Source: Defluviitaleaceae bacterium
GTDB lineage: Bacteria > Bacillota > Clostridia > Lachnospirales > WQUN01
Reading direction: 5' to 3'
NCBI GenBank assembly: GCA_009781725.1
Contig: WQVF01000010.1
Span: forward strand, 1 to 64,000
DNA: 64,000 bases
Part shown: positions 1-64,000 of the stretch, piece by piece
How the letters are laid out: the number at the start of each line of letters is the position of its first letter
Numbering within the stretch: the first letter of the stretch is position 1
The notes under the pieces: generated by a model
The model's database searches: none
What the model saw: only the letters and a program-made list of their open reading frames with translations
What the model was told of the DNA's origin: nothing
Position numbers and translations under genes: made by a program

Positions 1-130
1 CTACATCACCAATTTTATCTCTCCGCACTCCAATAGCCTCGGCAATCTCCACTTGGGTCACACCCAATTGCTTCCTTAGATTTAATATCTTATTGCCTAC
101 AGGTATATCTTCTCGCTGGATAATAGACAT
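1..130 (-). CDS. XRE-family helix-turn-helix regulator, 5' part only
   Basis: The first 43 codons are visible and the gene runs off the left edge. It starts at ATG 130-128, preceded by TTGAGGGTAG as ribosome binding site. The residues LRKQLGVTQVEIAEAIGV form the start of a Cro/C1-type helix-turn-helix, with the usual T-Q-x-x-[LI]-A turn. Such proteins are DNA-binding repressors or activators, sometimes phage- or toxin-linked. The partner domain lies outside the window, so the target cannot be named. A good sigma-A-type promoter lies about 65 bp upstream. Confidence 0.8.
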   Translation of the reverse strand, partial: MSIIQREDIPVGNKILNLRKQLGVTQVEIAEAIGVRRDKIGDV

Positions 131-192
131 AAATCTACCCTCAATACATTTATGTGATTATTGTCAGAAACATGAAGAGCAACTTCGTTACC

Positions 193-221
193 AATATATA
201 GCATGTTTGTATATGTGTCAA
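193..221 (-). promoter_or_regulatory. Sigma-A-type promoter for the XRE regulator
   Basis: On the minus strand, TTGACA (221-216) is followed after 17 bp by TATATT (198-193), about 63 bp upstream of the regulator's ATG. The -35 is perfect and the -10 matches at 5 of 6 positions. Confidence 0.6.
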
Positions 222-308
222 TGCTTTTCGACAACATTTAGCGCATTTGTCCTCTTCTACACGCTATGCATAATTAATACACAGAGCAATATAATCATCC
301 ATAAATTA

Positions 309-370
309 CAAGCCGCTCGGAATGCGGTTCCTAAAGAAGTAACCATAGGAACTACATGCCAAGCGGCTTG
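309..370. repeat. 62-bp imperfect inverted repeat
   Basis: Two 25-base arms (309-333 and 346-370) pair with only four non-Watson-Crick positions, around a 12-base loop. Neither side has a T-tract, so it is not a typical terminator. It lies in the 360-bp gap between the divergent XRE promoter and the dacF 3' end. Nothing else was recognised in that gap apart from the promoter. Confidence 0.6.
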
Positions 371-489
371 AGCTTGAAATTTATTTATCACTCATTTTGT
401 GTTATTGATTTATCTCAGCATAAGATGTTTATATCCAGCCAGAAGGCATTTTTCTTTCTAGAAGTATGCCACTATTTTATACAAATATA

Positions 490-1692
490 CTACGCCGCTT
501 CTTCCTCCACAAGAGTGCTATCCCTCTCCTCCCCCTTACTCAACCATCGCCTAAACATCCTCTCCATAATATCCTGAGGTGATGCCTTGGCCACTTCTTC
601 CGCCACTACCAGCATACTACGGCCTACTTCTTGCCCTTCGTGGGTATATATCACTTCCCCGGCCTTCTGACCTGCCGCTACCGGTGCATCCAGTGCTTCT
701 TTTATCTGTACCTCGCTATCAATAACAATATGCTTACCCTTGGGCACCAGCACATTGGTTTGCTCATGGATTACTACCGGTACTTCCTCGACTTTCCCTT
801 TGTATATCTTGATATCTCCCATATGGGTGCCACTTTCTTCTTTGGCTATCAGCGCAAAATTGGAATATCCATAATCCAATAGCTTCATTGCAGAGTCAAA
901 TCGAATAGCAGGGTCGGGGGCACCCAACACCACCGCGATTAGCTCCATTCCTTCTTTTTCGGCAGTAGCTGATATACAGTACAATGCCTCCGATGTGGAG
1001 CCGGTCTTTAACCCTGTTGTGCCGGGGTAATTACGGATTAGCCTATTGGTGTTGGTAAGGCCAAACTCCTCTTCACCTCGGGCGGTCTTGTGGGTGATTT
1101 TATCAAGCCGGATTGTGGCAAACTTGACTACCTCTGGGTATTTAATCATCAATTCCCTGGACATTAGCGCAATATCAAAGGCCGAGGTCAAATGCCCCGG
1201 TGCATCCAGGCCGCAGGAGTTTACAAAGTTGGTACTATCCATACCCAGGGCTTTGGCTTTATTGTTCATCATGGTTACAAAGGCCTCTTCGCTGCCGGCT
1301 ATAAATTCTGCCATTGCTACGGCGGCGTCATTTGCGGATGCAATAACTATTGCCTTGGTTAAATCCCTAACACTTTGTTTTTCTTCCACTTCCAGGAAAA
1401 TCTGTGACCCACCCATCGAGGCGGCATGTGTGCTTGTGGTTACTATATCATCCCACTTTATCCGTTCCTGATCTAAGGCCTCGTATATCAAAAGCATTGT
1501 CATGACCTTGGTGACGCTGGCTGGGGCAAGCTTTTCGTGGGCGTTGTTTTCGATTAGCACCTTGCCTGTTTCGGCTTCCATTAGCAGGCTGGCCTTAGCA
1601 TCTATGGTGGGGCCTTGGGCATGTACTAATGCGCTAAAGCAAAAGCTTAGTAGGATTCCAAGCATCCCTATGCATAGTAGTCGTCTTAACAT
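490..1692 (-). CDS. dacF: D-alanyl-D-alanine carboxypeptidase (DacF/PBP5 type)
   Basis: This 400-residue serine DD-carboxypeptidase (peptidase S11) trims the terminal D-Ala from peptidoglycan stem peptides outside the membrane. Residues 1-25 form a cleavable signal peptide ending ALVHA. The three penicillin-binding motifs are present: SVTK with nucleophile S59, SAN at 119-121, and KTG near residue 229 (LKTGST). A C-terminal beta-rich domain follows, as in PBP5, and the length is normal. The start at 1692 has GGGAGG upstream. That ribosome binding site lies inside the 3' arm of a terminator-like hairpin (1694-1740), so translation may depend on RNA folding. The gene lies downstream of ftsZ on the same strand. 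dacF and dacA are hard to tell apart by sequence alone. Confidence 0.9.
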   Translation of the reverse strand: MLRRLLCIGMLGILLSFCFSALVHAQGPTIDAKASLLMEAETGKVLIENNAHEKLAPASVTKVMTMLLIYEALDQERIKWDDIVTTSTHAASMGGSQIFLEVEEKQSVRDLTKAIVIASANDAAVAMAEFIAGSEEAFVTMMNNKAKALGMDSTNFVNSCGLDAPGHLTSAFDIALMSRELMIKYPEVVKFATIRLDKITHKTARGEEEFGLTNTNRLIRNYPGTTGLKTGSTSEALYCISATAEKEGMELIAVVLGAPDPAIRFDSAMKLLDYGYSNFALIAKEESGTHMGDIKIYKGKVEEVPVVIHEQTNVLVPKGKHIVIDSEVQIKEALDAPVAAGQKAGEVIYTHEGQEVGRSMLVVAEEVAKASPQDIMERMFRRWLSKGEERDSTLVEEEAA

Positions 1693-1741
1693 AAAAAAAG
1701 TCCTCCCTAAAATTCATTTGATTTTAGGGTGGACTTTTTTG
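1693..1741. terminator. Symmetric hairpin overlapping the dacF ribosome binding site
   Basis: AAAGTCC-ACCCTAAAAT pairs with ATTTTAGGG-AGGACTTT around a 7-base loop, with T-runs on both strands, so it could terminate in either direction. On the minus strand the descending arm holds GGGAGG, the dacF Shine-Dalgarno, and the T7 run abuts the dacF ATG. Confidence 0.6.
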
Positions 1742-1761
1742 TAATTATTATGCACTCTCAA

Positions 1762-1838
1762 CGTCATTGCGAGGAGCGTAGCGACGAAGCAATCCAGAAA
1801 AGCAAAGGCACTGAATTGCTTCGCTACGCTCACAATGA
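1762..1838. repeat. Dispersed palindromic repeat, family A, copy 1
   Basis: The left arm reads CGTCATTGCGAGGAGCG followed by GCGACGAAGCAATCCAG. The right arm is its inverse (GAATTGCTTCGCTACGCTC...CAATGA). Three further copies occur at 3967, 42772 and 53611. The element is non-coding and hairpin-forming. Confidence 0.85.
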
Positions 1839-1855
1839 TATGGTTTTCGTTAAAT

Positions 1856-1884
1856 CAAAAAACCACCCACACGGGTGATTTTTT
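1856..1884 (-). terminator. Rho-independent terminator of ftsZ
   Basis: On the minus strand, CACCC-GTGT-GGGTG is followed by a run of six T residues, 12 bases past the ftsZ stop codon. The stem is short but the layout is classical. Confidence 0.75.
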
Positions 1885-1895
1885 ATATTTGCAAC

Positions 1896-3062
1896 TTAAA
1901 ATCTCGTCGGTCTTCTGCTCTTGTTCTGCAAAAATTCTGGTATTACGAAGGAGTCTGTATCCATATCTCTGATTGATTTCAATGGCTCTTTGGTATCTTC
2001 TTCTGTTTCGGTTGCTGGATGGTCTGTTGGGGTAGCTGCTGTTTGTGTTTGGGCCGGTTCTGTGGCTGCTGCCTTAGCTTTCTTTGGCTCCCTGATGGCC
2101 TGCTCCAGGTCATCTAGGCCTGTGGCTATTACTGTCACCGTTACTTCGTCGTTGTAATTTTCATTAATTGTCGCGCCAAACATTACATTAGCGTCCTTAT
2201 CCACAGCGTTGCGGATAATATTGGCGGATTGATTTATATCCCTTAGGGCGATGCTGGAGTCACCGGTAAAGCTTATGATTACAGACCTTGCACCGTTTAT
2301 CGTGGTTTCAAGAAGTGGGCTGTTGATGGCTCTGTGAGCGGCTTCCTCTGTTTTGTTTTTGCCGGTAGCTCGTCCCACACCCATATGGGCTACGCCCTGT
2401 TCATGCATCACGGTTTTGACATCGGCAAAGTCAAGGTTTATCAGGCCTTCAATAAGAATCAGGTCTGTTATACCCTGGATACCCTGGCGAAGGACATCGT
2501 CAGCCATATTAAAGGACTCTATAAGGGATACATCGTCATCCACGATTTCCAATAAACGTTCGTTGGGAATCACAACCAGAGTGTCCACATTTTTCCTTAA
2601 CTCCGCAATACCGGCAAGGGCATTGCGCATCCTGGGGGTGCCTTCAAAGGCAAAGGGCTTGGTCACAACCCCTACAGTAAGGATACCCATTTCCCGTGCG
2701 ATTCCCGCAATTACTGGAGCGGCACCTGTACCAGTACCACCTCCCATGCCAGCGGTGATGAATAGCATTTCCGTATTGGCGATGGCATTGGCAACCATAT
2801 CACGGGATTCCTCGGCGGCTCGGCGGCCGGTTTCAGGCTTGCCCCCTGCCCCGAGACCTCGGGTCAGTTTTTCGCCTAATTGGATACGAATAGGTGCCTT
2901 GGACTTACCCAGAGCACCATTGTCTGTGTTGGCATTAATAAAATCAATATTGGCGATTTGGTCTTCAATCATACGGTCAACTGCGTTGTTGCCGCCGCCG
3001 CCTACTCCTATGACCTTGATACGAGCTTTGATTTCGTGAGAAGTGTCAATGTCAATAATCAA
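1896..3062 (-). CDS. ftsZ: Cell division GTPase FtsZ
   Basis: FtsZ is the tubulin-like GTPase that polymerises into the Z-ring at mid-cell. The 388 residues contain the nucleotide-binding GGGGNNAV (21-28), the tubulin signature [13 protein letters not shown] (about 103-115) and the T7-loop NLDFADV segment. A low-complexity Ala/Thr/Pro/Glu linker (about 320-360) leads to the conserved C-terminal peptide IPEFL, which binds FtsA, SepF or ZipA-type partners. The start is a TTG at 3062-3060, chosen because AGGAGG lies 8 bases upstream and the next residues match the family N-terminus. It lies downstream of ftsQ in the usual division order, but without ftsA between them. Confidence 0.98.
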
Positions 3063-3200
3063 CCTAGTCCCCTCCTAAGTAAAAAACGGCACTTGCCGCC
3101 TATCCCGTCGATATGTACGGCTGGCGTCTTTTGTCCGCCTCGATGCATTTTTAAGGTGCGCTCTTAATAATAAACATATTCTTTATGGAACGCAAGTCCT

Positions 3201-3932
3201 TTAGGTAAGGGGCACGAAAAAAAACTCGTCACGCTCTACATTAATATCTCTTAAATCGACAAAACCCCTAATTTGCCCGGCTTCAGGCATTTCCGCTAGA
3301 ATCCCGGCAATAATCCTGACCTTGTCTTCCGAGTCTTGGAGTCCTCCCACATTGAACTCCACATCTCCAAATAAAATTCTTGTGTTGACGGTATCAGATA
3401 CATTGATATGGGTCACTCTACAAGCCAGACCGTGGCGGTATATCAGTTGTGAATATTGGGTTACTATATTAAAAGCAGTAGTATCCGGGACGTCTAACAT
3501 TTCTCCCAGGGCAAAATGGGTAAAATTAAGGCCTTCTATTATAGGAAGGGTATGAGATATGGAGGAACGTATCTCCAAAACCCGGCCCTGGTCGTCTATA
3601 AATAAGAAGGTCCCAGGGGATTGCTGTATGTAAGCCGCAATACGCCGCTCCCATACTTGCACATAAAGTCTGTTTGGCAGGCCCCGAGTGAAGGCTACCT
3701 CGGCGATATAGAGGTTTTCCATCAAGCTACGGCGGGCAGCGGTTTGGTTGAAGAACAGCAAGTTAGTAGTACTGCCTACTCCAAGGCGCTCCCTAATTTC
3801 TGCGTCGCTGACGGTATTGCCTCCAGTGATGGTCAATTCATCTAAATAAAAAATAGGGGAAAATAAAATCAGCATCGTAACAAATGCTATGGCACAGATT
3901 ATTATCGCCCATTTAAATTTACGGGATTGCAT
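3201..3932 (-). CDS. ftsQ: Cell division protein FtsQ/DivIB
   Basis: This is a single-pass membrane protein of the divisome that links early and late division proteins (FtsB/DivIC and FtsL partners). Of 243 residues, about 8-28 form the transmembrane segment after a short basic cytoplasmic tail. A FtsQ-type POTRA domain follows (FYLDELTITGGNTVS onward, about residues 28-98), then the beta domain with YIQQSPGTFLFIDDQGRVLE. The length is typical of Clostridia. GGGGG lies 5 bases before the ATG. It sits 139 bp upstream of ftsZ on the same strand. The C-terminal tail is short. Confidence 0.88.
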   Translation of the reverse strand: MQSRKFKWAIIICAIAFVTMLILFSPIFYLDELTITGGNTVSDAEIRERLGVGSTTNLLFFNQTAARRSLMENLYIAEVAFTRGLPNRLYVQVWERRIAAYIQQSPGTFLFIDDQGRVLEIRSSISHTLPIIEGLNFTHFALGEMLDVPDTTAFNIVTQYSQLIYRHGLACRVTHINVSDTVNTRILFGDVEFNVGGLQDSEDKVRIIAGILAEMPEAGQIRGFVDLRDINVERDEFFFVPLT

Positions 3933-3966
3933 TTTGGCCCCCTATAATACGGTTGTACACTCTCTA

Positions 3967-4028
3967 CGTCATTGCGAGGAGCGTTGCGACGAAGCAATCT
4001 AGTAAACCAAGACCTCTGGATTGCAATG
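3967..4028. repeat. Dispersed palindromic repeat, family A, copy 2 (right arm degenerate)
   Basis: CGTCATTGCGAGGAGCG and GCGACGAAGCAATC are followed by a shortened inverse arm, TCTGGATTGCAATGCG. It is the same family as 1762, 42772 and 53611. This copy lies between ftsQ and the upstream coiled-coil gene. Confidence 0.75.
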
Positions 4029-4059
4029 CGTATCGGGGCAGGATTGTACCATAGACGAA

Positions 4060-4200
4060 TACAAAAACAAAACGGCTCTTCCGCTTTTGTTTCCGACAGG
4101 CGCAATGAAATTGCGAATGCACTTTCCTAACATAGAACAAAATGCGCGAAGCGCACTTTTGTTTCCGATGTTCCGCCGAGAAATTGCGAAGCACTTTCCT
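4060..4200. repeat. Two imperfect tandem copies of a hairpin-forming repeat
   Basis: CTTTTGTTTCCGA...AAATTGCGAA...GCACTTTCCTA occurs twice in tandem (about 4083-4130 and 4157-4201). Between them is an internal small palindrome, GCGCGAAGCGC. A related inverted motif is seen near 52710-52735. No reading frame with a convincing start exists here. Together with family A copy 2 and the terminator at 4211, this accounts for the 410-bp gap. Confidence 0.5.
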
Positions 4201-4210
4201 AGACATATAT

Positions 4211-4236
4211 AAAAGAGGCGGTTTACGCCGCCTCCA
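4211..4236 (-). terminator. Terminator of the rsmD-coaD operon
   Basis: On the minus strand, GGAGGCGGC-GTAAA-CCGCCTC is followed by TTTTAT, about 105 bp past the stop of the coiled-coil gene. Confidence 0.7.
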
Positions 4237-4342
4237 TACAAGGTATATATGATGCGATTATACGCATTTTTTCGATAATAATATATGCCTTGCCGATAAT
4301 AGTATATGCATCCTTGCGCCTGATACACAGGTAATTTTTGCT

Positions 4343-4843
4343 TTAACGGCCTCTTAGTTGCTGCCGGTTTTCGTAGATAATATCCATTATCCCTTCATAA
4401 TACTCCATAACCCGGCGGTGCTGCTGCTCCATATTATCCATGGTTTGGCGGATTTGATTCTCGGCTTTTTCTAAGATTTCATCGGCATAATCCATTGCGT
4501 TTAGGCGTATTTCTCTTGCACTGCGCTTGGTTTCTTCCATATGGTCCGCGGCCTGCTCCGACGCCCTGCGAAAGATTTCGTGGCTGTTGGTCAGTGCTTT
4601 GGCTTCGGCTTTTGCGTCATCCAAAATATTGGCGGCTCTATGCTTAGCGTCTTCCAGGATTTTATCGTGATCTCCCAAAATCCGCTGAGCTATTCTCATA
4701 TCATCAGGCAGGCTAAGGCGTATCTCATTGACTATGTCAACGAGCTTGTCCTTATCCACGGATATTTTCCCCGTAAGAGGAAATCCCTTGCTTTTTTCTA
4801 ATAACTCTTCTATATCATCTAAATAATCCAGCAACGCGTCCAT
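4343..4843 (-). CDS. Coiled-coil protein of the coaD neighbourhood, function unknown
   Basis: The 166-residue product starts at ATG 4843 (MDALLDYLDDIEEL), chosen over an upstream in-frame ATG because GAGGGGG lies 6 bases before it. The sequence is highly charged and predicted to be almost wholly alpha-helical. It has Ala-rich heptads from about residue 55 on (AKHRAANILDDAKAEAKAL), resembling the ATP synthase subunit B/E or DivIVA-like coiled coils that automated annotation often calls ATPase. No transmembrane segment or catalytic motif is visible. It lies 41 bp downstream of coaD and upstream of a terminator, so it closes the rsmD-coaD operon. A structural or scaffolding role is inference. 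Confidence 0.75.
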   Translation of the reverse strand: MDALLDYLDDIEELLEKSKGFPLTGKISVDKDKLVDIVNEIRLSLPDDMRIAQRILGDHDKILEDAKHRAANILDDAKAEAKALTNSHEIFRRASEQAADHMEETKRSAREIRLNAMDYADEILEKAENQIRQTMDNMEQQHRRVMEYYEGIMDIIYENRQQLRGR

Positions 4844-4884
4844 GGCGTCCCCCTCATCATTTGTACGTAATGGCGTTTTCCGCT

Positions 4885-5391
4885 CTATATATATTTTTCC
4901 CTTAGGGCAGTACACACAATCGGCGGCACTGCTTGGGTAATTTCTGTGTCACTCATCCCTGCCGGATAAACAAAGGCTGCTACTTCCTTCACAATACTGG
5001 AGGATATATGGGCAAGGTCGGGTTCTGCTGTAAAATACACGGTTTCCACAGGTATTGCAAGTTCCGTCGATAATTTTCGGTTCCAGATAGCATAGGGCAT
5101 TTCTTTGGCTATGTCTTCCGAGCCTCTGAGACCTCGCACGATGGTTCCTATACCCTTTTGCTGTGCATAATCCACAAGGAGCCCGCTAAAGGATTCCACT
5201 TCTATATTTGTGTCTTGGCTAAATGCCTCACGAAGAAGAGCCATACGTTCATTTATATCAAAGAGCGGAGTTTTGTCTGGGTTATCCAGCACCGCCACAA
5301 TTATCCGGCCAAAGACCTTGGCACTTCTGCGGGCTATATCTATATGCCCGTAGGTCACGGGGTCAAAGCTTCCTGGGTAAATTGCGCTCAT
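4885..5391 (-). CDS. coaD: Pantetheine-phosphate adenylyltransferase
   Basis: The enzyme transfers AMP from ATP to 4'-phosphopantetheine, giving dephospho-CoA, the penultimate step of CoA synthesis. The 168 residues begin with the family hallmark AIYPGSFDPVTYGHIDIA, where TYGH is the T/HxGH nucleotidyltransferase motif. RGLRGSEDIAKEMPYA, the phosphopantetheine-binding region, is present, as is ISSSIVKEVA (family ISSxxVRE) near the C-terminus. The start codon overlaps the rsmD stop as ATGA, so translation is coupled. The rsmD-coaD pairing is very common in Firmicutes. Confidence 0.97.
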   Translation of the reverse strand: MSAIYPGSFDPVTYGHIDIARRSAKVFGRIIVAVLDNPDKTPLFDINERMALLREAFSQDTNIEVESFSGLLVDYAQQKGIGTIVRGLRGSEDIAKEMPYAIWNRKLSTELAIPVETVYFTAEPDLAHISSSIVKEVAAFVYPAGMSDTEITQAVPPIVCTALREKYI

Positions 5392-5951
5392 ATTATTTTC
5401 AGTTTCCTTACATAGAATAAAAGTCGTGTATTGCCGTATTCCCGTTCATCATATAATTCCAAGTGTCCTGGGGTAACCGGGGCATTATCCCCACCGCATT
5501 CTACTACCAGAATGCCCCCATCAGCCAGCAATATCCCTAAATCATCCAATACATGGTTTATAAGGCTGCTACCATACGGAGGGTCCATAAATATTATATC
5601 AAACCATCGGTCCTCCCGCTCTAACTGGGAAATTGCTCTTTGAGCACTCATATGAAGCACAGCGGCTCGGGGAGTCAGGTTGGTACGGGCCAGGTTAGCC
5701 TGTGTTATATCAATGGCTTCCTGAGAGCTGTCAACAAAGCAAGCCTCAGATGCACCACGGCTCAGAGCTTCGATTCCAATGGCACCGCTGCCGCAAAACA
5801 TATCCAAAAATCGGGCACCGGGTATATTAGGTGATAATATGTTAAACAAGTTCTCCTTGATACGGTCAGCAGAGGGGCGGGTATTTTGCCCTTTTGGGGC
5901 TAAAAGTATCATGCGCCGCGCCGCGCCGGAAATCACACGCAAATACATCAT
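5388..5951 (-). CDS. rsmD: 16S rRNA (guanine(966)-N(2))-methyltransferase RsmD
   Basis: This SAM-dependent methyltransferase of about 187 residues modifies G966 (E. coli numbering) of 16S rRNA. It shows the N-terminal RVISGAARR and RPSADRIKENLFNIL signature. The SAM-binding loop FLDMFCGSGAIGIEALSRGA and the catalytic DPPYG (NPPY-type, about residue 118) follow. Two adjacent ATG codons (5951 and 5948) lie just after GAGG. The second has slightly better spacing. It is the first gene of an operon with coaD and the coiled-coil gene, transcribed from a promoter at 5990-6018. Confidence 0.95.
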   Translation of the reverse strand: MMYLRVISGAARRMILLAPKGQNTRPSADRIKENLFNILSPNIPGARFLDMFCGSGAIGIEALSRGASEACFVDSSQEAIDITQANLARTNLTPRAAVLHMSAQRAISQLEREDRWFDIIFMDPPYGSSLINHVLDDLGILLADGGILVVECGGDNAPVTPGHLELYDEREYGNTRLLFYVRKLKII

Positions 5952-5976
5952 CCTCGTAAATCAAGCTTAGTTATAT

Positions 5977-6018
5977 ATCTAGTTACTAGATTATAGTAAA
6001 AATGACAGCATTAGTAAA
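5977..6018 (-). promoter_or_regulatory. rsmD promoter with an overlapping 15-bp palindrome
   Basis: On the minus strand, TTTACT (6018-6013), a 17-bp spacer and a perfect TATAAT (5995-5990) precede rsmD. The perfect palindrome ATCTAG-TTA-CTAGAT (5977-5991) begins at the end of the -10 and covers the expected transcription start, a typical repressor operator position. No repressor for it can be named. Confidence 0.6.
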
Positions 6019-6142
6019 CCTTCGTGAAAAAATTCACCGACAGTTCATTTTCTGCACAGAACAATCCAAGCCTCAACTGTATTACATGAATAGTACAGCA
6101 ATGCAAATATTTACGCCTTGACAGTTAAACATTTTGTAAATG

Positions 6143-6172
6143 TTGACACCAAAGCCCTGTCGAATTTATAAT
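6143..6172 (+). promoter_or_regulatory. Promoter of tRNA-Leu
   Basis: TTGACA (6143-6148) is followed after 18 bp by TATAAT (6167-6172), ending 17 bp before the tRNA 5' end. A second TTGACA lies at 6118. Confidence 0.7.
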
Positions 6173-6189
6173 AACCCGCGCAAGCAACA

Positions 6190-6273
6190 GCCCGAATGGC
6201 GGAACTGGTAGACGCCCGGGACTTAAAATCCCGTGAGGGCAACCTCGTGCCGGTTCGATTCCGGCTTCGGGCA
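6190..6273 (+). tRNA. tRNA-Leu, anticodon TAA
   Basis: This is an 84-nt class II tRNA. The 7-bp acceptor stem GCCCGAA/TTCGGGC is complete with discriminator A. The anticodon loop CTTAAAA gives anticodon UAA. A long variable arm (TGAGGGCAACCTCGT) and a T-arm with GGTTCGATTCC are present, all expected for leucine tRNA. The CCA end is not encoded, so it must be added after transcription. Confidence 0.97.
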
Positions 6274-6295
6274 GTAGGCATATGCTGTGGAAAGG

Positions 6296-6328
6296 CGGGT
6301 TTTCTGAGAAATCGGAAAGCCCGTTTTT
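6296..6328 (+). terminator. Terminator after tRNA-Leu
   Basis: CGGGTTTTC pairs with GAAAGCCCG (one G-U wobble) around a 10-base loop, followed by TTTTT. It separates the tRNA from the hydantoinase-like gene, whose ATG is 38 bp further on, so read-through transcription of that gene is possible. Confidence 0.7.
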
Positions 6329-6365
6329 CGTTCCATATATTATCGTTTTAAAGAAGGAGACACAT

Positions 6366-8981
6366 ATGAAAATAGGAATCGGCATCGATACCGGCGGCAC
6401 GTATACCGACGCGGTTGTTTACAACTTTGAAACCCAAACCATCCTCGGGACAGCCAAGTCCTTGACCACAAAAAACGACCTATCCATCGGCATCTTAAAT
6501 GCAATTGACGGGATTCCTCTGGATCTAGCCAAACAAGCGGAGCTTATATCCCTTTCTACAACTTTGGCTACCAATGCATGTGTCGAGGATAAAGGCGGGC
6601 GGGCAAAGCTTATCTTCTTTGGAGGCAATGCAAAAATAATCAATGAAATCGGGGAAAAATACGGTCTGCCCACCTCCGATGATATGTATATAAAAAATTG
6701 CGCTACAATGTTTTCAGGGGAAGTCGAAAACGAGCCTGATTGGAAGCTGTTCGCCAAGGAAATCGAAAAAGGCTTTGACCACATGGACGGCGTAGGCATT
6801 ATTGAAATGAACGCCATGCGAAACGGTGCCGTCATAGAGAAAAAAGCCAAATCCATTTTCAAGGAAAAACATAATATCCCAGTGGTATGCAGTTATGAGT
6901 TATTCTCGGAGCTCAACTGCCTACAACGCGGGGCAAGCACTCTCCTCAACGCGGGACTTTTCCCGGTTATCAGGGAGTTCCTTGATGCAGTCAAGAGAGC
7001 ACTCATCCTTCGAGGGATAAACGTACCCCTTGCCATTGTCCGCAGCGATGGAAGCTTGATGTCAGAGGAGTTTGCCGCTCTCCGCCCTGTGGAAACTCTC
7101 CTTTGCGGCCCCGCAGCTAGTGCAATCGGTGGTATGCGGCTGTCCGGCAACTCAAACAGCATCATCGTAGACATGGGTGGGACCACCACTGACATTGCCC
7201 TTGTAAAGGATGGTATTCCCGTATCCGTTGTTGACGGTGTTTCTATTGGAAAATGGAAGACATTTGTTGGGGGGCTGTATGTGAAAACCCTCGGCCTTGG
7301 GGGCGACAGCGCGATACACTATTCCGGGGAGAGGTTGTACTTGGAAGATTACCGGGTCACGCCCCTTTGTGTAGTCGCAAAAGAGCATCCTTGCGTCATA
7401 GATAATCTGAAAAACTTACAGCCCAGGAAGCACACGCGTTTTCTGTACGAGCATTACATTCTTATCAAGGATATCAGTGATAATCCCAGGTATACAGACT
7501 TCGAAAAAACCTTTTGCCATGCACTAAATGAAAAACCCCTTCTCGTAAGCGAGGCGGCAGCGGCAGTGGGGAAAGAAATCTACACCCTTGACGTAAAACG
7601 ACTGATAAAAGACGGCGTCGTGCAAATCTGCGGACTTACCCCAACGGATATCATGCACATCAAGGGGGATTTTGACCGCTACCAAACGGAAGCATCCATG
7701 CTAGGTGCTGAGTTCGTTGCATTCAACCTTGACATCTCCATACAGGAGCTCTGTGACCTGGTCTACAACGAGGTAAAGCGAAAGCTACACCTGAACATCG
7801 TAATGGCAATGCTGGAGAATAAATATCCTGACTATATGAAAAGGGGAATAAGCAGCGATATCGAAGGGTTTATCAACGACAACTACAAGGCCGCCAAGCA
7901 AGGGGCCCGTGACCCTATGCTCTCATCCATGTTCCGCACAGAGTACTCCCTAGTTGGGATTGGCGCGCCGATTCATGTTTTCTTAGATGACATTGCAAAA
8001 ACACTCGGTACATCTTCCGTTATCACAAAGCATCATGAGGTAGCCAATGCACTAGGAGCTGTTATGGGGAGTGTCAGTGCATCCTTTACCGTTGAAATCA
8101 AACCTAATAATAATGCCGAATCTACAACAGGATATACGGTTTTTGGAAATGACGGTGCAATAATCTTCGAAGAAATGAATGACGCAATGGAATATGCCAC
8201 TTCTCAAGCAAAAGAGGGAGCAGAATCCGAAGCCGTAAGGCGAGGCGCGGCTGGCAATCTTACCGTTACATTAGAAACTAATAGTCATGATGCACCATCA
8301 AGGGATGGGTTCATATACTTGGGCACGGCGGTTACCGCCCATGCAGTAGGTTCAGCAGGGTTTTCCGGCTCCACACCGGCAGTGGCTCATTCTAAGGGAA
8401 TCGAAAAAACCAAGCCAACAACAAAAGCTCCATCCACTAAGCAAACCCAATACAATACGGAGAAGCTTGTACAAGAAGCCCTGGACTTAGGTTTCTCCCA
8501 AGCTGGAGAGCTAAACATAAAATCCCTGGTATTTATGCCGGAAGTCAAGGCCATGTGCGCCGTTTGCCCCCAATACGGCAAAAACTGGCGATGCCCTCCT
8601 GGCTGCGGCAGCGTTGAAGAGGCAGCAGCGGAAACCGTAAAGTACTCCTATGGTCTAGTTGTCCAGACAATAGGGCATATGGAAGATGATTTTGACCACG
8701 AAACAATCGAAGGCACCAGCAAAAAGCATAATCAAAACTTTGCTTTGCTGGTAGAGTCCCTAAAAAAACAATATCCCGATGTCCTTCCCATGGGAGCGGG
8801 GACTTGTAGCATATGTAAATCTTGCTCATATCCAGACTCGCCCTGCCGGTTCCCGGATAAAGCAATATCCTCTATGGAAGCTTATGGCTTGCTTGTGAGC
8901 AGGGTCTGCACATTGTCCGGCATCCCATATAACAACGGAAAATCCACAATCACATTTACGAGCTGCTATCTGCTTATGTAA
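6366..8981 (+). CDS. Hydantoinase/oxoprolinase-type (HyuA) ATPase fused to a DUF2284-like metal-binding domain
   Basis: Translation starts at ATG 6366, with AAGGAG 7 bases upstream, giving 871 residues. Residues 1 to about 620 are a HyuA/acetone-carboxylase-beta fold of the ASKHA ATPases. They carry the phosphate-1 loop GIDTGGTYTDAVV and phosphate-2 motif VDMGGTTTDIALV. A Thr/Pro/Lys-rich linker (about 680-705) joins a second domain from about 705 on. This domain is rich in Cys: CAVCPQYGKNWRCPPGCG starting at C731, then CSICKSCSYPDSPCRFP. The pattern matches DUF2284, a predicted metal-binding protein often found near corrinoid proteins. The substrate cannot be told from sequence. An ATP-driven carbonyl or amide activation, or reactivation of a cofactor protein, are possible inferences. 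A GntR/LacI-type regulator follows 79 bp downstream. Confidence 0.85.
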   Translation: MKIGIGIDTGGTYTDAVVYNFETQTILGTAKSLTTKNDLSIGILNAIDGIPLDLAKQAELISLSTTLATNACVEDKGGRAKLIFFGGNAKIINEIGEKYGLPTSDDMYIKNCATMFSGEVENEPDWKLFAKEIEKGFDHMDGVGIIEMNAMRNGAVIEKKAKSIFKEKHNIPVVCSYELFSELNCLQRGASTLLNAGLFPVIREFLDAVKRALILRGINVPLAIVRSDGSLMSEEFAALRPVETLLCGPAASAIGGMRLSGNSNSIIVDMGGTTTDIALVKDGIPVSVVDGVSIGKWKTFVGGLYVKTLGLGGDSAIHYSGERLYLEDYRVTPLCVVAKEHPCVIDNLKNLQPRKHTRFLYEHYILIKDISDNPRYTDFEKTFCHALNEKPLLVSEAAAAVGKEIYTLDVKRLIKDGVVQICGLTPTDIMHIKGDFDRYQTEASMLGAEFVAFNLDISIQELCDLVYNEVKRKLHLNIVMAMLENKYPDYMKRGISSDIEGFINDNYKAAKQGARDPMLSSMFRTEYSLVGIGAPIHVFLDDIAKTLGTSSVITKHHEVANALGAVMGSVSASFTVEIKPNNNAESTTGYTVFGNDGAIIFEEMNDAMEYATSQAKEGAESEAVRRGAAGNLTVTLETNSHDAPSRDGFIYLGTAVTAHAVGSAGFSGSTPAVAHSKGIEKTKPTTKAPSTKQTQYNTEKLVQEALDLGFSQAGELNIKSLVFMPEVKAMCAVCPQYGKNWRCPPGCGSVEEAAAETVKYSYGLVVQTIGHMEDDFDHETIEGTSKKHNQNFALLVESLKKQYPDVLPMGAGTCSICKSCSYPDSPCRFPDKAISSMEAYGLLVSRVCTLSGIPYNNGKSTITFTSCYLLM

Positions 8982-9060
8982 ATAGTCATTATGCTCTCTT
9001 CACATCATATGACTTATATGGTATATATGTATGCAATCATAGACCATCAGGAGCAACCAT

Positions 9061-10203
9061 ATGACAAACAGCGGGGAACCACTCTATAAGCAGATATGCG
9101 ACCAACTACGCAAAGATATCCAAACAGGTAAGTTCAAGGCGGGGCAGCGTCTGCCTACTGAAAAAGAGCTATGCCAAATGTACCATGTAAGCCGTATAAC
9201 CAGCAAAAAAGCTCTGAATCTATTGGCGGAAGAGAATCTTATAACACGCATAAAAGGCAAAGGCTCTTTTGTTTACCATAATCAAAACGATGCTAATCCG
9301 CAACCCTTGAATGACCGAAAAATACCTGTGATTGGCGTTATTATGTCAGTATATGACAATTCCTATGGGCGAGAATTGTTGGCAGCAATAGAGGAAAATT
9401 GCAGAAAAAAAAATGTATTGTGCATGTTTTACCGCTCCCTAGGGGATCAACAAGTCGAAGGGAAGGCCCTGGACGATTTTATTAGCTATGGCGTTGATGG
9501 AATTATTATCATGCCGGTACATGGAGTGTATTACAACGCTAAGATACTTCAACTTGTCCTTAACGACTTTCCTATTGTAGTTGTTGATCGGGACTTAAAG
9601 GGTATACCAACTCACTTTGTTGGCACAGACCATTTATCTGCCACAGAGCAAGCAATGGACTATCTAATTCAAGCCGGACACCGACAAATAGGTATATGTG
9701 CTCCAAATTATAAGGACACCTCATCAGTAGAAGATCGTATAGAAGGCGCACAGCGCAGCCTGCAAAAAAACAATATCCATCTTGATACATCATTGATTTT
9801 CACAGAGAATCTTGACCTATCACCGGTTTATTCAAGTTCAGAGTCTTTTATTAAGGACCGCCAAATTATCATGAAATACCTAAAAAACAACAAGGGCATG
9901 ACCGCCGCCTTTGCTATCAACTATTCAACCGCACTGCTTATTAAAAGCGCAATCGAAGAACTGGGACTCTCTGTGCCAGATGACTTCAATATTATATGCT
10001 TTGACAGTCCAACTATGGAAATCCCAGGCACCTACTTCTTTACTCATATGCGACAAATGGAAGATGAGTTGGGCAAAAGAGCATTTGAGCTATTGTGCAA
10101 TCTAATGCAAGGAGAGCTTATTGGGAGAACCACCAAAATCGAAATAGAAGCGAAGCTAATAGTGGGAAGCAGTACAAAACCAGTCACACATACTAATAAA
10201 TAG
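9061..10203 (+). CDS. GntR-headed, LacI-type sugar-responsive regulator (AraR-like)
   Basis: The 380-residue product has an N-terminal GntR winged helix (about 1-72, with LPTEKELCQMYHVSRITSKKAL). It is fused to a periplasmic-binding-protein-like sugar sensor (about 80-375, IPVIGVIMSVYDN onward, with VDRDLKG and PDDFNIICFD). This is the AraR architecture: repression of a sugar operon, relieved by a bound sugar or sugar phosphate. AGGAGC precedes the ATG. It faces the ABC importer genes 190 bp downstream and very likely controls them. The inducer cannot be read from the sequence. Confidence 0.9.
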   Translation: MTNSGEPLYKQICDQLRKDIQTGKFKAGQRLPTEKELCQMYHVSRITSKKALNLLAEENLITRIKGKGSFVYHNQNDANPQPLNDRKIPVIGVIMSVYDNSYGRELLAAIEENCRKKNVLCMFYRSLGDQQVEGKALDDFISYGVDGIIIMPVHGVYYNAKILQLVLNDFPIVVVDRDLKGIPTHFVGTDHLSATEQAMDYLIQAGHRQIGICAPNYKDTSSVEDRIEGAQRSLQKNNIHLDTSLIFTENLDLSPVYSSSESFIKDRQIIMKYLKNNKGMTAAFAINYSTALLIKSAIEELGLSVPDDFNIICFDSPTMEIPGTYFFTHMRQMEDELGKRAFELLCNLMQGELIGRTTKIEIEAKLIVGSSTKPVTHTNK

Positions 10204-10289
10204 CAGGGTTTCACAGTGCGAAATAGTATAAAATGCACAGGAAACAATAGACATATTTATTTTTATATCAGCAACTATAAAATGATATG

Positions 10290-10318
10290 TTGACTGCACA
10301 TGGTATAAGGTTTATTAT
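10290..10318 (+). promoter_or_regulatory. Promoter of the ABC importer operon
   Basis: TTGACT (10290-10295), a 17-bp spacer and TATTAT (10313-10318) lie about 80 bp before the first permease gene. This is the natural target of the regulator encoded just upstream. No clear palindromic operator was seen. Confidence 0.5.
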
Positions 10319-10395
10319 GTAACAACACTGTAATATAACGAAGCAAAAGTACATCTGCCATAGGGGCAGATTGACTATGGTAAGACAAAAGGAAG

Positions 10396-11370
10396 ATGGT
10401 GAGGGGTATGAGTCTGGGGCGTAAAAAGGATAAAACCGTAGCCGCGACCGCAGGCCGTAGGAGGAAAAGGCGTGAAGGATTTATCCTGTTTGCAATGGCC
10501 TTTCCACTTATAGCATTGTCATTTGCGTTTACTTATCTTCCACTCCATGGGTGGATTTATGCCTTCTATGATTTTAGGCCAGGGTTTACGTTGGCTCAAT
10601 CTGAGTTTGTAGGCTTTCACTGGTTCACTGTTCTGTTCGATAACCCAATTCGGGTTCAGCAGATTTTGCAGGTGTTACGCAATACATTTGCTATGAGCGG
10701 TCTTGCCATTGCGTTTTCATGGTTCCCTGTTGCCTTTGCTTTGCTTTTATCCGAAATACGAAGCACCGGGATGAAAAAGGGTATTCAGGTTCTTACAACG
10801 CTGCCTCATTATATTAGCTGGGTTTTGGTATTTGCCATGGCCTTTGCAATGCTCTCTACTGATGGAATGGTCAATAATCTACTTATGTCCCTTGGGTTAA
10901 TTGATACCCCCATTCAGTTCCTTCGAGCATCCGGTCCTAGAGTCTGGGGCATTATGACCGCCTGGGGCGTTTGGAAGAGCTTTGGTTTTGGCGCAATAAT
11001 TTATCTCGCCGCAATATCAGGCCTTGACCAAGAGCTGTTTGAGGCGGCGCGGGTGGATGGTGCCGGCAGGTTCCGTCTTATTTGGCATATTTCTATCCCA
11101 GGTATTCTTCCAACCTATATGGTCCTACTTCTTTTGGCAATAGCCAATTTCTTAAACAATGGCTTCGAGCAGTTTTTCTTATTCGAAAACGCTTTTAATG
11201 TCCGGCACATAGAAGTTCTGGATTTGTATGTTTATAACCTGAGCTTCCGCGGGCGATCATTTTCTCTTGCAACAGCGATAAGCATGATGCGGAGCGTTAT
11301 AAGTGTAATAATGCTATTTTCTATTAATTGGCTGTCCAAGCTACTGCGCGGCGGCGAATCAATTATATAG
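10396..11370 (+). CDS. ABC sugar importer permease, LplB/YteP type
   Basis: This is a membrane permease of about 320 residues with six predicted transmembrane helices, after a very basic cytoplasmic N-terminus (GRRRKRREG). The EAA loop EAARVDGAGRFRLIWHISIP, which docks the ATPase subunit, is present at about residues 215-234. LplB/YteP homologues import complex oligosaccharides, including rhamnogalacturonan fragments in Bacillus. An alternative ATG at 10408 is possible. It is cotranscribed with the second permease (11-bp gap) and the lipoprotein. No ATPase gene is linked, so a shared MsmX-like ATPase is inferred. Confidence 0.93.
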   Translation: MVRGMSLGRKKDKTVAATAGRRRKRREGFILFAMAFPLIALSFAFTYLPLHGWIYAFYDFRPGFTLAQSEFVGFHWFTVLFDNPIRVQQILQVLRNTFAMSGLAIAFSWFPVAFALLLSEIRSTGMKKGIQVLTTLPHYISWVLVFAMAFAMLSTDGMVNNLLMSLGLIDTPIQFLRASGPRVWGIMTAWGVWKSFGFGAIIYLAAISGLDQELFEAARVDGAGRFRLIWHISIPGILPTYMVLLLLAIANFLNNGFEQFFLFENAFNVRHIEVLDLYVYNLSFRGRSFSLATAISMMRSVISVIMLFSINWLSKLLRGGESII

Positions 11371-11381
11371 GGGGCGCGAAT

Positions 11382-12299
11382 ATGGATAATAAAGGAATTA
11401 AGCACCCCATGACTGTGGGCAACGCAGTATTCAACATTTTTAACTATACATTTCTAATTATTCTCACTCTGCTCTGCATCTATCCATTTTATTATGTATT
11501 CATCAATTCCATAAGTGCCAATGAGTTAAGTGCCAGGGGCGACATTATCTTTGTTCCCAGACAAGTGCATATCACCAACTATTTACAAGTTATAAGGCTG
11601 CCGGGGCTTCCCAGAGCCGCTTTTATCTCTGTGTCGCGTACTGTACTAGGTACTGCGTTTTCGGTACTGGCTTGCGGCTTTTTGGGTTACTTATTTACGA
11701 AGCCCATGTGGGGCAGAAAGTTTTGGTATAGGCTCTTGGTAGCATCCATGTATGTGAACGCAGGGCTTATCCCATACTTTATAACATTATTCAGAATGGG
11801 TTTTATGAATAGCTTCTGGGTTTATGTCATCCCACTCATTGTTCAACCTTTCTGTGTGTTGTTAGTCAAGACTTATGTGGAATCAACACCAATCTCTTTG
11901 CAAGAATCGGCAGAAATGGACGGAGCAGGACCGTTACGGATTTTCTTTTATATTATCTTGCCACTGTCAAAGCCCATACTTGCCACGGTTGCTATCTTGG
12001 TTGCCGTGGGACAATGGAACGCATTTATGGATACTCTTCTTTTTGTAACTAATCAATCTTTATGGACGATGCAGTTTATCCTCCAACAGTATCTCAATGA
12101 CGCACACAGGCTTGCCCAGCAGATTTTAGCTATGGATGGTCAGATTGATTTCGCATTGATACAGCGTATGCAAGCTCAGACTCCAATGTCTGTAAGGATG
12201 ACAGTAACAATGATTGTTACATTCCCTATACTTCTTGTCTACCCATTTTTCCAACGTTATTTTACTAAAGGTATCATGATTGGTGCCGTAAAAGGTTAA
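11382..12299 (+). CDS. ABC sugar importer permease, YtcP type
   Basis: The 305-residue second permease of the importer starts at ATG 11382, with GGGGGCG upstream. It has six transmembrane helices. The EAA motif ESAEMDGAGPLRIFFYIILP lies about residues 180-199. The C-terminal FQRYFTKGIMIGAVKG is typical of CarB/YtcP carbohydrate permeases. It forms a heterodimer with the preceding protein. The operon continues to the lipoprotein, though a 104-bp palindromic repeat lies in the 156-bp gap between them. Confidence 0.93.
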   Translation: MDNKGIKHPMTVGNAVFNIFNYTFLIILTLLCIYPFYYVFINSISANELSARGDIIFVPRQVHITNYLQVIRLPGLPRAAFISVSRTVLGTAFSVLACGFLGYLFTKPMWGRKFWYRLLVASMYVNAGLIPYFITLFRMGFMNSFWVYVIPLIVQPFCVLLVKTYVESTPISLQESAEMDGAGPLRIFFYIILPLSKPILATVAILVAVGQWNAFMDTLLFVTNQSLWTMQFILQQYLNDAHRLAQQILAMDGQIDFALIQRMQAQTPMSVRMTVTMIVTFPILLVYPFFQRYFTKGIMIGAVKG

Positions 12300-12333
12300 G
12301 GAGAAACTCCGCACATGCGGGTTTACAATAAGC

Positions 12334-12437
12334 TATAGCGAATTAGTTCGAAATCAGTCCCGCCTGTCGCCGAAAACGCGCTAAAGCGTTCGCGATTTTC
12401 GGCTCGGTCAGGACTGTTTCTGATTTAACTCGCTATA
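12334..12437. repeat. 104-bp palindromic element, copy 1
   Basis: The ends are TATAGCGAAT and (A)CTCGCTATA. The arms carry AATCAGTCC...CCTGTCGCCGAAAA and the inverse TTTTCGGCTCGGTC...GGACTG. The whole unit folds on itself. Close copies lie at 20950-21054 (opposite orientation) and 27142-27245. It sits inside the importer operon, just ahead of the lipoprotein ribosome binding site. Confidence 0.9.
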
Positions 12438-12455
12438 AGTAAAAAGGAGGCTAAC

Positions 12456-14306
12456 ATGAAACGTATGTTGACAAAGTCTTTGGTACTGGCTCTGGTGCTG
12501 GCACTCTTAGCAGTGATAGCAATTGGTTGCGGAAGAAACGGCGATGAAGATGACACAACCCCAGATCCAACAGTAGCACCGGCAGAGGTTGATCCACCGG
12601 ATGTAGACCTACCGGAACCATACGTCCCAGTAGTAGAAGACGACTGGGTAAGACCCGAAAACCACATTACAGTGGATATATTTGGTCGTGCCGGTATCGG
12701 ACATATCGGCCTGCTTGAAGGCTGGTTTGGGCAGATAATTTACGATAGGTTTAACATGACCATCAATCAGATTTCCGACCCGGGTGGCGAGAACCAATTG
12801 TTATGGGATACCCGTATGATGGCAAGAGATCTTGGAGACCTCGTAATCTTCAGTCCATCAGACATTGACGATTTAACGGAACTAGGCTTGATTTTAGACA
12901 TCACCGATATGGTTGAAACAATGATGCCATTCTACACAGCTCAATTCCCAGCCGGTGTTGCTCGTACTCGTACCTTGGGTGATGGCAGAATCTTTGGTGT
13001 AGCCACCGCGGTTTCTACACAAACTCCTGGCTCACCTTATACAGACGGGCATCATATTTCCCGCTCCCCCTTTATGCGTCAAGATTTGTATTTCGCCATT
13101 GGCGCGCCTCCAATCAATACATTGGAAGACCTGCCAGGTGTACTTGCACAAATGCGTGACCATGCTCCTTACACTGCAAACGGGAACCCTGTATATGGCT
13201 TCCAAATGTGGGGAACATGGTGTGGCGGCGATGTATATCTTGCCAATGTCCTCTGGTTTAACAGAATGTATGGTCTGTATCAGTTTGGCCATACCGGTAA
13301 CATTGACCGTATCAATCAGACATTTGAGCATATTTTTGACGAAGACGGTTATTACAAGCGCGCGCTCAGGATGCTCTTCGAAGCTAATCAGCTAGGTCTT
13401 ATTGACCCTGATTCTCCAATTCAAGGCGACGATGTAATCTGGACTAAAGCTGAAGAGGGTCAGCTTCTCTTCTCATGGTATTCATGGTTTGGCATGGGCT
13501 TTAATAGCCCAGAAAATGTAGAAAATGCAATGGGAATGGCATTTATCCCCATTATGGATCAAACAATCTACGCGCCCTCAATCCATCAAGACGGTCGTGG
13601 TCGTGATTTGATTGGTATTGGCTATAACACGGAAGATCCAGAGCGTCTTATAGCTTTCTTGGACTGGTTGGCCTCACCAGATGTTTTCCAAACTATACAT
13701 GCAGGTCCGGAAGGCTTGACATGGGAAATTGTAGACGGCGAGCCTATGGTTACAACATTTGGTGTTGAAGCCGGCGTTCATATACAAGCCCATATTGAAG
13801 ATGTTATTGTACCCGCAGAGTGGGGCGGAGGTGTCTATCATCTAGGCGGTTGGAGCAATGCTAGCATAATCCTCAGGCACCGCGGTAGGGAAATTAATCC
13901 GAACACCGGATTTACCTATGACCCTCGTCACTGGCCATCTGCTTATGCCGTTGCTGCTTCTCCACTGGATACAGCATGGCAAGAACACTTTGGTTATGCT
14001 GGTCAGTATGACTTCCTCAGGGCAAATAACATGATAGTTTCATCCGCGCCACATGGATTAGACTTCATTCATCGTCCTGATATACGAGATACCCCACTTG
14101 GTCTTATTCATACCTCCGCAATTGCTGTAACACGTCCTCTCACATGGCGAATGATTTTTGCCGAAGACGAAGCAGAGTTTGACGCACTTTGGGCAGAGAT
14201 GATTGAGACAATCATGGGCTTAGGTTGGCAAGACTTGGTTGACCATGACATGGCTCTTGCAGAGGAATATTTTGCACTGGTTAATGCCTATCATGCAGCT
14301 AATTAA
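12456..14306 (+). CDS. Lipoprotein solute-binding protein of the oligosaccharide importer (LplA/YtcQ type)
   Basis: This 616-residue extracellular binding protein delivers sugar to the LplB/YtcP permease pair. The signal peptide ends in the lipobox AIGC, with lipidated C25, followed by an acidic/Pro linker (about 28-60). The large size (over 500 residues) is typical of the cluster that binds complex oligosaccharides rather than maltose-like sugars. Aromatic residues are abundant in the middle, as in sugar-binding clefts. AAGGAGG precedes the ATG. A strong hairpin follows the gene (14352-14399). Confidence 0.92.
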   Translation: MKRMLTKSLVLALVLALLAVIAIGCGRNGDEDDTTPDPTVAPAEVDPPDVDLPEPYVPVVEDDWVRPENHITVDIFGRAGIGHIGLLEGWFGQIIYDRFNMTINQISDPGGENQLLWDTRMMARDLGDLVIFSPSDIDDLTELGLILDITDMVETMMPFYTAQFPAGVARTRTLGDGRIFGVATAVSTQTPGSPYTDGHHISRSPFMRQDLYFAIGAPPINTLEDLPGVLAQMRDHAPYTANGNPVYGFQMWGTWCGGDVYLANVLWFNRMYGLYQFGHTGNIDRINQTFEHIFDEDGYYKRALRMLFEANQLGLIDPDSPIQGDDVIWTKAEEGQLLFSWYSWFGMGFNSPENVENAMGMAFIPIMDQTIYAPSIHQDGRGRDLIGIGYNTEDPERLIAFLDWLASPDVFQTIHAGPEGLTWEIVDGEPMVTTFGVEAGVHIQAHIEDVIVPAEWGGGVYHLGGWSNASIILRHRGREINPNTGFTYDPRHWPSAYAVAASPLDTAWQEHFGYAGQYDFLRANNMIVSSAPHGLDFIHRPDIRDTPLGLIHTSAIAVTRPLTWRMIFAEDEAEFDALWAEMIETIMGLGWQDLVDHDMALAEEYFALVNAYHAAN

Positions 14307-14351
14307 TATCTTATAATTATTGTAAAGCAGCAAAGCAAATTAGGTATGTGC

Positions 14352-14399
14352 GGGGTGTTTGGATGTTGATGTTAATAATAAATCGACGCCAAACACCCC
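14352..14399 (+). terminator. Strong hairpin after the binding-protein gene
   Basis: GGGGTGTTTGG pairs with CCAAACACCCC, and the stem continues inward (TGTTGA/TCGACG with wobbles). No long T-tract follows, so partial termination or protection of the abundant binding-protein mRNA is more likely than full termination. The next gene starts 34 bp on. Confidence 0.6.
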
Positions 14400-14432
14400 T
14401 TGTGTTATGTTGTGTCATTAGGAGAATCTATT

Positions 14433-15494
14433 ATGCTAAAACTCATCGACATTACGGATTTATATCATCCACATCAGGATGTGGGGGATAATTTCGACCT
14501 TATCATGCCATATGCATTACCGGATATTGATCTTTTGCTTGTGATACTCGACTGTACCGAAAAATTCCGAGAACCTTATGCGGATCATTCCGAATGGCCT
14601 GATTCTTTTGGTCCACGAGAACCCGGCATCATACCAGTAACACAGCTTAACTATATATTTAACCGCAATGTACCTTTCGGAATTAGTCCACTGAATCCCA
14701 TGGTTTCACCTGATGATAAAATGTCCGACATTCCCGGCTATCAGAATCAAGGCGTTGATATGCTTCTTAAGACATTGGATGAAAGCGACGAGCCGGTGGA
14801 TATTGCTGTATATGGGTCGCTCCGCTGTCTTGCTGTTGCATACAACCGTAACCCACAGCTGCTTCTTGAAAAAGTAAGAATGGTTCACATCAGTGCCAGC
14901 TCCTCCACTCCTGACTACTTGGAATGGAATGTTCTTTTGGACCCAAACGCCTTTGTCTGTGTTTTGCGCTCGGAGTTACCCCTCACCTTGTATCCATGTA
15001 AAACAGGCAGTGGGGCGTTTGCGCCATCGGAGTTTTGCACGTATTGGTCGCTTAATGACTTAGGTTTTATTAGGAAAATGGACATGCGTTTACAACAGTA
15101 TCTCTGTTACGCTTTTAACAAATCGCTCCGACATGATTTTTTACGAGTAATGGACGAGGAGCCGGATATTAAGGAGCTAGACAAATTTAGCGGACGGCAA
15201 CATAATGTGTGGGAAACGGCAATTTGGATTGAAATGACAAATAGGATGCTCATCGAAGGGGCAGATGGATGCTTTCGAATCGTGCCCAAGGATGAGGTCA
15301 CACAAACCGACAAAATATTCAAAACCGATATTTTGCCATGTAAGCTTAAGGTGTATGATACAGGGATTTATGAATTTGCGCTTTGTTCAGAAGAAAAAAC
15401 AAACAAATTCATTTATAGAATTAGTGACCCAATTGGGCAAGAAAAAGCACTAAATGAGGCACTGGGGGCACTGTATACATCATTCAAACCTTAG
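14433..15494 (+). CDS. Nucleoside-hydrolase-like protein of the sugar locus
   Basis: The 353-residue product starts at ATG 14433 with AGGAG 8 bases upstream. The N-terminus (TDLYHPHQDVGDNFDLIMPY, then ALPDIDLLLVILD) and middle (VYGSLRCLAVAYNRNPQLL) follow the layout of inosine/uridine nucleoside hydrolases. The canonical DxDPGxDD calcium-binding signature is replaced by variants such as HQDVGDNFD. No signal peptide is seen, so it is cytoplasmic. Its position between the importer and a GH88 enzyme suggests hydrolysis of an N- or O-glycosidic sugar derivative, which is inference. The family assignment is tentative. Confidence 0.6.
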   Translation: MLKLIDITDLYHPHQDVGDNFDLIMPYALPDIDLLLVILDCTEKFREPYADHSEWPDSFGPREPGIIPVTQLNYIFNRNVPFGISPLNPMVSPDDKMSDIPGYQNQGVDMLLKTLDESDEPVDIAVYGSLRCLAVAYNRNPQLLLEKVRMVHISASSSTPDYLEWNVLLDPNAFVCVLRSELPLTLYPCKTGSGAFAPSEFCTYWSLNDLGFIRKMDMRLQQYLCYAFNKSLRHDFLRVMDEEPDIKELDKFSGRQHNVWETAIWIEMTNRMLIEGADGCFRIVPKDEVTQTDKIFKTDILPCKLKVYDTGIYEFALCSEEKTNKFIYRISDPIGQEKALNEALGALYTSFKP

Positions 15495-15550
15495 TATCAC
15501 ATGTGTATACCTGCGAAATATAATAAATCATATACTTGGAGGAAAAGACA

Positions 15551-16714
15551 ATGAGCATTGGTTTAAATGTGGAGAAAATCACAAAAGAAGAGATTAACAC
15601 ATCAACGAACGAGGCATTAAACAACCTACGTGAAATAATTCCTGTCTTCAAGGACAAATTCATCCCCGGATGCAGCAACAATAATTTCTACTCCCCCTCA
15701 GAAAACACCTGCTGGACAAACGGCTTTCATACAGGTATGTACTGGCTGGCGTGGGAACTTACAGGGGATGCTACCTTCAAGAATGCAGCAAATGTCCATG
15801 TAGACAGTTTCCTACATCGCATTGAAAATGAAATCGAAGTTGACAACCATGACATGGGATTTTTGTATTCACTATCCTGTGTAGCGGCCTGGCAATTGGT
15901 AGGCAATGAAACCGGTAAGCGCGCTGCAATCCTGGCAGCAGACAAACTAATCAGCCGCTTCCATGAAAAAGGCGGGTTTATACAAGCTTGGGGCGAGTTG
16001 GGCGCACCAGACAATTACAGACTTATAATAGACTGCCTTTTAAACATGCCCCTTCTGTATTGGGCTACAGAAGTCACAGGGGATGAAAAATACGCGAAGA
16101 TAGCTAAAATCCATACTGCAACATCAGTTGCAAATCTAGTGCGAGATGATTTTTCTACTTACCATACATTCTACTTTGACCCAGAAACAGGCGAACCTAC
16201 AAAGGGAGTCACCGCCCAGGGATACAAGGACTCATCTCCATGGGCAAGAGGACAGGCTTGGGGGATTTATGGGCTTGCGCTGTCGTATCACTACACAAGA
16301 GACCCCAAATGCATAGATTTATTCTACAAAATCACAGACTTCTTTATTGAGCGTTCGCCCAGCGACGGTATAGCATACTGGGACTTGATGTTTAAGGATG
16401 GGGATGGCGAGCCAAAGGACTCTTCTGCGTCGGCAATCGCTGGATGCGGAATGCTAGAAATGGCAAAATACCTTCCAAAAGAAGAGGCTGAAAAATACAC
16501 AAATATAGCAAAGCAAATTGCGGGGGCACTTGCCAGAAATTATACCCCCAATCCAAAGGAGTCCAATGGGCTACTTCTTCACGGCGTTGGCGTAAAATCC
16601 TCCCCATACAATCCCTGGGGCGACTCAGGGGTTGATGAGTGCAATGTATGGGGGGATTATTATTGGTTGGAGCTCCTTGTACGCCTGTCCCATGATTGGG
16701 ATATGTATTGGTAA
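15551..16714 (+). CDS. Glycoside hydrolase family 88, unsaturated glucuronyl hydrolase
   Basis: GH88 enzymes release 4,5-unsaturated glucuronate from oligosaccharides made by polysaccharide lyases. The 387-residue (alpha/alpha)6-barrel protein starts at ATG 15551 (GGAGGAA upstream). It retains both key aspartates. D101 lies in HDMGFLYS and D161 in RLIIDCLLNMPLL; the 60-residue spacing fits Asp88 and Asp149 of the Bacillus enzyme. It also has SSPWARGQAWGIYG, typical of the family. No signal peptide is present, so it acts on imported oligosaccharides. Its product would become a keto-deoxy sugar acid, linking this locus to the KDPG aldolase at 30704. Confidence 0.92.
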   Translation: MSIGLNVEKITKEEINTSTNEALNNLREIIPVFKDKFIPGCSNNNFYSPSENTCWTNGFHTGMYWLAWELTGDATFKNAANVHVDSFLHRIENEIEVDNHDMGFLYSLSCVAAWQLVGNETGKRAAILAADKLISRFHEKGGFIQAWGELGAPDNYRLIIDCLLNMPLLYWATEVTGDEKYAKIAKIHTATSVANLVRDDFSTYHTFYFDPETGEPTKGVTAQGYKDSSPWARGQAWGIYGLALSYHYTRDPKCIDLFYKITDFFIERSPSDGIAYWDLMFKDGDGEPKDSSASAIAGCGMLEMAKYLPKEEAEKYTNIAKQIAGALARNYTPNPKESNGLLLHGVGVKSSPYNPWGDSGVDECNVWGDYYWLELLVRLSHDWDMYW

Positions 16715-16874
16715 TGGGCGGGTTTTGATGATTGGGGCAAAACCAGAAAAGTAACACATGATATGTCTCCACTGAAGCAACAATCATAAGCTTCACTGGC
16801 GTAATGCTTGTGATGTTTGTGGTAGGCAAAGGGGCAAAAGAAAAGTTTGAATGGTGTGAAAAGGGGAACATGTA

Positions 16875-19235
16875 ATGAAAAAATCCATCAAAACCGTATA
16901 TGTAATCCATCATTCCCATATGGACGTAGGTTTTACTGACTTACAGGAGCGCATTATCGACGTTCAGGTTGACAATATCCGAAATGTACTTAGCATTATG
17001 GAAGACACAAAATACCATGACTTCCGCTGGACATGCGAGACTTATTTTTGCATAGAGCATTTTTTGGCAGAAGCAAGCCAGGAAGAACAGGATAAATTCT
17101 TCGCCTATGCCAAAGAAGGCCGAATCGGCATTTCCGCCAGCTATCTAAATTTCTGTGACCTGGTCGATAATAATATTTTATCTGAGCGCACATCTCAAAT
17201 GGCAGAACTATTCAAAACCAAAGGTATAAATATAAAAACCGCCATGACTGCCGATGTCAACGGCGTATCCATGGGACAGCGCGATGCGCTAATGGACGCC
17301 GGGGTAGAGTTCTTATACACAAATATCAACACCCACCACGGCATGTATCCCATGTATCAAAACCAAAAAGCCTACTGGTGGCAAAGGGCTAATGGCAAAA
17401 TGCTCCTTGTGTGGAACGGTGAGCATTATCACCTAGGAAATGAGCTTGGCATAAGGCCCTATATTTATAACGAAGAAAAATCGGAAACAAACATAGAAAT
17501 ACTCCACAAAAACCTGAGTAAATATATAACCGAATGCGAAGAAGCGGACTTGCAAAACGACTTTATAGTACTCGGCGTCTCAGGGGAACTAAGCGATAAC
17601 GCACCGCCGAACAAGGTCGTACTGGATACTATCAAGGCATACAACTCGTTATATGGCGAGAAAACCAAGCTGGTAATGGTGACATTACAGGAACTGTATC
17701 AGGAATTATCACAGCATTTATCACTGGATGAGTTACCTGTGGCAACCGGAGATTATACTGATTGGTGGGCAAACGGCGTAGGCTCCACCCCACTGGCCGT
17801 AAAGCATTACCGTGGAGCCCAGCGCATGTACCATTTATCCGCACGTGCAGTCCCTCAGGCGCATATAGACTACCCCGAGCTAAAGCGTACCGCCGAGGAC
17901 AATCTTCTGCTATACGCTGAGCATACATGGGGGCATTGCGCAAGCATAGGAAACCCATACGAAACCTTCGTTTCCGACTTAGATATCCGCAAAACAAGTT
18001 ACGCCTCCAAAGCCCATGAAGCGTCGGCTCTACTCCTTAACCGCGCAATCCGGCATATCGGCGGAGATTTAAAACAGTTTAATATAGAAGGACAGATAAA
18101 GGCTATTTATCCCGGTGGGCATAGAGCCGAAATACCTGTTGAGTTTCATGTCGAATCGCCGTTTCTTTACGATGTACGCATAACAGATGAAACCGGCACC
18201 ATGGAGCTAAAAGCCCAGACCTCTCCGCACCCAAGAGGTAGTCTCATCTGCTTTGTTGATAGCTTCAACCCAGGGGAGACCAAGCAGTACCGCTATAAAT
18301 GCATACGAAAAGAACCCGCAAAGACCAACTCCCGCTACGCTTATGTAGGAACAGAAAAGGTCAAAGACATTATAAACGACTACGAACCCGACCATTGCCA
18401 CCTACCTCACAAACTGGAGAATGTTTGGTTCCGCATAGAGTATGAAGTGGGTAAAGGATTCACCTCTTTATATGATAAGGAAAATAATCGTGAGCTAATA
18501 GTCCCGGGAATGGAAAGCTTTTTCACCCCTATCTATGAAAAAACCAAAATTGGAGCAGTACCATGGGAAGAGCGGTCCAAGCTGGGCAGAAATATCCGAG
18601 GCATTCACGCAACGAGGATGCAGGGGATTTTATTTAATGTAGAAGTTGTTGAAAAAGGATGCCTATATACCCAGATAAAATTCAGCTTCAAGCTGGACGG
18701 AGCGAAAGACTGCTTCCTACACGTAAAAATGTATAACGACCTTCCCCGTATAGAGTTAAAGCTAGGGATTGCGAAGCATCTGTCCGATGACATAGAAAGT
18801 GTATACCTCCCCCTTTCTATAAATCGACGCAATGAAATCGTATACCTAAAAAAAGGCTCGCAGCCTTTCCGTCCAGGCGTTGACCAAATCCCCGGCACCT
18901 GTATGGAGTACTGGATGACGGATACAGGGATTGTGTATTTTGACGAGGCCAATCAAAAAGCGCTGCTGATACACACACCGGATACGCCACTAATCTACAT
19001 GGGAGAGCTAAAGCATCACCCAATAAAATTATGCGACGGCAAGCTGGAAAACAACTTCCGCCCAGTCTATTCCTGGGTTATGAATAATACCTGGGAAACC
19101 AATTTCCGGATGGACCTGTCAGGCTTCGGGGAATATTCCTATGCGTTGCAATTGATAGACGCAAAAACCCCGGTAGAATGTTTCAAGAAGTTAGAGGATT
19201 CACATTTCGGTGCACTATCTTGCATATTGAGATGA
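16875..19235 (+). CDS. GH38-like alpha-mannosidase-type protein
   Basis: The 786-residue protein has an N-terminal GH38-type domain starting YVIHHSHMDVGFTDLQERI. The H-x-D motif (H13, H15, D17) corresponds to the family's zinc ligands. D127 in TADVNG stands where the GH38 nucleophile aspartate is expected, but the surrounding residues are divergent. A His at AEHTWGHCASIGNPYE resembles another family motif. The C-terminal half is beta-rich, as in GH38. There is no signal peptide, so it is cytoplasmic. Together with GH88 it suggests a mannose- and uronate-containing substrate. It could instead belong to the GH38-related DUF5054 group, so exact specificity is open. Confidence 0.8.
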   Translation: MKKSIKTVYVIHHSHMDVGFTDLQERIIDVQVDNIRNVLSIMEDTKYHDFRWTCETYFCIEHFLAEASQEEQDKFFAYAKEGRIGISASYLNFCDLVDNNILSERTSQMAELFKTKGINIKTAMTADVNGVSMGQRDALMDAGVEFLYTNINTHHGMYPMYQNQKAYWWQRANGKMLLVWNGEHYHLGNELGIRPYIYNEEKSETNIEILHKNLSKYITECEEADLQNDFIVLGVSGELSDNAPPNKVVLDTIKAYNSLYGEKTKLVMVTLQELYQELSQHLSLDELPVATGDYTDWWANGVGSTPLAVKHYRGAQRMYHLSARAVPQAHIDYPELKRTAEDNLLLYAEHTWGHCASIGNPYETFVSDLDIRKTSYASKAHEASALLLNRAIRHIGGDLKQFNIEGQIKAIYPGGHRAEIPVEFHVESPFLYDVRITDETGTMELKAQTSPHPRGSLICFVDSFNPGETKQYRYKCIRKEPAKTNSRYAYVGTEKVKDIINDYEPDHCHLPHKLENVWFRIEYEVGKGFTSLYDKENNRELIVPGMESFFTPIYEKTKIGAVPWEERSKLGRNIRGIHATRMQGILFNVEVVEKGCLYTQIKFSFKLDGAKDCFLHVKMYNDLPRIELKLGIAKHLSDDIESVYLPLSINRRNEIVYLKKGSQPFRPGVDQIPGTCMEYWMTDTGIVYFDEANQKALLIHTPDTPLIYMGELKHHPIKLCDGKLENNFRPVYSWVMNNTWETNFRMDLSGFGEYSYALQLIDAKTPVECFKKLEDSHFGALSCILR

Positions 19236-19285
19236 GATCACAATATAGGGGCTAACGAACGGGCACACGAATATGGAGCCTACCC

Positions 19286-19903
19286 TTAAGGCTTTGCAAA
19301 TTGCAATTGTGGTTTTTTGGGATCTTTAGCAAAGCGCAGATAAAAAATAATGACAGATGATATTTTTGCTAACTCAATCAAAATACCCATGATATTCCAA
19401 CGGAAGTCACCATATAGAATATTCAACGGAGTTTGCGTTAGCATTACAATAAGAGCATAAAACGTAACTGTTATTCGCACATAGTGAACACCCGGTAGAT
19501 ATTGGCCTATTACAAAGCTTAAGGCCGCAACCATTCCAAGTGCATGCAACCATCTGACCTGTTCTGGCGCATTTATAACAGAAAGCGTCCCGGCAACAAG
19601 AGCCACACCTATCATTACAAGGAGAAAATTAAGCCCCAGCTCTTTGCTTTGAGGCGTATTTTTCGAGAAGATTCTCCAAAATACTAAATTACGTATAGTG
19701 CTGTACGACGCCGCAACCATCAGCGAGAGCTGTGTGTCCATCCCTGTGGCCATTCCTATAGAGAAAAACATTGTCAGCCAAAAAAAGCTGCCAATACCAG
19801 TGGTGCGGAAATATTTCGATTTATCTTTGATTTGATATGATGCGAATTCAAAAATAATTGTTATAACACCTAAAATTTGTGCCACTATAAACCATGTATT
19901 CAT
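19286..19903 (-). CDS. YgjV-family inner membrane protein
   Basis: This 205-residue protein has about six hydrophobic helices. The N-terminal pattern IFEFASYQIKDKSKYF...GSFFWLTMFF matches the YgjV (Imp-YgjV) family, whose role is unknown. AGGAG lies before the ATG. It is 36 bp downstream of degV on the minus strand, so the two are likely cotranscribed. It is not obviously connected with the carbohydrate genes on either side. Confidence 0.8.
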   Translation of the reverse strand: MNTWFIVAQILGVITIIFEFASYQIKDKSKYFRTTGIGSFFWLTMFFSIGMATGMDTQLSLMVAASYSTIRNLVFWRIFSKNTPQSKELGLNFLLVMIGVALVAGTLSVINAPEQVRWLHALGMVAALSFVIGQYLPGVHYVRITVTFYALIVMLTQTPLNILYGDFRWNIMGILIELAKISSVIIFYLRFAKDPKKPQLQFAKP

Positions 19904-19939
19904 ATTCTCTAATCTCCTATCCGCCCATTATGGGCAATT

Positions 19940-20824
19940 TCATCGCCTCACCAATGACTCATATTTTTTACAATACGCAACCGCCAAAGCTCCAGGCCCA
20001 GCATGTGTACCTATCGTTGCGTCAATCTCGGCTATGGGATTGGTTATTTTTGTGCCTAGTGCCCCTTCTATGCTTGCTTTAAATGCTATGGCATCATCAT
20101 TGCGAAGTATATGACCAATACAAAGGCTCACATTATGCAAATCATCCTTTAGGGCATCTACGATACCATCTTCCATTAGCTGCAATACCTTCTTCTTGCC
20201 TTGTACGCTTTCCAACTGCTCAACCGCCCCATCAACGATATGCAAAACCGGACGCAATCCCAAAAGATTTCCTACAAATGCAGTTGTAGGACCGACCCTG
20301 CCACCGCGCCTTAAGTACTCTAAGCTATCAAGGGTAAAATATATCCTTGTTGTCTTAATAATTTCTTTTGCTATGTCGGCAGCTTTGGTTATCATAATGC
20401 CATTGTCGCGCATCTTTATTATCTCTCGCAGAATCAAGCCCTGTCCTACGGCGCAATTCAATGAGTCAATCACTAATATTGTTCTGTTTGGATATTCTTC
20501 TTTCATCATGTTGGCAGCAAGAGTCGCGCTGTTGTATGTGCCGCTTAGCTTCGAAGATATAGTAAGAGAGATTATGTTTTTGCCAGCTTTCAGATATGGT
20601 TCATATGCATTGATATAATCCTGGGGAGTCGGCTGAGAAGTTTTTGGGAATAGGTTTTTTTCTGTTGAAAGCCGTATGAAAAACTCCTCATTTGTGATAT
20701 CCACACCTTCCTTTAAATGTGTTTCTCCGTCAAATGTCACATAAAATGGAACAATCTCTACATTGTGACGTAGTGCTTCTTCTTTGGTAAAATCGCAGCC
20801 GCCGTCTGAAATGATTTGAAACAT
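19940..20824 (-). CDS. DegV family fatty-acid-binding protein
   Basis: DegV proteins (FakB in Staphylococcus) bind fatty acids and present them to a kinase for phosphorylation. The 294-residue product has the family start SDGGCDFT and the TSQPTPQDY segment. SSKLSGTYNSA contains the S/T-x-L-S-G-T-Y motif that contacts the carboxylate. A C-terminal GTHAGPGALAVAY follows. AAGGAGGG precedes the ATG. No FakA-type kinase is linked here. Confidence 0.92.
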   Translation of the reverse strand: MFQIISDGGCDFTKEEALRHNVEIVPFYVTFDGETHLKEGVDITNEEFFIRLSTEKNLFPKTSQPTPQDYINAYEPYLKAGKNIISLTISSKLSGTYNSATLAANMMKEEYPNRTILVIDSLNCAVGQGLILREIIKMRDNGIMITKAADIAKEIIKTTRIYFTLDSLEYLRRGGRVGPTTAFVGNLLGLRPVLHIVDGAVEQLESVQGKKKVLQLMEDGIVDALKDDLHNVSLCIGHILRNDDAIAFKASIEGALGTKITNPIAEIDATIGTHAGPGALAVAYCKKYESLVRR

Positions 20825-20911
20825 ATTTTCCCTCCTTGGGTTTGTGTATTTTTGTTTCTTTCATGAAAGACAGCGTAGAATTGAGTCCGTTGCAGTAGTG
20901 TAATTTTTTGC

Positions 20912-20947
20912 AAAAAAAGGATTGAGCTAATAAACCACTCAATCCTT
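20912..20947 (-). terminator. Hairpin with minus-strand T-tract
   Basis: AAGGATTGAG and CTCAATCCTT form a perfect 10-bp stem with seven T residues after it on the minus strand. It lies about 130 bp beyond the alpha/beta hydrolase gene, with palindromic element copy 2 in between, so it probably ends the GH2-to-hydrolase operon. Confidence 0.8.
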
Positions 20948-20949
20948 AA

Positions 20950-21054
20950 TTTTAGCGAATTAAATGAAAAACAGTCCAGACCAAGCCGAAAATAGCGGAC
21001 GCCTCAACGCTTTTTCGGCGACAGGCTGGACTGATTTCGAATTAATTCGCTATA
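20950..21054. repeat. 104-bp palindromic element, copy 2 (inverted relative to copies 1 and 3)
   Basis: The ends are TTTAGCGAATTAAATG and GAATTAATTCGCTATA. The interior carries ACAGTCCAGACCAAGCCGA and the matching inverse TTCGGCGACAGGCTGGACTG. It is the same family as 12334 and 27142. It marks the 3' end of the minus-strand glycan operon. Confidence 0.9.
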
Positions 21055-21076
21055 TAACGAATTATTCGTCACGAAG

Positions 21077-22150
21077 CTATAAATTTATCTCTATAAACCA
21101 ATTGGCCTTATTGCCATACCACCTATGACCGCCTTCTTCCACTACATGCACAAGCTTCTCCTCTGCACTAAAAAGCTTGTACGCATCACGAGCAATTTCA
21201 ACCTGGGAAAAGACATTGGCAAGGCCGCTTTCTCCATTAAGAGGGTCATCAATACCTGTTTCTACTAAAAATGGACGGGGAGCTATCAGGGCGGCAATAT
21301 CACCCATATCTACTGCATTCCAAAGGCCGGGAATGTAGTTACAGGAGCAATTTGGCAGCTTTAGCAGTGCTTCTTTTATACCGTAAAAATATCCGCTGGT
21401 TATACCACATTTGACTCTGTCATCCAAGGCAGTAAGCCATAGGGTTTGTGCTCCGCCTCCTGATAGGCCTGCACAGGCTATCCGGCTTGCATCCCATTCA
21501 CGGGTTTCGATATAGTCAATCAGGCGCATCAAATCCCATGTCCACATGCCCGTTAGGGAACGGCCCAGGCATATCGCAATATTATTCAAATATTCGCAGG
21601 TACAGCAAATGAAGAAATCCTCCCGCTCTCCCTGCCTGGGGGACTCACGCCGCTCCCCAAAGGCCCGGGCGTCCGGACAGAAAACTACATATCCTTCCTC
21701 TGCAAATTTTAGCCCATAATCCGCGTTATATTCCTCTATTTGGCGATTAACTACCTCATAGTCCCTTCGCCCGGATGTCCCTAGCTTACCGCAGATTACA
21801 TGGCCGTGAGGGGCAATAATGCATGGCGTTTCCGCGTTTGCGCTATGGGGGATAAGTATATAAAAAGGCATCCACACATCCTGCTCCGTTTGGATTAGCC
21901 ATTTTTCCCGGGTTATGCCTTCGAGTTGTGCGGTGCTGAGTAGCTGGGGCTCAAGGTCGCAGGTTTTCATTTGGGATATGCCGGTTATTTCTCTTAGCTT
22001 GGCTCGTACAGTGGCTTTCCATAAGCTGTAAGCCTCTATGCTCCCAGCTTGGCAGGGTAGCTGCCGCGCTTCCGCATCAAATATATTGCTTAGATGGGTT
22101 TGAGATGTGTAATAATAGGGGGTGGGTTTAATTTTCATATGCCTGTCCAT
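21077..22150 (-). CDS. Alpha/beta hydrolase, CE7/acetyl-xylan-esterase-like
   Basis: The 357-residue serine hydrolase shows a catalytic Ser in GLSGGG, a candidate Asp in ETGIDDPL and His in EEGGHRWYG. An oxyanion region APHGH lies near residue 114. The arrangement resembles the large alpha/beta hydrolase groups (Abhydrolase_7, acetyl xylan esterases) used to deacylate carbohydrates. No signal peptide is present. An alternative ATG at 22138 also has a plausible ribosome site. The start overlaps the preceding kinase gene. In this operon it probably removes acyl groups from imported sugars, which is inferred from neighbours. Confidence 0.8.
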   Translation of the reverse strand: MDRHMKIKPTPYYYTSQTHLSNIFDAEARQLPCQAGSIEAYSLWKATVRAKLREITGISQMKTCDLEPQLLSTAQLEGITREKWLIQTEQDVWMPFYILIPHSANAETPCIIAPHGHVICGKLGTSGRRDYEVVNRQIEEYNADYGLKFAEEGYVVFCPDARAFGERRESPRQGEREDFFICCTCEYLNNIAICLGRSLTGMWTWDLMRLIDYIETREWDASRIACAGLSGGGAQTLWLTALDDRVKCGITSGYFYGIKEALLKLPNCSCNYIPGLWNAVDMGDIAALIAPRPFLVETGIDDPLNGESGLANVFSQVEIARDAYKLFSAEEKLVHVVEEGGHRWYGNKANWFIEINL

Positions 22151-23102
22151 ACCTTTCTATAATCTCTTCCGCTGATGCAGTCCCAGTGGTTCCGATTTTC
22201 TGTATCGTTACCTCGCTACATAGCCCTGCGATGCTTGCCGCTTCCAAGCGGGTTGCACCTGCCGCTGTTGCCAGCGCAAATCCTGACAAAAACGAATCTC
22301 CCGCGCCTACTATATCAATTTCACCTGTGACTGCCCTTGCTGGTATATGAGTGATTTCCCCATTTGCGGCATACAAGGAGCCCTCCGCGCCTATGGTCAT
22401 GATAACCTCACGAAATGCCGCCAGTTGAAGCGCAGCTTCTCTGAAATCATCAACCCCTGCGGCCTTTGTGCCTTCTACTTCGTTGGGCTTAATTATGCAA
22501 CCGATGTACATACCGATTCTTTCGCGGCTGTCAGCTATTACCGTCAAGCCATCTCCTGCGAGTTTTAAAATGCACTCACGTACCCTATCGGTAATCGTAC
22601 CACAGGGTAGCTGGTCGGATACACACAACACATCAATTTTCGTTGCAATATCTCCAAGAGAGTCAATGAGCCGGTCTTCGATTTCCTTTTCCAGCGGTTT
22701 ATGACTAAGAAAATCCAGACGGGGATCCTCATATACAACATGTGAATATCCACCTCGTAACGGCTTGCAAAATGTGCTGGTAAACCTGCCGGGTGCCGTG
22801 ATTAAATGATTTACTCCACAAAGCAGCTTAGACAACTCAGCCCCTCGCCAATCATCTCCTATTACGCCCACGGCATATACCTTTGAGGGCTTTAGTGACG
22901 CCATATTGGCAACGACATTCCCGCCCCCTCCGGGGGACATGCGCTCTTCCACAATTGGCAGCATGTAGTGAGGCGTTTCCCTGGAAAGCTCCGACAACCG
23001 CATATCCGCTTGCCAGTAGATATCAAGGCAAATATCGCCGACTACCGCAGCGTGGACGTTTTGGATATTGGTTAGGATTTCCTTCAGCCGTTCGGTCTGC
23101 AT
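22128..23102 (-). CDS. PfkB-family carbohydrate kinase, HldE/RfaE-like
   Basis: The 324-residue ribokinase-fold kinase starts at ATG 23102, preceded by GGAGG. It has the N-terminal glycine-rich substrate motif SPGGGGNVVANMASL and the C-terminal PfkB signature IDIVGAGDSFLSGFA with the catalytic Asp. The N-terminal layout (AAVVGDICLDIYW, then PGGGGNVVANMA) is closer to heptose-phosphate kinases (HldE N-domain) than to fructokinases, but no nucleotidyltransferase domain follows. It overlaps its neighbours on both sides, so it is translationally coupled to the DHS-like and hydrolase genes. The sugar substrate is unknown. Confidence 0.87.
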   Translation of the reverse strand: MQTERLKEILTNIQNVHAAVVGDICLDIYWQADMRLSELSRETPHYMLPIVEERMSPGGGGNVVANMASLKPSKVYAVGVIGDDWRGAELSKLLCGVNHLITAPGRFTSTFCKPLRGGYSHVVYEDPRLDFLSHKPLEKEIEDRLIDSLGDIATKIDVLCVSDQLPCGTITDRVRECILKLAGDGLTVIADSRERIGMYIGCIIKPNEVEGTKAAGVDDFREAALQLAAFREVIMTIGAEGSLYAANGEITHIPARAVTGEIDIVGAGDSFLSGFALATAAGATRLEAASIAGLCSEVTIQKIGTTGTASAEEIIERYGQAYEN

Positions 23103-24022
23103 AATTGCCTCCACAAATTCGGTATGCTTAGTTTATGATCCACTGTAAAATGAAAGCCCTTGCCTCCCCGGCTCACCGGACGGTTTACGATATTTTTCCG
23201 CGGGCGGTAATAATATAGCGGGTCATCCTGGCCTATTTTGGATTGATAATCCCCTAAATCAATTAGGTCAAAATTAGCGGTAGTTATATCAAATGTGGGA
23301 TAACCTAGGTTTCGCGCTATGGAAAGTGCCTTCAAGAAAACCTCCGGGCCGATGACTCCGGAACCAAAATTTAAGAACACACCGCCGTCAAGCTGTGACA
23401 CGCTTTCACATAATTTATGAAAATCCATACCACTTGTTTTGCCGATTGCCCCAAAGTCTGCCTTTGGGTGCTGATGAATAATGTCCGTACCCAAGGCAAT
23501 ATGATATGTAGCCGGGATGTTCAGCTTATTAGCCTGAAACAGTACGCAATCATCTATATATGGAAAGCGAGCCGGATGTTTTATCATATACCGCGCCAAT
23601 GCTTCTCCGTACCCATAATTCGCACCTTCAACAATAGCTTCATTCATCCATGTACATGTTTCATCCCACATGCCAAAGGAGCCGTCTTCTATTGCGGAGG
23701 GGACATCTTCTGAGGTGCCTCCCAGCCAGCATAGCTCAAAGTCGTGGATACTGCCGGCTCCGTTGCTAGCGAGATGTGTAATAAATCCCTCTTCCATAAG
23801 GGCAATAAGATAGCGGGATAGGCCGTTTTTTATTACATGGGCACCAAATGAAAAAATCACAGGCCTGCCAGCGGCACGGGCCTTTTTTATACGGGAAATA
23901 AGTTCGTAAAATCCGGAAGGATTCCATTCCTTTATATCATCGCCGGGTACCGCCATATTTTCACGTGTTACTAAGTTAACGCGGCTACGCGCGCTGTTCA
24001 TCTTAATTTTTGATAAATCCAT
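23084..24022 (-). CDS. Deoxyhypusine-synthase-like protein of unknown substrate
   Basis: The 312-residue product starts at ATG 24022 with GGGGTG 6 bases upstream. FSFGAHVIKNGLSRYL followed by LASNGAGSIHDFE, GGTSEDV and FGMWDET matches the NAD-binding deoxyhypusine synthase superfamily. FLNFGSGVIGPEVFLKAL lies later in the protein. Eukaryotes and archaea use such enzymes on eIF5A/aIF5A, which bacteria lack. Bacterial members act on small amines (for example homospermidine synthases) or are uncharacterised. Here it is tightly coupled to a sugar kinase and a HAD phosphatase, pointing to a sugar-linked NAD-dependent reaction, which is inference. The superfamily call is fairly firm; the function is open. 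Confidence 0.7.
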   Translation of the reverse strand: MDLSKIKMNSARSRVNLVTRENMAVPGDDIKEWNPSGFYELISRIKKARAAGRPVIFSFGAHVIKNGLSRYLIALMEEGFITHLASNGAGSIHDFELCWLGGTSEDVPSAIEDGSFGMWDETCTWMNEAIVEGANYGYGEALARYMIKHPARFPYIDDCVLFQANKLNIPATYHIALGTDIIHQHPKADFGAIGKTSGMDFHKLCESVSQLDGGVFLNFGSGVIGPEVFLKALSIARNLGYPTFDITTANFDLIDLGDYQSKIGQDDPLYYYRPRKNIVNRPVSRGGKGFHFTVDHKLSIPNLWRQLCRPNG

Positions 24023-24027
24023 GATTT

Positions 24028-24765
24028 TCACCCCAGTAAAAACCTGATAACACCCTCAATGTCTTGGAAATCCCCCATAATTATATCCGCGCCTGCTGCT
24101 TTAAGACGTTCTTCCTTAACTAGATTGATACCCATCCTCGCCTTTTCATCACTGGCAAGCCCCAGAGTACGTGCTCCGTATTCTTGGCCTATCATAATTT
24201 CTACTTTACCATCCCCTACAACCGCTACACTTTTGGGGGGAATGCCGGATTCCAATAGGGAACGTATTACCCCTTCCTTTGGGCAATTTTTTTTGCCCAA
24301 TGGCGCACCGGATATTTCCGAAAAATATTTTGAAAGCCCCAGTACCGCTACCTCTGCCTTTACATCCGGGTCATCGGTACCGCTTGCCACCATCAGATTA
24401 ATGCCTCGTTCATGTAGCACTTGCAGCAGTTCTTTACTGCCTGCGATTAGATAGTCCTCCGGCTGTGCCTCGCCGTCTACAATTGACTGCCTGCGTTTTG
24501 ACACCGTTTCCATCAGCCGCCTATTGTACTCGGCCTTGTATTCCCATGGGTCTTTTCCATGGCCGTGTCTCGTTTTTACCTCCGAAGAAAGCCATTCCAT
24601 TTGCAGGATTGTCTGTATCCCTGTGGATTCGTCGATATACTGCCGGACAACTTCCTCGCTTCCTTTTCCAAGGAGTTCAATCATCAAGGGCTCCATCACC
24701 TTTTCCCAGCCGCTACGCAAGGTGGAAATGGTACCGTCAAAGTCAAATAAAACTGTATTTATCAA
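24028..24765 (-). CDS. HAD-superfamily hydrolase (phosphatase)
   Basis: This 245-residue haloacid-dehalogenase hydrolase contains motif I FDFDGT (nucleophile and acid/base aspartates). Motif II (VASGTDD) and a motif IV region VVGDGKVEIMIGQEYG are also present. The likely start is TTG 24765, overlapping the upstream stop as TTGA, with GGGAG 8 bases before it. This gives a usual short N-terminus (INTVLFDFDGT); an in-frame ATG lies at 24780. It probably dephosphorylates a sugar phosphate made in the same operon. Confidence 0.85.
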   Translation of the reverse strand: MINTVLFDFDGTISTLRSGWEKVMEPLMIELLGKGSEEVVRQYIDESTGIQTILQMEWLSSEVKTRHGHGKDPWEYKAEYNRRLMETVSKRRQSIVDGEAQPEDYLIAGSKELLQVLHERGINLMVASGTDDPDVKAEVAVLGLSKYFSEISGAPLGKKNCPKEGVIRSLLESGIPPKSVAVVGDGKVEIMIGQEYGARTLGLASDEKARMGINLVKEERLKAAGADIIMGDFQDIEGVIRFLLG

Positions 24766-27083
24766 ACAAAACACTCCCATGGGTCAAATGATTGAGGCAA
24801 TTGGCTTATAGCCTTAAGCCAGCCTTTGTACTGTGCCAAATCGAAGGAAGGGAACCCGTTAATATAATGACTGCCATATTTATTGCCCGCGGATTCCCAT
24901 TCAATTAAATAGAGCTTCTTCACTCCGGGAAGGGAATCAATGGGCTGCAGGAACAGGTTTTCGTTTTCATTCACTGTCGCGACGCCTTCCAATACGACTT
25001 GATTCGCTTCAAAATCGATAAGTTTATAGCAGACTTCTTTTCGCTCCCGGCTATCATTACATATGCAAACCTTATGCTGCCAGCCTTCGGATTCCCCCAT
25101 GATGATATGCAAAGGCTGCTGAGCACGCTTTACATAGTAATGAGCCAGCTTTTTGCGGTTGTAGTAATCAATTGTTGAATCGGAAAGCTGGGGCCAGCCA
25201 TCGGCCAAGTTCCACCATAGCATCCCTGTTTTACGCCACTTTTGAATACGGGTATTTTCTATTAAAAATTTTAGTGCTTCCCCCTGGGAAATCTGGGAAG
25301 CCGTTATAAAGTCCTCTATTTTCTCCGGCACAGCTCCAAACAGCACCTTCACCTGCTTAAACATCAGTACATTGCGGTCATAATCCCGTTTGATTCCCGT
25401 GACATGTTCCGAATTATGCATCCGCCATGATTCGCTGTCTTCACTAAAGGGCCATAGCTCATCCTCGGAGATGAATTTCTTAAGGCTGGAGAGGGCGGGA
25501 CAGCCGTGATAGCTGATTTCGCTGACAAAATGTGCCTTACACAACCGGTGAAAATCCCCTTTGTAATAATCGCGGGGACCATAATTATGCTGCTCAGGCA
25601 TTTCACTGTCATTAGGGAAATCCCCTTCTATTAGGGGGGAACTGGGCAGATAATCCCTGTATGGGTCATGCATTGCCACAGCTCTGGGAAATATCTCACG
25701 GGTTATTCTGTTGTATCTTCCGTGGGGATACACATGCCCCAAGGACGCGGCCATTACATCAATTTCATTATCTCCCGCCCATAGCACCAATGAAGGATGA
25801 TTGCGCAGACGAATAATAACTGATGCCGCCTCCTTTTCCATGATTCTTGCCATTTCATCGTATTGGCTGTATATCCCGCAAGCCAGGGAAAAATCATTCC
25901 ATATCATAATGCCGTGATAGTTACATAAATCATAGAATTCGTCGCATTCGTATACATTGCCACCCCACATACGAATCATGTTTGTGTTTTGGTCCCGTAG
26001 AAGCTCAAATGCGATTGGCAGCCGCTCCTTATCCCGGCTATGCAGGCAATCCAAGTGTACCCAGTTGGTCCCTCGGGCCATGATAGGCAAGCCGTTGATG
26101 ATAAAGCGGAAGTTGCCGTAGTTTTCGCCGCCATAAGAGCGTTCCAGCTTTACATCCCGGATACCGATATTTTCGACCCGTGTATCCACAACTTCGCCGT
26201 CCTTCATCAGAGAAAAAGTCACCGTATACAAATTTGGCTCGCCATAACCGACAGGCCACCATAGTTCGGGATTTTCGATATTGACTGAAAATTTATTTGA
26301 AACAAAAATCGTGGGCACAGTTTTTTCGAATCGGCTGTCGCCGCAAATCCCTTCTACCCGGACAGAAAACCCCTCCAACATAGGGTCGTCAGTTTCGAAG
26401 CGATAAAAGACATTAAGGGATGAGGAATACGCACCTACTTTAGGGGTGGAATAATACACTTCTTTGATATATGTTTTTTCTCGAGTAAAAACGGCTACAT
26501 CACGCCACATGCCAGCTGAAATCATGCGCACCCCAATATCCCAGCCAAAGCTGTGAGCCGCTTTTCTAACCGCAGCATGTTCATCGGAAAGGGATTCCCA
26601 TGTGCGCACACCCACAGGAAAGTCCATCTGACGCGCCCTGTTGACGGTAGATGCAATATGAACACTAATTTTATTGGCTTCACCTAGTTTTACGAAAGAA
26701 GTAATGTCAAACTCATGAGGAATCAACATATTATCTGTTGTGCCGACTTGCCGGCCATTGATAAAAATAGCACCAAAGGTATCAATCCCATCGAAACGGA
26801 TAAGGATATCCTTTCCCTTGAATGATACAGGGATTTCAAACTCCCGCTCAAACCACCATGAGTTAAACTCAAACTTGCGGTATGTCAAGGCGTTCAAACC
26901 AAAGTACGGCTCCACTGCGAGCCCTGCCGCCATCAAATCAATTTCCACATTGCCTGGTACTAAGGCGTTTATAGGTGAGAGGCTTAAATCATGCATTTCC
27001 TCTGGTGTTTGTGGCAGTCTTTCGCCTACCTCGGGGTAATAGTACAAAGACCAGTTTCCGTTTAGTGATATGCTATTTTTCAT
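24762..27083 (-). CDS. Glycoside hydrolase family 2, beta-mannosidase type
   Basis: This 773-residue cytoplasmic GH2 enzyme cleaves terminal beta-mannosides. The N-terminal sugar-binding jelly roll carries LNGNWSL and VPGNVEIDLMAAGL. An Ig-like domain follows, then the TIM barrel. The acid/base E440 lies in WAGDNEID, the beta-mannosidase variant of the usual NE motif. The nucleophile candidate is E522 in VSEISYHGCPAL. The start at 27083 has AGGGGGT upstream; codons before it lack a ribosome site. It is the first gene of the five-gene operon ending at 21077. Palindromic element copy 3 lies 59 bp upstream, between it and the divergent GntR gene. Confidence 0.92.
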   Translation of the reverse strand: MKNSISLNGNWSLYYYPEVGERLPQTPEEMHDLSLSPINALVPGNVEIDLMAAGLAVEPYFGLNALTYRKFEFNSWWFEREFEIPVSFKGKDILIRFDGIDTFGAIFINGRQVGTTDNMLIPHEFDITSFVKLGEANKISVHIASTVNRARQMDFPVGVRTWESLSDEHAAVRKAAHSFGWDIGVRMISAGMWRDVAVFTREKTYIKEVYYSTPKVGAYSSSLNVFYRFETDDPMLEGFSVRVEGICGDSRFEKTVPTIFVSNKFSVNIENPELWWPVGYGEPNLYTVTFSLMKDGEVVDTRVENIGIRDVKLERSYGGENYGNFRFIINGLPIMARGTNWVHLDCLHSRDKERLPIAFELLRDQNTNMIRMWGGNVYECDEFYDLCNYHGIMIWNDFSLACGIYSQYDEMARIMEKEAASVIIRLRNHPSLVLWAGDNEIDVMAASLGHVYPHGRYNRITREIFPRAVAMHDPYRDYLPSSPLIEGDFPNDSEMPEQHNYGPRDYYKGDFHRLCKAHFVSEISYHGCPALSSLKKFISEDELWPFSEDSESWRMHNSEHVTGIKRDYDRNVLMFKQVKVLFGAVPEKIEDFITASQISQGEALKFLIENTRIQKWRKTGMLWWNLADGWPQLSDSTIDYYNRKKLAHYYVKRAQQPLHIIMGESEGWQHKVCICNDSRERKEVCYKLIDFEANQVVLEGVATVNENENLFLQPIDSLPGVKKLYLIEWESAGNKYGSHYINGFPSFDLAQYKGWLKAISQLPQSFDPWECFV

Positions 27084-27141
27084 TTGTAACCCCCTGCATT
27101 TTGTCACCTTATTATACAATCTCACAAACCAAACTATCAAG

Positions 27142-27245
27142 TATAGCGAATTGATTCGAAATCAGTCCAGCCTGTCGCCGAAAACGTGTAGAATCGTTCA
27201 CGATTTTCGGCTCGGTCTGGACTGTTTCTCATTTAATTCGCTATA
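27142..27245. repeat. 104-bp palindromic element, copy 3
   Basis: It starts TATAGCGAATTGATTCG and ends ATTTAATTCGCTATA. It is nearly identical to copy 1 at 12334, in the same orientation. It lies in the divergent gap between the GH2 operon and the GntR/UTRA gene. Confidence 0.9.
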
Positions 27246-27246
27246 T

Positions 27247-27289
27247 ATTTCACCTGAGGGTGACAAAAACCGTCACTCTCAGGTGAAAT
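27247..27289. repeat. Near-perfect 18-bp-arm hairpin
   Basis: ATTTCACCTGAG-GTGAC pairs with GTCAC-CTCAGGTGAAAT around a 7-base loop. It directly follows palindromic element copy 3. The short T/A context after it does not make a convincing terminator for either flanking gene. An operator or small hairpin element is possible. Confidence 0.55.
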
Positions 27290-27311
27290 CGCTATAATTT
27301 GTTGCATGTAT

Positions 27312-27361
27312 AATTTGCATAAAAAACCCGTATGTCACCATATGGATTTTTTGTGCAAATT
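27312..27361. repeat. Hairpin repeat, family G, copy 1
   Basis: ATTTGCATAAAAAACCCGTATG and its inverse CATATGGATTTTTTGTGCAAAT pair over 22 positions with three wobbles. A similar unit is at 38479-38518 (CGTATGG/CCATACG core with TTTTTTGTGC flank). Confidence 0.6.
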
Positions 27362-27468
27362 TCCTTTACCCCTTCACATTGTCCGAATGTAACTATGTAT
27401 TGACATGTTTAATATGGAGTGATAAGGTAATGTTAATAATTATACTATAATTGAGCGAGTGATATATT

Positions 27469-28224
27469 TTGGATCAGTATATAACATTAACAGATGTTGA
27501 TGCCTTGGACAGAGACGTCCCCATACCTCTGTATTATCAGATTAAACGATTTGTACTAGCACAAATAAAAAATGGGAGCTGGCCAGTAGGCCATCAAATC
27601 CCTACTGAGCAGCAGTTTTGCGAAAAGTTTGATATCAGCCGCCCTACTGTAAGGCAGGCGATAAGTGAGCTAATATCTGAAGGCCACTTATCAAAGAAAA
27701 ACCGTAAAGTAACCGTTTCAAAGCCCAAAATGGACGGTTCGTTTTTTAGCAAGCTGCAAAGCTTTAACGCGGAAATGCAAGCTAAGGACCTCACCCCATC
27801 TACCCGGGTGCTGACCATAGAAGTGCGAACCAACGCGGAGGTATCCGAAAAGCTTGCATTGGAAAAGGATGCCCAATGCATCTATCTTGAACGTGTGCGC
27901 TATGCAGATGATGATCCTATTGTTTGGGTGGAAACTTATATACCCCACAAGTCCATGCCGGATTTAAAGTCGGTAGACTTCCGACATGCATCTCTTTACG
28001 AAACAATAGAAAAGCGGTATCAAATACGTATAGAACGTGTTGACCGTATAGTCGAGGCAATTTTAGCCGGTTCCCGAGAGTCGGAACTTTTGGGTGTAGA
28101 CAAAGGTGACCCAATTTGCTTTGTAAAAACCACCGCATATGACCAATACAATGAGCCAGTAGAGTTTTCTGTTGCCCGTTACCGGGGAGATAGAAGTCAA
28201 TTTGCGGTTAGTATAAGTAGGTAA
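27469..28224 (+). CDS. GntR/UTRA (HutC-type) transcriptional regulator
   Basis: This 251-residue repressor has a winged-helix DNA-binding head at about 17-83 (PTEQQFCEKFDISRPTVRQAI). A UTRA ligand-binding domain spans about 95-245 (LTPSTRVL, then CIYLERVRYADDDPIVWVETYIP). Such proteins sense sugar phosphates or related acids. The start is TTG 27469; GAGCGAG upstream is a weak ribosome site. It heads the decayed uronate operon that contains KDPG aldolase, so a uronate or KDG-type effector is a reasonable inference. Confidence 0.88.
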   Translation: MDQYITLTDVDALDRDVPIPLYYQIKRFVLAQIKNGSWPVGHQIPTEQQFCEKFDISRPTVRQAISELISEGHLSKKNRKVTVSKPKMDGSFFSKLQSFNAEMQAKDLTPSTRVLTIEVRTNAEVSEKLALEKDAQCIYLERVRYADDDPIVWVETYIPHKSMPDLKSVDFRHASLYETIEKRYQIRIERVDRIVEAILAGSRESELLGVDKGDPICFVKTTAYDQYNEPVEFSVARYRGDRSQFAVSISR

Positions 28225-28281
28225 AACCATGAATTGCCGCTTTCCGCTATAGCCAGGGGCGGCAATATTACGGAATCGCAT

Positions 28282-28567
28282 ATGAAAAAAATAATGACAG
28301 TAACAGGACCTATAAGTCCGATGAATGTTTGTTTATACAAGCGTTGGTGCTATAGCAAAAGCTAATGCATCATTATTGTTTGACCCTGCCTTAAAACTTG
28401 AAAACATGAAGCCAGAGCAAGAACGGCTACTGCAAGCCACACGCAACTACGCAAAAAACGCAGTTACGACCACGGCTTATAAAGTTAAAACCGTACTGAC
28501 CGAAAGTGCGACACAATTCCCAAACGAGGTTATTCTTGAGAGTAGTGTCGCACCTATGCTATACTGA
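28282..28567 (+). pseudogene. Possible phosphotriesterase-family stub followed by unidentified remnant
   Basis: ATG 28282 begins KKIMTVTGPISP, the usual N-terminus of phosphotriesterase-family proteins in sugar operons, but the frame stops after 27 codons (TAA 28363). The overlapping next frame (28325-28567) encodes 80 residues, VGAIAKANASLLFDPALK and onward. I do not recognise it, and it lacks a ribosome site. The whole 420-bp gap between the GntR and S41 genes therefore looks like decayed coding sequence. The N-terminal match is short, so the identification is tentative. Confidence 0.4.
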
Positions 28568-28646
28568 ACAGAAGAATTGTTTTAAGTTGTTGTACTTCAT
28601 AGGATTTTGGCGGTAATGTTTTTTTATCAACGGAGGTACTGCATTA

Positions 28647-30083
28647 ATGCAAACAGTAAGCAAGAAAAATAGGATAACGAAAATTTTGAAGATTGCTGCT
28701 ATTGCTGCTGTAGCATTGGTAATTCTTTTGGTAGCCGCCTTTTTGATAGTATGGAACATGAGCGGCAGACCAAGTTTGAACTCGGCAAATGTTGCACATA
28801 ACCGTACAATGGATTTTACCAACATTGAGATGAACCCGCCAAGTTTTGCAACAGACGCATTATACCTTGTGCGTTTGATAGAACAAACACATCCGACATT
28901 CATTATAGACGGTTGGCTATCTGATGATTACGAAATTATCCGTGCCCAATTTTTAGAATATACCCAGAATGAAAATCTTACGAGATTAGATTTTGCTTTT
29001 GCTGTTGCAAGGTTTATAACTGTATTTGGTGATGGACATATGTCTGGTCAAGGCGTTTTAATCGAGCAAAATGAGTCTGGCATGTGGCAACCGGCTATAT
29101 TTGGCAACTTGCTTGATGTACCATGGGGAATAGTAAACAGTAACTTGCATTTAAGAAACGAAAGTGGAGAACTCACAAACACAATAGTAACAGAAATTGG
29201 CGGTATGCCTGTTTCGCATATATTTGAAATAATTGACCAATATTTTCATGCTGAAAACGATGCAGAGCGTTATCATAATCACGCTGTTTTCACTAGATTT
29301 GGCGACATCATAGTAAGAGCAGGCGGTCAGATTGTGGATGATGCAGTTATGCTCACCTTATACAGTTACGGCGTAAGTAGTGAAGAACTATATAGAATTG
29401 AGCCGCCGCAACCATCAGGCGGATTGGACTTTATTGTTAATTATGAAATGATGGATGACATTTTCTTTATAGACTTACGCACATTCTTTGATGGTTCGCA
29501 CATTACGGAGTTAGTACAAGCAATTGAAGATGCTGTAGCTGCTGGCACACAAAATTTTATTATAGATTTACGGGGGAATGGTGGGGGAGCATCTGTAGTA
29601 GGCGAGAGGATATTGGAGGCTATGGGTATTACAGTTCCACGTTATGGCTCTGCGCGTCGTATTAGCAGACGCATGATTTCTTATTCTGGTATGTTCCCGC
29701 TACACATATTAAGATGGCTGGGTATTGATTATCTTCAAATTGAGCCTTATATTCCGACAAACAATAACACCAACAATGTTTTTGTATCAATACTTACCAA
29801 CAGTGGCACATATAGTTCCGCAACTATGATGGGAGTATGGGTACAAGATGGCGGTTTTGGCAATGTCGTTGGTAGTGCAAGCAGAAATGCGCCAACATCA
29901 TTTGGCGATATACTAAGTTTTACACTTCCTTACTCTGGATATATAGGTAGAGTTTCGCATGTTCTTTGGAATCGACCCGACACAAATGCCGACCAACACA
30001 CTCTCATGCCGGATATTTTGGTTGACCCTAGTGATGCGTTAGAGGCTGCATTAGAATTTTTAAGAAATATGCAAATAGACTAA
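28647..30083 (+). CDS. Membrane-anchored S41-family peptidase
   Basis: The 478-residue protein has an N-terminal transmembrane helix (about 14-37) and an extracytoplasmic S41 (C-terminal processing/tricorn-like) core. FIIDLRGNGGGASVVGE is the typical oxyanion-region strand. SGTYSSATMM carries the nucleophile Ser, and an N-terminal helical region includes FGDGHMSGQG. No PDZ domain is obvious. CGGAGG precedes the ATG. The gene looks more AT-rich than its neighbours and lies inside an otherwise sugar-acid operon whose other members are broken, so it may have been inserted. A second, larger S41 protein is at 56262. Confidence 0.85.
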   Translation: MQTVSKKNRITKILKIAAIAAVALVILLVAAFLIVWNMSGRPSLNSANVAHNRTMDFTNIEMNPPSFATDALYLVRLIEQTHPTFIIDGWLSDDYEIIRAQFLEYTQNENLTRLDFAFAVARFITVFGDGHMSGQGVLIEQNESGMWQPAIFGNLLDVPWGIVNSNLHLRNESGELTNTIVTEIGGMPVSHIFEIIDQYFHAENDAERYHNHAVFTRFGDIIVRAGGQIVDDAVMLTLYSYGVSSEELYRIEPPQPSGGLDFIVNYEMMDDIFFIDLRTFFDGSHITELVQAIEDAVAAGTQNFIIDLRGNGGGASVVGERILEAMGITVPRYGSARRISRRMISYSGMFPLHILRWLGIDYLQIEPYIPTNNNTNNVFVSILTNSGTYSSATMMGVWVQDGGFGNVVGSASRNAPTSFGDILSFTLPYSGYIGRVSHVLWNRPDTNADQHTLMPDILVDPSDALEAALEFLRNMQID

Positions 30084-30129
30084 GTTGTTGTAACGATACG
30101 AATACTCTACACATCCGTTCGCTACGGCT

Positions 30130-30208
30130 CAAAAATAGTCAAGGGACGAGTAATATTTTGGGCAAAGAACGCCCAAAATCTCAACGCTTAAACCCTTGAC
30201 TATTTTTG
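30130..30208. repeat. Double hairpin: 16-bp outer and 9-bp inner perfect arms
   Basis: CAAAAATAGTCAAGGG (30130-30145) pairs perfectly with 30193-30208. Inside it, ATTTTGGGC (30155-30163) pairs with GCCCAAAAT (30171-30179). It lies just after the S41 gene and before the dehydrogenase remnant. It may be a mobile palindrome or a terminator-like end. Confidence 0.7.
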
Positions 30209-30704
30209 TTCTATGGGTGCAATGGCTACGCCGAAAACGGGGAGCAGGGAAAACCACCGGGCATTCTAAGACTGCGGCAGCTACAAAGAGACTACTGCCC
30301 CAAATGCGAGGCATGTACATGGATGCCACCGCTTTTGAGGACATGGTAAAAGCCGACGACCCTTTGGTCTATGACCCGATGGATGCCGAGGTTCCTAGCC
30401 GCAATTACACAGAACGCCAACTCTTCCACCGTTGCCGATTACGCCTTTGGGCTAATAGTATCACCTTTATGGCAGTAGAAGAAATGCTTCAAACCTGTGA
30501 TTTTATAAGCCTTCACATGCTGCTGACAGAAGAAACCCGTTATATTATCAATTCTAACCGGCTACAGATTCAAAATTAATGGAGCTAGATAACGTAATCG
30601 TAGTCTCCCACTGTGCAGCATCGACCATGGGTGCGGTAGATGCAATGAGCAATATGGCAGTTGACAATATAATAAATATATTCAAAGAGAAGGGGTTAAT
30701 TTAA
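30196..30704 (+). pseudogene. 2-hydroxyacid dehydrogenase (SerA-like) remnant
   Basis: Two fragments of a D-isomer 2-hydroxyacid dehydrogenase are readable. The first (about 30350-30579) has VYDPM followed by VEEMLQTCDFISLHMLLTEE, the end of the NAD-binding region. The second (30582-30704) has LDNVIVVSHCAASTMGAVDA, the C-terminal catalytic-His segment. The roughly 60 residues normally between them, and the N-terminal half, are missing. Its stop codon overlaps the KDPG aldolase ATG (TAATG), so the original gene was translationally coupled to the aldolase. Confidence 0.75.
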
Positions 30705-31345
30705 TGGACAAAAAACTCGAATTACTTCGCAAACTAGGCGAGGAAAAAATAGTAGCGGTCATAAGGGCCGAATCTGAAGAGCAAGGCTTTAAAATAGTAG
30801 ATGCCGTAAAAAAAGGCGGCATTAAGTTCCTAGAAGTAACTCTTACTGTCCCAGGTGCCATTGATATTATCAAGGAACTGGCTACGCGTTACAAGAGGGA
30901 AGAAGTTTATATCGGTGCCGGGACCGTACTCGATCCGGAAACAGCCAGGGCTGCAATTCTGGCAGGGGCAGGATATATTGTCTCCCCGAGCTTTAATCCA
31001 GATGTAATGATAATGTGCAACCGTTATCGTGTCCCAATAATGCCTGGTGCGCAAACTATTAAGGAAATTGTAGCCTGCTTGGAGATGGGCGCGGATGTAA
31101 TCAAAATATTCCCTGGAGACGCTTATTCTCCCAACATTATCAAAAGCTTCAAGGGGCCCCTACCCCAAGGCCAATTTATGCCTACCGGTGGCGTTTCCTT
31201 GAGCAATGTAAGAAACTGGCTAGCGGCAGGCGCATATGCCGTAGGGACAGGAAGCAATCTGACAGCAGGTGCCAAAACCGGGGATTTTGACGCGGTGACG
31301 GAAGAGGCAAGGAAATTCGTAGCGGAAGTGGCGAAGTATAAATAA
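30704..31345 (+). CDS. KDPG/KHG aldolase (2-dehydro-3-deoxy-phosphogluconate aldolase)
   Basis: This class I aldolase cleaves 2-keto-3-deoxy-6-phosphogluconate to pyruvate and glyceraldehyde-3-phosphate, the last step of uronate catabolism. The 213-residue TIM barrel keeps the catalytic Glu in FLEVTLT. The Schiff-base Lys lies in ADVIKIFPG, and the phosphate-binding FMPTGGVS is present. AAGGGG precedes the ATG. It is the only fully intact enzyme of its operon: a dehydrogenase remnant lies before it and a kinase remnant after it. It may still serve the GH88 product made by the locus upstream. Confidence 0.95.
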
Positions 31346-31641
31346 TACTGTCGCCACTATAAAGGGCATTGGCCTCCCACTTCACGCACCGGCAGAATGC
31401 TGCGTAATCGACGGTGACTGCCACCATGTAGAAGGCCCCTATTGTGCAAAGCCCCTGACCACCACCGGTGCAGGTGACAACTTTAACGCCGGATTCTGGG
31501 CAGGCACTGGGTCTTGACCCTGTCAGCTCCCTGACATTGGGAGTATGTTCATCTGGGTTTTATGTACGCAATGCAAAGAGTGCCACATATGCAAATGTGA
31601 TGGGTTTCGCCAAGGGCTGGGCGAAGGATGGAAGCGTTTAA
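31346..31641 (+). pseudogene. PfkB-family sugar kinase remnant (C-terminal half, frameshifted)
   Basis: Immediately after the aldolase stop, [15 protein letters not shown] leads to [16 protein letters not shown], the PfkB ATP-binding signature with its catalytic Asp. The frame then hits TGA at about 31515. The sequence continues in another frame as [20 protein letters not shown] to the natural end. The N-terminal two-thirds is absent. By position it was probably a 2-keto-3-deoxygluconate kinase, which is inference. Confidence 0.8.
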
Positions 31642-31658
31642 ATAACATGCAAATATAG

Positions 31659-31692
31659 GGGGCTGTCTCATGACGAGGCGGTCCCTTTCTTT
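31659..31692 (+). terminator. Terminator of the aldolase operon
   Basis: GGGGCTGTCTC pairs with GAGGCGGTCCC (wobbles allowed) around a 5-base loop, followed by TTTCTTT. It overlaps the end of the convergent P-loop gene. Confidence 0.65.
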
Positions 31693-32300
31693 ATGTCCTC
31701 AATTACTTTGTCAAAAACGTGCTCCCGATCTCCGGATGTATCATAAACAGTAAAACCGTACTTTATACAATTATCAAACACTTCCTGACTGTGGGCAACA
31801 AGATCTTCACAAAACATCATTAACCCCTCATCATCCCAACCATATGTCCACTCATCTTCTGTATCGTATTTTCTAAGGTCGTTGAAAAATTCCTTTGCCG
31901 TTTTTTTATGCTGCACCAACCCTATAAGAATGAAATTGTCTTTTAACCCACCAATCTCATATTTTCCAAATATCGACGATATTTTATCAAAATCAAAATG
32001 CCCTATTTCCATCACAAATTTATTTCCTTTTACAACATGCTTACCCAAGTTTAAATCCTCTTCAAAATCGCGATAACATATAGACATACCAAGAAAATGG
32101 CCAACAAATGGTGCAATATTGGCTGTAGTTTTTCTATAATCCCATGCAATTCTAACATCCAGTTGCGGATATGCCCTATCAAGAGTAGTCATAAGGTAAT
32201 CCATATGGAAGACAAAGTAGTTTAGCTCTTCATTAATTTTTTTCGCCAATGTTGTTTTACCACCCCTGCCCGGGCCTACAATGATTATGTTTTTATCCAT
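31668..32300 (-). CDS. Small P-loop NTPase, adenylate-kinase-like
   Basis: The 210-residue protein starts at ATG 32300 with AAGGAG 8 bases upstream. It has a Walker A loop GPGRGGKTTLAKK at about residues 9-21. An acidic FHMDYLM and a central region typical of the nucleoside/shikimate kinase-like P-loop fold follow. These proteins phosphorylate small molecules, but the substrate cannot be predicted. It stands alone between two convergent or divergent units and looks AT-richer than the housekeeping genes nearby. Confidence 0.7.
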   Translation of the reverse strand: MDKNIIIVGPGRGGKTTLAKKINEELNYFVFHMDYLMTTLDRAYPQLDVRIAWDYRKTTANIAPFVGHFLGMSICYRDFEEDLNLGKHVVKGNKFVMEIGHFDFDKISSIFGKYEIGGLKDNFILIGLVQHKKTAKEFFNDLRKYDTEDEWTYGWDDEGLMMFCEDLVAHSQEVFDNCIKYGFTVYDTSGDREHVFDKVIEDIKKGTASS

Positions 32301-32475
32301 AAGCAATCTCCTTATATGAGCTTATTGGACCTCTTCCGAAATAGGGAAAAATATCCCGCACATTAAAAGTTTTTCTGTTTGAAGGCCATAATAGTTTTTC
32401 TACACATTTTCATATGGCGATTATAGCATGTAATTGTAAAAATACTTCTTCTATATAGATTGGACACTTTTTTCG

Positions 32476-32484
32476 TGATATAAT
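32476..32484 (+). promoter_or_regulatory. Extended -10 promoter of the 59-residue gene
   Basis: TGATATAAT contains a perfect TATAAT with the TGn extension, 46 bp before the ATG. No good -35 is seen, as often with extended -10 promoters. Confidence 0.5.
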
Positions 32485-32529
32485 TACGTAAATTTCTTTC
32501 TAATGTTAAGCTCGGAAGGAGGGCATCCA

Positions 32530-32709
32530 ATGTCATATGAAAAAAAAGTAATACTAAAACTAATGGCAAAAGCCGTCGCACGAGCAGAGGACGTTGAAGA
32601 AGCCTACGAAATAATAGTAGAGGCTGCAAACACAGAGGGACTAGAGCTACCCAGCTACCAAGACGAACTAAGCAAAATTGCAAAGAAGAAAACAAAAAAT
32701 AATCACTAA
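32530..32709 (+). CDS. Small helical protein, 59 residues, unknown
   Basis: The start at ATG 32530 follows AAGGAGGG, giving MSYEKKVILKLMAKAVARAE and onward. It is charged and predicted to be all-helical, with no transmembrane segment. It has its own promoter and terminator, so it is a genuine monocistronic unit. No family is recognised. Confidence 0.75.
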   Translation: MSYEKKVILKLMAKAVARAEDVEEAYEIIVEAANTEGLELPSYQDELSKIAKKKTKNNH

Positions 32710-32712
32710 TGC

Positions 32713-32747
32713 AAAAGCCGCACCCAATGCGTAGGATGCGGCTTTTT
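32713..32747 (+). terminator. Terminator of the 59-residue gene
   Basis: AAAAGCCGCA pairs with TGCGGCTTTT around a 14-base loop, with a T5 tail, 3 bases after the stop. Confidence 0.85.
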
Positions 32748-32786
32748 GTATAATTAGGCTCCTCATCCACGAAAATTATCTTAATG

Positions 32787-32850
32787 CTGATTTCAAATTA
32801 AAACCTGTCTAAGCGAGCGGTGGATTGAAACGCGGAGCAAGCGGATTTTA
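32787..32850. repeat. Half copy of element E
   Basis: GATTTCAAATTAAAACCTGTCT matches the left end of the complete element at 59701-59811. GCGAGCGG...TTGAAACGC and AGCAAGCG follow as in the full copy, then the match stops. It provides the last codons and stop of the truncated Uma2 gene. Confidence 0.75.
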
Positions 32851-33082
32851 TATCTGACTTGCAAATAACCATGACATCAGGAGCAAATGTATCCTTATCT
32901 GAAAGGATTACCTTTGCCTCAGAAGCAACACGGCAGAATTTACCCTTCAAATATTGCTTAAAAATATTGTGTATGTTGCCAGATACAAACACGTGGTTCA
33001 TTGATGGTTTAGCTATTGCTACTGGTTGCCCACTCAATATTTCGTAAAATACCTTATTTTCATGCTTTAATGCAGTACCCAC
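32798..33082 (-). pseudogene. Uma2-family (DUF820) endonuclease-fold gene, truncated by a repeat
   Basis: The GTG start at 33082 has AAGGAG 8 bases upstream. Residues 1-80 fit the N-terminal two-thirds of Uma2/DUF820 proteins (PD-(D/E)xK fold; typically about 190 residues). VASEAKVILSDKDTFAPDVMV holds the active-site Asp-Pro-Asp region. The last 14 residues (CSAFQSTARLDRF) come from element E sequence, and the catalytic C-terminal part is missing. It is therefore probably non-functional. Confidence 0.75.
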
Positions 33083-33100
33083 TGCAATTCTCCTTTCTCA

Positions 33101-34330
33101 CTAAAAAAAATTACTTAAGCCATCAAGATTCACCTCGGCCTGCTCGCCGGTTTCCATATTTTTTATTTTTGCCAAGTTATTGGCAAGCTCGTCACAGCCT
33201 AGTATTGTTGTATGTCGCGCTTGGATTTTATTGGCGTATTTCATTTGAGCTTTAACGCTGCGGCCTATTATATCGCTTTCGGCTTGTATGCCCGCTTGAC
33301 GTAGTTGATACGCTAGCTGATGGGCTTTTCTTGCACCTTCGGAATCGGCGTGACCTATAAATATTGTTGGGCCGGTGGTGGCCGGGATATTTTCATTTTC
33401 TTTTAATTGTAAAACAAGTCGCTCGATTCCCATACCAAAGCCTACCCCACCAGTGGGTTGGCCCCCTACCTGGGCAATAAGGCCATCATAGCGCCCTCCT
33501 CCTAATACCGTAAAGCCTGGGGCTATAAACTCGAATACAGTGCGTGTGTAGTAATCCAGGCCGCGGACTACTTTGGGGTCTACTATGAAGGGGATGTTCA
33601 TGCTGGTGAGTAGGAGCTGCAATTCTTCGATGTGGATGCGGCATTCATCGTCCAGGGCGTCCAGTACCAGTGGAGCATCTGTTAGCAGGGCTTGACAGGA
33701 GTCGATTTTGCAATCGAGTATGCGCAGGGGATTCTTGATAAAACGGTCACGGCATGTATGACAGAATTTTTCCAATCTATCTGTCAGGTAGTCTTTCAGG
33801 CGTTGGTGATAGACTGGCCTGCATTCTGTGCAGCCTATGCTATTTATATGAAGATTTACATTTTCTACTCCGAGGCGGTTGATTAAGGTATGGCCCAGGG
33901 AAATTACCTCAGCTTCCGTGGCGGGTGTATATGCACCAAAGACCTCTACCCCAAATTGATGATGTTGGCGATATCGTCCATGTTGTGGCTTTTCGTAGCG
34001 GAAATTAGGGCCGATATAAAATAGCTTAATGGGTTGGGGCTGGCTATACATCCCCCGCTCTACATAGGCCCGGGCTACGCCGGCGGTTTGCTCTGGGCGT
34101 AGGGATAGGCTACGGCCCCCCTTGTCCTCAAAGGTGTACATTTCCTTTTGGACAATGTCTGTTGTGTCCCCTACTCCGCGAAGGAATAGCTCTGTATGCT
34201 CAACGGATGGGGTGCGGATTTCTGTATAGCCGTAAGCATCAGTTATTTTACGGATTTCGTCTTCGATATGCCGCCATAAGCGCATGTCTTCGCCATATAC
34301 ATCATGGGTTCCTTTTGGGGCTTGAATCAT
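33101..34330 (-). CDS. hisS: Histidyl-tRNA synthetase
   Basis: This class II aminoacyl-tRNA synthetase charges tRNA-His. The 409 residues show motif 2 (FRYEKPQHGRYRQHHQFG), the histidine-specific LDYYTRTVFEF, motif 3 (GGVGFGMGIERL) and a C-terminal anticodon-binding domain. The start overlaps the hemZ stop by 4 bases (ATGA). It is the last gene of relA/spoT-hemZ-hisS. No T-box leader is seen, because the gene follows directly. Confidence 0.97.
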   Translation of the reverse strand: MIQAPKGTHDVYGEDMRLWRHIEDEIRKITDAYGYTEIRTPSVEHTELFLRGVGDTTDIVQKEMYTFEDKGGRSLSLRPEQTAGVARAYVERGMYSQPQPIKLFYIGPNFRYEKPQHGRYRQHHQFGVEVFGAYTPATEAEVISLGHTLINRLGVENVNLHINSIGCTECRPVYHQRLKDYLTDRLEKFCHTCRDRFIKNPLRILDCKIDSCQALLTDAPLVLDALDDECRIHIEELQLLLTSMNIPFIVDPKVVRGLDYYTRTVFEFIAPGFTVLGGGRYDGLIAQVGGQPTGGVGFGMGIERLVLQLKENENIPATTGPTIFIGHADSEGARKAHQLAYQLRQAGIQAESDIIGRSVKAQMKYANKIQARHTTILGCDELANNLAKIKNMETGEQAEVNLDGLSNFF

Positions 34331-35640
34331 TGGGGGTTCCTTCTTTCGATATAGATTTCCGGGTCCTTTGGGTTGAATGCCCGGGTTATTTTTGCGCCTA
34401 CTACATATTTGCTTACGGCTCCTGCACCTATGCCATGGATGGTTTGCAGTTCTGCCATCATGCCTACATTATATTGGCACTCTTGGCCAGGGAGGCTGTA
34501 GCCAGTGTTTTCGAATAAGGCAGCCATATTTTTTTGGCGATATAGGTAATATGGGACGAGGCCTTGAGCCACACAGCTCTCGTGGGCGATTTTGAGTTGG
34601 GCCGCGATGATTGCTTTATCGTGATAATGAGCCTGTTCCATCCTTTCCTCGTTGAGCTTGGAGGCGCGTTTTATCGCTAGTGTGTGGATGGTGATATTCT
34701 CCGGTGACAGGGCGGACAGGAATTCCATGGTGTTTACCATATCCTTTTCATTTTCACCGGGGAGGCCTGCGATTATATCTGTGTTGATACAGGTGAAGCC
34801 TTGTCGCCGGGCGAGTTTAAAGACTCTGATGAAGTCTGTGGAAGTGTGGTTACGCCCTATTGCTTTTAAGGTTTTATTATTAAGAGTTTGGGGATTAATT
34901 GAAATGCGGTTGACGCCGTATTTTTTCATTAAACGAAGATTAGAGCGGGTGATGGTGTCTGGACGGCCTGCTTCTACCGTGAATTCACCATTGATGGGTG
35001 GTAATGCTTCCAATAGCTGCTCAAGTAGGTGGTCAGCTAGGGCAGTTGGAGTACCGCCGCCTATATATATTGATGAGATATTTTCTTGAGGTAACTCGCG
35101 GCATTCTGATATCAAGGCATTTACATAGCGGGTTTGCAGTTCTATACTCCAGGGTTTGTGGGCTGTGTTGAAGGAACAGTAGACGCAGCGAGAAGGACAG
35201 AATGGAATGCTTACGTATAGGCCATTACCATGTATGCGTTCCGCTACCTGGTTTTCAGCATGAGCGACATCTACGGCTAACTGCGCCCTGTCTTCTTGGA
35301 CGTGGAATGTGTTTTGCAAAATTTCCTTGGCCTGGGTATGGGTATAGTCTGCTGCCATCCATTCCCGTACCATTTTTGTAGGGCGAACGCCTGTGAGTGC
35401 CCCCCATGGGGTGAATGCACCGATTGATTCCTTCAACTCGTGGAAAAGATTGAGCATTACCAGACGTTTTTTTGTTAGATAAAAGGGTTGATCCATTAAG
35501 GATTTCTCATCAATATTACTGACGATTGTATAATCCGCCGCTTCATCCCCATAACAAAACCGCGCATGAGGGAAGAAAAGTTGCGCGATTGTTTGTATTT
35601 CGTCAATGTATTTATGGTTGGCAATGATTTTTATTTTCAT
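34327..35640 (-). CDS. hemZ: HemZ-type radical SAM protein (coproporphyrinogen dehydrogenase-like)
   Basis: The 437-residue radical SAM enzyme has the cluster motif CPSRCVYCSF and the HemN-family glycine strand SIYIGGGTPTAL. INPQTLNNKTLKAIGR is also present, and the N-terminal extension is HemZ-like. It is somewhat shorter than Bacillus HemZ (about 500). HemZ proteins are assigned to anaerobic porphyrin synthesis, but many Clostridia carry them without a heme pathway, so the real role is uncertain. It overlaps relA/spoT and hisS by 4 bases each. Confidence 0.9.
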   Translation of the reverse strand: MKIKIIANHKYIDEIQTIAQLFFPHARFCYGDEAADYTIVSNIDEKSLMDQPFYLTKKRLVMLNLFHELKESIGAFTPWGALTGVRPTKMVREWMAADYTHTQAKEILQNTFHVQEDRAQLAVDVAHAENQVAERIHGNGLYVSIPFCPSRCVYCSFNTAHKPWSIELQTRYVNALISECRELPQENISSIYIGGGTPTALADHLLEQLLEALPPINGEFTVEAGRPDTITRSNLRLMKKYGVNRISINPQTLNNKTLKAIGRNHTSTDFIRVFKLARRQGFTCINTDIIAGLPGENEKDMVNTMEFLSALSPENITIHTLAIKRASKLNEERMEQAHYHDKAIIAAQLKIAHESCVAQGLVPYYLYRQKNMAALFENTGYSLPGQECQYNVGMMAELQTIHGIGAGAVSKYVVGAKITRAFNPKDPEIYIERRNPQ

Positions 35641-37922
35641 GCTGTCGCTCTCGTTATATCGTAAATACTTTTTTCCCTTAAAAGCCGCTGCGAAAGCTGC
35701 TCCAGCCTCTCACCGTCGGCAATTTCTATCCCTATATTGAAAATAGCCTCAGCTTGCTGGGTACGGACATTCATTGACGTTACTTTTATTCTTTCTTCTG
35801 AGAGAATCCGGGCTATATCCGCAAGAAGTCCGTCTCTGTCGTCGCAGTGGAGGCAGATATCTGTATGGTAAGTATTGCCGGATTTTTCAGCCACATGCCA
35901 ATGGGTTTCCATTAGGCGTCTTTTATCCAAATCAGTCAAGTGGAGCATATTTATACAGTCAGTTCTGTGGACACTCATACCACGGCCCCTAGTCACGAAC
36001 CCAATGATTTCGTCCCCTGGGACAGGGCTGCAACACCTAGCAAAGCGTACATCTGTGTCGCCTACACCTTTGATTACTATACCGCTTTGGGTTTTGCGGT
36101 CGGGGAGCTCCGCGCTTTCCGATAGCAGCTCCTCTATCAGCTCCTCATCTGTGGGGGGAGGCAGTGTCTTTTCATATTCACGGTACAGGCGGTTTACGAT
36201 TTGCTTTTCCTTTAGGCCCCCTACCCCTACCATTACATATAACTGGTCTGTATCTTTGCAATTATAGCGCTGCAATATTGCCGCAAAAGGCTCATCCAGA
36301 GCCATCAGTTCGTCAAAGGTTACATCCATTTCAGTGGCGGCTTGCTCTAGTAGCTCTCGGCCTCTTTGGATGTTTTCTTCCCGGTCTTGCCGTTTGAACC
36401 ATTGATTAATTTTTGTTCTGGCTTGGGCGGTTTTTACGATTTTAATCCAATCTCGCCCTGGTCCTTTGGAGTTTTGGCTGGTGAGGATTTCGACTCTGTC
36501 GCCGGTGGCCAGGGTGTAGTCATTGGTTACAATGCGGCCATTGACCTTGGCCCCTACCATACGATTACCTACAGCAGAGTGGATCTGATACGCGAAATCT
36601 ATGGGAGTTGCACCATCAATTAGAGTGTGAACGTCTCCTTGGGGGGTGAAGCAATATACATGGCCTCTGAAACCATCCATGTCCATCTTGAGAGCATCTA
36701 AAAACTCGTCGTTGTCAGAAACTTCACGCTGCCAGGACATAAGCTCTTGCAGCCATTTATCCTTGGCACCTTTGTCCCGCTCCTTGTATTTCCAGTGAGC
36801 GGCAACGCCAAATTCCGCGACCTGGTGCATATCATGGGTGCGGATTTGCACCTCCACAGGCTCCCCATTATGAGGACCTACAACTGTGGTGTGAATGGAC
36901 TGGTAGCGGTTCATTTTGGGCATGGAGATATAATCCTTGATGCGCCCAGGCACCGGGATAAACATGGTATGAATCCAACCTAGTGCGGCGTAACAGTCTG
37001 TCACTTCATTAACAAGTACTCGTACCGCAAAAAGGTCATATATTTGATCCAGGGTCTTGTCCTGGGATTTCATTTTCCTATGGATGCTATAAAAATGCTT
37101 GGCTCGGCCTTCTACCGTGGCTTCTATGCCTTCTTCTTTAAGCCGCGTTCGTATGACGTCCAAGACTTCGTCCACAATGGTCTGACGCTCGCTTTGTTTC
37201 ATTTGAATTTTTTGAGAAAGGTCGTTGTACTTGGCTCTGTCCTGGTATTTGAAGGCTAGGTCTTCCAGCTCGTAACGGAGTTTTGCGATACCTAAGCGAT
37301 GAGCCAGAGGGGCATACAGGTCCAAAGTTTCTTGGGCAATGGAGCGTTGTTTATCTTCCCCATGGCCACTGATAGTGCGCATATTATGCAGTCTGTCGGC
37401 GATTTTTATTATCAAGACACGAATATCTTGAGACATATGAAAAAAAAGCTTGCGATAATTTTCCGCTTGCTCATCGGCTTTGGCGGCCAGCTTTTCCTTT
37501 GCGCCTTTGGGAAGTTTTACGTCATCGCCATCTTGCTCACCGGAAGATTCCTGAGCCTGGGCTTTAGCCAGATATTTAACTTTTGCGATTTTGGTAACGC
37601 CGTCGACTAACTGCCCGATTTCTGTACCAAAGGCATTTGTGATTTCCTCCAAAGTTGTAGGGGTGTCTTCCACAACATCATGAAGCAAGCCAACAGCAAT
37701 GGACTCCATATCAGACCGCATTTCCGCAAGTATCAGAGCCACTGTCAGGGGATGCATCACATAGGGTTCCCCGGTTTTGCGATATTGGCCTTCGTGAGCA
37801 TTCATTGCAAAATTAAACGCTTTGTCTACTAGATTAAGTGGTGTAGCCGGACGGTAGGATTTAATTTCCGCTATGAGGTTCTTGTATGTGTTTTCGATTA
37901 GCCTTTTATGCGTTTTATCCAT
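35637..37922 (-). CDS. relA: Bifunctional (p)ppGpp synthetase/hydrolase RelA/SpoT
   Basis: The long RSH protein has about 761 residues and makes and degrades the alarmone (p)ppGpp. The N-terminal HD hydrolase domain keeps HDVVEDT and the catalytic neighbourhood. The synthetase domain has MNRYQSIHTTVVGPHNGE and VEVQIRTHDMH. TGS (VYCFTPQGDVHTLIDGATP) and a C-terminal ACT domain follow. The start at ATG 37922 has GGAGG 8 bases upstream. It is the first gene of the operon with hemZ and hisS. A separate small synthetase is at the right end of the window. Confidence 0.97.
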   Translation of the reverse strand: MDKTHKRLIENTYKNLIAEIKSYRPATPLNLVDKAFNFAMNAHEGQYRKTGEPYVMHPLTVALILAEMRSDMESIAVGLLHDVVEDTPTTLEEITNAFGTEIGQLVDGVTKIAKVKYLAKAQAQESSGEQDGDDVKLPKGAKEKLAAKADEQAENYRKLFFHMSQDIRVLIIKIADRLHNMRTISGHGEDKQRSIAQETLDLYAPLAHRLGIAKLRYELEDLAFKYQDRAKYNDLSQKIQMKQSERQTIVDEVLDVIRTRLKEEGIEATVEGRAKHFYSIHRKMKSQDKTLDQIYDLFAVRVLVNEVTDCYAALGWIHTMFIPVPGRIKDYISMPKMNRYQSIHTTVVGPHNGEPVEVQIRTHDMHQVAEFGVAAHWKYKERDKGAKDKWLQELMSWQREVSDNDEFLDALKMDMDGFRGHVYCFTPQGDVHTLIDGATPIDFAYQIHSAVGNRMVGAKVNGRIVTNDYTLATGDRVEILTSQNSKGPGRDWIKIVKTAQARTKINQWFKRQDREENIQRGRELLEQAATEMDVTFDELMALDEPFAAILQRYNCKDTDQLYVMVGVGGLKEKQIVNRLYREYEKTLPPPTDEELIEELLSESAELPDRKTQSGIVIKGVGDTDVRFARCCSPVPGDEIIGFVTRGRGMSVHRTDCINMLHLTDLDKRRLMETHWHVAEKSGNTYHTDICLHCDDRDGLLADIARILSEERIKVTSMNVRTQQAEAIFNIGIEIADGERLEQLSQRLLREKSIYDITRATA

Positions 37923-38077
37923 GCCCAGCACCTCCAATCTAGTAAATTTTCTTCTGTGAATGCTTCTGCACAGAAAAAATTTACGGTTTTTACCATAGGC
38001 AAAAAAGTTTCAAATTTAAATTTAACTTCCCACAGGTTTCTGACCATTATAGTATTTACAATGGAATTTGCAAGATT

Positions 38078-38329
38078 TTAGGCACCACTGTCATCGCCTT
38101 GGTTTCTTGCATCATACAATACTGTGCGATGACTATAATATTTATGAGGTAAGTCAATATTGAAGTGCTCGCATAAGAGCTTCGTTACCAAGAAATTAAA
38201 GCTGAATTCACCGTCGTCTGTATTTGCTATGATTTTTTCCGCAAGCTGCGAGCCTTTGCGAACCCTAAAAGCATATCGGTGATAATGATTGGAGTTATAC
38301 TTATTAGCTCTGGTTGCTTCTTTATTCAT
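38078..38329 (-). CDS. Small basic protein, 83 residues, unknown
   Basis: Begins MNKEATRANKYNSNHYHRYA. The N-terminal half is basic and aromatic (YHRYAFRVRKGSQLAEKIIA), followed by a helical CEHFNIDLP segment. The layout suggests a ribbon-helix-helix or mobile-element accessory protein, but no firm motif is visible. An upstream in-frame ATG (38365) lacks a good ribosome site. Confidence 0.55.
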   Translation of the reverse strand: MNKEATRANKYNSNHYHRYAFRVRKGSQLAEKIIANTDDGEFSFNFLVTKLLCEHFNIDLPHKYYSHRTVLYDARNQGDDSGA

Positions 38330-38383
38330 ATTAATCCACATTCCTTTCGCTTCGCTTAGGCACAAATAGGCATGAAAGTTTAT

Positions 38384-38412
38384 CGAGTGGAGGCGGCTTC
38401 GCCGCCCCTACG
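38384..38412. repeat. Family C palindrome (short copy)
   Basis: GGCGGC-TTC-GCCGCC followed by CCTAC is the compact form of the GTAGGGGCGGC repeat also seen at 39892-39961 and 61594-61667. Confidence 0.5.
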
Positions 38413-38478
38413 CACACCTTCTTTCACACTAACCTCCCCAAAAAACATATGGCATCATATGGGTTTCTTTGTATGATA

Positions 38479-38518
38479 GCACAAAAATACGTATGGCACC
38501 ATACGGGGTTTTTTGTGC
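38479..38518. repeat. Hairpin repeat, family G, copy 2
   Basis: CGTATGG-CA-CCATACG flanked by GCACAAAAA and TTTTTTGTGC. A degenerate tandem neighbour (CATATGGCATCATATG) lies at about 38446-38462. It resembles a plus-strand terminator but no plus-strand gene precedes it. Confidence 0.6.
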
Positions 38519-38544
38519 AAAATGGTTTTTCATTACGGTGTGCC

Positions 38545-38573
38545 TTGACATTCTTTTCATGCAGCAATATACT
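38545..38573 (+). promoter_or_regulatory. Promoter of rplJL
   Basis: TTGACA (38545-38550), a 17-bp spacer and TATACT (38568-38573). Transcription would begin about 38580, right at the start of the L10 leader. Confidence 0.75.
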
Positions 38574-38578
38574 CCTTT

Positions 38579-38718
38579 TACCATAGACAGCAGGTGCTTC
38601 CAGCGTAAATCCTGCCGAGGTTGCTTATTATGATATATTTCAGCGGATTCGGATTTGAGAATCCTTGTGTGTATGCCTACATAAGCCCCGACTATGGACA
38701 AAGTCAGGGGCTATTTTT
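38579..38718 (+). promoter_or_regulatory. Ribosomal protein L10 leader with attenuator
   Basis: CATAGACAGCAGGTG and TCCTGCCGAGGT match the conserved L10-leader core, where the L10(L12)4 complex binds its own mRNA. A terminator follows at 38684-38718 (AGCCCCGACT/AGTCAGGGGCT plus TTTTT). Excess L10/L12 would stabilise the terminator and stop rplJL transcription. Confidence 0.85.
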
Positions 38719-38738
38719 ATGCTCTGACGGCGGTAATC

Positions 38739-38800
38739 TTTTTGCCTGCGGCAAAAACCGCAAAATCATTTCTGCGTAGAAGCATCGCAGAAATAATTTT
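38739..38800. repeat. Family B hairpin repeat, copy 1
   Basis: TTTTTGCCTGCGGCAAAAA and TTTCTGCG...CGCAGAAA form two small hairpins just before rplJ. A close copy is at 39974-40040, before ppdK. Confidence 0.7.
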
Positions 38801-38820
38801 ACTGATATAGGAGGTGAAAT

Positions 38821-39459
38821 ATGACAAATCTCGAGAAGAACCGTACAGCTAAACATGTTGTTGTGGACGAAATCAAGGAGAAGCTTTCCCGCTCTAAGTC
38901 CTTGGTACTGGTCAACGCTCGCGGACTTACAGTAGAGCAGGACACTTTGCTACGTAAATCCCTGCGTAAAGCCGGTGGTATCGACTACAAAGTTTATAAG
39001 AACTCCATGGTCAACCTGGCAGTTAAGGACACCGAGTTCGAAGGCATCCAGGAATATCTGGCTGGGCCTACAACTATTGCGTTTTCTTACGAAGACGCCA
39101 CAGCAGCGGCGGCAGCAATCAACAAGCATCTCAAGGCCATGCCCGTGCTAGAGTTCAAAGCCTCGGCAATGGACGGCAATGTATACGACGCCGCAAAAAC
39201 CAAGCTAATCGCAGAAATCCCATCCAAGGATGTACTGCTTTCCAGACTGCTTGGGTCCCTTAAGTCGCCGATGGCAAGCTTTGCACGCGTTATCAACGCG
39301 ATTGCAGAGGAAAAAGGTAGTGGTAGCGCGCCAGCAGAGGCTCCAGTGGCGGAAGTGGCAGCAGAGGTAGCCGCTCCTGCGGAGGAAGCTCCCGCAGTAG
39401 AAGCCCCTGTAGTTGAAGCAACAGAAGAACCAACCCCTGAAGCTCCCGCCGAGGAGTAA
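38821..39459 (+). CDS. rplJ: 50S ribosomal protein L10 with acidic tail
   Basis: L10 anchors the L7/L12 stalk to the 50S subunit. Residues 1 to about 165 match the family (KHVVVDEIKEKLSRSKSLVL, NARGLTV, YKVYKNSMVNLA). A tail of about 45 residues follows, made almost only of Ala, Pro, Glu and Val. Tails of this kind occur in some Clostridia and are longer than the standard 165-175 residue protein. AGGAGG lies before the ATG. It is regulated by the leader upstream and cotranscribed with rplL. Confidence 0.97.
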   Translation: MTNLEKNRTAKHVVVDEIKEKLSRSKSLVLVNARGLTVEQDTLLRKSLRKAGGIDYKVYKNSMVNLAVKDTEFEGIQEYLAGPTTIAFSYEDATAAAAAINKHLKAMPVLEFKASAMDGNVYDAAKTKLIAEIPSKDVLLSRLLGSLKSPMASFARVINAIAEEKGSGSAPAEAPVAEVAAEVAAPAEEAPAVEAPVVEATEEPTPEAPAEE

Positions 39460-39496
39460 TCTATTATTCATTTCCGTATAGGAGGAAAAAAACAAA

Positions 39497-39874
39497 ATGG
39501 CAAAACTTACAATAGCAGAACTCCTCGAAGCCATCGAAGGGCTTACAGTTTTGGAGTTAAACGAGCTGGTAACAGCAGCCGAAGAAAAATTCGGTGTTAG
39601 CGCAGCAGCCGGCGTAATGGTAGCAGGCCCCGCGGCAGGCGCAGCAGAAGCCGCTGAAGAAAAAACCGAATTTGACGTTGAGCTTACAGATGTCGGCGGC
39701 GAAAAAATCAAGGTTATCAAAGTTGTACGCGAAATCACCGGCCTTGGCCTCAAAGAAGCCAAAGAACTGGTTGACAACGCCCCCAAAGTTCTCAAAGAAG
39801 CAGCACCAAAAGCCGAAGCCGACAGCATCGTTGCAAAACTTGCTGAAATCGGTGCGAAGGCTACCCTTAAATAA
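39497..39874 (+). CDS. rplL: 50S ribosomal protein L7/L12
   Basis: The 125-residue stalk protein recruits translation factors. The N-terminal dimerisation domain ([20 protein letters not shown]), a flexible Ala/Gly hinge (about 38-55) and the C-terminal factor-binding domain ([20 protein letters not shown]) are all present. TAGGAGG precedes the ATG, 37 bp after rplJ. Confidence 0.98.
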
Positions 39875-39891
39875 GCGATTTAATGATTTCC

Positions 39892-39961
39892 GTAGGGGCG
39901 GCAATCTGCTGCCCGGTATTTGGATTATCCCAATCCGCAGGCACCAGGATGCCGCCCCTAC
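39892..39961. repeat. Family C inverted repeat
   Basis: GTAGGGGCGGCA pairs with TGCCGCCCCTAC around an internal GC-rich segment, directly after rplL. It lacks a T-tail. Related copies are at 38384 and 61594. Confidence 0.7.
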
Positions 39962-39973
39962 AATGTATAAGGA

Positions 39974-40040
39974 AATTTTTTGCCTTCAGCAAAATTCGCA
40001 AATTTTTCTGCGTAGAAGCGTTTGCAGAAGAAAATTTGCT
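39974..40040. repeat. Family B hairpin repeat, copy 2
   Basis: TTTTTTGCCTTCAGCAAAA and TTTCTGCGTAGAAGCGT...GCAGAAG mirror copy 1 at 38739. Both copies lie shortly before the ribosome site of a highly expressed gene. Confidence 0.7.
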
Positions 40041-40076
40041 AGTTGTCCAAAAGAGTTATTTTGAGAGGAGTAAGAC

Positions 40077-42701
40077 ATGGCCCATAAATATGTATATATG
40101 TTCAAGGAAGGCGACGCCTCAATGCGCAACCTTCTTGGCGGCAAAGGTGCTAACCTTGCCGAAATGATTAAGCTAGGCCTCCCGGTTCCCAATGGTTTTA
40201 TCGTAACCACGGAAGCCTGCACCGAGTACAATTCCACAGGTAAAAAACTCTCCACAGATATGAAAAAACAAATCGACCAATGCGTTGCAGAGTTGGAATC
40301 CACCAGCGGCAAAAAATTTGGCGACAGTAAAAATCCACTGCTTGTAAGCGTACGCTCTGGCGCACGTGCTTCAATGCCCGGGATGATGAGTACCGTTCTC
40401 AATCTGGGTATCAACGATGCTTCCGCAGATGCTCTTGCAAAAGCCGCAGACGGACGCTTTGCCTACGACTCATATCGCCGTTTTATCATGATGTTTGGCG
40501 ATGTAGTAACCGGCGTTAGCAAAGACAAATTCGAACATGCCCTTCACGAGTACCAAGAAAAGAAAGGCTACAAAAGCGACAGCGACATGACCGAAGCTGA
40601 CTGGAAAGCCATCGTAGAGTTATTCAAAACCCTTTACAGAGAAGACCAAGGCTGCGATTTCCCAACCGACGCAAAAGAACAACTCTACGCCGCAATCGTA
40701 GCTGTATTCGAGTCATGGGATAACGAGCGCGCATTTGTATACCGCCGTATGAACGACATCCCATACGATTGGGGTACAGCCGTTAATGTACAGGAAATGG
40801 TATACGGTAACATGGGCCCAACCTCTGGTTCCGGCGTTGTGTTCACTCGCGACGGCTCCACCGGGGAAGACAAAATGGATGGGGAATACCTTATGGATGC
40901 CCAAGGCGAAGACGTAGTAGCCGGCGTTCGTACCCCTCAAAACTTTAATGAGCTTGAAAAAGAAATGCCCGACGTATATAACGAATTTATAATGCACAGC
41001 AAACGCCTCGAAAAACACTACAAATTCATGCAAGACATGGAGTTCACCATTGAACAAGGCAAACTATTTATCCTTCAAACCCGTAACGGAAAATGTACGG
41101 CTCGCGCCGCAATCAAAATCGCCGTTGACATGCATAATGAAGGCATTCTCACAAAAGAAGAGGCACTTCTTTCTGTTGACCCCAAGGCATTGGATCAGCT
41201 TCTCCACCCTATGTTTGACCCGGATGCAGAAAAAGCCGCCAAAGTACTGGGTAGTGCCATCGCCGCAAGCCCCGGTGCAGCAGCAGGTAAGGTATACTTT
41301 ACCGCAGCTGACGCCGCAGCCGCTCACGAGGCGGGAGAGCGCGTAATCCTTGTGCGCCTTGAAACCTCCCCTGACGATATCATGGGTATGGTAGTAGCCA
41401 AAGGCATTCTTACAGCCAAAGGCGGCAGAACTTCTCACGCGGCCCTTGTAGCCCGTCAAATCGGCTGCTGCTGCGTGTCCGGCTGCGAAGCTATTAAGTT
41501 TAACGCTGACAAATCCTTCACCCTTGGGGGCATAACCGTTAAAGAAGGGGATTATATCTCCCTCAATGGCTCCGAAGGTAATATCTACCTTGGCGACATT
41601 AAGACCAAAAAAGCAGAAATCGCTGACGACTTTGCCAATTTCATTGCATGGGCAGACGAAATCCCTGGCCGTATGGGCATCCGTACCAACGCCGACACCC
41701 CCAAGGACAGCCAGCTTGCACTGGATTTTGGCGCAGAAGGCATTGGCCTTACCCGTACAGAGCATATGTTCTTCGAAGAAGACAGGCTCCCGAAAATGCG
41801 TAAGATGATCCTTGCGGAAACAGAAGAAGCCCGTCGCGCTGCCCTTGACGAACTGCTTCCATTCCAAAAGAACGACTTTAAAGGCATCTATGAAGTTATG
41901 GAAGGCCGCCCTGTAACCATCCGCTTGCTGGATCCCCCACTCCACGAGTTTATGCCCACAGAGGAAGCCGACTTTGCTCAACTTGCAAAAGACATGGGCA
42001 CAACTGTTGAGGCAGTGAAATCTACAGCCGTATCCCTTCACGAGCTCAATCCAATGATGGGCCATCGTGGTTGCCGCCTTGCAGTAAGCTACCCAGAAGT
42101 AGCGGAAATGCAAACCCGTGCAATCATCGAAGCCGCTCTAGAAGTTAAAAAAGAAAAAGGCTATGACATCAAGCCGGAAATTATGATTCCGCTGGTAGGT
42201 GACATCAAAGAAACCCGCTATGTAAAAGAAGTAGTGGACAGCACCGCCAAAGCCCTTTGCGAAGCCGCTGGTGTTAAGCTGGGCTATTCTGTGGGAACCA
42301 TGATAGAAATCCCAAGAGCATGTATCATCGCCGACGAAATCGCCAAAGAAGTAGAATTCTTCTCCTTCGGCACCAACGACCTGACCCAGATGACCTACGG
42401 CCTAAGCCGTGACGATGCCGGGCGTATTCTTGAAGATTATATCGAGAAAAACATCTACGAAGGCGACCCAACTGCCAAACTAGATGTAAATGGCGTAGGT
42501 GTCCTGATGGATATGGCAGTACAAAAAGGCCGCAAGGCAAAGCCCAAGCTCAAGATAGGTATCTGCGGCGAGCATGGCGGCGACCCGTACAGTATTGCAT
42601 TCTGTCATAAGATTGGTCTAGACTATGTATCATGTTCACCCTTCCGCGTGCCGATAGCAAGACTGGCAGCAGCGCAGGCTGCGATTCGGGATAAGAGATA
42701 A
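40077..42701 (+). CDS. ppdK: Pyruvate, phosphate dikinase
   Basis: The enzyme interconverts pyruvate, ATP and phosphate with phosphoenolpyruvate, AMP and pyrophosphate. It is a glycolytic or gluconeogenic step in many anaerobes. The 874 residues show the N-terminal ATP-grasp (LLGGKGANLAEM), the phosphohistidine motif GGRTSHAALVARQIG and the C-terminal PEP-binding barrel (GTNDLTQMTYG and ICGEHGGDP). GAGAGGAG precedes the ATG. Length and motifs are standard. Placing it directly after rplJL, where rpoBC would usually lie, is unusual. Confidence 0.98.
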   Translation: MAHKYVYMFKEGDASMRNLLGGKGANLAEMIKLGLPVPNGFIVTTEACTEYNSTGKKLSTDMKKQIDQCVAELESTSGKKFGDSKNPLLVSVRSGARASMPGMMSTVLNLGINDASADALAKAADGRFAYDSYRRFIMMFGDVVTGVSKDKFEHALHEYQEKKGYKSDSDMTEADWKAIVELFKTLYREDQGCDFPTDAKEQLYAAIVAVFESWDNERAFVYRRMNDIPYDWGTAVNVQEMVYGNMGPTSGSGVVFTRDGSTGEDKMDGEYLMDAQGEDVVAGVRTPQNFNELEKEMPDVYNEFIMHSKRLEKHYKFMQDMEFTIEQGKLFILQTRNGKCTARAAIKIAVDMHNEGILTKEEALLSVDPKALDQLLHPMFDPDAEKAAKVLGSAIAASPGAAAGKVYFTAADAAAAHEAGERVILVRLETSPDDIMGMVVAKGILTAKGGRTSHAALVARQIGCCCVSGCEAIKFNADKSFTLGGITVKEGDYISLNGSEGNIYLGDIKTKKAEIADDFANFIAWADEIPGRMGIRTNADTPKDSQLALDFGAEGIGLTRTEHMFFEEDRLPKMRKMILAETEEARRAALDELLPFQKNDFKGIYEVMEGRPVTIRLLDPPLHEFMPTEEADFAQLAKDMGTTVEAVKSTAVSLHELNPMMGHRGCRLAVSYPEVAEMQTRAIIEAALEVKKEKGYDIKPEIMIPLVGDIKETRYVKEVVDSTAKALCEAAGVKLGYSVGTMIEIPRACIIADEIAKEVEFFSFGTNDLTQMTYGLSRDDAGRILEDYIEKNIYEGDPTAKLDVNGVGVLMDMAVQKGRKAKPKLKIGICGEHGGDPYSIAFCHKIGLDYVSCSPFRVPIARLAAAQAAIRDKR

Positions 42702-42771
42702 TTAAAGCAGACAAATATTTATATAGGGGCTGTCTCATTAAGCATCTTTATGAATAATTATGCACTTGCCT

Positions 42772-42850
42772 CGTCGTTGTGAGGAGCGAAGCGACGAAGC
42801 AATCCAGCAAATCAAACCTTCTGGATTGCTTCGCTTTGCTCGCAATGACA
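42772..42850. repeat. Dispersed palindromic repeat, family A, copy 3
   Basis: CGTTGTGAGGAGCGAAGCG...GAAGCAATCCAG pairs with CTGGATTGCTTCGC...GCTCGCAATGA. It follows a half-terminator (GGGGCTGTCTCAT, 42726), suggesting that it interrupted the ppdK terminator. The rest of the 230-bp gap is featureless. Confidence 0.85.
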
Positions 42851-42930
42851 GGCTTTGCATAGATATTCATGGTTTTTGCTTAGCAAGACAGCTCCTTTTG
42901 TTACAAAACAGCAATCCTTTGCCACATACC

Positions 42931-43101
42931 CTACTTGGCTTCTTGTTCCTGAACCGACCTTTTTCTTTCAAGAACTACGATATCTTTATGAATAAACAAT
43001 TCGATTTCAGCTTTTTCACCCCAGCCTAAGGCTTGCCTTACTTCTTTCGGCAACACAATCCGCCCCAACTCGTCAATCGTCCTTACACCTACAGACTCCA
43101 T
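42931..43101 (-). CDS. AbrB/SpoVT-type DNA-binding protein, 56 residues
   Basis: ATG 43101 is preceded by AAGGAGG. The product begins MESVGVRTIDELGRIVLPKE and continues VRQALGWGEKAEIELF. This is the swapped-hairpin AbrB fold seen in AbrB, SpoVT and MazE, with the D-x-x-G-R-[IV]-x-[IL]-P signature. Such dimers act as transition-state regulators or antitoxins. No toxin partner is next to it, so a regulator is more likely. It is too short for simple ORF lists. Confidence 0.88.
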   Translation of the reverse strand: MESVGVRTIDELGRIVLPKEVRQALGWGEKAEIELFIHKDIVVLERKRSVQEQEAK

Positions 43102-43149
43102 GTACTTTCCTCCTTTTCAAAAATGATAGGCCAGCGGAATATTGGGAAA

Positions 43150-43194
43150 TAAAAAACGCGTAGGGAGATGATTAAATCCATCTCACCTACGCGT
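43150..43194 (-). terminator. Strong minus-strand terminator
   Basis: ACGCGTAGG(T)GAGATG pairs with CATCTC-CCTACGCGT, followed by TTTTTT on the minus strand. It would end a transcript coming from the 43222-43480 region and lies 49 bp before the AbrB gene start. Confidence 0.8.
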
Positions 43195-43221
43195 CGGTAA
43201 CTTAGCGTAGTACACAGATGC

Positions 43222-43371
43222 TTACCGCCTGACCGCTTTATCCATGTATAACAAAATCGCACCTATCTCCTCAAGCCGGTAGGGGTGTCCTGCTTGAAGG
43301 AGTTGGAGAAATGTTGTAAACTCAGACTGCCGCGGTGGCAGGGTAACCTGTGCTTGAGGATGGTTATGCAT
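43222..43371 (-). CDS. Possible 49-residue small protein
   Basis: Reading frame ATG 43371 to TAA 43222 starts MHNHPQAQVTLPPRQSEF and ends ILLYMDKAVRR. It lies between a candidate promoter (43474-43502) and a strong terminator (43150-43194). TTAGGG abuts the ATG with no spacer, so the ribosome site is poor. The region could instead be a structured RNA: CACGG/CCGTG and AAGTG/CACTT hairpins lie in the leader. No family is recognised. Confidence 0.35.
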   Translation of the reverse strand: MHNHPQAQVTLPPRQSEFTTFLQLLQAGHPYRLEEIGAILLYMDKAVRR

Positions 43372-43473
43372 CCCTAAGCTCGTGAAGTGTTTGGTCGCAC
43401 TTTCACGGCTCCGTGGTTATTTTATTGTTACGGCGTTGATATATTGCCGCTGGCCTTTTTTTGTTACTTCATT

Positions 43474-43502
43474 ACTATACCAAAGTTTACATATTGCAAC
43501 AA
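43474..43502 (-). promoter_or_regulatory. Candidate promoter for the 43.2-43.4 kb transcript
   Basis: On the minus strand, TTGTTG (43502-43497), a 17-bp spacer and TATAGT (43479-43474), about 100 bases before the 49-residue frame. Confidence 0.4.
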
Positions 43503-43583
43503 TGTTTTTTTCGTCGTATTGCTTTTGCTGCCGAATAATGGGAAAATAGCCCCGGAAGATGTTTTGTATATAAGGGGGCATTT

Positions 43584-45530
43584 ATGGTTGACTACAAGAT
43601 GATAGAGGCAATGGCAAAGGGCGCGGTTAAAGGCGCATTGGAAAAACCTTCTGACGCAATAACTAAAATAACCAAGAACGCTCTTGCAAAGATAAAAGTG
43701 AATCTTGATACTGCATTTACCAGCTACTTGGATAAATCGTATACAAAGTATTCTACGATTAAGACATTGTTATATAAGGATGAATTTCGGAAACTACACG
43801 ATTTTTTTGTGGTACCAAATTTACGCAAAGGAAACAAAAAAAAGGAATCCATTATATCAGCTCAAAATTCAAGGAGCGTACGCAATTTTTTCCAAAGCAA
43901 CTTTGCTATAGTACAGGGTACTGGCGGTGCAGGTAAATCAATGCTAATGAAGCACTTGTTTTTAAGTGAACTTGAAACTCGTGATTTTATTCCAGTATTT
44001 TTTGAGTTAAAAGATATAAACAAGCAAGATGGTGACTATAATCTAATAGATGCGATTTTTGAAGGCATGAACATTCTGGTCGAGTCAACCTCAAAAGCCG
44101 CTGTTAAGTACGCCTTAGAACGAGGAATGTTCATGATTCTCTTAGATGGACTTGATGAAATAGATGGTAACAAGTCCAAGGATTTTACGGAAAAACTAAA
44201 TGATTTTTGTGATAAATACTCCCTCAATACTGTAATAATGTCATCTCGACCTATTGATGATTTTATTTCGTTTGAAAAATTTGCAGTGCTAGAGACTATG
44301 CCGTTAAACAAAACACAAGCTATTTCTCTAATTGAAAAGCTAGAGTATCAAGATGATTCTAAGCAGAAATTCATAACGGCACTAGATGGTGAACTATTTG
44401 AAAGACATGAAGAATTTGCATCTAATCCACTCCTTCTTACGATGATGTTTCTAACTTATGATGAGTTTGCAGAAATACCCGAAACACCTCACCTATTTTA
44501 CGAAAGAGCATTTGAAACCTTATTCATAAAACACGACCGTACTAAGGAAGGATATGTTCGTAAAATAGAAAGCGGGCTAAGGTCAGATTTGTTTAAGAAA
44601 GTGTTTTCAACTTTTTGCTGTATGACCTATTACAATAACGCATTGTCATTTTCTGAGGGCGAATTAATTAGCATACTCAGTAAAGTTAAGGAAGAAGTCG
44701 CTAAAGACGGTATCACGTTCGACATAGAAAAATATATTAGAGATTTAACTAACGTAGTATGTATGTTATACAAGGAAGGGTACACCTACAGCTTTACACA
44801 TAGGTCTTTTCAGGAATATTTCACAGCAGTATACCTGAAAGACCAAACAGATGATATCATGGAAAAACGAAGTCTAGCGATTATAAAAAAAAGTGTTTAT
44901 AAGGCAACACAGGATGAAACATTCCCGATGCTCTGTGGTATGGTAAAAAAAAAGTTTGAAAAAAACATCTTATTACCACTTTTAAATGAAATCGAAAATG
45001 ATTTTATCGGTAACGACCTTTACGATTTCTACTTTAAAAAAATGATTCCCTCGATTAGATTTATTAAAGGTACTGTGTTCCCCCTAACTCCAAATACACC
45101 GGATTATTTTGTCCTGAACACCTACTTGTATATTGAACCTCAACTAGATGATGGGGAGTCTGCCCATAACTCATCGAATGCCGTACGTCAACATCTAAAC
45201 GATGATGGAGCACAGAGATTCTATTACTTCGAAAACAATAATGTGTATTCAAGTCATGACCGTTTCGTTGGTGATGATGAAGTATTGTACAATTTAATGC
45301 GTGACACTTGGTTAGGACAGCTAATTCTAGCCATTTCCACAGCACGAGAAACCCTAACAAAAAAATACGCTGCCACAGCAGACCACGACGACTTTTTTTC
45401 CTTACAAAACAAAAAAAGGGGCTGTCACGTTAAGAATGCCGTTATTTCAAGGCTCGTCATCCCGGGATCCCATAACCATTGCCGAAAGACTAAGGGGATC
45501 CCGGGTCAAGCCCGGGACACGTCAGTCTAA
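43584..45530 (+). CDS. NACHT-domain NTPase, probable antiphage NLR-like protein
   Basis: The 648-residue protein starts at ATG 43584 with AAGGGGG 6 bases upstream. Residues 1 to about 105 form a helical N-terminal region. The NACHT core has Walker A GTGGAGKS (112-119) and Walker B LLDGLDEID, with D188, D191 and E192 in the NACHT-typical double-acid pattern. SSRP as sensor 1 and the winged-helix region ending FTHRSFQEYFTAVYL follow. The C-terminal part (about 440-605) is unassigned and would be the sensor. Bacterial NACHT proteins defend against phages. Residues from about 610 on (VKNAVISRLVIPG onward) are translated from repeat DNA, not from the original gene. It looks AT-richer than its neighbours. 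Confidence 0.88.
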   Translation: MVDYKMIEAMAKGAVKGALEKPSDAITKITKNALAKIKVNLDTAFTSYLDKSYTKYSTIKTLLYKDEFRKLHDFFVVPNLRKGNKKKESIISAQNSRSVRNFFQSNFAIVQGTGGAGKSMLMKHLFLSELETRDFIPVFFELKDINKQDGDYNLIDAIFEGMNILVESTSKAAVKYALERGMFMILLDGLDEIDGNKSKDFTEKLNDFCDKYSLNTVIMSSRPIDDFISFEKFAVLETMPLNKTQAISLIEKLEYQDDSKQKFITALDGELFERHEEFASNPLLLTMMFLTYDEFAEIPETPHLFYERAFETLFIKHDRTKEGYVRKIESGLRSDLFKKVFSTFCCMTYYNNALSFSEGELISILSKVKEEVAKDGITFDIEKYIRDLTNVVCMLYKEGYTYSFTHRSFQEYFTAVYLKDQTDDIMEKRSLAIIKKSVYKATQDETFPMLCGMVKKKFEKNILLPLLNEIENDFIGNDLYDFYFKKMIPSIRFIKGTVFPLTPNTPDYFVLNTYLYIEPQLDDGESAHNSSNAVRQHLNDDGAQRFYYFENNNVYSSHDRFVGDDEVLYNLMRDTWLGQLILAISTARETLTKKYAATADHDDFFSLQNKKRGCHVKNAVISRLVIPGSHNHCRKTKGIPGQARDTSV

Positions 45531-45766
45531 TTTGCTTGATATTGCCAAGCCAAGACCACCCCGGCGCTTCGCGCCACCCCTCCGCAGGAGGGGAATTAAA
45601 TACAATACGTATAAAAGTTCCCCTCTGGGGAGGGGAAAGACGCCGTAGGCGGCGAGGGGTGGTCTCAGCTTGGCAACGTTCTGTATTTTGGATTGTAAAT
45701 TAGACTGACGTGAGCCCGGGATGACGGGCTTTTTATTACGTCATAACGTGACAGCCCTTTTTTTCT
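45412..45766. repeat. Nested inverted-repeat composite between NACHT and HepT
   Basis: The outermost arms are AAAAAGGGGCTGTCACGTTA and TAACGTGACAGCCCTTTTT. Inside are arms CACGTCAGTCTAATTT / AAATTAGACTGACGTG next to CCCGGG blocks. Further in lie GCCAAGCCAAGACCACCCC / GGGGTGGTCTCAGCTTGGC, then CTCCGCAGGAGGGGAA / TTCCCCTCTGGGGAG. Each layer looks like a separate palindromic element inserted in the previous one. The outermost resembles a bidirectional terminator. Confidence 0.85.
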
Positions 45767-45929
45767 TGGGTGTGAACATAGTTAACAACATCCCAAACCA
45801 ATTCAAGGTTCACACCATCATAGTCATGTACTAATCGATTCCGCAAACCGCGCATTTTGTGCCAAGGAATGTCTTGGTGACTTAGTTGAAAATCTCTGTC
45901 AATGCGGTTCGCGAGTTCACCATATACTA
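45736..45929 (-). pseudogene. HepT-like HEPN toxin remnant
   Basis: After the MntA stop, another frame reads VYGELANRIDRDFQLSHQDI then PWHKMRGLRNRLVHDYDGV. This is the C-terminal half of HepT (DUF86) with the HEPN RNase motif R-x4-6-H in RNRLVH. The N-terminal half (about 60 residues) and any start codon are missing. The last residues (KKGCHVMT) are encoded by the nested repeat. It cannot be translated alone in its present state. Confidence 0.75.
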
Positions 45930-46234
45930 CCCCCCGTAGCCATTATCTCACGCTCAATACGCGAGCCATTATCAATATAATGAACATCCAATACATCGAC
46001 ATTCCGTTGAAGTGTTTCACGCATATTTTCTATCAGTCCCACAAAGTCAAGCCCACGTAGCCCACTATCAACCAATATATCAATATCACTGTCAGCCACA
46101 GCAGAGCCTTTAGCATATGAACCAAAAAGCACTGCGCGCTTAACTCCATCGGCAGCGAATATAGGCTCAAGCATGATTTTAATCTCATGAACACTAAATT
46201 CCTTATTGCCGTTATCAAGCTCTTTCGTAGTCAT
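45917..46234 (-). CDS. MntA-like minimal nucleotidyltransferase
   Basis: The 105-residue product starts at ATG 46234 (GGAGGTG upstream). It has the nucleotidyltransferase signature GSYAKGSAVADSDIDILVD, with G-S-x(n)-D-x-D metal-binding aspartates. In MntA-HepT pairs this enzyme adenylylates the HEPN toxin HepT and so neutralises it. The C-terminus is odd: ATGGSIW ends just after a six-C run (45930-45935 on the plus strand). One base fewer would continue MATGVVYGELANRI, running straight into the HepT remnant. So a deletion appears to have joined the two genes, and the homopolymer decides the frame. Confidence 0.85.
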   Translation of the reverse strand: MTTKELDNGNKEFSVHEIKIMLEPIFAADGVKRAVLFGSYAKGSAVADSDIDILVDSGLRGLDFVGLIENMRETLQRNVDVLDVHYIDNGSRIEREIMATGGSIW

Positions 46235-46349
46235 GGAAATCACCTCCAATGCATCATAAAAACTTTATATCACAAAGTCAACCCACATATAACATATAGC
46301 ATCTTCCTCAATCCATGATATAATACCAACAAAAAAAGGTGGTGACCCC

Positions 46350-47561
46350 ATGGCAATCGTTAACATCGTCCAATATAATGGCGGGCCAGATGTTTTTGCT
46401 TGGAAATTTCCCAACGACCAGCTAAGCACTTGGACTCAGGTAATCGTCAACGAATCCCAAGAGGCAATTCTTCTTAAGGGCGGCCAGGTTGCCGACATCC
46501 TGGGCCCCGGGCGGCATACATTGGATACCGCCAATATCCCCTTGCTAAGCGCATTAATCCGGCTCCCCTTCGGTGGCCGTTCCCCTTTTACTGCAGAGGT
46601 CTGGTACATAAACAAAGTACATTCCATGAATATAAAATGGGGTACCCCAAGGCCTATTCAATTACAAGACCCTAAGTACAATATCTTCATCCCATTGCGC
46701 TCTTTCGGCCATTTTGGCATCCAGATTGCTGCGCCTAAGAAGTTTCTTGTAAAAATGGTAGGGGTTTTGCCTGTTTTCAACAAGGACAGCGTAGAGCAAT
46801 TCTTCCGCGGCCTTTATCTCACCAAGGTCAAGGACGCTATCGCAACATATCTGGTAAGAAAGGGCATCTCCGCCTTGGAGATAAACGCCTACCTACTAGA
46901 GCTATCCGACCACCTGCGGGACGCAATGGTACCTGTCTTTGACGAATATGGAATTAGGCTCATAAACTTCAATGTAAACAATATTAATGTGCCGGAAGAC
47001 GACCCCGGTGTAAGAAAACTTAAAGATGCACTGGCAAAACGTGCAGAAATGGATATCGTAGGCTTCAATTATGTACAGGAACGCTCCTTTAATACATTAG
47101 AAGGTGCGGCAACCAACCCCGGCCAGGCTCAAGTCGGTATTATGGGCGCAGGATTGGGCATGGCTATGGGAGCCGGCCTAGGGGGAGCCATGGGCAACCA
47201 TATGGGTAATATGGCCCAAAATCTCCAACTCGGTAACATGAAAAAATGCCCCCATTGCAACAATGATATGGACCAATCAGCTAGATTCTGCCCCGTTTGT
47301 GGCGGAGATTCCAACATGCCAAAGGCCTCATCAAAAACCTGCCCCAAATGCAATGCAGGTATTACAAACGAACGATCAAGATTCTGCCCGGAATGTGGCG
47401 TATCTTTGGTAAAAAGCTGCCCAGGATGTAGCGTGCCCATAGATGGCAACCCCAGATTTTGCCCAGAATGCGGCGTATCCATGACAAAAAGCTGCCCGGG
47501 ATGCAGTGCGCCTATAGAAGGCGACCACAGATTCTGTCCTGAATGTGGGAATAAAATGTGA
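46350..47561 (+). CDS. SPFH-domain protein with four C-terminal zinc ribbons (YdjI-like)
   Basis: The 403-residue protein has an SPFH/band-7-like core (residues about 20-235: VIVNESQEAILLKGG, GPGRHTLDTANIPLL, YGIRLINFNVNNINVPED). A Gly/Met-rich linker follows (GAGLGMAMGAGLGGAMGNHM). Four double-CxxC zinc ribbons complete it (CPHC..CPVCG, CPKC..CPECG, CPGC..CPECG, CPGC..CPECG). Bacillus YdjI and so-called virion core proteins share the core with one or two ribbons; four is long. AAGGTGG precedes the ATG. It heads an operon with two small membrane proteins. A membrane-scaffold or stress role is known only loosely for relatives. Confidence 0.88.
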   Translation: MAIVNIVQYNGGPDVFAWKFPNDQLSTWTQVIVNESQEAILLKGGQVADILGPGRHTLDTANIPLLSALIRLPFGGRSPFTAEVWYINKVHSMNIKWGTPRPIQLQDPKYNIFIPLRSFGHFGIQIAAPKKFLVKMVGVLPVFNKDSVEQFFRGLYLTKVKDAIATYLVRKGISALEINAYLLELSDHLRDAMVPVFDEYGIRLINFNVNNINVPEDDPGVRKLKDALAKRAEMDIVGFNYVQERSFNTLEGAATNPGQAQVGIMGAGLGMAMGAGLGGAMGNHMGNMAQNLQLGNMKKCPHCNNDMDQSARFCPVCGGDSNMPKASSKTCPKCNAGITNERSRFCPECGVSLVKSCPGCSVPIDGNPRFCPECGVSMTKSCPGCSAPIEGDHRFCPECGNKM

Positions 47562-47664
47562 TATAATCCTTTGCTGTATTTCCGGTTTTGATGATAGGGC
47601 CAAAGGCGATTATACCTGTAGACCAATTTAGATGATATTGATAAAGGCTAAAGGAGGAAGTAAA

Positions 47665-48054
47665 ATGTGGTTTTTCATCATACTTTTGGCAGTGGCTCTG
47701 GTCATTGCCACCATATACGCCTTGCGGATTGCTTTCCGCAGAGCAGATGATATATCTGAAACGCATAAACAAGCTACGGCCTTTATGAATGAATGTGAAA
47801 GCCGCATATTGGTCATGAAAATGTCTTATAAGGAATATGACCAACCTTTAAACTCCCTTTATGAATTAGTAAAGTACTCCGACAAATCCGGCACAAGCGA
47901 ACTGGACTGGAAAATAGATCCGCTACTGACACGGTTGGAGTTGGCCCTAGCCGACACCGACGGGGAAGATGTGACCACAGTAATTGACGAAGTGAAGCTA
48001 CTCTTCGAGCGACGCAAGACAGAAATAAGGGAATCCAAACGGGGCCAATTCTAA
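47665..48054 (+). CDS. Small single-pass membrane protein, 129 residues
   Basis: The start at ATG 47665 follows AAAGGAGG. Residues 2-20 form a transmembrane helix (WFFIILLAVALVIATIYAL). The rest is a cytoplasmic helical domain with charged repeats, resembling a short LemA-like four-helix arrangement, but no signature is firm. It is 1 base from the next gene, so it is coupled. By context it partners the SPFH protein at the membrane. Confidence 0.7.
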   Translation: MWFFIILLAVALVIATIYALRIAFRRADDISETHKQATAFMNECESRILVMKMSYKEYDQPLNSLYELVKYSDKSGTSELDWKIDPLLTRLELALADTDGEDVTTVIDEVKLLFERRKTEIRESKRGQF

Positions 48055-48055
48055 C

Positions 48056-48622
48056 ATGAATCTACGTATACCCCAGGATGCCACCCGGTCCAAAGTAGCC
48101 GTGGGCTTTAGTATTGTTATCGGCAAGATATTCAGCATACTTGGTTATGGATTGGCCGGACTTGGACTCCTTATAATGCTAGTCTTCATTACCGATGGGG
48201 ATTATGCAGAGTTGCATATAATGTTTCTTGTATTGGTATTGCCCGGTATCTTGTTAATCATTCAAGGAGCAAGGATAAAGAGGCGCATCAGGCGTTTTAG
48301 AGTCTATGTGGGATTAATATCCAATAACTTCGACTCTTTGGATGACATAGCAGCACGCACCAACAAGACGACTGCCTTTGTCACCGGAGATATACAAAAA
48401 ATGATTAACAAGCGTTACTTTTCCAACGCAGCATTGGACTTTATAAGCAAAAAGGTTATAATGCTTGGGAGACCCGCCCCTACTAAAACTCACCAGAACA
48501 CTGAGTCACAGGATCAATACTCTGCCTTTGAGATTCGTACATGCCCCGGCTGTGGTGCCAACCGTACCAAGGAGCGTGGAGCAACCGTGTCATGTGAGTA
48601 TTGTGGGTCATCGATTATATAG
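48056..48622 (+). CDS. Two-helix membrane protein with wHTH-like and zinc-ribbon regions
   Basis: The 188-residue product has two transmembrane segments (about 17-43 and 51-70). A region resembling a winged helix follows (NNFDSLDDIAARTNKTTAFV). A C-terminal zinc ribbon (CPGCGANRTKERG, then CEYCGSSI) ends it. The start lies 1 base after the previous stop. The zinc ribbon echoes those of the SPFH protein two genes upstream, supporting a common complex. Confidence 0.75.
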   Translation: MNLRIPQDATRSKVAVGFSIVIGKIFSILGYGLAGLGLLIMLVFITDGDYAELHIMFLVLVLPGILLIIQGARIKRRIRRFRVYVGLISNNFDSLDDIAARTNKTTAFVTGDIQKMINKRYFSNAALDFISKKVIMLGRPAPTKTHQNTESQDQYSAFEIRTCPGCGANRTKERGATVSCEYCGSSII

Positions 48623-48708
48623 TAAACAAGAAGGAACGAGTAGGGTGACGTAGCCCCTCCACTCGAATAACTGTGTAAATGCCCGCAACGGGCGGATAGG
48701 TGGTACAT

Positions 48709-49419
48709 ATGAAAAGGAAATTCGTTCTTATTAGCATTGCACTCATGTTTGTATTGGGCATTGCCGTAGTTTTTTATCCCAATATACGTACTCGCATAAA
48801 TGCTAGGGCTCAAGCCGAGATACTTGAGCAACACCAGGAAGAGGTAGCTGCTTTATACGATGAGTATATAGCGGGGCATTTTCTACGCGCTGATGAAGTC
48901 AATATGGGGCTAAGTTTGTTACCGGAAGATGGGACTCTTTATCTTGCCCAACATGCTATTTTGCCCCATGATTACAACGAAATCCTTAACGTAGGCGATG
49001 TTATGGCCCGGCTTTTGATTCCTGTTATTAATGTAGACCTTCCTATATTCCACACCACACACCCCGATGTATTGGAAATAGGAGTTGGACACATAGAAGG
49101 CACCTCTTTCCCCATTGGCGGGGAAAGTACTCACTCTGCCCTAACCGCACATGCCGGACTGCCTACGGCAAGGCTCTTTACAGACCTGGAGCAAGGTGTC
49201 GATATAGGGGATTACTTTTTTATTGATGTATTGGACCGACGTCTGGCCTATAGAGTTGACCAGATTACTGTGATTCTTCCTCACGAAATAGAACACCTGC
49301 GGATAATCCCAGGGGAAGACCTGGTGACTCTAATCACCTGCACTCCTTATACCGTCAACACACATAGGCTGTTGGTGCGTGGAAGTAGGGTAGAATTTGA
49401 AACACATCTATATGAATGA
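48709..49419 (+). CDS. Class C sortase
   Basis: Sortases cleave a sorting motif and attach surface or pilin proteins. The 236 residues start at ATG 48709 (AGGTGG upstream). An N-terminal transmembrane helix is followed by the sortase barrel with catalytic H148 (LTAHAGL), C211 (TLITCTPY) and R220 (THRLLVRG). The TLITCTPY...HRLLVRG pattern is that of class C. The usual C-terminal transmembrane helix of class C is absent here, as the protein ends shortly after the barrel. It is paralogous to the first domain of the next gene. Confidence 0.92.
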   Translation: MKRKFVLISIALMFVLGIAVVFYPNIRTRINARAQAEILEQHQEEVAALYDEYIAGHFLRADEVNMGLSLLPEDGTLYLAQHAILPHDYNEILNVGDVMARLLIPVINVDLPIFHTTHPDVLEIGVGHIEGTSFPIGGESTHSALTAHAGLPTARLFTDLEQGVDIGDYFFIDVLDRRLAYRVDQITVILPHEIEHLRIIPGEDLVTLITCTPYTVNTHRLLVRGSRVEFETHLYE

Positions 49420-49564
49420 TGGCTTTTTTTTGGGGCAATATACATATATGAAATACTAACTTAATGTCCCTGTAACCATTACCTCTTGCAATCCGGCCAA
49501 AATCCGTATAGATTAGCAAATAAGAGTACCTTGCTATCAAGGGGCTTATTTTGCCTATTTCTAT

Positions 49565-49620
49565 GTATAGTCTTTCAGCGTGAGAACAAGCGAACTTATT
49601 CTCACGCTGAAAGACTATAC
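49565..49620. repeat. Perfect 22-bp inverted repeat
   Basis: Arms 49565-49586 and 49599-49620 are exact inverses with a 12-base loop. The right arm ends 22 bases before the GTG start of the tandem sortase. No T-tail follows. It may be a mobile palindrome or an mRNA hairpin controlling the downstream gene. Confidence 0.85.
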
Positions 49621-49642
49621 AACAACCGGAAGGGGGTGCGCA

Positions 49643-51583
49643 GTGAAAAAACATCTACCAACATTACTGGTTATATTTATGCTTTTGATTGGCTTTACTT
49701 TACTTTTTTATCCAGACTTTAGCACATGGTGGAACTCGCGCATCCAGGCCGGTGTAATTGGCCAATACCAGGAGGCCATAGAAGGCCTTACAGAGGAACA
49801 AATAGATGAGTTCTTCCGCCGAGCATATGAGGTCAATGCAGAACTAGCGGCCCTCCCCCCATCAGCACCCCTGCTCATTGCTCATGCAGCAACAGTCCCT
49901 GATGACTACATGGATATACTCCGTATCGGCCGTATAATGGGACGAGTAGAAATACCAAAAATCAGTGTTAACCTTCCCATATATCATACCACTCACTCTC
50001 ATGTGCTGGATTTAGGCGTAGGACATCTTGAGGGTACGGCGTTTCCAATAGGTGGATATGGCACCCATTCTGTTTTGACAGCCCATTCCGGACTAGCCAA
50101 CGCCAGGTTATTTACTGACCTAGAGGGAAATATAACATATGGCGACTATTTCTTTATAGAAGTACTAAACCGACGGCTGGCTTATCGAGTAGACCAAATA
50201 TTAATTGTTTGGCCACATGAGATTGAATCTTTACGTGTATCCCCTGGGGAAGATTTCGTAACATTAATCACCTGTACCCCCTACGCTGTAAACTCTCATA
50301 GGCTTTTGGTGCGAGGCTATAGAGTACCATTAGAAGTAGCTCCTCTGGCAGAGGAAATCGAAACCGAGAGTGTATCCAACAGAGTTGACTTCCGTGTATA
50401 TATTTTCCTTGGATTCTTTGCACTGTTCATGCTTGGTTTTATGATATATCAGATTATAACAAGTAACCGGAAAGCAAATCCTGTAGAAGAAATTCCACCG
50501 ATTCACCCATTCCCGTTCGAACCACTACCAATATACGAACCACTCAACCCTGCCGCTTCAAATAGCTCCATCCAACGTGACCCACGTGATACCCCAACAA
50601 GTCCATGGGATACCCCGAGCTCCTCCCCAAACCCACAACTTACCCCTGCAACGGGATCCCTGTTGGGACAATATATGGCAAAAGCCAAAACCGGAGGGTC
50701 GGCAACTAACAGTGCCATGGCCGCCCCCATGACAGCAAAACCCCTGTACCAGCGGCCTGCCCCAAAACGTGGAAGACTTGATATTATCGGCAAAATAAAA
50801 TCAAACCGTAATATCACCGCTGCATGTATTATTGCACTTTTACTTGTTGTAGTCGGAATAGGTATATTTATTTTTAGACCTCAGGTTGCAACGGCGGATT
50901 ATCAAAGTGCAATCGATAGATTTGTGACAAGAATCGAAGATTATCGAGCCGTGCACAACGAACGGGTTGTGGCTGATATGATGGATCGTTGGCAAGACAG
51001 CGGTGAGCTTGAGATTATAGATATGGATGATTTTGCCGCCGACCCTTTTGCAGGGCTTATGCATGAGGTACAAGAGTATAATCGGCGCATAAGCAACGGG
51101 AACCAGCCCTCTCTACCGGATCCATTCTCGTATAGCCAATCAGGTTTTAGTTTAGAGCAATTTGGCTTCGATGAAGAAATGATTGGGTATATAGCTATCC
51201 CAAGATTAGACACTCAGCTACCTATTTTCTTGGGTGCCAGCCGCGAAAACCTACGACGAGGTCTAGCACATTTAACTGGAACATCCCTCCCAGTAGGGGG
51301 AACAAGCACTAATGCCGTTATTGCAGGACACATGACAGCCGGTCGCAACAGTTTACTTGCAGGCATCGAATCGTTGGAAATTGGAGATGAATTGCGAATA
51401 ACCAATTTCTATGATACTCTGATTTATAAGGTTACAGACATACAGCTGGTATATCCCCATCAAACGCAAGACCTGATGGTACAAAGTGGCAATGACATAA
51501 TAACCTTGTTAGCATACCGTGAAGGTGATGTCGAGCGGTATATGATTGTGGCACAGCGTGCAAACTATAGCGAACGACATTGA
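49643..51583 (+). CDS. Tandem sortase: active class C domain plus sortase-like domain lacking catalytic Cys
   Basis: The 646-residue product starts at GTG 49643 (AAGGGGG upstream). Domain 1 (about 1-235) is a class C sortase with TAHSGL, C211 in TLITCTPY and SHRLLVRG. A transmembrane helix follows at about 252-273, then a Pro/Ser/Ala linker (about 285-385) and a second transmembrane helix (about 393-415). Domain 2 (about 420-646) is another sortase fold. It keeps H563 (IAGHMTAG) and R632, but Y625 stands where the Cys should be (TLLAYREG). The second domain therefore cannot perform normal transpeptidation and may bind substrate. The last codons lie in a palindromic repeat starting 51566. Confidence 0.88.
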   Translation: MKKHLPTLLVIFMLLIGFTLLFYPDFSTWWNSRIQAGVIGQYQEAIEGLTEEQIDEFFRRAYEVNAELAALPPSAPLLIAHAATVPDDYMDILRIGRIMGRVEIPKISVNLPIYHTTHSHVLDLGVGHLEGTAFPIGGYGTHSVLTAHSGLANARLFTDLEGNITYGDYFFIEVLNRRLAYRVDQILIVWPHEIESLRVSPGEDFVTLITCTPYAVNSHRLLVRGYRVPLEVAPLAEEIETESVSNRVDFRVYIFLGFFALFMLGFMIYQIITSNRKANPVEEIPPIHPFPFEPLPIYEPLNPAASNSSIQRDPRDTPTSPWDTPSSSPNPQLTPATGSLLGQYMAKAKTGGSATNSAMAAPMTAKPLYQRPAPKRGRLDIIGKIKSNRNITAACIIALLLVVVGIGIFIFRPQVATADYQSAIDRFVTRIEDYRAVHNERVVADMMDRWQDSGELEIIDMDDFAADPFAGLMHEVQEYNRRISNGNQPSLPDPFSYSQSGFSLEQFGFDEEMIGYIAIPRLDTQLPIFLGASRENLRRGLAHLTGTSLPVGGTSTNAVIAGHMTAGRNSLLAGIESLEIGDELRITNFYDTLIYKVTDIQLVYPHQTQDLMVQSGNDIITLLAYREGDVERYMIVAQRANYSERH

Positions 51584-51675
51584 GAAACGTGATTGAAGGA
51601 GAGCTGACGCGAACTTGGCGTTCTTGGCTGATTTTGCCCAACCACAATCGTGATTTCGAAAGCCGTTCGCTACAA
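51566..51675. repeat. Palindrome with TATAGCGAACG ends, related to the 104-bp element
   Basis: TATAGCGAACG at the left and CGTTCGCTA at the right, with inner GTGATTG / CAATCGTG. The end sequence resembles the 12334/20950/27142 family (TATAGCGAAT) but the interior differs. It begins inside the sortase gene, so the last five or six codons come from it. The palindrome CCTTGAAAACAAG / CTTGTTTTTCAAGG (51690-51720) follows. Confidence 0.65.
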
Positions 51676-51782
51676 TATATAGTGATTCTCCTTGAAAACA
51701 AGGTTGCTTGTTTTTCAAGGGGAACGACTATAATGTCATAAGAATGACTTCTTACTGTTAAGAAACTGTAAGGCCTACCATC

Positions 51783-51810
51783 TTGGCTTTTATTAATATA
51801 GGATTATAAT
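51783..51810 (+). promoter_or_regulatory. Promoter of the surface protein gene
   Basis: TTGGCT (51783-51788), a 16-bp spacer and a perfect TATAAT (51805-51810), 54 bp before the ATG. Confidence 0.6.
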
Positions 51811-51864
51811 ATATGTGTAATATCCAATTGAAATCGCTATAGATTTCTTCGGGAGGAAGATACC

Positions 51865-52617
51865 ATGCTCACCAAACCTAAGGATAGAAAATGGATTTGT
51901 AGATTGCTCATATTTATGGCATTAATCGTGGCTGCTGCAGGCGGAAGGCCGTTTTTGGCAATGGCGTCAGAGCAGAACTACGAGCAATACTATGAACACT
52001 ACTATGAAACCCACCGCTTCGACAGGGTGTTTGTGGTATTCAATCCAGATCCAGGGGCGTTCCCGCCGGAAGAAACCGCAGACGGTGTAAGGCTTCCATT
52101 TAGGGGCGAAACTTTAACGGATTTCCCGCCTAATCCCACCCGAGCCGGATATACATTTGACGGCTGGCGGTTACCTGGCGGCGAAGCTCTAACCGCAGAC
52201 TACTTGGTGGTTAATAATGAAATAACCCTCCATGCAATATGGATACCATATGGCACCGCCCCTCAAAACAGTCCGGCACCAGGGACATCCCCCTCACCCT
52301 CCCCTGAACCGGGAGCTTCACCTTCCCCATCTCCTGCACCGGGAACTTCACCCTCTCCATCTCCTACCCCAGGAGGTGCTTCTCCCACCCCTTATAAAGG
52401 TCAAGATGGATACCGTCCCAACCCAGGCACAAACCCCTTGGCAATAAGTTTCTTAATTTTTATTGCGGTAATAGGATTGGGAATAGCGGCCTATAACATC
52501 ATTAAGCTGGCTGCGAAATATGCGGAAGAAAAGGGGCAGTATATAGCAGATGCAACAAGGTATGAAAGAGAAGCGAGGTTGACAGACCTCCTTGAGGAAG
52601 ATAACGATACAATATAA
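51865..52617 (+). CDS. Surface protein with InlB-type repeat, Pro-rich stalk and NPGTN motif
   Basis: The 250-residue protein has an N-terminal signal or anchor helix (about 10-30). One Listeria-Bacteroides (InlB B-type) repeat follows: FPPNPTRAGYTFDGW and LHAIWIPYG. A stalk of SPSP-x-PG repeats (about 133-172) leads to NPGTN, then a transmembrane helix (about 190-212). A charged cytoplasmic tail of about 40 residues ends the protein. NPGTN resembles NPQTN/NPxTG sorting signals and stands just before the helix, next to two sortase genes. The tail is much longer than in classical sortase substrates, so anchoring is an inference. Confidence 0.8.
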   Translation: MLTKPKDRKWICRLLIFMALIVAAAGGRPFLAMASEQNYEQYYEHYYETHRFDRVFVVFNPDPGAFPPEETADGVRLPFRGETLTDFPPNPTRAGYTFDGWRLPGGEALTADYLVVNNEITLHAIWIPYGTAPQNSPAPGTSPSPSPEPGASPSPSPAPGTSPSPSPTPGGASPTPYKGQDGYRPNPGTNPLAISFLIFIAVIGLGIAAYNIIKLAAKYAEEKGQYIADATRYEREARLTDLLEEDNDTI

Positions 52618-52639
52618 AAATAAAGCTATAAGAATATGG

Positions 52640-52672
52640 GCTGCCTCGGATAAAAACGAGGTGGCTTTTTTT
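52640..52672 (+). terminator. Terminator of the surface-protein gene
   Basis: GCTGCCTCG pairs with CGAGGTGGC around an 8-base loop, followed by TTTTTTT. Confidence 0.85.
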
Positions 52673-52804
52673 ATGCTAAGAAATTGCTACGCAACTTCTG
52701 CCAGCGTGGTCAAAAACAAAGCGTGCTTTGCGCGTTTTGTTCTGCAAACAACATTGTAGGGCAGCCTGCGTAACATAAAGTAACGATACAGAAAGGAGAA
52801 CATC

Positions 52805-53560
52805 ATGGAAATAGTTAATCGCCCAAGCCCTAACCGCGCTGTCGGGCGTCAGAATCAGCTTCCGGACTTTATTGTTTGCCATATAACCGGCGGTAGTTTT
52901 ACCTCTGCCATAAATACCATCACCAACCCTGCCAGCCAGGTATCTTACCATTTTGTTGTCAGCCGGGACGGTACAGTCGTCCAGGCCGTTAATATAAGAG
53001 ACACAGCATGGGCCAATGGTACTACCATAAACGGTGATAACCGTGATAATAAGCATTCCACCATCCCAGTGATTCGCAGCCGTCGACGTAATGCAAATCA
53101 ATACACTGTAAGCATAGGCTTCGCAGACTCCTCGGCAGGGGAACTGTCGGCGGCACAGCTTGCGGCAGGTGTGAACCTAGTGCTGCACATCCGAAGCCAA
53201 GTCAAAGAAATATATGGCTTAGAAATACCCATGGAAAAATCCAATGTCATAGGTCATCATGAGATAACCCCGATTACTCGCCCGTTTTGCCCTGGGCCAC
53301 GGTTTCCCTTTGGGGAATTATTGCAGAGGGTAAATGAGAAATTGTCCCAACCACAAAATCCGATATCACAGCCGCAACAAAATATACCTTTACAGCAAGT
53401 GCAAACCCCTAACTCTGCGCCTAGCTCATGGGCGATTGAAGCCTGGAGTTGGGGTAAAGGCTTAGGTCTTACCGATGGCACCAATCCCCAGGGCATCCCC
53501 ACTAGGGAGCAGATGATTACCTTGTTGCACCGGTACCATTTACTCAAGGCCACAGGATAA
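52805..53560 (+). CDS. N-acetylmuramoyl-L-alanine amidase (Amidase_2) with C-terminal repeat
   Basis: The 251-residue zinc amidase cleaves the bond between muramic acid and the stem peptide. Zinc ligands are H26 (IVCHITGG) and a His in GHHEITP, with PFCPGPRFP supplying the last ligand region. A Gln/Pro linker (about 185-205) follows, then SSWAIEAWSWGKGLGLTDGT and TREQMITLLHR. This is a half-SLH-like module common in phage-type lysins. No signal peptide is seen, so release would need lysis, a holin or a non-classical route. AAGGAG precedes the ATG. Confidence 0.9.
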   Translation: MEIVNRPSPNRAVGRQNQLPDFIVCHITGGSFTSAINTITNPASQVSYHFVVSRDGTVVQAVNIRDTAWANGTTINGDNRDNKHSTIPVIRSRRRNANQYTVSIGFADSSAGELSAAQLAAGVNLVLHIRSQVKEIYGLEIPMEKSNVIGHHEITPITRPFCPGPRFPFGELLQRVNEKLSQPQNPISQPQQNIPLQQVQTPNSAPSSWAIEAWSWGKGLGLTDGTNPQGIPTREQMITLLHRYHLLKATG

Positions 53561-53610
53561 AAGTGCGGATTTCACGCTAAACAAAAAATGAGCATAAACT
53601 CAATCAATAT

Positions 53611-53686
53611 CATTGCTAGCGAACGCAAAGCAATCCAGGGCTTTGATTTTCTGGATTGCTTCGTCGCTACACTCCTCGCAATTATG
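53611..53686. repeat. Dispersed palindromic repeat, family A, copy 4 (inverted)
   Basis: GCAAAGCAATCCAG and CTGGATTGCTTCGTCGC...CTCCTCGCAAT match the family in reverse orientation. It lies between the convergent amidase and ABC-F genes. Confidence 0.8.
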
Positions 53687-53743
53687 GCAAAACGCCAGGA
53701 AGTCCCAAAGTTCTTCTCCGTTCATTTTATAGTGCAATTTAGA

Positions 53744-55606
53744 TTACCCGATTAATGTCTCCCATTCTGCGTACAACTCTGACAGTTTCCCATCAATAAT
53801 CGCATATTCCTCGTAATCTGACCATTCTGGCTGATTTTCACCCGGTTCGAAGCGTTTTTCAAGCTCTGTTTTTGACTGCTCTAAAGCTAATATTTCTTTT
53901 TCCAACGTTTCCAAGACTTTTGTTTTATCCCAAGCACTATCCCTTGAAGGTTTGGCGGGCTTTTTTTGTGCTTTTTCCTGTGTGATTTTTATAGATGTAT
54001 TTTTCGACTTTTGATAGTCATCCCAATTACCTGAAAAAATCCTTAACCCTTTGCTTTCCATTATAAATAGTTTGTTTACGCAAGCGTTAAGAAACGAACG
54101 GTCATGAGATACTGCTACAACACTTCCTGGAAATTGAGCTAGTGCCGCTTCAACAGCTTCTCGTGCCGGCAGGTCTAAATGGTTGGTTGGTTCGTCTAAT
54201 ATTAGGCATTGTGGCTTATCTAGCATTGCAAGGCCCAGCTTCAACCTTACGCGTTCTCCTCCTGATAGTACGGAAATGGGCTTACGATATTCGTCCTCAT
54301 ATAGACCCACAGCAGCCAATGCATCACGGGCGGCACGTTCATCTAGATTATGGCGAGCATGGATTTCCTGTATCGGCGTGAGGTTTTCATCTTCAAAAGA
54401 GGCGTTTTGATCTATAAATACATACTTTACCCATCGCCCTATGCTACATTGACCGGTAAAATCACTGTCAAGCCCTAAAAGCATCCGCAGCAGTGTGGTT
54501 TTACCGCAGCCATTTGCGCCTATTATGCCAACGCGATCACCTCCGCTCACAAGGAAGTCTATGTTTTCGAACAGTACTCTACCTTCAAACTCTTTTGTCG
54601 CGCCTATCGCTTCTGCTATGCGTTTGCTTTTCTTTATGTCATAGTCCAAATTTAAAGACGCGCTTCTACCGTAGCCCAAATGTCCTGCTGTTTTTTCGTC
54701 GGCTATGTCCTTCTTATCTTTTTCAAGGCGGGCTAATTGCTTTTCATACATGTGCAGCGCGGTATGGCGGCGAAAATTGTAGGCCATTGTAATATGCTTT
54801 TTCTTGTTTTTTATTTCATAACGCAATCTGGCGGTTTCGTCTAATGCATGTTGCCGACGGATTTCTTTTTGTGCCATGAAATTTGTGTAGCTGCCCTTAT
54901 GCTCTAGAACAGTGCCGCCTGACAATTCAACAACACGTGTAGACACTCGGTTTAAGAAATAACGGTCATGGGAGATAAACAGTACGCCGCCTTCGAAGCG
55001 CATCAAAAAATCTTCCAACCATTCTAACGCATTAATATCAAGGTGGTTTGTGGGTTCGTCCAGCAGTAGCAAATCTGGTTGCTTTAACAATAACCGTGCT
55101 AGAGCGGCACGCATTTTTTCTCCGCTGGATAGAAGATTTAGAGACGTAAACAATGTTTCTTCTTTTAACCCCAACCCCAGCAACATATTTTTGAGCCGAA
55201 CTTCCACTGTGTAGCCGTCGATGGCTTCGTAGCGCGCCGTTAGGCGGTCATACTCTTTCATCAGAAGGTTGATTTTGTCAGCGGTAGCTGTGGATATTTG
55301 AGTTTCCAGCATACGTAGCTTGCGTTCGATTTCTACTATTTCGCGCCATTCTAGTGCTGTTGACTCGCCTGCAAGTTGGGACAAATCTTGGGTTAATACC
55401 CCAGCTATGACCCCTCGCGCGAAGGTCGCCATTCCACTATCCGCTGTTTCCAGGCCTTGAGCAATGCGCAAAAGTGTGGTTTTACCTGCCCCATTGGGAC
55501 CTACCAACGCAACTCTTTCACCTTTTTCTATGGTAAAAGAAACGCCTTTTAATACTTCTTGGTTGTTAAATGCTTTTTTTATGTCTTTGAAATTTATTAA
55601 TCCCAT
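53744..55606 (-). CDS. ABC-F family ATPase (ribosome-associated)
   Basis: The 620-residue protein has two ABC domains in one chain and no transmembrane segments. The first has GPNGAGKTTLL with signature LSSGEKMRAALARLLL and DEPTNHLD. The second has GANGCGKTTLL with signature LSGGERVRLKL and another DEPTNHLD. A helical linker of the P-site tRNA-interaction type lies between them, and a C-terminal coiled coil follows (about 555-620). ABC-F proteins act on the ribosome, relieving stalling or giving antibiotic protection. The exact subgroup cannot be told. AGGAGG precedes the ATG. Confidence 0.93.
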   Translation of the reverse strand: MGLINFKDIKKAFNNQEVLKGVSFTIEKGERVALVGPNGAGKTTLLRIAQGLETADSGMATFARGVIAGVLTQDLSQLAGESTALEWREIVEIERKLRMLETQISTATADKINLLMKEYDRLTARYEAIDGYTVEVRLKNMLLGLGLKEETLFTSLNLLSSGEKMRAALARLLLKQPDLLLLDEPTNHLDINALEWLEDFLMRFEGGVLFISHDRYFLNRVSTRVVELSGGTVLEHKGSYTNFMAQKEIRRQHALDETARLRYEIKNKKKHITMAYNFRRHTALHMYEKQLARLEKDKKDIADEKTAGHLGYGRSASLNLDYDIKKSKRIAEAIGATKEFEGRVLFENIDFLVSGGDRVGIIGANGCGKTTLLRMLLGLDSDFTGQCSIGRWVKYVFIDQNASFEDENLTPIQEIHARHNLDERAARDALAAVGLYEDEYRKPISVLSGGERVRLKLGLAMLDKPQCLILDEPTNHLDLPAREAVEAALAQFPGSVVAVSHDRSFLNACVNKLFIMESKGLRIFSGNWDDYQKSKNTSIKITQEKAQKKPAKPSRDSAWDKTKVLETLEKEILALEQSKTELEKRFEPGENQPEWSDYEEYAIIDGKLSELYAEWETLIG

Positions 55607-55620
55607 TAGATCCTCCTTGT

Positions 55621-55751
55621 CCGCTCATTACGGGCGTTTACCGTCACCAGCCAAGCATAAAAAGCGGAATTGCGGCTTCGCCGCTCAATGTAGGTTTTTG
55701 AGTTGTGCGCGCTTCGCACGCGCTTTTTTAAAACCGGTTTTGGTTTGCTTT
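55621..55751. repeat. Element D, copy 1
   Basis: CATTACGGGCG, CACCAGCCAAGCAT, AAAAGCGGAAT, GCGGC/GCCGCTCAAT, GCGCGCTTCG and ACCGGTTTTGGTTTGC follow each other. The same series occurs at 59593-59832, where it is split by element E. It lies in the 655-bp gap upstream of the ABC-F gene, with family F and a terminator. Confidence 0.8.
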
Positions 55752-55805
55752 AACGACAGGGCTAAAGTTATTTTCGTATTATGATTATTGGATTCCGGAT
55801 TTTAA

Positions 55806-55842
55806 CCGGGATGACGAGCCTTGAAATTACGGCATTCTTAAC
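55806..55842. repeat. Family F repeat, inverted relative to the copy in the nested composite
   Basis: CCGGGATGACGAGCCTTGAA and ACGGCATTCTTAAC are the reverse complement, with one difference, of 45433-45468. Both are preceded or followed by other repeat blocks. Confidence 0.75.
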
Positions 55843-55929
55843 GATACGACCCACACTCCTTCTTGTATTAATAAAAATAGCGAAAGGCATTTTGCCTTCC
55901 GCTTGATATTCGGCTCCACCCGATACAAA

Positions 55930-55962
55930 CAAAAAGGCTGTAGACGAAACGCCCACAGCCGT
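55930..55962 (-). terminator. Minus-strand terminator
   Basis: GGCTGT pairs with ACAGCC, followed on the minus strand by TTTTTG. It would end transcription coming from the S41 gene at 56262 or from the small frame at 56087-56170. Confidence 0.6.
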
Positions 55963-56086
55963 ATCTTAATCAACATAGAGTCGGTAAAAGGCATACACAA
56001 ATCAAACATAGCAGAAACTATACAATCTTTGCCTTATTACCGACAAACCTCGGAAAGATTACATAAAATCCTAATATCTTTCCTGA

Positions 56087-56170
56087 TTAAGCTCCGCACA
56101 ACGTCTCGCCGTTATCCATTTGAACGGAGCAAAACCCGTTGGCTAAGCCATTATAACCTAAAATGAGCAT
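56087..56170 (-). CDS. Possible 27-residue peptide
   Basis: ATG 56170 stands 7 bases after AGGAGG and encodes MLILGYNGLANGF and onward to TAA 56087. The Shine-Dalgarno is half of the palindrome AATCCTACTAGGAGGATT. No family is recognised. It could be a leader peptide or the 5' stub of a lost gene, since a second short open stretch follows the stop. Confidence 0.25.
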   Translation of the reverse strand: MLILGYNGLANGFCSVQMDNGETLCGA

Positions 56171-56261
56171 GTTCAATCCTCCTAGTAGGATTATTTTAGC
56201 ATTATACATGTAATAGTCAAGTGTAGGCTATATATACAGTTGTCTCAGTCGTTATTCATTC

Positions 56262-58301
56262 CTACTGCTTTATATAACTCCATGTAAGCCCGGACACTTG
56301 CGCACTCACAATAGTCAGCACATCGTCAACAATCTCAAAGGTCCAGTGCTCTATCATTACTCCCGTATCAATAAACAAATTATTGCCATACACATGCCAA
56401 TATATTTCGCGTCTGTTTTCATAAAAGCCTCGTATCCCTGTTCCATCGGGCTTTAGTTCATAGATATACGACTCATCTGTATCCCAGGCCCAGGTGCCCG
56501 TCAAGGGATGGTCTGTAAAATCGACGTTGTCTCCTACTAAGTCCTGCCAATTGTTCAGATTAAACTGTTGCGGCGGCTCTGCACCTGCTATTAACTCCAG
56601 CGCGGTCTCTAGGGCGTTCATTCCCAGAAAATTGTGCACATCCGGTGCAATGCCATATGCCTCTAGGGAGTTGCCGTGGATGTCGGTTCTATAACCTACA
56701 TCCATCCGGAACAATATCCCAGTGCTAGGCAAAATAACATAGGTATGATGAGCAGCCATTACCCCGGAAGTATTGCTCCCGATAACAGTGGCAAGGCCAG
56801 CTTCCATCAGCATCAACGTGGCCTGGGAAGCCGCGGACCCTGTGTGTCCATCTACCAGCAACCATACCTTGCCTTCAAATACCAAGTCATCCCCAGCTGG
56901 GAAAACCCAGCTTCTTTCAACCATTACATAATCCAAAAGTGCTAAATCCCTCTGGTTAAAAGCAGTCATTTCCCGCTCAGTGATAAATTCCTCGGCGGGA
57001 AGCATATCTATGGTGTACCATTGGTTTACGACATTATTCGGTATAGAATCAAAGCGATATTGCGTAGATACTGCCAGGGCATTCATGGCCTCAACAGCTA
57101 TATCGCCGCCAGAGAAAAATTGATGAGTATATGTCACTACCGGCTCATGGATTAATCTACCCATAATATTATGGGTAAAATTAAACATAAACCCACCGGG
57201 ATTGCCCCGTATATCTATAATCAAATGGTCAAAATCCCTAATTTCATCAAAAAACGGAGCTATAACCAAATCATCATACGCAGCGGATGTGGCAAAGCTG
57301 TGAATCTGCAGGTAGGCAACCTCTCCCGGAGTGATTATCTCTGTAACGATATTCCCAGGCACTTCCGGAAACACGGTTTCAAAATCGGCATACAAGTCCA
57401 CATCCACCTCGCCATAAAACCATCTGACATCAGGATGAGTAAATGCGTCATAACGCATAGCCGCTTCAGGATTTGTTTCCCGGTCAATCTGGCCTCGATG
57501 ATTAAACATCCTAAGGCCGCTGTACTGTATGCGATACATATGAAGGTCCCGGGGTGCCAGATGCCCTATTCCTTCAAGGAGACCGAATCCAGACAGCATA
57601 AAATAACTAAGAAAATTAGCAGCACTATCTCGTGGGTCATCCCCCTCTCTAATGGGGAAGTACTGCTCATATATAGGGACGCCATAAAATTCTTCTAATT
57701 CCTCAAAAGAGTACATGAAAACGAGGGGGTTCCTAAACTCAATTTCGCCCCTCATAATTTCAATAAACTCTTGAAATGTAATAGAACTTATGCGCCTGTC
57801 AATTACACTTTCCCATGGAGTGTTTCCCTGAATCACATCTACTATAAAGTCGAAATCATAAAGAGCGATTTCTTGGGCGTCCTCCGTCAGACGCAGTACC
57901 ACAATGTCATCACTTTCTACTATAAATAAAGCCATATCCAGGATATCAAATACCGTAAAATAATCACGGATATGGATATACGCTACTCCTCTATACAAAG
58001 TTACGGCATGTTCCATTCTGACAGTAATCTCGCCGACCTCAACCACATTACTTCCTGGGATAAAGATAATACTGACACCATACACATAAATATGTATGTT
58101 TCGCGCAGCTCTGTTCCAGGTTATGACACTGTTATCAAACTCCTCAAAGGCTTCCCTAATCGGGATAAAGCCCCGCTCCTCCATAGTGAGCTCTTCTTCT
58201 GCCGCCATCACAACCATGGGCTGGGCAAAGGGTAATATTGGCATCGTTGCCATAATAAAGGCCAGCACCAGGGCCACGATAAACTTTTGCTTCTTTCTCA
58301 T
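56262..58301 (-). CDS. Secreted S41-family peptidase with copper-amine-oxidase-like and lipocalin-like modules
   Basis: The 679-residue protein starts at ATG 58301 (AAGGAGG upstream). Residues 1-33 form a signal peptide ending VVMAA. A copper-amine-oxidase N-type stalk follows (GFIPIREAFEEFDNSVITW, about 38-120). The S41 core has LIIDIRGNPGG and a nucleophile Ser in DGHTGSAASQATLM. The C-terminal about 75 residues (LTGTWAWDTDESYIYELKPD) resemble small lipocalin-like stress domains. It is extracellular, acting as a protease or peptide-binding enzyme. It is cotranscribed at most with a terminator 300 bp on. Confidence 0.85.
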   Translation of the reverse strand: MRKKQKFIVALVLAFIMATMPILPFAQPMVVMAAEEELTMEERGFIPIREAFEEFDNSVITWNRAARNIHIYVYGVSIIFIPGSNVVEVGEITVRMEHAVTLYRGVAYIHIRDYFTVFDILDMALFIVESDDIVVLRLTEDAQEIALYDFDFIVDVIQGNTPWESVIDRRISSITFQEFIEIMRGEIEFRNPLVFMYSFEELEEFYGVPIYEQYFPIREGDDPRDSAANFLSYFMLSGFGLLEGIGHLAPRDLHMYRIQYSGLRMFNHRGQIDRETNPEAAMRYDAFTHPDVRWFYGEVDVDLYADFETVFPEVPGNIVTEIITPGEVAYLQIHSFATSAAYDDLVIAPFFDEIRDFDHLIIDIRGNPGGFMFNFTHNIMGRLIHEPVVTYTHQFFSGGDIAVEAMNALAVSTQYRFDSIPNNVVNQWYTIDMLPAEEFITEREMTAFNQRDLALLDYVMVERSWVFPAGDDLVFEGKVWLLVDGHTGSAASQATLMLMEAGLATVIGSNTSGVMAAHHTYVILPSTGILFRMDVGYRTDIHGNSLEAYGIAPDVHNFLGMNALETALELIAGAEPPQQFNLNNWQDLVGDNVDFTDHPLTGTWAWDTDESYIYELKPDGTGIRGFYENRREIYWHVYGNNLFIDTGVMIEHWTFEIVDDVLTIVSAQVSGLTWSYIKQ

Positions 58302-58384
58302 TGAGTACTCCTCCTTCGTGTTTATTAATAACAATGCCCCTATGGCGTCTTTAGCTAAGCATCATAGGGGCAATCTTTTTATAG

Positions 58385-59578
58385 TTATGACAATCCTAAA
58401 GCTCGTCTGGGATTTCGTGGAACACCGTTTTGTCGCATTTCGAAGTGCAGATGAGGCCCGGTGGATACTCCTGTGGAGCCTATCAGGGCAATAACCTGTC
58501 CGCGACTGACTTCATCCCCTACAGAAACCAGGTTACGGGAATTGTGGCCGTACAATGTATGAAGTCCTCCACCATGGTCTATTATAACTGTGAAGCCATA
58601 TCCCCCATGCCAACCGGACAGTATCACGGTTCCGGATTCGGCGGCAACGATATTACTACCACTACGAGCACGGATATCTATACCGTCATGATGCTCCCTT
58701 CTGCGTCTAGTAGGGTGGGTTCTATAGCCAAAATCGCTGGAAATACTGGCGGAAGATGGGACCGGCCATTGGAATATCCCATTCGCTGGGATATTTGCAA
58801 GTTGTATTTCCCGCGCCCGGCGCTCCCTTTCTCTCTGCTCAGCTGCAATACGGGCCTGCTCCGCTTGATATGCCGTATACCATGCGTTGTGCATCTCGGC
58901 GGCTTGCTCTTCTTTGAAAAGCAAGAGGGCCTCGTATCGTTCCTCATCTGCCGCAAGCTCTACAAAAAACGCTTCTTGGTATTCCGCAAGATCATCAAGG
59001 CGTTGCAGATATGCTTCCTGCTGCTGTTGTAGCGCGGCCACAGAACTTAACTGCCGTGTATATGCTTCTTGCATTTGAGCAATACTATTCTCGATTTCTT
59101 CCAGGCGAGTTACCATTTCCTGGTCCCGCCGGGCAATATCGTTTACATATTCTAATCTAAGAAGAAAGTCCCTAAGGCTGGTAGCTTGCAAAACTACAGA
59201 CAAAAGCCCTGTCATGCCTCGCTCCTGGATTTCTCTGAGGCGAGTTCTTACTATTTCGTGTTGACGGTCAAGGTCTTCCCTGGCCTGCGCCCATTCAAGC
59301 TCTGTTTGTTCAAGGGCAGCTTCGGTTGCATACAGAGCATCATCTATGGCTAGCAAATCGTCTGTTGCGGCTATCATACGGGCATCAAGCTCTAATATTA
59401 CCTGGTGGATACGGTCCATTTCGGCGCGGGTTTCTGCCAGTATTCCAGCTTGAGCGTCCGCTTCGGCACGGGCGTCCTCGTATTGGCTGCGCAGGTCACC
59501 TAAGTCTCCAGCCATAAGATTTATGCTGGACATAAAAAATACCAGAACTAGAAAAACAGCGACTATTCTCTTCTTCAT
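58385..59578 (-). CDS. M23 peptidoglycan hydrolase with coiled coil (EnvC/CwlO/PcsB-like)
   Basis: The 397-residue secreted protein has a signal peptide (about 1-24) and a long coiled coil (about 25-255, Gln/Glu/Ala-rich). A C-terminal LytM/M23 zinc endopeptidase domain follows (HHDGIDIRA, YGHNSRN, HLHFE). The coiled coil in such proteins docks onto FtsEX, which switches the hydrolase on during septation. ftsX and ftsE lie just upstream on the same strand, supporting that role. AGGAGG precedes the ATG. The catalytic His/Asp ligands are retained, so it should be an active enzyme rather than an EnvC-type activator. Confidence 0.92.
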   Translation of the reverse strand: MKKRIVAVFLVLVFFMSSINLMAGDLGDLRSQYEDARAEADAQAGILAETRAEMDRIHQVILELDARMIAATDDLLAIDDALYATEAALEQTELEWAQAREDLDRQHEIVRTRLREIQERGMTGLLSVVLQATSLRDFLLRLEYVNDIARRDQEMVTRLEEIENSIAQMQEAYTRQLSSVAALQQQQEAYLQRLDDLAEYQEAFFVELAADEERYEALLLFKEEQAAEMHNAWYTAYQAEQARIAAEQRERERRAREIQLANIPANGIFQWPVPSSASISSDFGYRTHPTRRRREHHDGIDIRARSGSNIVAAESGTVILSGWHGGYGFTVIIDHGGGLHTLYGHNSRNLVSVGDEVSRGQVIALIGSTGVSTGPHLHFEMRQNGVPRNPRRALGLS

Positions 59579-59592
59579 ATGTATCCTCCTAA

Positions 59593-59832
59593 CAGCCCAT
59601 TACAGGCGTATTCGTCACCAGCCAAGCATGAAAAGCGGAATCGCGGCTCCGCCGCTCAATATAGCTTTTGAGTTGCGCGCGCTTCGCGCGCGCTTTCTAA
59701 TACCGATTCCAAATTAAAACCTGTCTGACAGAGCGACTGCTTGAAACGCAAAGCAAGCGTTTCAAGCGGTTTTGCCGCGATAGACAGATAGGATTTTAAT
59801 TGGAGTCGGTATAAAAACCGGTTTTGGTTTGC
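59593..59832. repeat. Element D copy 2, interrupted by element E
   Basis: The D series (CACCAGCCAAGCAT...GCGCGCTTCG...CGCGCTTTCTAA) runs to 59700 and resumes at 59813 (AAAACCGGTTTTGGTTTGC). The intervening DNA is element E. Confidence 0.8.
59701..59811. mobile_element. Element E, complete MITE-like copy
   Basis: Terminal inverted repeats TACCGATTCCAA...AAAACCTGTCTG and CAGATAGGATTTT...TTGGAGTCGGTA bound 111 bp with an internal GCTTGAAACGC / GCGTTTCAAGC hairpin. TA dinucleotides flank the ends. It splits element D, which proves insertion. A half copy at 32787 truncates a Uma2 gene. It carries no gene of its own, so a transposase elsewhere is inferred. Confidence 0.75.
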
Positions 59833-59862
59833 CATGGATTGTAAACCGACAGAGTTATATAC

Positions 59863-60762
59863 TCACACCTTCAAATACTGCCGGATAGAAACCACAGACC
59901 CAAATAACCCTATCAACGCCCCAAGTATCAGCGCAAAAGGCACTACATAGAACAGTACTCTTTCCCCTGGGAGGAAATACATAAAATCAAGCATGGGGAC
60001 ATTTGTTACCATGGCTATAACTGCGTCATATCCAAAGGCACAGATTACCGCCGGTATTGCGGCACCTACTAGGCCTATAAGCATCCCTTCGATTACAAAA
60101 GGCCAGCGGATAAACCAGTCTGTTGCGCCTACATATTTCATGATACTGATTTCTGCCTGCCTTGAACTTACGGTAATACGTATCGTATTGATAATTATCA
60201 CAAAAGATATAAGTCCCAAAATAAGTATTGCAACAATGGAAATTGTCTGGACCACTCTTGTGAGATTCCATAGAATATCAACCAAGTCCTGTTCGCTGCG
60301 GACAAGTGCTATTCCATAAGGCTCCATAGCCTCCAGTGCCCATACAACTTCGTCATGGAACTGGATATCTTCCACTTCGACGCTAAAGGCTCGCCGAAAT
60401 GGTGTGTCATCCATAAATATATCTACCAAGGGGCTATCCTGCCCAAATACGGCCCTCAGAATATCTTCGCCTTCATCCGGGTGGACAAACTCAGCATGTT
60501 GCACATTGGGTATTGCCATTATCCTATCCAGGATATCCGACAGCTCTCCGGTGGTCACTTCGTCATCCACAAAGGCCACAAGGCCGATTTGCTCATGCAA
60601 ATGTCCGAAAACAGAGTTCACATTGACCACTAATAGGTAAAACACAGATACGATAAACACACAGGAGGCAACAGTCAAAATTGATGCAATGGTCATTAGG
60701 CGGTTGTGAAATAGATTTCTTAACGCTACCCCTAAGTAATGCCTCACTGTACGCAATTTCAT
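59863..60762 (-). CDS. ftsX: Cell division ABC transporter permease FtsX
   Basis: The 299-residue protein has four transmembrane helices. The first is after the N-terminal NLFHNRLMTIASILTVAS, and three are in the C-terminal half. A large extracellular loop (about 50-160) binds peptidoglycan hydrolases. The NTIRITVSSRQAEISIMKYVGAT stretch (shown here in parts: NTIRI, SSRQAEISIMK) is the family signature. It overlaps ftsE by 4 bases and lies upstream of the M23 hydrolase gene, with the D/E repeat pair in between. Confidence 0.95.
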   Translation of the reverse strand: MKLRTVRHYLGVALRNLFHNRLMTIASILTVASCVFIVSVFYLLVVNVNSVFGHLHEQIGLVAFVDDEVTTGELSDILDRIMAIPNVQHAEFVHPDEGEDILRAVFGQDSPLVDIFMDDTPFRRAFSVEVEDIQFHDEVVWALEAMEPYGIALVRSEQDLVDILWNLTRVVQTISIVAILILGLISFVIIINTIRITVSSRQAEISIMKYVGATDWFIRWPFVIEGMLIGLVGAAIPAVICAFGYDAVIAMVTNVPMLDFMYFLPGERVLFYVVPFALILGALIGLFGSVVSIRQYLKV

Positions 60763-61538
60763 TCTGTGTCCGCCTCCTGGGTTGACCCTGTTTCTTCTGG
60801 GATACCGATTTCATGGGTAATGCCTATTTCTTGCAGGATATCAGTGGGTTCTTGATTATGGAAAATATAGCCGCTGTTTTCTGTGTCTCGTAGTACCTTG
60901 CCTTCACCCAAGGCTACTACCCGTTTTTGCATGTCGTCCACTATATCGCGGGCATGTGTGGCTACTACCACTGTGGTGCCCAGATTATTTATATCGTTTA
61001 GAAGCATCATGATGTCCCATGCAGTGTCCGGGTCCAGGTTACCAGTGGGCTCGTCAGCTATAAGAATGGGAGGCTTGTTGATAATAGCACGAGCCAGAGA
61101 TACACGCTGCTGCTCACCGCCGGAGAGTTGGTTTGGGTAGGCCTTGGCTTTTTTTGTAAGGCCTACTAAGTGAAGGACCTGGGGGACTGTGCGGCGGATT
61201 TCTTTGTTGGTAGCTTCGACTATACGCATGGCGAAGGCCACGTTTTCATAAACAGTTTTATTTCTAAGTAAACGGAAATCCTGAAAAACAACACCCATTT
61301 TCCGTCGAAAAAAGGGCATGTCACGACGGTTAATCTTACTGACATCTTTGCCGTCGATAATGATTTTGCCCTTTGTTGGTTCGATTTCTTTTAGGAGGAG
61401 GCGCACAAAGCTGGTTTTACCGCTACCGCTGGAACCTACGATAAATACAAACTCGCCGCTGTTAATTGTAAGACTAACATCGTTGAGGCCTGGCGCGCCG
61501 TTTTCGTATATTTTGGTGATTTCTTTTAGTTCAATCAT
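60759..61538 (-). CDS. ftsE: Cell division ATP-binding protein FtsE, C-terminally extended
   Basis: FtsE is the ATPase of FtsEX, which triggers septal wall hydrolysis. The 259 residues start at ATG 61538 (GAGGGG upstream). Walker [15 protein letters not shown], signature [14 protein letters not shown] and Walker [13 protein letters not shown] are intact. The first about 228 residues are standard. The last about 30 form an acidic Glu/Ile/Thr-rich tail ([20 protein letters not shown]) not usual for FtsE. It is coupled to ftsX by a 4-base overlap. Confidence 0.95.
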
Positions 61539-61593
61539 TCGTGGCCCCTCAAAATGAGATGTCAACTCGTTATGTGTTGCACAATGACTCTAT

Positions 61594-61667
61594 TGTAGGG
61601 GACGGCACCCCTCGACGTCCCGAGCCACCGCGAAAAGCGCGGGACATCAGGAGGCCGCCCCCAACAT
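61594..61667. repeat. Family C inverted repeat (degenerate)
   Basis: TTGTAGGGGACGGC and GGCCGCCCCCAACA flank an internal CGTCCCG...CGGGAC palindrome. It lies between the CdaR-type gene and ftsE. Confidence 0.55.
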
Positions 61668-61677
61668 TGTTGCTACA

Positions 61678-62769
61678 TTAAAACGCTTGCTTTTCCCTAT
61701 ATGACAGGTATTTGTTTACCATCAGAGTAATCTTGAAGGTTATAGCATCGCTAAATTTGCGAAGATCCAGCTTGGTCATTTTTTGGAGTTTGTCCAGTCG
61801 GTATACTAAGGTATTCCTATGGATATACAACTCCCTGGAAGTCTCGGATACATTAAGGTCATTTTCGAAGAACTTCATTACTGTCGCGAACATTTCCTCA
61901 TCAATGTCCTCTATGCTAAAGCCTTGGAGCATTTCATTGATAAAAATACGACATAGCGGAAGGGGAAGCTGATATATCAGGCGGCCGATGCCTAGGCGTT
62001 CGTAGTTAACAATTTGCTTGTCGGCTTCGAAGATTTTGCCTACTTCCTGAGCCAGACGAGCCTCCTTGAAGGAGTTGGACACATCTTTAAGATCCTTGAC
62101 TACCGCACCAATGGCTACATATACCTTGCTCATGGCCTCGCTGGAGAGTGTGTCCACCACCATATTGGCCACTTGTTCAATTTCTGTTGTAGAATCCCGG
62201 TCCGATATTTCTTTTACAAGGATAATGCTGTTCTCGTCCACAGCAGTTACGAAATCCCGTGGGCGGTCAGGGAAGATTCCCCTTACTATTTCTAGTGCGC
62301 TCATATCTGGGTCCAACGTGGTTTCTATTAGATAGACTACCCGTCTTACATCGTTGTCTATGCGAAGTTTTTTGGCTCGTGAATAGATATCTACCAAAAG
62401 TAGATTGTCCAGTAGCAAGTTCTTAATGAAGTTATCCCTATCGAAGCGCTCTTTGTAGGCCATCATTAGGGATTGGATATGGAATGTTACGATTTTGCCC
62501 ACTCTGTAGGTGTCTTCGTCCTCACCTGGGAGGATGACCACGTACTCTGCAAGGCTATTGTCGAAGACCTTAAAGTATTGATATCCCTGGACCAGTTGAT
62601 TCTCTGCCGGGGAATTGACAAAGGCTTCGATGATTGGTTGCAAATCCGGGTTGTAGTCAAGTTCTGTACTGGCAACTATTTTTCCTTCTCTATCCAGCAC
62701 AGAAATTTCCTTGCGTGTGATGTTTTTTAGACCGTCTACAGTGTTTTGTAGTGCTTGATTAGTTATCAT
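61678..62769 (-). CDS. CdaR/PucR-family transcriptional regulator
   Basis: The 363-residue regulator has an N-terminal sugar-diacid-recognition-like domain (about 1-120). A GGDEF-like middle region follows (about 150-270). The C-terminal PucR helix-turn-helix is LNVSETSRELYIHRNTLVYR, about 308-327. Members control uptake and use of sugar diacids such as glucarate, or purines. No target gene is next to it; it precedes ftsEX at about 140 bp, with a repeat between. GGGAGGG precedes the ATG. Confidence 0.88.
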   Translation of the reverse strand: MITNQALQNTVDGLKNITRKEISVLDREGKIVASTELDYNPDLQPIIEAFVNSPAENQLVQGYQYFKVFDNSLAEYVVILPGEDEDTYRVGKIVTFHIQSLMMAYKERFDRDNFIKNLLLDNLLLVDIYSRAKKLRIDNDVRRVVYLIETTLDPDMSALEIVRGIFPDRPRDFVTAVDENSIILVKEISDRDSTTEIEQVANMVVDTLSSEAMSKVYVAIGAVVKDLKDVSNSFKEARLAQEVGKIFEADKQIVNYERLGIGRLIYQLPLPLCRIFINEMLQGFSIEDIDEEMFATVMKFFENDLNVSETSRELYIHRNTLVYRLDKLQKMTKLDLRKFSDAITFKITLMVNKYLSYREKQAF

Positions 62770-62870
62770 GTGTTACCCTCCCTGATAATTTATTTTAATA
62801 TATTTGCAAAATTTTCGCAATAGTTTCTTCGCAATTTGTTCATAGTTTCTTCATATTTATGATGGGCTTT

Positions 62871-62891
62871 CCCCCTTCCGAAGGAAGGGGG
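62871..62891. repeat. 9-bp perfect hairpin after upp
   Basis: CCCCCTTCC-GAA-GGAAGGGGG lies 7 bases past the upp stop. There is no T-tail, so termination strength is doubtful. Confidence 0.5.
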
Positions 62892-62897
62892 CTTGGT

Positions 62898-63524
62898 TTA
62901 CTTCGTTCCATAAATCCTATCCCCGGCGTCGCCAAGGCCTGGGACAATATATCCGTGGTCGTTGAGCTCGGGGTCGTTGCTGGCGGTATAGATGCCTACA
63001 TCTGGGTGGTCTTTTAAGATTCTTTCCACACCTGTGGGGCATGATACCAACACCAGTAATCTTATATTTTTTACATTACAATCTTTTAAGTAATTGATGG
63101 CCATGGAGGCGGTGCCGCCTGTGGCTAACATGGGGTCTAATAGAAAAACTTCTCGTTCGCAGATGTCAGGGGGCAGCTTACAGAAATACTCCACTGGTTG
63201 CAGCGTTTGTGGGTCACGGTATAGGCCGATATGACCGACCTTTGCTGTGGGGATTAGACGGAGCAAGCCGTCCACCATACCCATGCCTGCCCTAAGGATG
63301 GGCACAAAGGCGAATTTTTTTTCTATGGTATGGCATATGGTCTTGCAGATAGGGGTTTCTACTTCGATTTCTATAGTAGGGAGGTCCTTGGTTACCTCGT
63401 AGCAGATTAGGGATGCTACCTCTCCGCAGATTTCCCTGAACTCCTTTGTACCGGTGGTAACGCTGCGTAGTTTTGACATTTTGGATTGGATTAATGGGTG
63501 GGTGATTATTTGTAAGCCTGTCAT
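62898..63524 (-). CDS. upp: Uracil phosphoribosyltransferase
   Basis: The enzyme makes UMP from uracil and PRPP in pyrimidine salvage. The 208 residues have the family N-terminus [15 protein letters not shown]. The PRPP motif [18 protein letters not shown] and C-terminal [20 protein letters not shown] are present. AAGGAGG precedes the ATG. It is 11 bp downstream of the GTP pyrophosphokinase gene, so both likely form one operon. Confidence 0.97.
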
Positions 63525-63535
63525 ATACGTCCTCC

Positions 63536-64000
63536 TTAATATGCAATATCTACAAGTTCCTGTATAAGTATCATCCTCTGATCAAGCTCCGCTATCCGCT
63601 CTGCGCATTCTTGGAGCTCGTGGGCCAGGTGAGCGGGCATTTCGTCTTGGTATTTATATCTTGCCTTATGTTCAAGGGTGGCCCAAAAATCCATGGACTG
63701 TGTACGGATTTGTACTTCTACCGGTAGCGTTTCTTTTGTGCATGACAGGAAAATAGGCACTTCAAAAATCAGATGATAGCTACGGTACCCGCTGGGTTTT
63801 GGTTTGGATACATAATCTTTTTCGCTTATTATCTTAAGGTCTGACTGGCTTTTAAGAACTGAGGCTATCAAGGGGATGTCTTTGGCATAGGGGCAGATAC
63901 AACGTATTCCCGCGATATCTGTGAGATTTGCTTTCGCGCTTTCCGCGGTGAGAGGGCAGGATTGGCGGTGGAGTTTTGCGGCTATGCTCTCTGCGCTTTT
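63536..64000 (-). CDS. Small GTP pyrophosphokinase (RelQ/YjbM-type), 3' part
   Basis: The open frame enters from the right edge ([13 protein letters not shown]) and ends at 63536, giving 154 visible residues. Synthetase motifs are present: [13 protein letters not shown], the substrate loop [32 protein letters not shown] and a helical C-terminus. The absence of HD, TGS and ACT parts within this span, and the immediate stop, identify a small alarmone synthetase making (p)ppGpp. It would add to the long RelA/SpoT at 35637. The N-terminus lies outside the window. Confidence 0.93.

Follow-up and report, generated by a model that had tools for sequence, protein, structure and literature searches.

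The window, a 64,000-nucleotide stretch of contig WQVF01000010.1 from a Defluviitaleaceae bacterium (genome G000), carries a sortase cassette of three genes on the forward strand. The first encodes a single class C sortase with Cys, His, and Arg present (48700..49419; NCBIfam class_C_sortase 231 bits against a cut-off of 160), the second a 646-aa fusion of an active class C sortase and a pseudo-sortase (49643..51583), and the third a small secreted surface protein (51865..52617). Orthologous fusions were found in two sister species of the same genus, G032 and G033 (matching WRAN01000014 and WQVY01000004, Defluviitaleaceae MAGs), which we take to come from the set of higher-termite gut genomes of PMC7024585, given the naming style of isolates Lab288 and Emb289. 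All three genomes are MAGs. The order of the three genes is the same in all three species and the flanks differ; no pilin gene is present in the cassette. The gene at 46350-47561, just upstream of the window's cassette, encodes a Band 7/SPFH protein whose C-terminal part has several zinc ribbons; two genes for small proteins come next, and the genes at this place in the other two species are different. Farther upstream, the product of 43584-45527 shows weak matches to a NACHT-type NTPase domain and, at its C-terminus, to SNaCT14; it is possibly a defence protein.

A 54-bp palindrome (TATAGT...ACTATA, 49566..49619; RNA fold z -8.7) precedes the fusion gene, and a second one of about 54 bp lies at 51678-51732. 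They belong to a dispersed family that occurs at many places in G000 and is not specific to the cassette, and the upstream copy is probably outside the mechanism discussed below. As a loose pattern for this family also gave 30 control matches, only visibly palindromic copies were counted. Some of them abut with a shared terminal TA, so the family may consist of small insertion elements that target TA.

The fusion ORF is intact. It starts with GTG at 49643 behind a good ribosome-binding site (AAGGGGGT, 49630..49637, forward strand), and this start agrees with both orthologues. Each domain alone scores above the Pfam Sortase cut-off (74.7 bits for domain 1 and 63.0 bits for domain 2), and NCBIfam likewise detects two sortase domains. 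TM1 (residues 5-23; 49655..49711) is followed by the core of domain 1 (residues 97-230; 49931..50332), which carries the class C catalytic residues His148 (50084..50086), Cys211 (50273..50275), and Arg220 (50300..50302), and then by a C-terminal transmembrane (TM) helix of class C type, TM2 (residues 254-272; 50402..50458). The Pro-rich linker of about 115 residues (277-390; 50471..50812) has a pLDDT below 50 over most of its length in the full-length model and is predicted to be disordered. The initial annotation had placed two TM helices and a Pro-rich linker between the domains. TM2 and TM3 (residues 393-411; 50819..50875) do flank the linker; hydropathy gives three TM helices in all, and their order predicts a cytosolic linker. 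The N-terminus and the linker would thus lie inside and both sortase domains outside. The full-length model (pTM 0.42) does not fix how the domains pack. We found no DPX lid motif before the core of domain 1 or in the single cassette sortase in any of the three cassettes. DPX occurs in 39 of 95 first-type sortases, so many relatives of domain 1 also go without it.

Domain 2 (core residues 509-641; 51167..51565) has His563 (51329..51331) and Arg632 (51536..51538), but its strand beta-7 reads ITLLAYREG, with Tyr625 (51515..51517) where the catalytic Cys is expected, and the translation has no Cys anywhere in the extracellular part of the domain. The earlier description of the protein as an active sortase joined to a pseudo-sortase, with the class C triad in domain 1 and with His563, Arg632, and a Cys-less TLLAYREG in domain 2, therefore stands, including its residue numbers. 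With the invariant TL of strand beta-7 as the reference point, Tyr625 occupies the Cys place. Compared with active relatives, the beta7-beta8 loop lacks two residues, and in an alternative alignment Tyr625 pairs with the Tyr of the usual CHPY. The event may have been a Cys-to-Tyr change or a deletion of Cys-His-Pro; the Cys is absent in either case. Ahead of the core, domain 2 has a DP(F/W/Y) lid motif (DPF, residues 493-495; 51119..51127). Hydropathy detected no C-terminal TM helix in domain 2, and an active second-type relative (L059) likewise has none.

Structure prediction and superposition, proposed in the initial annotation as a check on domain 2, returned a class C fold. The AlphaFold2 model of residues 391-646, built with 28 relatives, has a pLDDT of 86.2 and a pTM of 0.81. 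Foldseek and VIA-align comparisons group it with class C pilin sortases, namely GBS SrtC1 (4g1j; Z 25.0, rmsd 2.1 over 186 residues) and Clostridium perfringens SrtC (6ixz; Z 24.9), whereas class A and E sortases reach only about Z 15. A sequence profile of the Cys-less domains also ranks class C entries first, and domain 2 alone scores 134.6 bits with the curated NCBIfam class C model, below its cut-off of 160. As modelled, domain 2 is a class C sortase fold.

A search for the same fusion in other genomes, also suggested at the outset, recovered it in G032 and G033 with the Cys loss conserved. The G032 orthologue is 67% identical in the domain 1 half and 48% in the domain 2 half, and the G033 orthologue is 45% identical over the whole protein; their domain 2 motifs are TLLAY and TLLGY, both with Tyr at the Cys place, and in G033 the His is also changed, to Arg. 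The four stand-alone sortases of the genus that are nearest to domain 2 read TLVTT (three) or TLLTP (one), and the TLLTP protein has Glu in place of His. Cys is thus absent from all seven domain-2-type sortases of the genus (three fusions and four stand-alone proteins) and kept in the other 138 domains of a 145-domain survey tree. Searches at order, class, and phylum level sampled about 400 genomes each, with inspection limited to fetched loci; in the further second-type domains from the class and phylum searches, Cys is kept wherever the motif is readable. At L056:1078-8705 (G033:C21), the TLLTP sortase gene lies 12 bp after a gene for a 2298-aa LPLTGG adhesin with a beta-helix region, and the two are possible dedicated partners.

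The Cys-less domains have other residues in common. DPF, TL, and Arg are kept in seven of seven and the catalytic His in five, and all seven share Y434 and R441 (50942..50965), which lie in an N-terminal helix, plus a few other positions; among Cys-bearing relatives, Y434 occurs in 7% and R441 in 0%. The lid Asp of GBS SrtC2 is salt-bridged to the catalytic Arg, and DPX sits at the LPXT peptide site as a pseudo-substrate (PMC3493515). Because of this bridge and the retention of DPF and Arg in all seven, the Cys-less domains appear to have retained the latch (lid and Arg) and not the catalytic pair. Between species, dN of the cores is 0.33-0.43 for domain 2 and 0.13-0.34 for domain 1, and it is 0.69-1.17 for the linker; core identity between the window and G032 is 59% for domain 2 and 83% for domain 1. 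With synonymous sites close to saturated, dN/dS is no more than indicative; for domain 2, the single value that could be computed is about 0.15.

The 145-domain tree puts domain 2 in a clade (99*, 50 rows) that includes the second genes of sortase pairs. These pairs are adjacent or overlapping, for example in Christensenella intestinihominis (L055), in termite Oscillospiraceae (L059, L103), and at L054, L070, L072, and L101. In many Clostridia, such pairs are part of pilus operons and both sortases are active. The gene directly 5' of the pairs is pilin-like (LPxTGG, about 530 aa), and at several loci a large gene (about 1700 aa) precedes that one. Domain 1 is of the first-gene type with a C-terminal TM helix and domain 2 belongs to the second-gene clade; the fusion therefore unites a two-sortase pilus pair that already existed. 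In the PI-1 pilus of GBS, either sortase polymerises the backbone, and each is required for its own minor pilin (PMC3166054).

Fusions in which both domains have Cys also exist. One is encoded in the window's own genome behind an LPMTG pilin (G000:C7, L010), another at G032:C17, and a G033 copy (G033:C24) is cut by the contig end; further examples are L109 (470 aa) and L098 (607 aa; Ca. Coprousia avicola). Like the Cys-less fusion, those at G000:C7, G032:C17, L109, and L098 join a first-type and a second-type sortase in one chain, and the two that belong to the genus are likewise followed by an NPxT(N/S)P protein. They differ in having both Cys, and the copies of the genus, though small in number, carry DPF in domain 1 alone, as well as a long insert before domain 2. 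The initial annotation knew of no described system with this layout. We too found no paper on pseudo-sortases or natural tandem sortases in a search that covered few subscription journals, but the two-domain layout alone is not unique, since this genome and other bacteria have both-active fusions. A 56-row tree places the seven Cys-less rows together with support of 52/0, which does not settle one versus two Cys losses, and the hypothesis that both fusion types go back to one event is not rejected (p-AU 0.255). In a 20-row full-length alignment, every single-domain row aligned to domain 1, and no model was built from it.

The third gene of the cassette, at the same place in G032 and G033, encodes a List_Bact repeat, a Pro-rich stalk, an NPGTNP sorting-signal-like motif (52420..52437, forward strand), a TM helix, and an R..RE.R tail. 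In the genus, each of the six fusions, whichever its type, has an NPxT(N/S)P protein directly after it, with gaps of -8 to 281 bp; since it also follows the both-Cys type, the Cys-less domain is not required for this linkage. The signal, NPxT[NSDG]P with a TM helix and a tail of about 30 residues with invariant R..RE, was found in 25 proteins of the three genomes (9, 9, and 7). In G000 they include the cassette protein and proteins on C6, C7, C8, C17, C32, and C35 (L045-L050, L010). Outside the genus, no convincing match was found among 392 genomes of the order, with one marginal hit at E 9e-4 in G035. The signal and the Cys-less domains have the same phyletic range.

NPQTN is the class B sortase signal, and the cassette protein resembles class B substrates in its NPQTN-like core, TM helix, and positive residues, but it differs from them in the invariant extra Pro (NPxTNP), in the R..RE.R tail of about 30 residues, and in its linkage to class C fusions. 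Adjacent SrtB-like genes are present at G000:C12 (129.7 and 138.5 bits, under the NCBIfam cut-off of 153.75), as are adjacent Sortase-family pairs at G032:C5 and G033:C16. Given the likeness to a class B signal, the sortase that cuts the NPxTNP signal may be one of the cassette or one of the SrtB-like pair.

With confidence a little above even, we favour the reading that a pilus-type class C pair was fused and that domain 2 has been kept as a non-catalytic helper of the active domain 1. In this scenario, two neighbouring pilus-type sortases of class C would have fused end to end in one termite-gut genus, and the downstream domain of one fusion copy would then have lost its catalytic Cys and stayed as a pseudo-enzyme. 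Both domains would face outward, tethered by the flexible cytosolic linker. Domain 1 would perform transpeptidation, and domain 2, with its DPF lid latched in cis onto its Arg, would act as a docking, positioning, or gating module that aids it. The NPxTNP protein of the cassette would be the first candidate partner, or else a pilin. A helper role is suggested because the catalytic residue is gone and the shape is conserved, also in the two sister species; the constraint on the domain 2 core relative to the linker, the shared lid, Arg, and lineage-specific motif, the descent from pilus pairs, and the constant cassette order with its NPxTNP protein fit it as well. Counting against it are the faster change of domain 2 than of domain 1, the variation of the residue at the Cys place (Tyr, Thr, Pro), the loss of the His in two of the seven domains, the small number of species (three, all MAGs), and the both-Cys fusions, which an NPxTNP protein follows too. 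The nearest precedent, in logic only, may be SipA, a dead signal peptidase that is essential for Streptococcus pyogenes pili built by a lidless class B sortase and for which a recognition or scaffold role has been proposed (PMC4049620). A DPF in domain 2 beside a lidless domain 1 fits substrate presentation and capping alike and proves neither. It is also conceivable, if unlikely, that the genus has a display route of its own, in which NPxTNP proteins with the cytosolic RExR tail are handled by tandem sortases with one domain as non-catalytic reader or gate, possibly with the lid acting in trans.

Several other readings explain parts of these data. Domain 2 could be a decaying relic that drifts without a function of its own because the second activity became dispensable after fusion. 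Loss of the Cys, loss of the His in G033, change faster than in domain 1, and a residue at the Cys place that is not the same in fused and stand-alone forms would all be expected of a relic. We nevertheless think decay rather improbable: the frames are open and the cores half-conserved in three species, dN lies well below that of the linker, DPF, TL, and Arg persist in all seven domains along with new shared residues, and four stand-alone Cys-less sortases are retained as whole genes, one of them behind the LPLTGG adhesin. The lid pattern permits another reading, in which the DPF of domain 2 gates the lidless domain 1, or domain 2 covers its groove, as an autoinhibitory regulator and not a substrate presenter. 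The lid is a pseudo-substrate and a GBS SrtC is more active once the N-terminal region with the lid is removed (PMC3493515), in all three cassettes DPX is missing from domain 1 and from the single sortase while all Cys-less domains have DPF, and the both-active fusions of the genus show the reverse arrangement. Retention of Arg632 is nevertheless what a lid latched in cis would require, many first-type sortases without DPX have no such partner, and the stand-alone Cys-less sortases keep DPF too, which makes gating in trans more doubtful than decay.

That domain 2 is still an enzyme with Tyr or Thr as nucleophile is very improbable; in six of seven domains the residue at the Cys place has a hydroxyl side chain, but it varies (Tyr, Thr, Pro), the catalytic His is gone in two, and the alignment shows no other conserved Cys. 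We give practically no weight to a strain mutation, an assembly error, or a domain that is not a sortase. All three genomes being MAGs speaks for an artefact, yet the same result comes from three genomes that were binned separately and whose proteins are 45-58% identical over their whole length. A strain mutation or assembly error was rejected since the G032 and G033 fusions also have Tyr, and a non-sortase fold was rejected on the class C match of the model (Z 25.0).

Among known systems, domain 2 resembles the class C pilin sortases SrtC1 and SrtC2 of GBS PI-1 in its fold, N-terminal helices, DPF lid, and Arg, and domain 1 resembles them in its triad and C-terminal TM helix; the ancestral pairs, too, lie behind a pilin gene. 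Unlike in the GBS pairs, a cytosolic linker connects the two domains within a single polypeptide, domain 2 is without a Cys and domain 1 without a DPX motif, and the cassette has no pilin gene. The SipA/LepA helper is comparable as a dead processing-enzyme fold that is tied to sortase-built surface structures and retains its binding groove, with the scaffold or recognition role being a proposal there as well; it differs in being a separate protein with a signal peptidase fold that works with a class B sortase, whereas domain 2 has a sortase fold (PMC4049620). A literature search, with most subscription journals outside its coverage, returned no description of a pseudo-sortase, an inactive sortase, or a natural tandem sortase. 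The class C fold and chemistry are known; what is new is the fusion with a conserved pseudo-enzyme domain. Pseudoenzymes are known in many enzyme families. A sortase with one inactive and one active domain is a natural tool to separate substrate recognition from catalysis in the assembly of pili and surface proteins, and it is also useful for working out the role of the class C lid; unfused gene pairs and both-active fusions form a ready comparison series. If the genus does have its own display route, the fused and stand-alone pseudo-sortases would be specificity factors of an undescribed kind.

Sortase domains of the genus also occur in another type of fusion. L012:4265-5278 (G000:C34) and L065:5497-6597 (G033:C89) encode an HTH_3 (XRE-type) domain, a TM helix, and a class C sortase domain in one protein. 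It would be unusual for a sortase to be linked to a membrane-bound regulator. In the G033 copy (L065), the catalytic His is Tyr and the Cys is kept.
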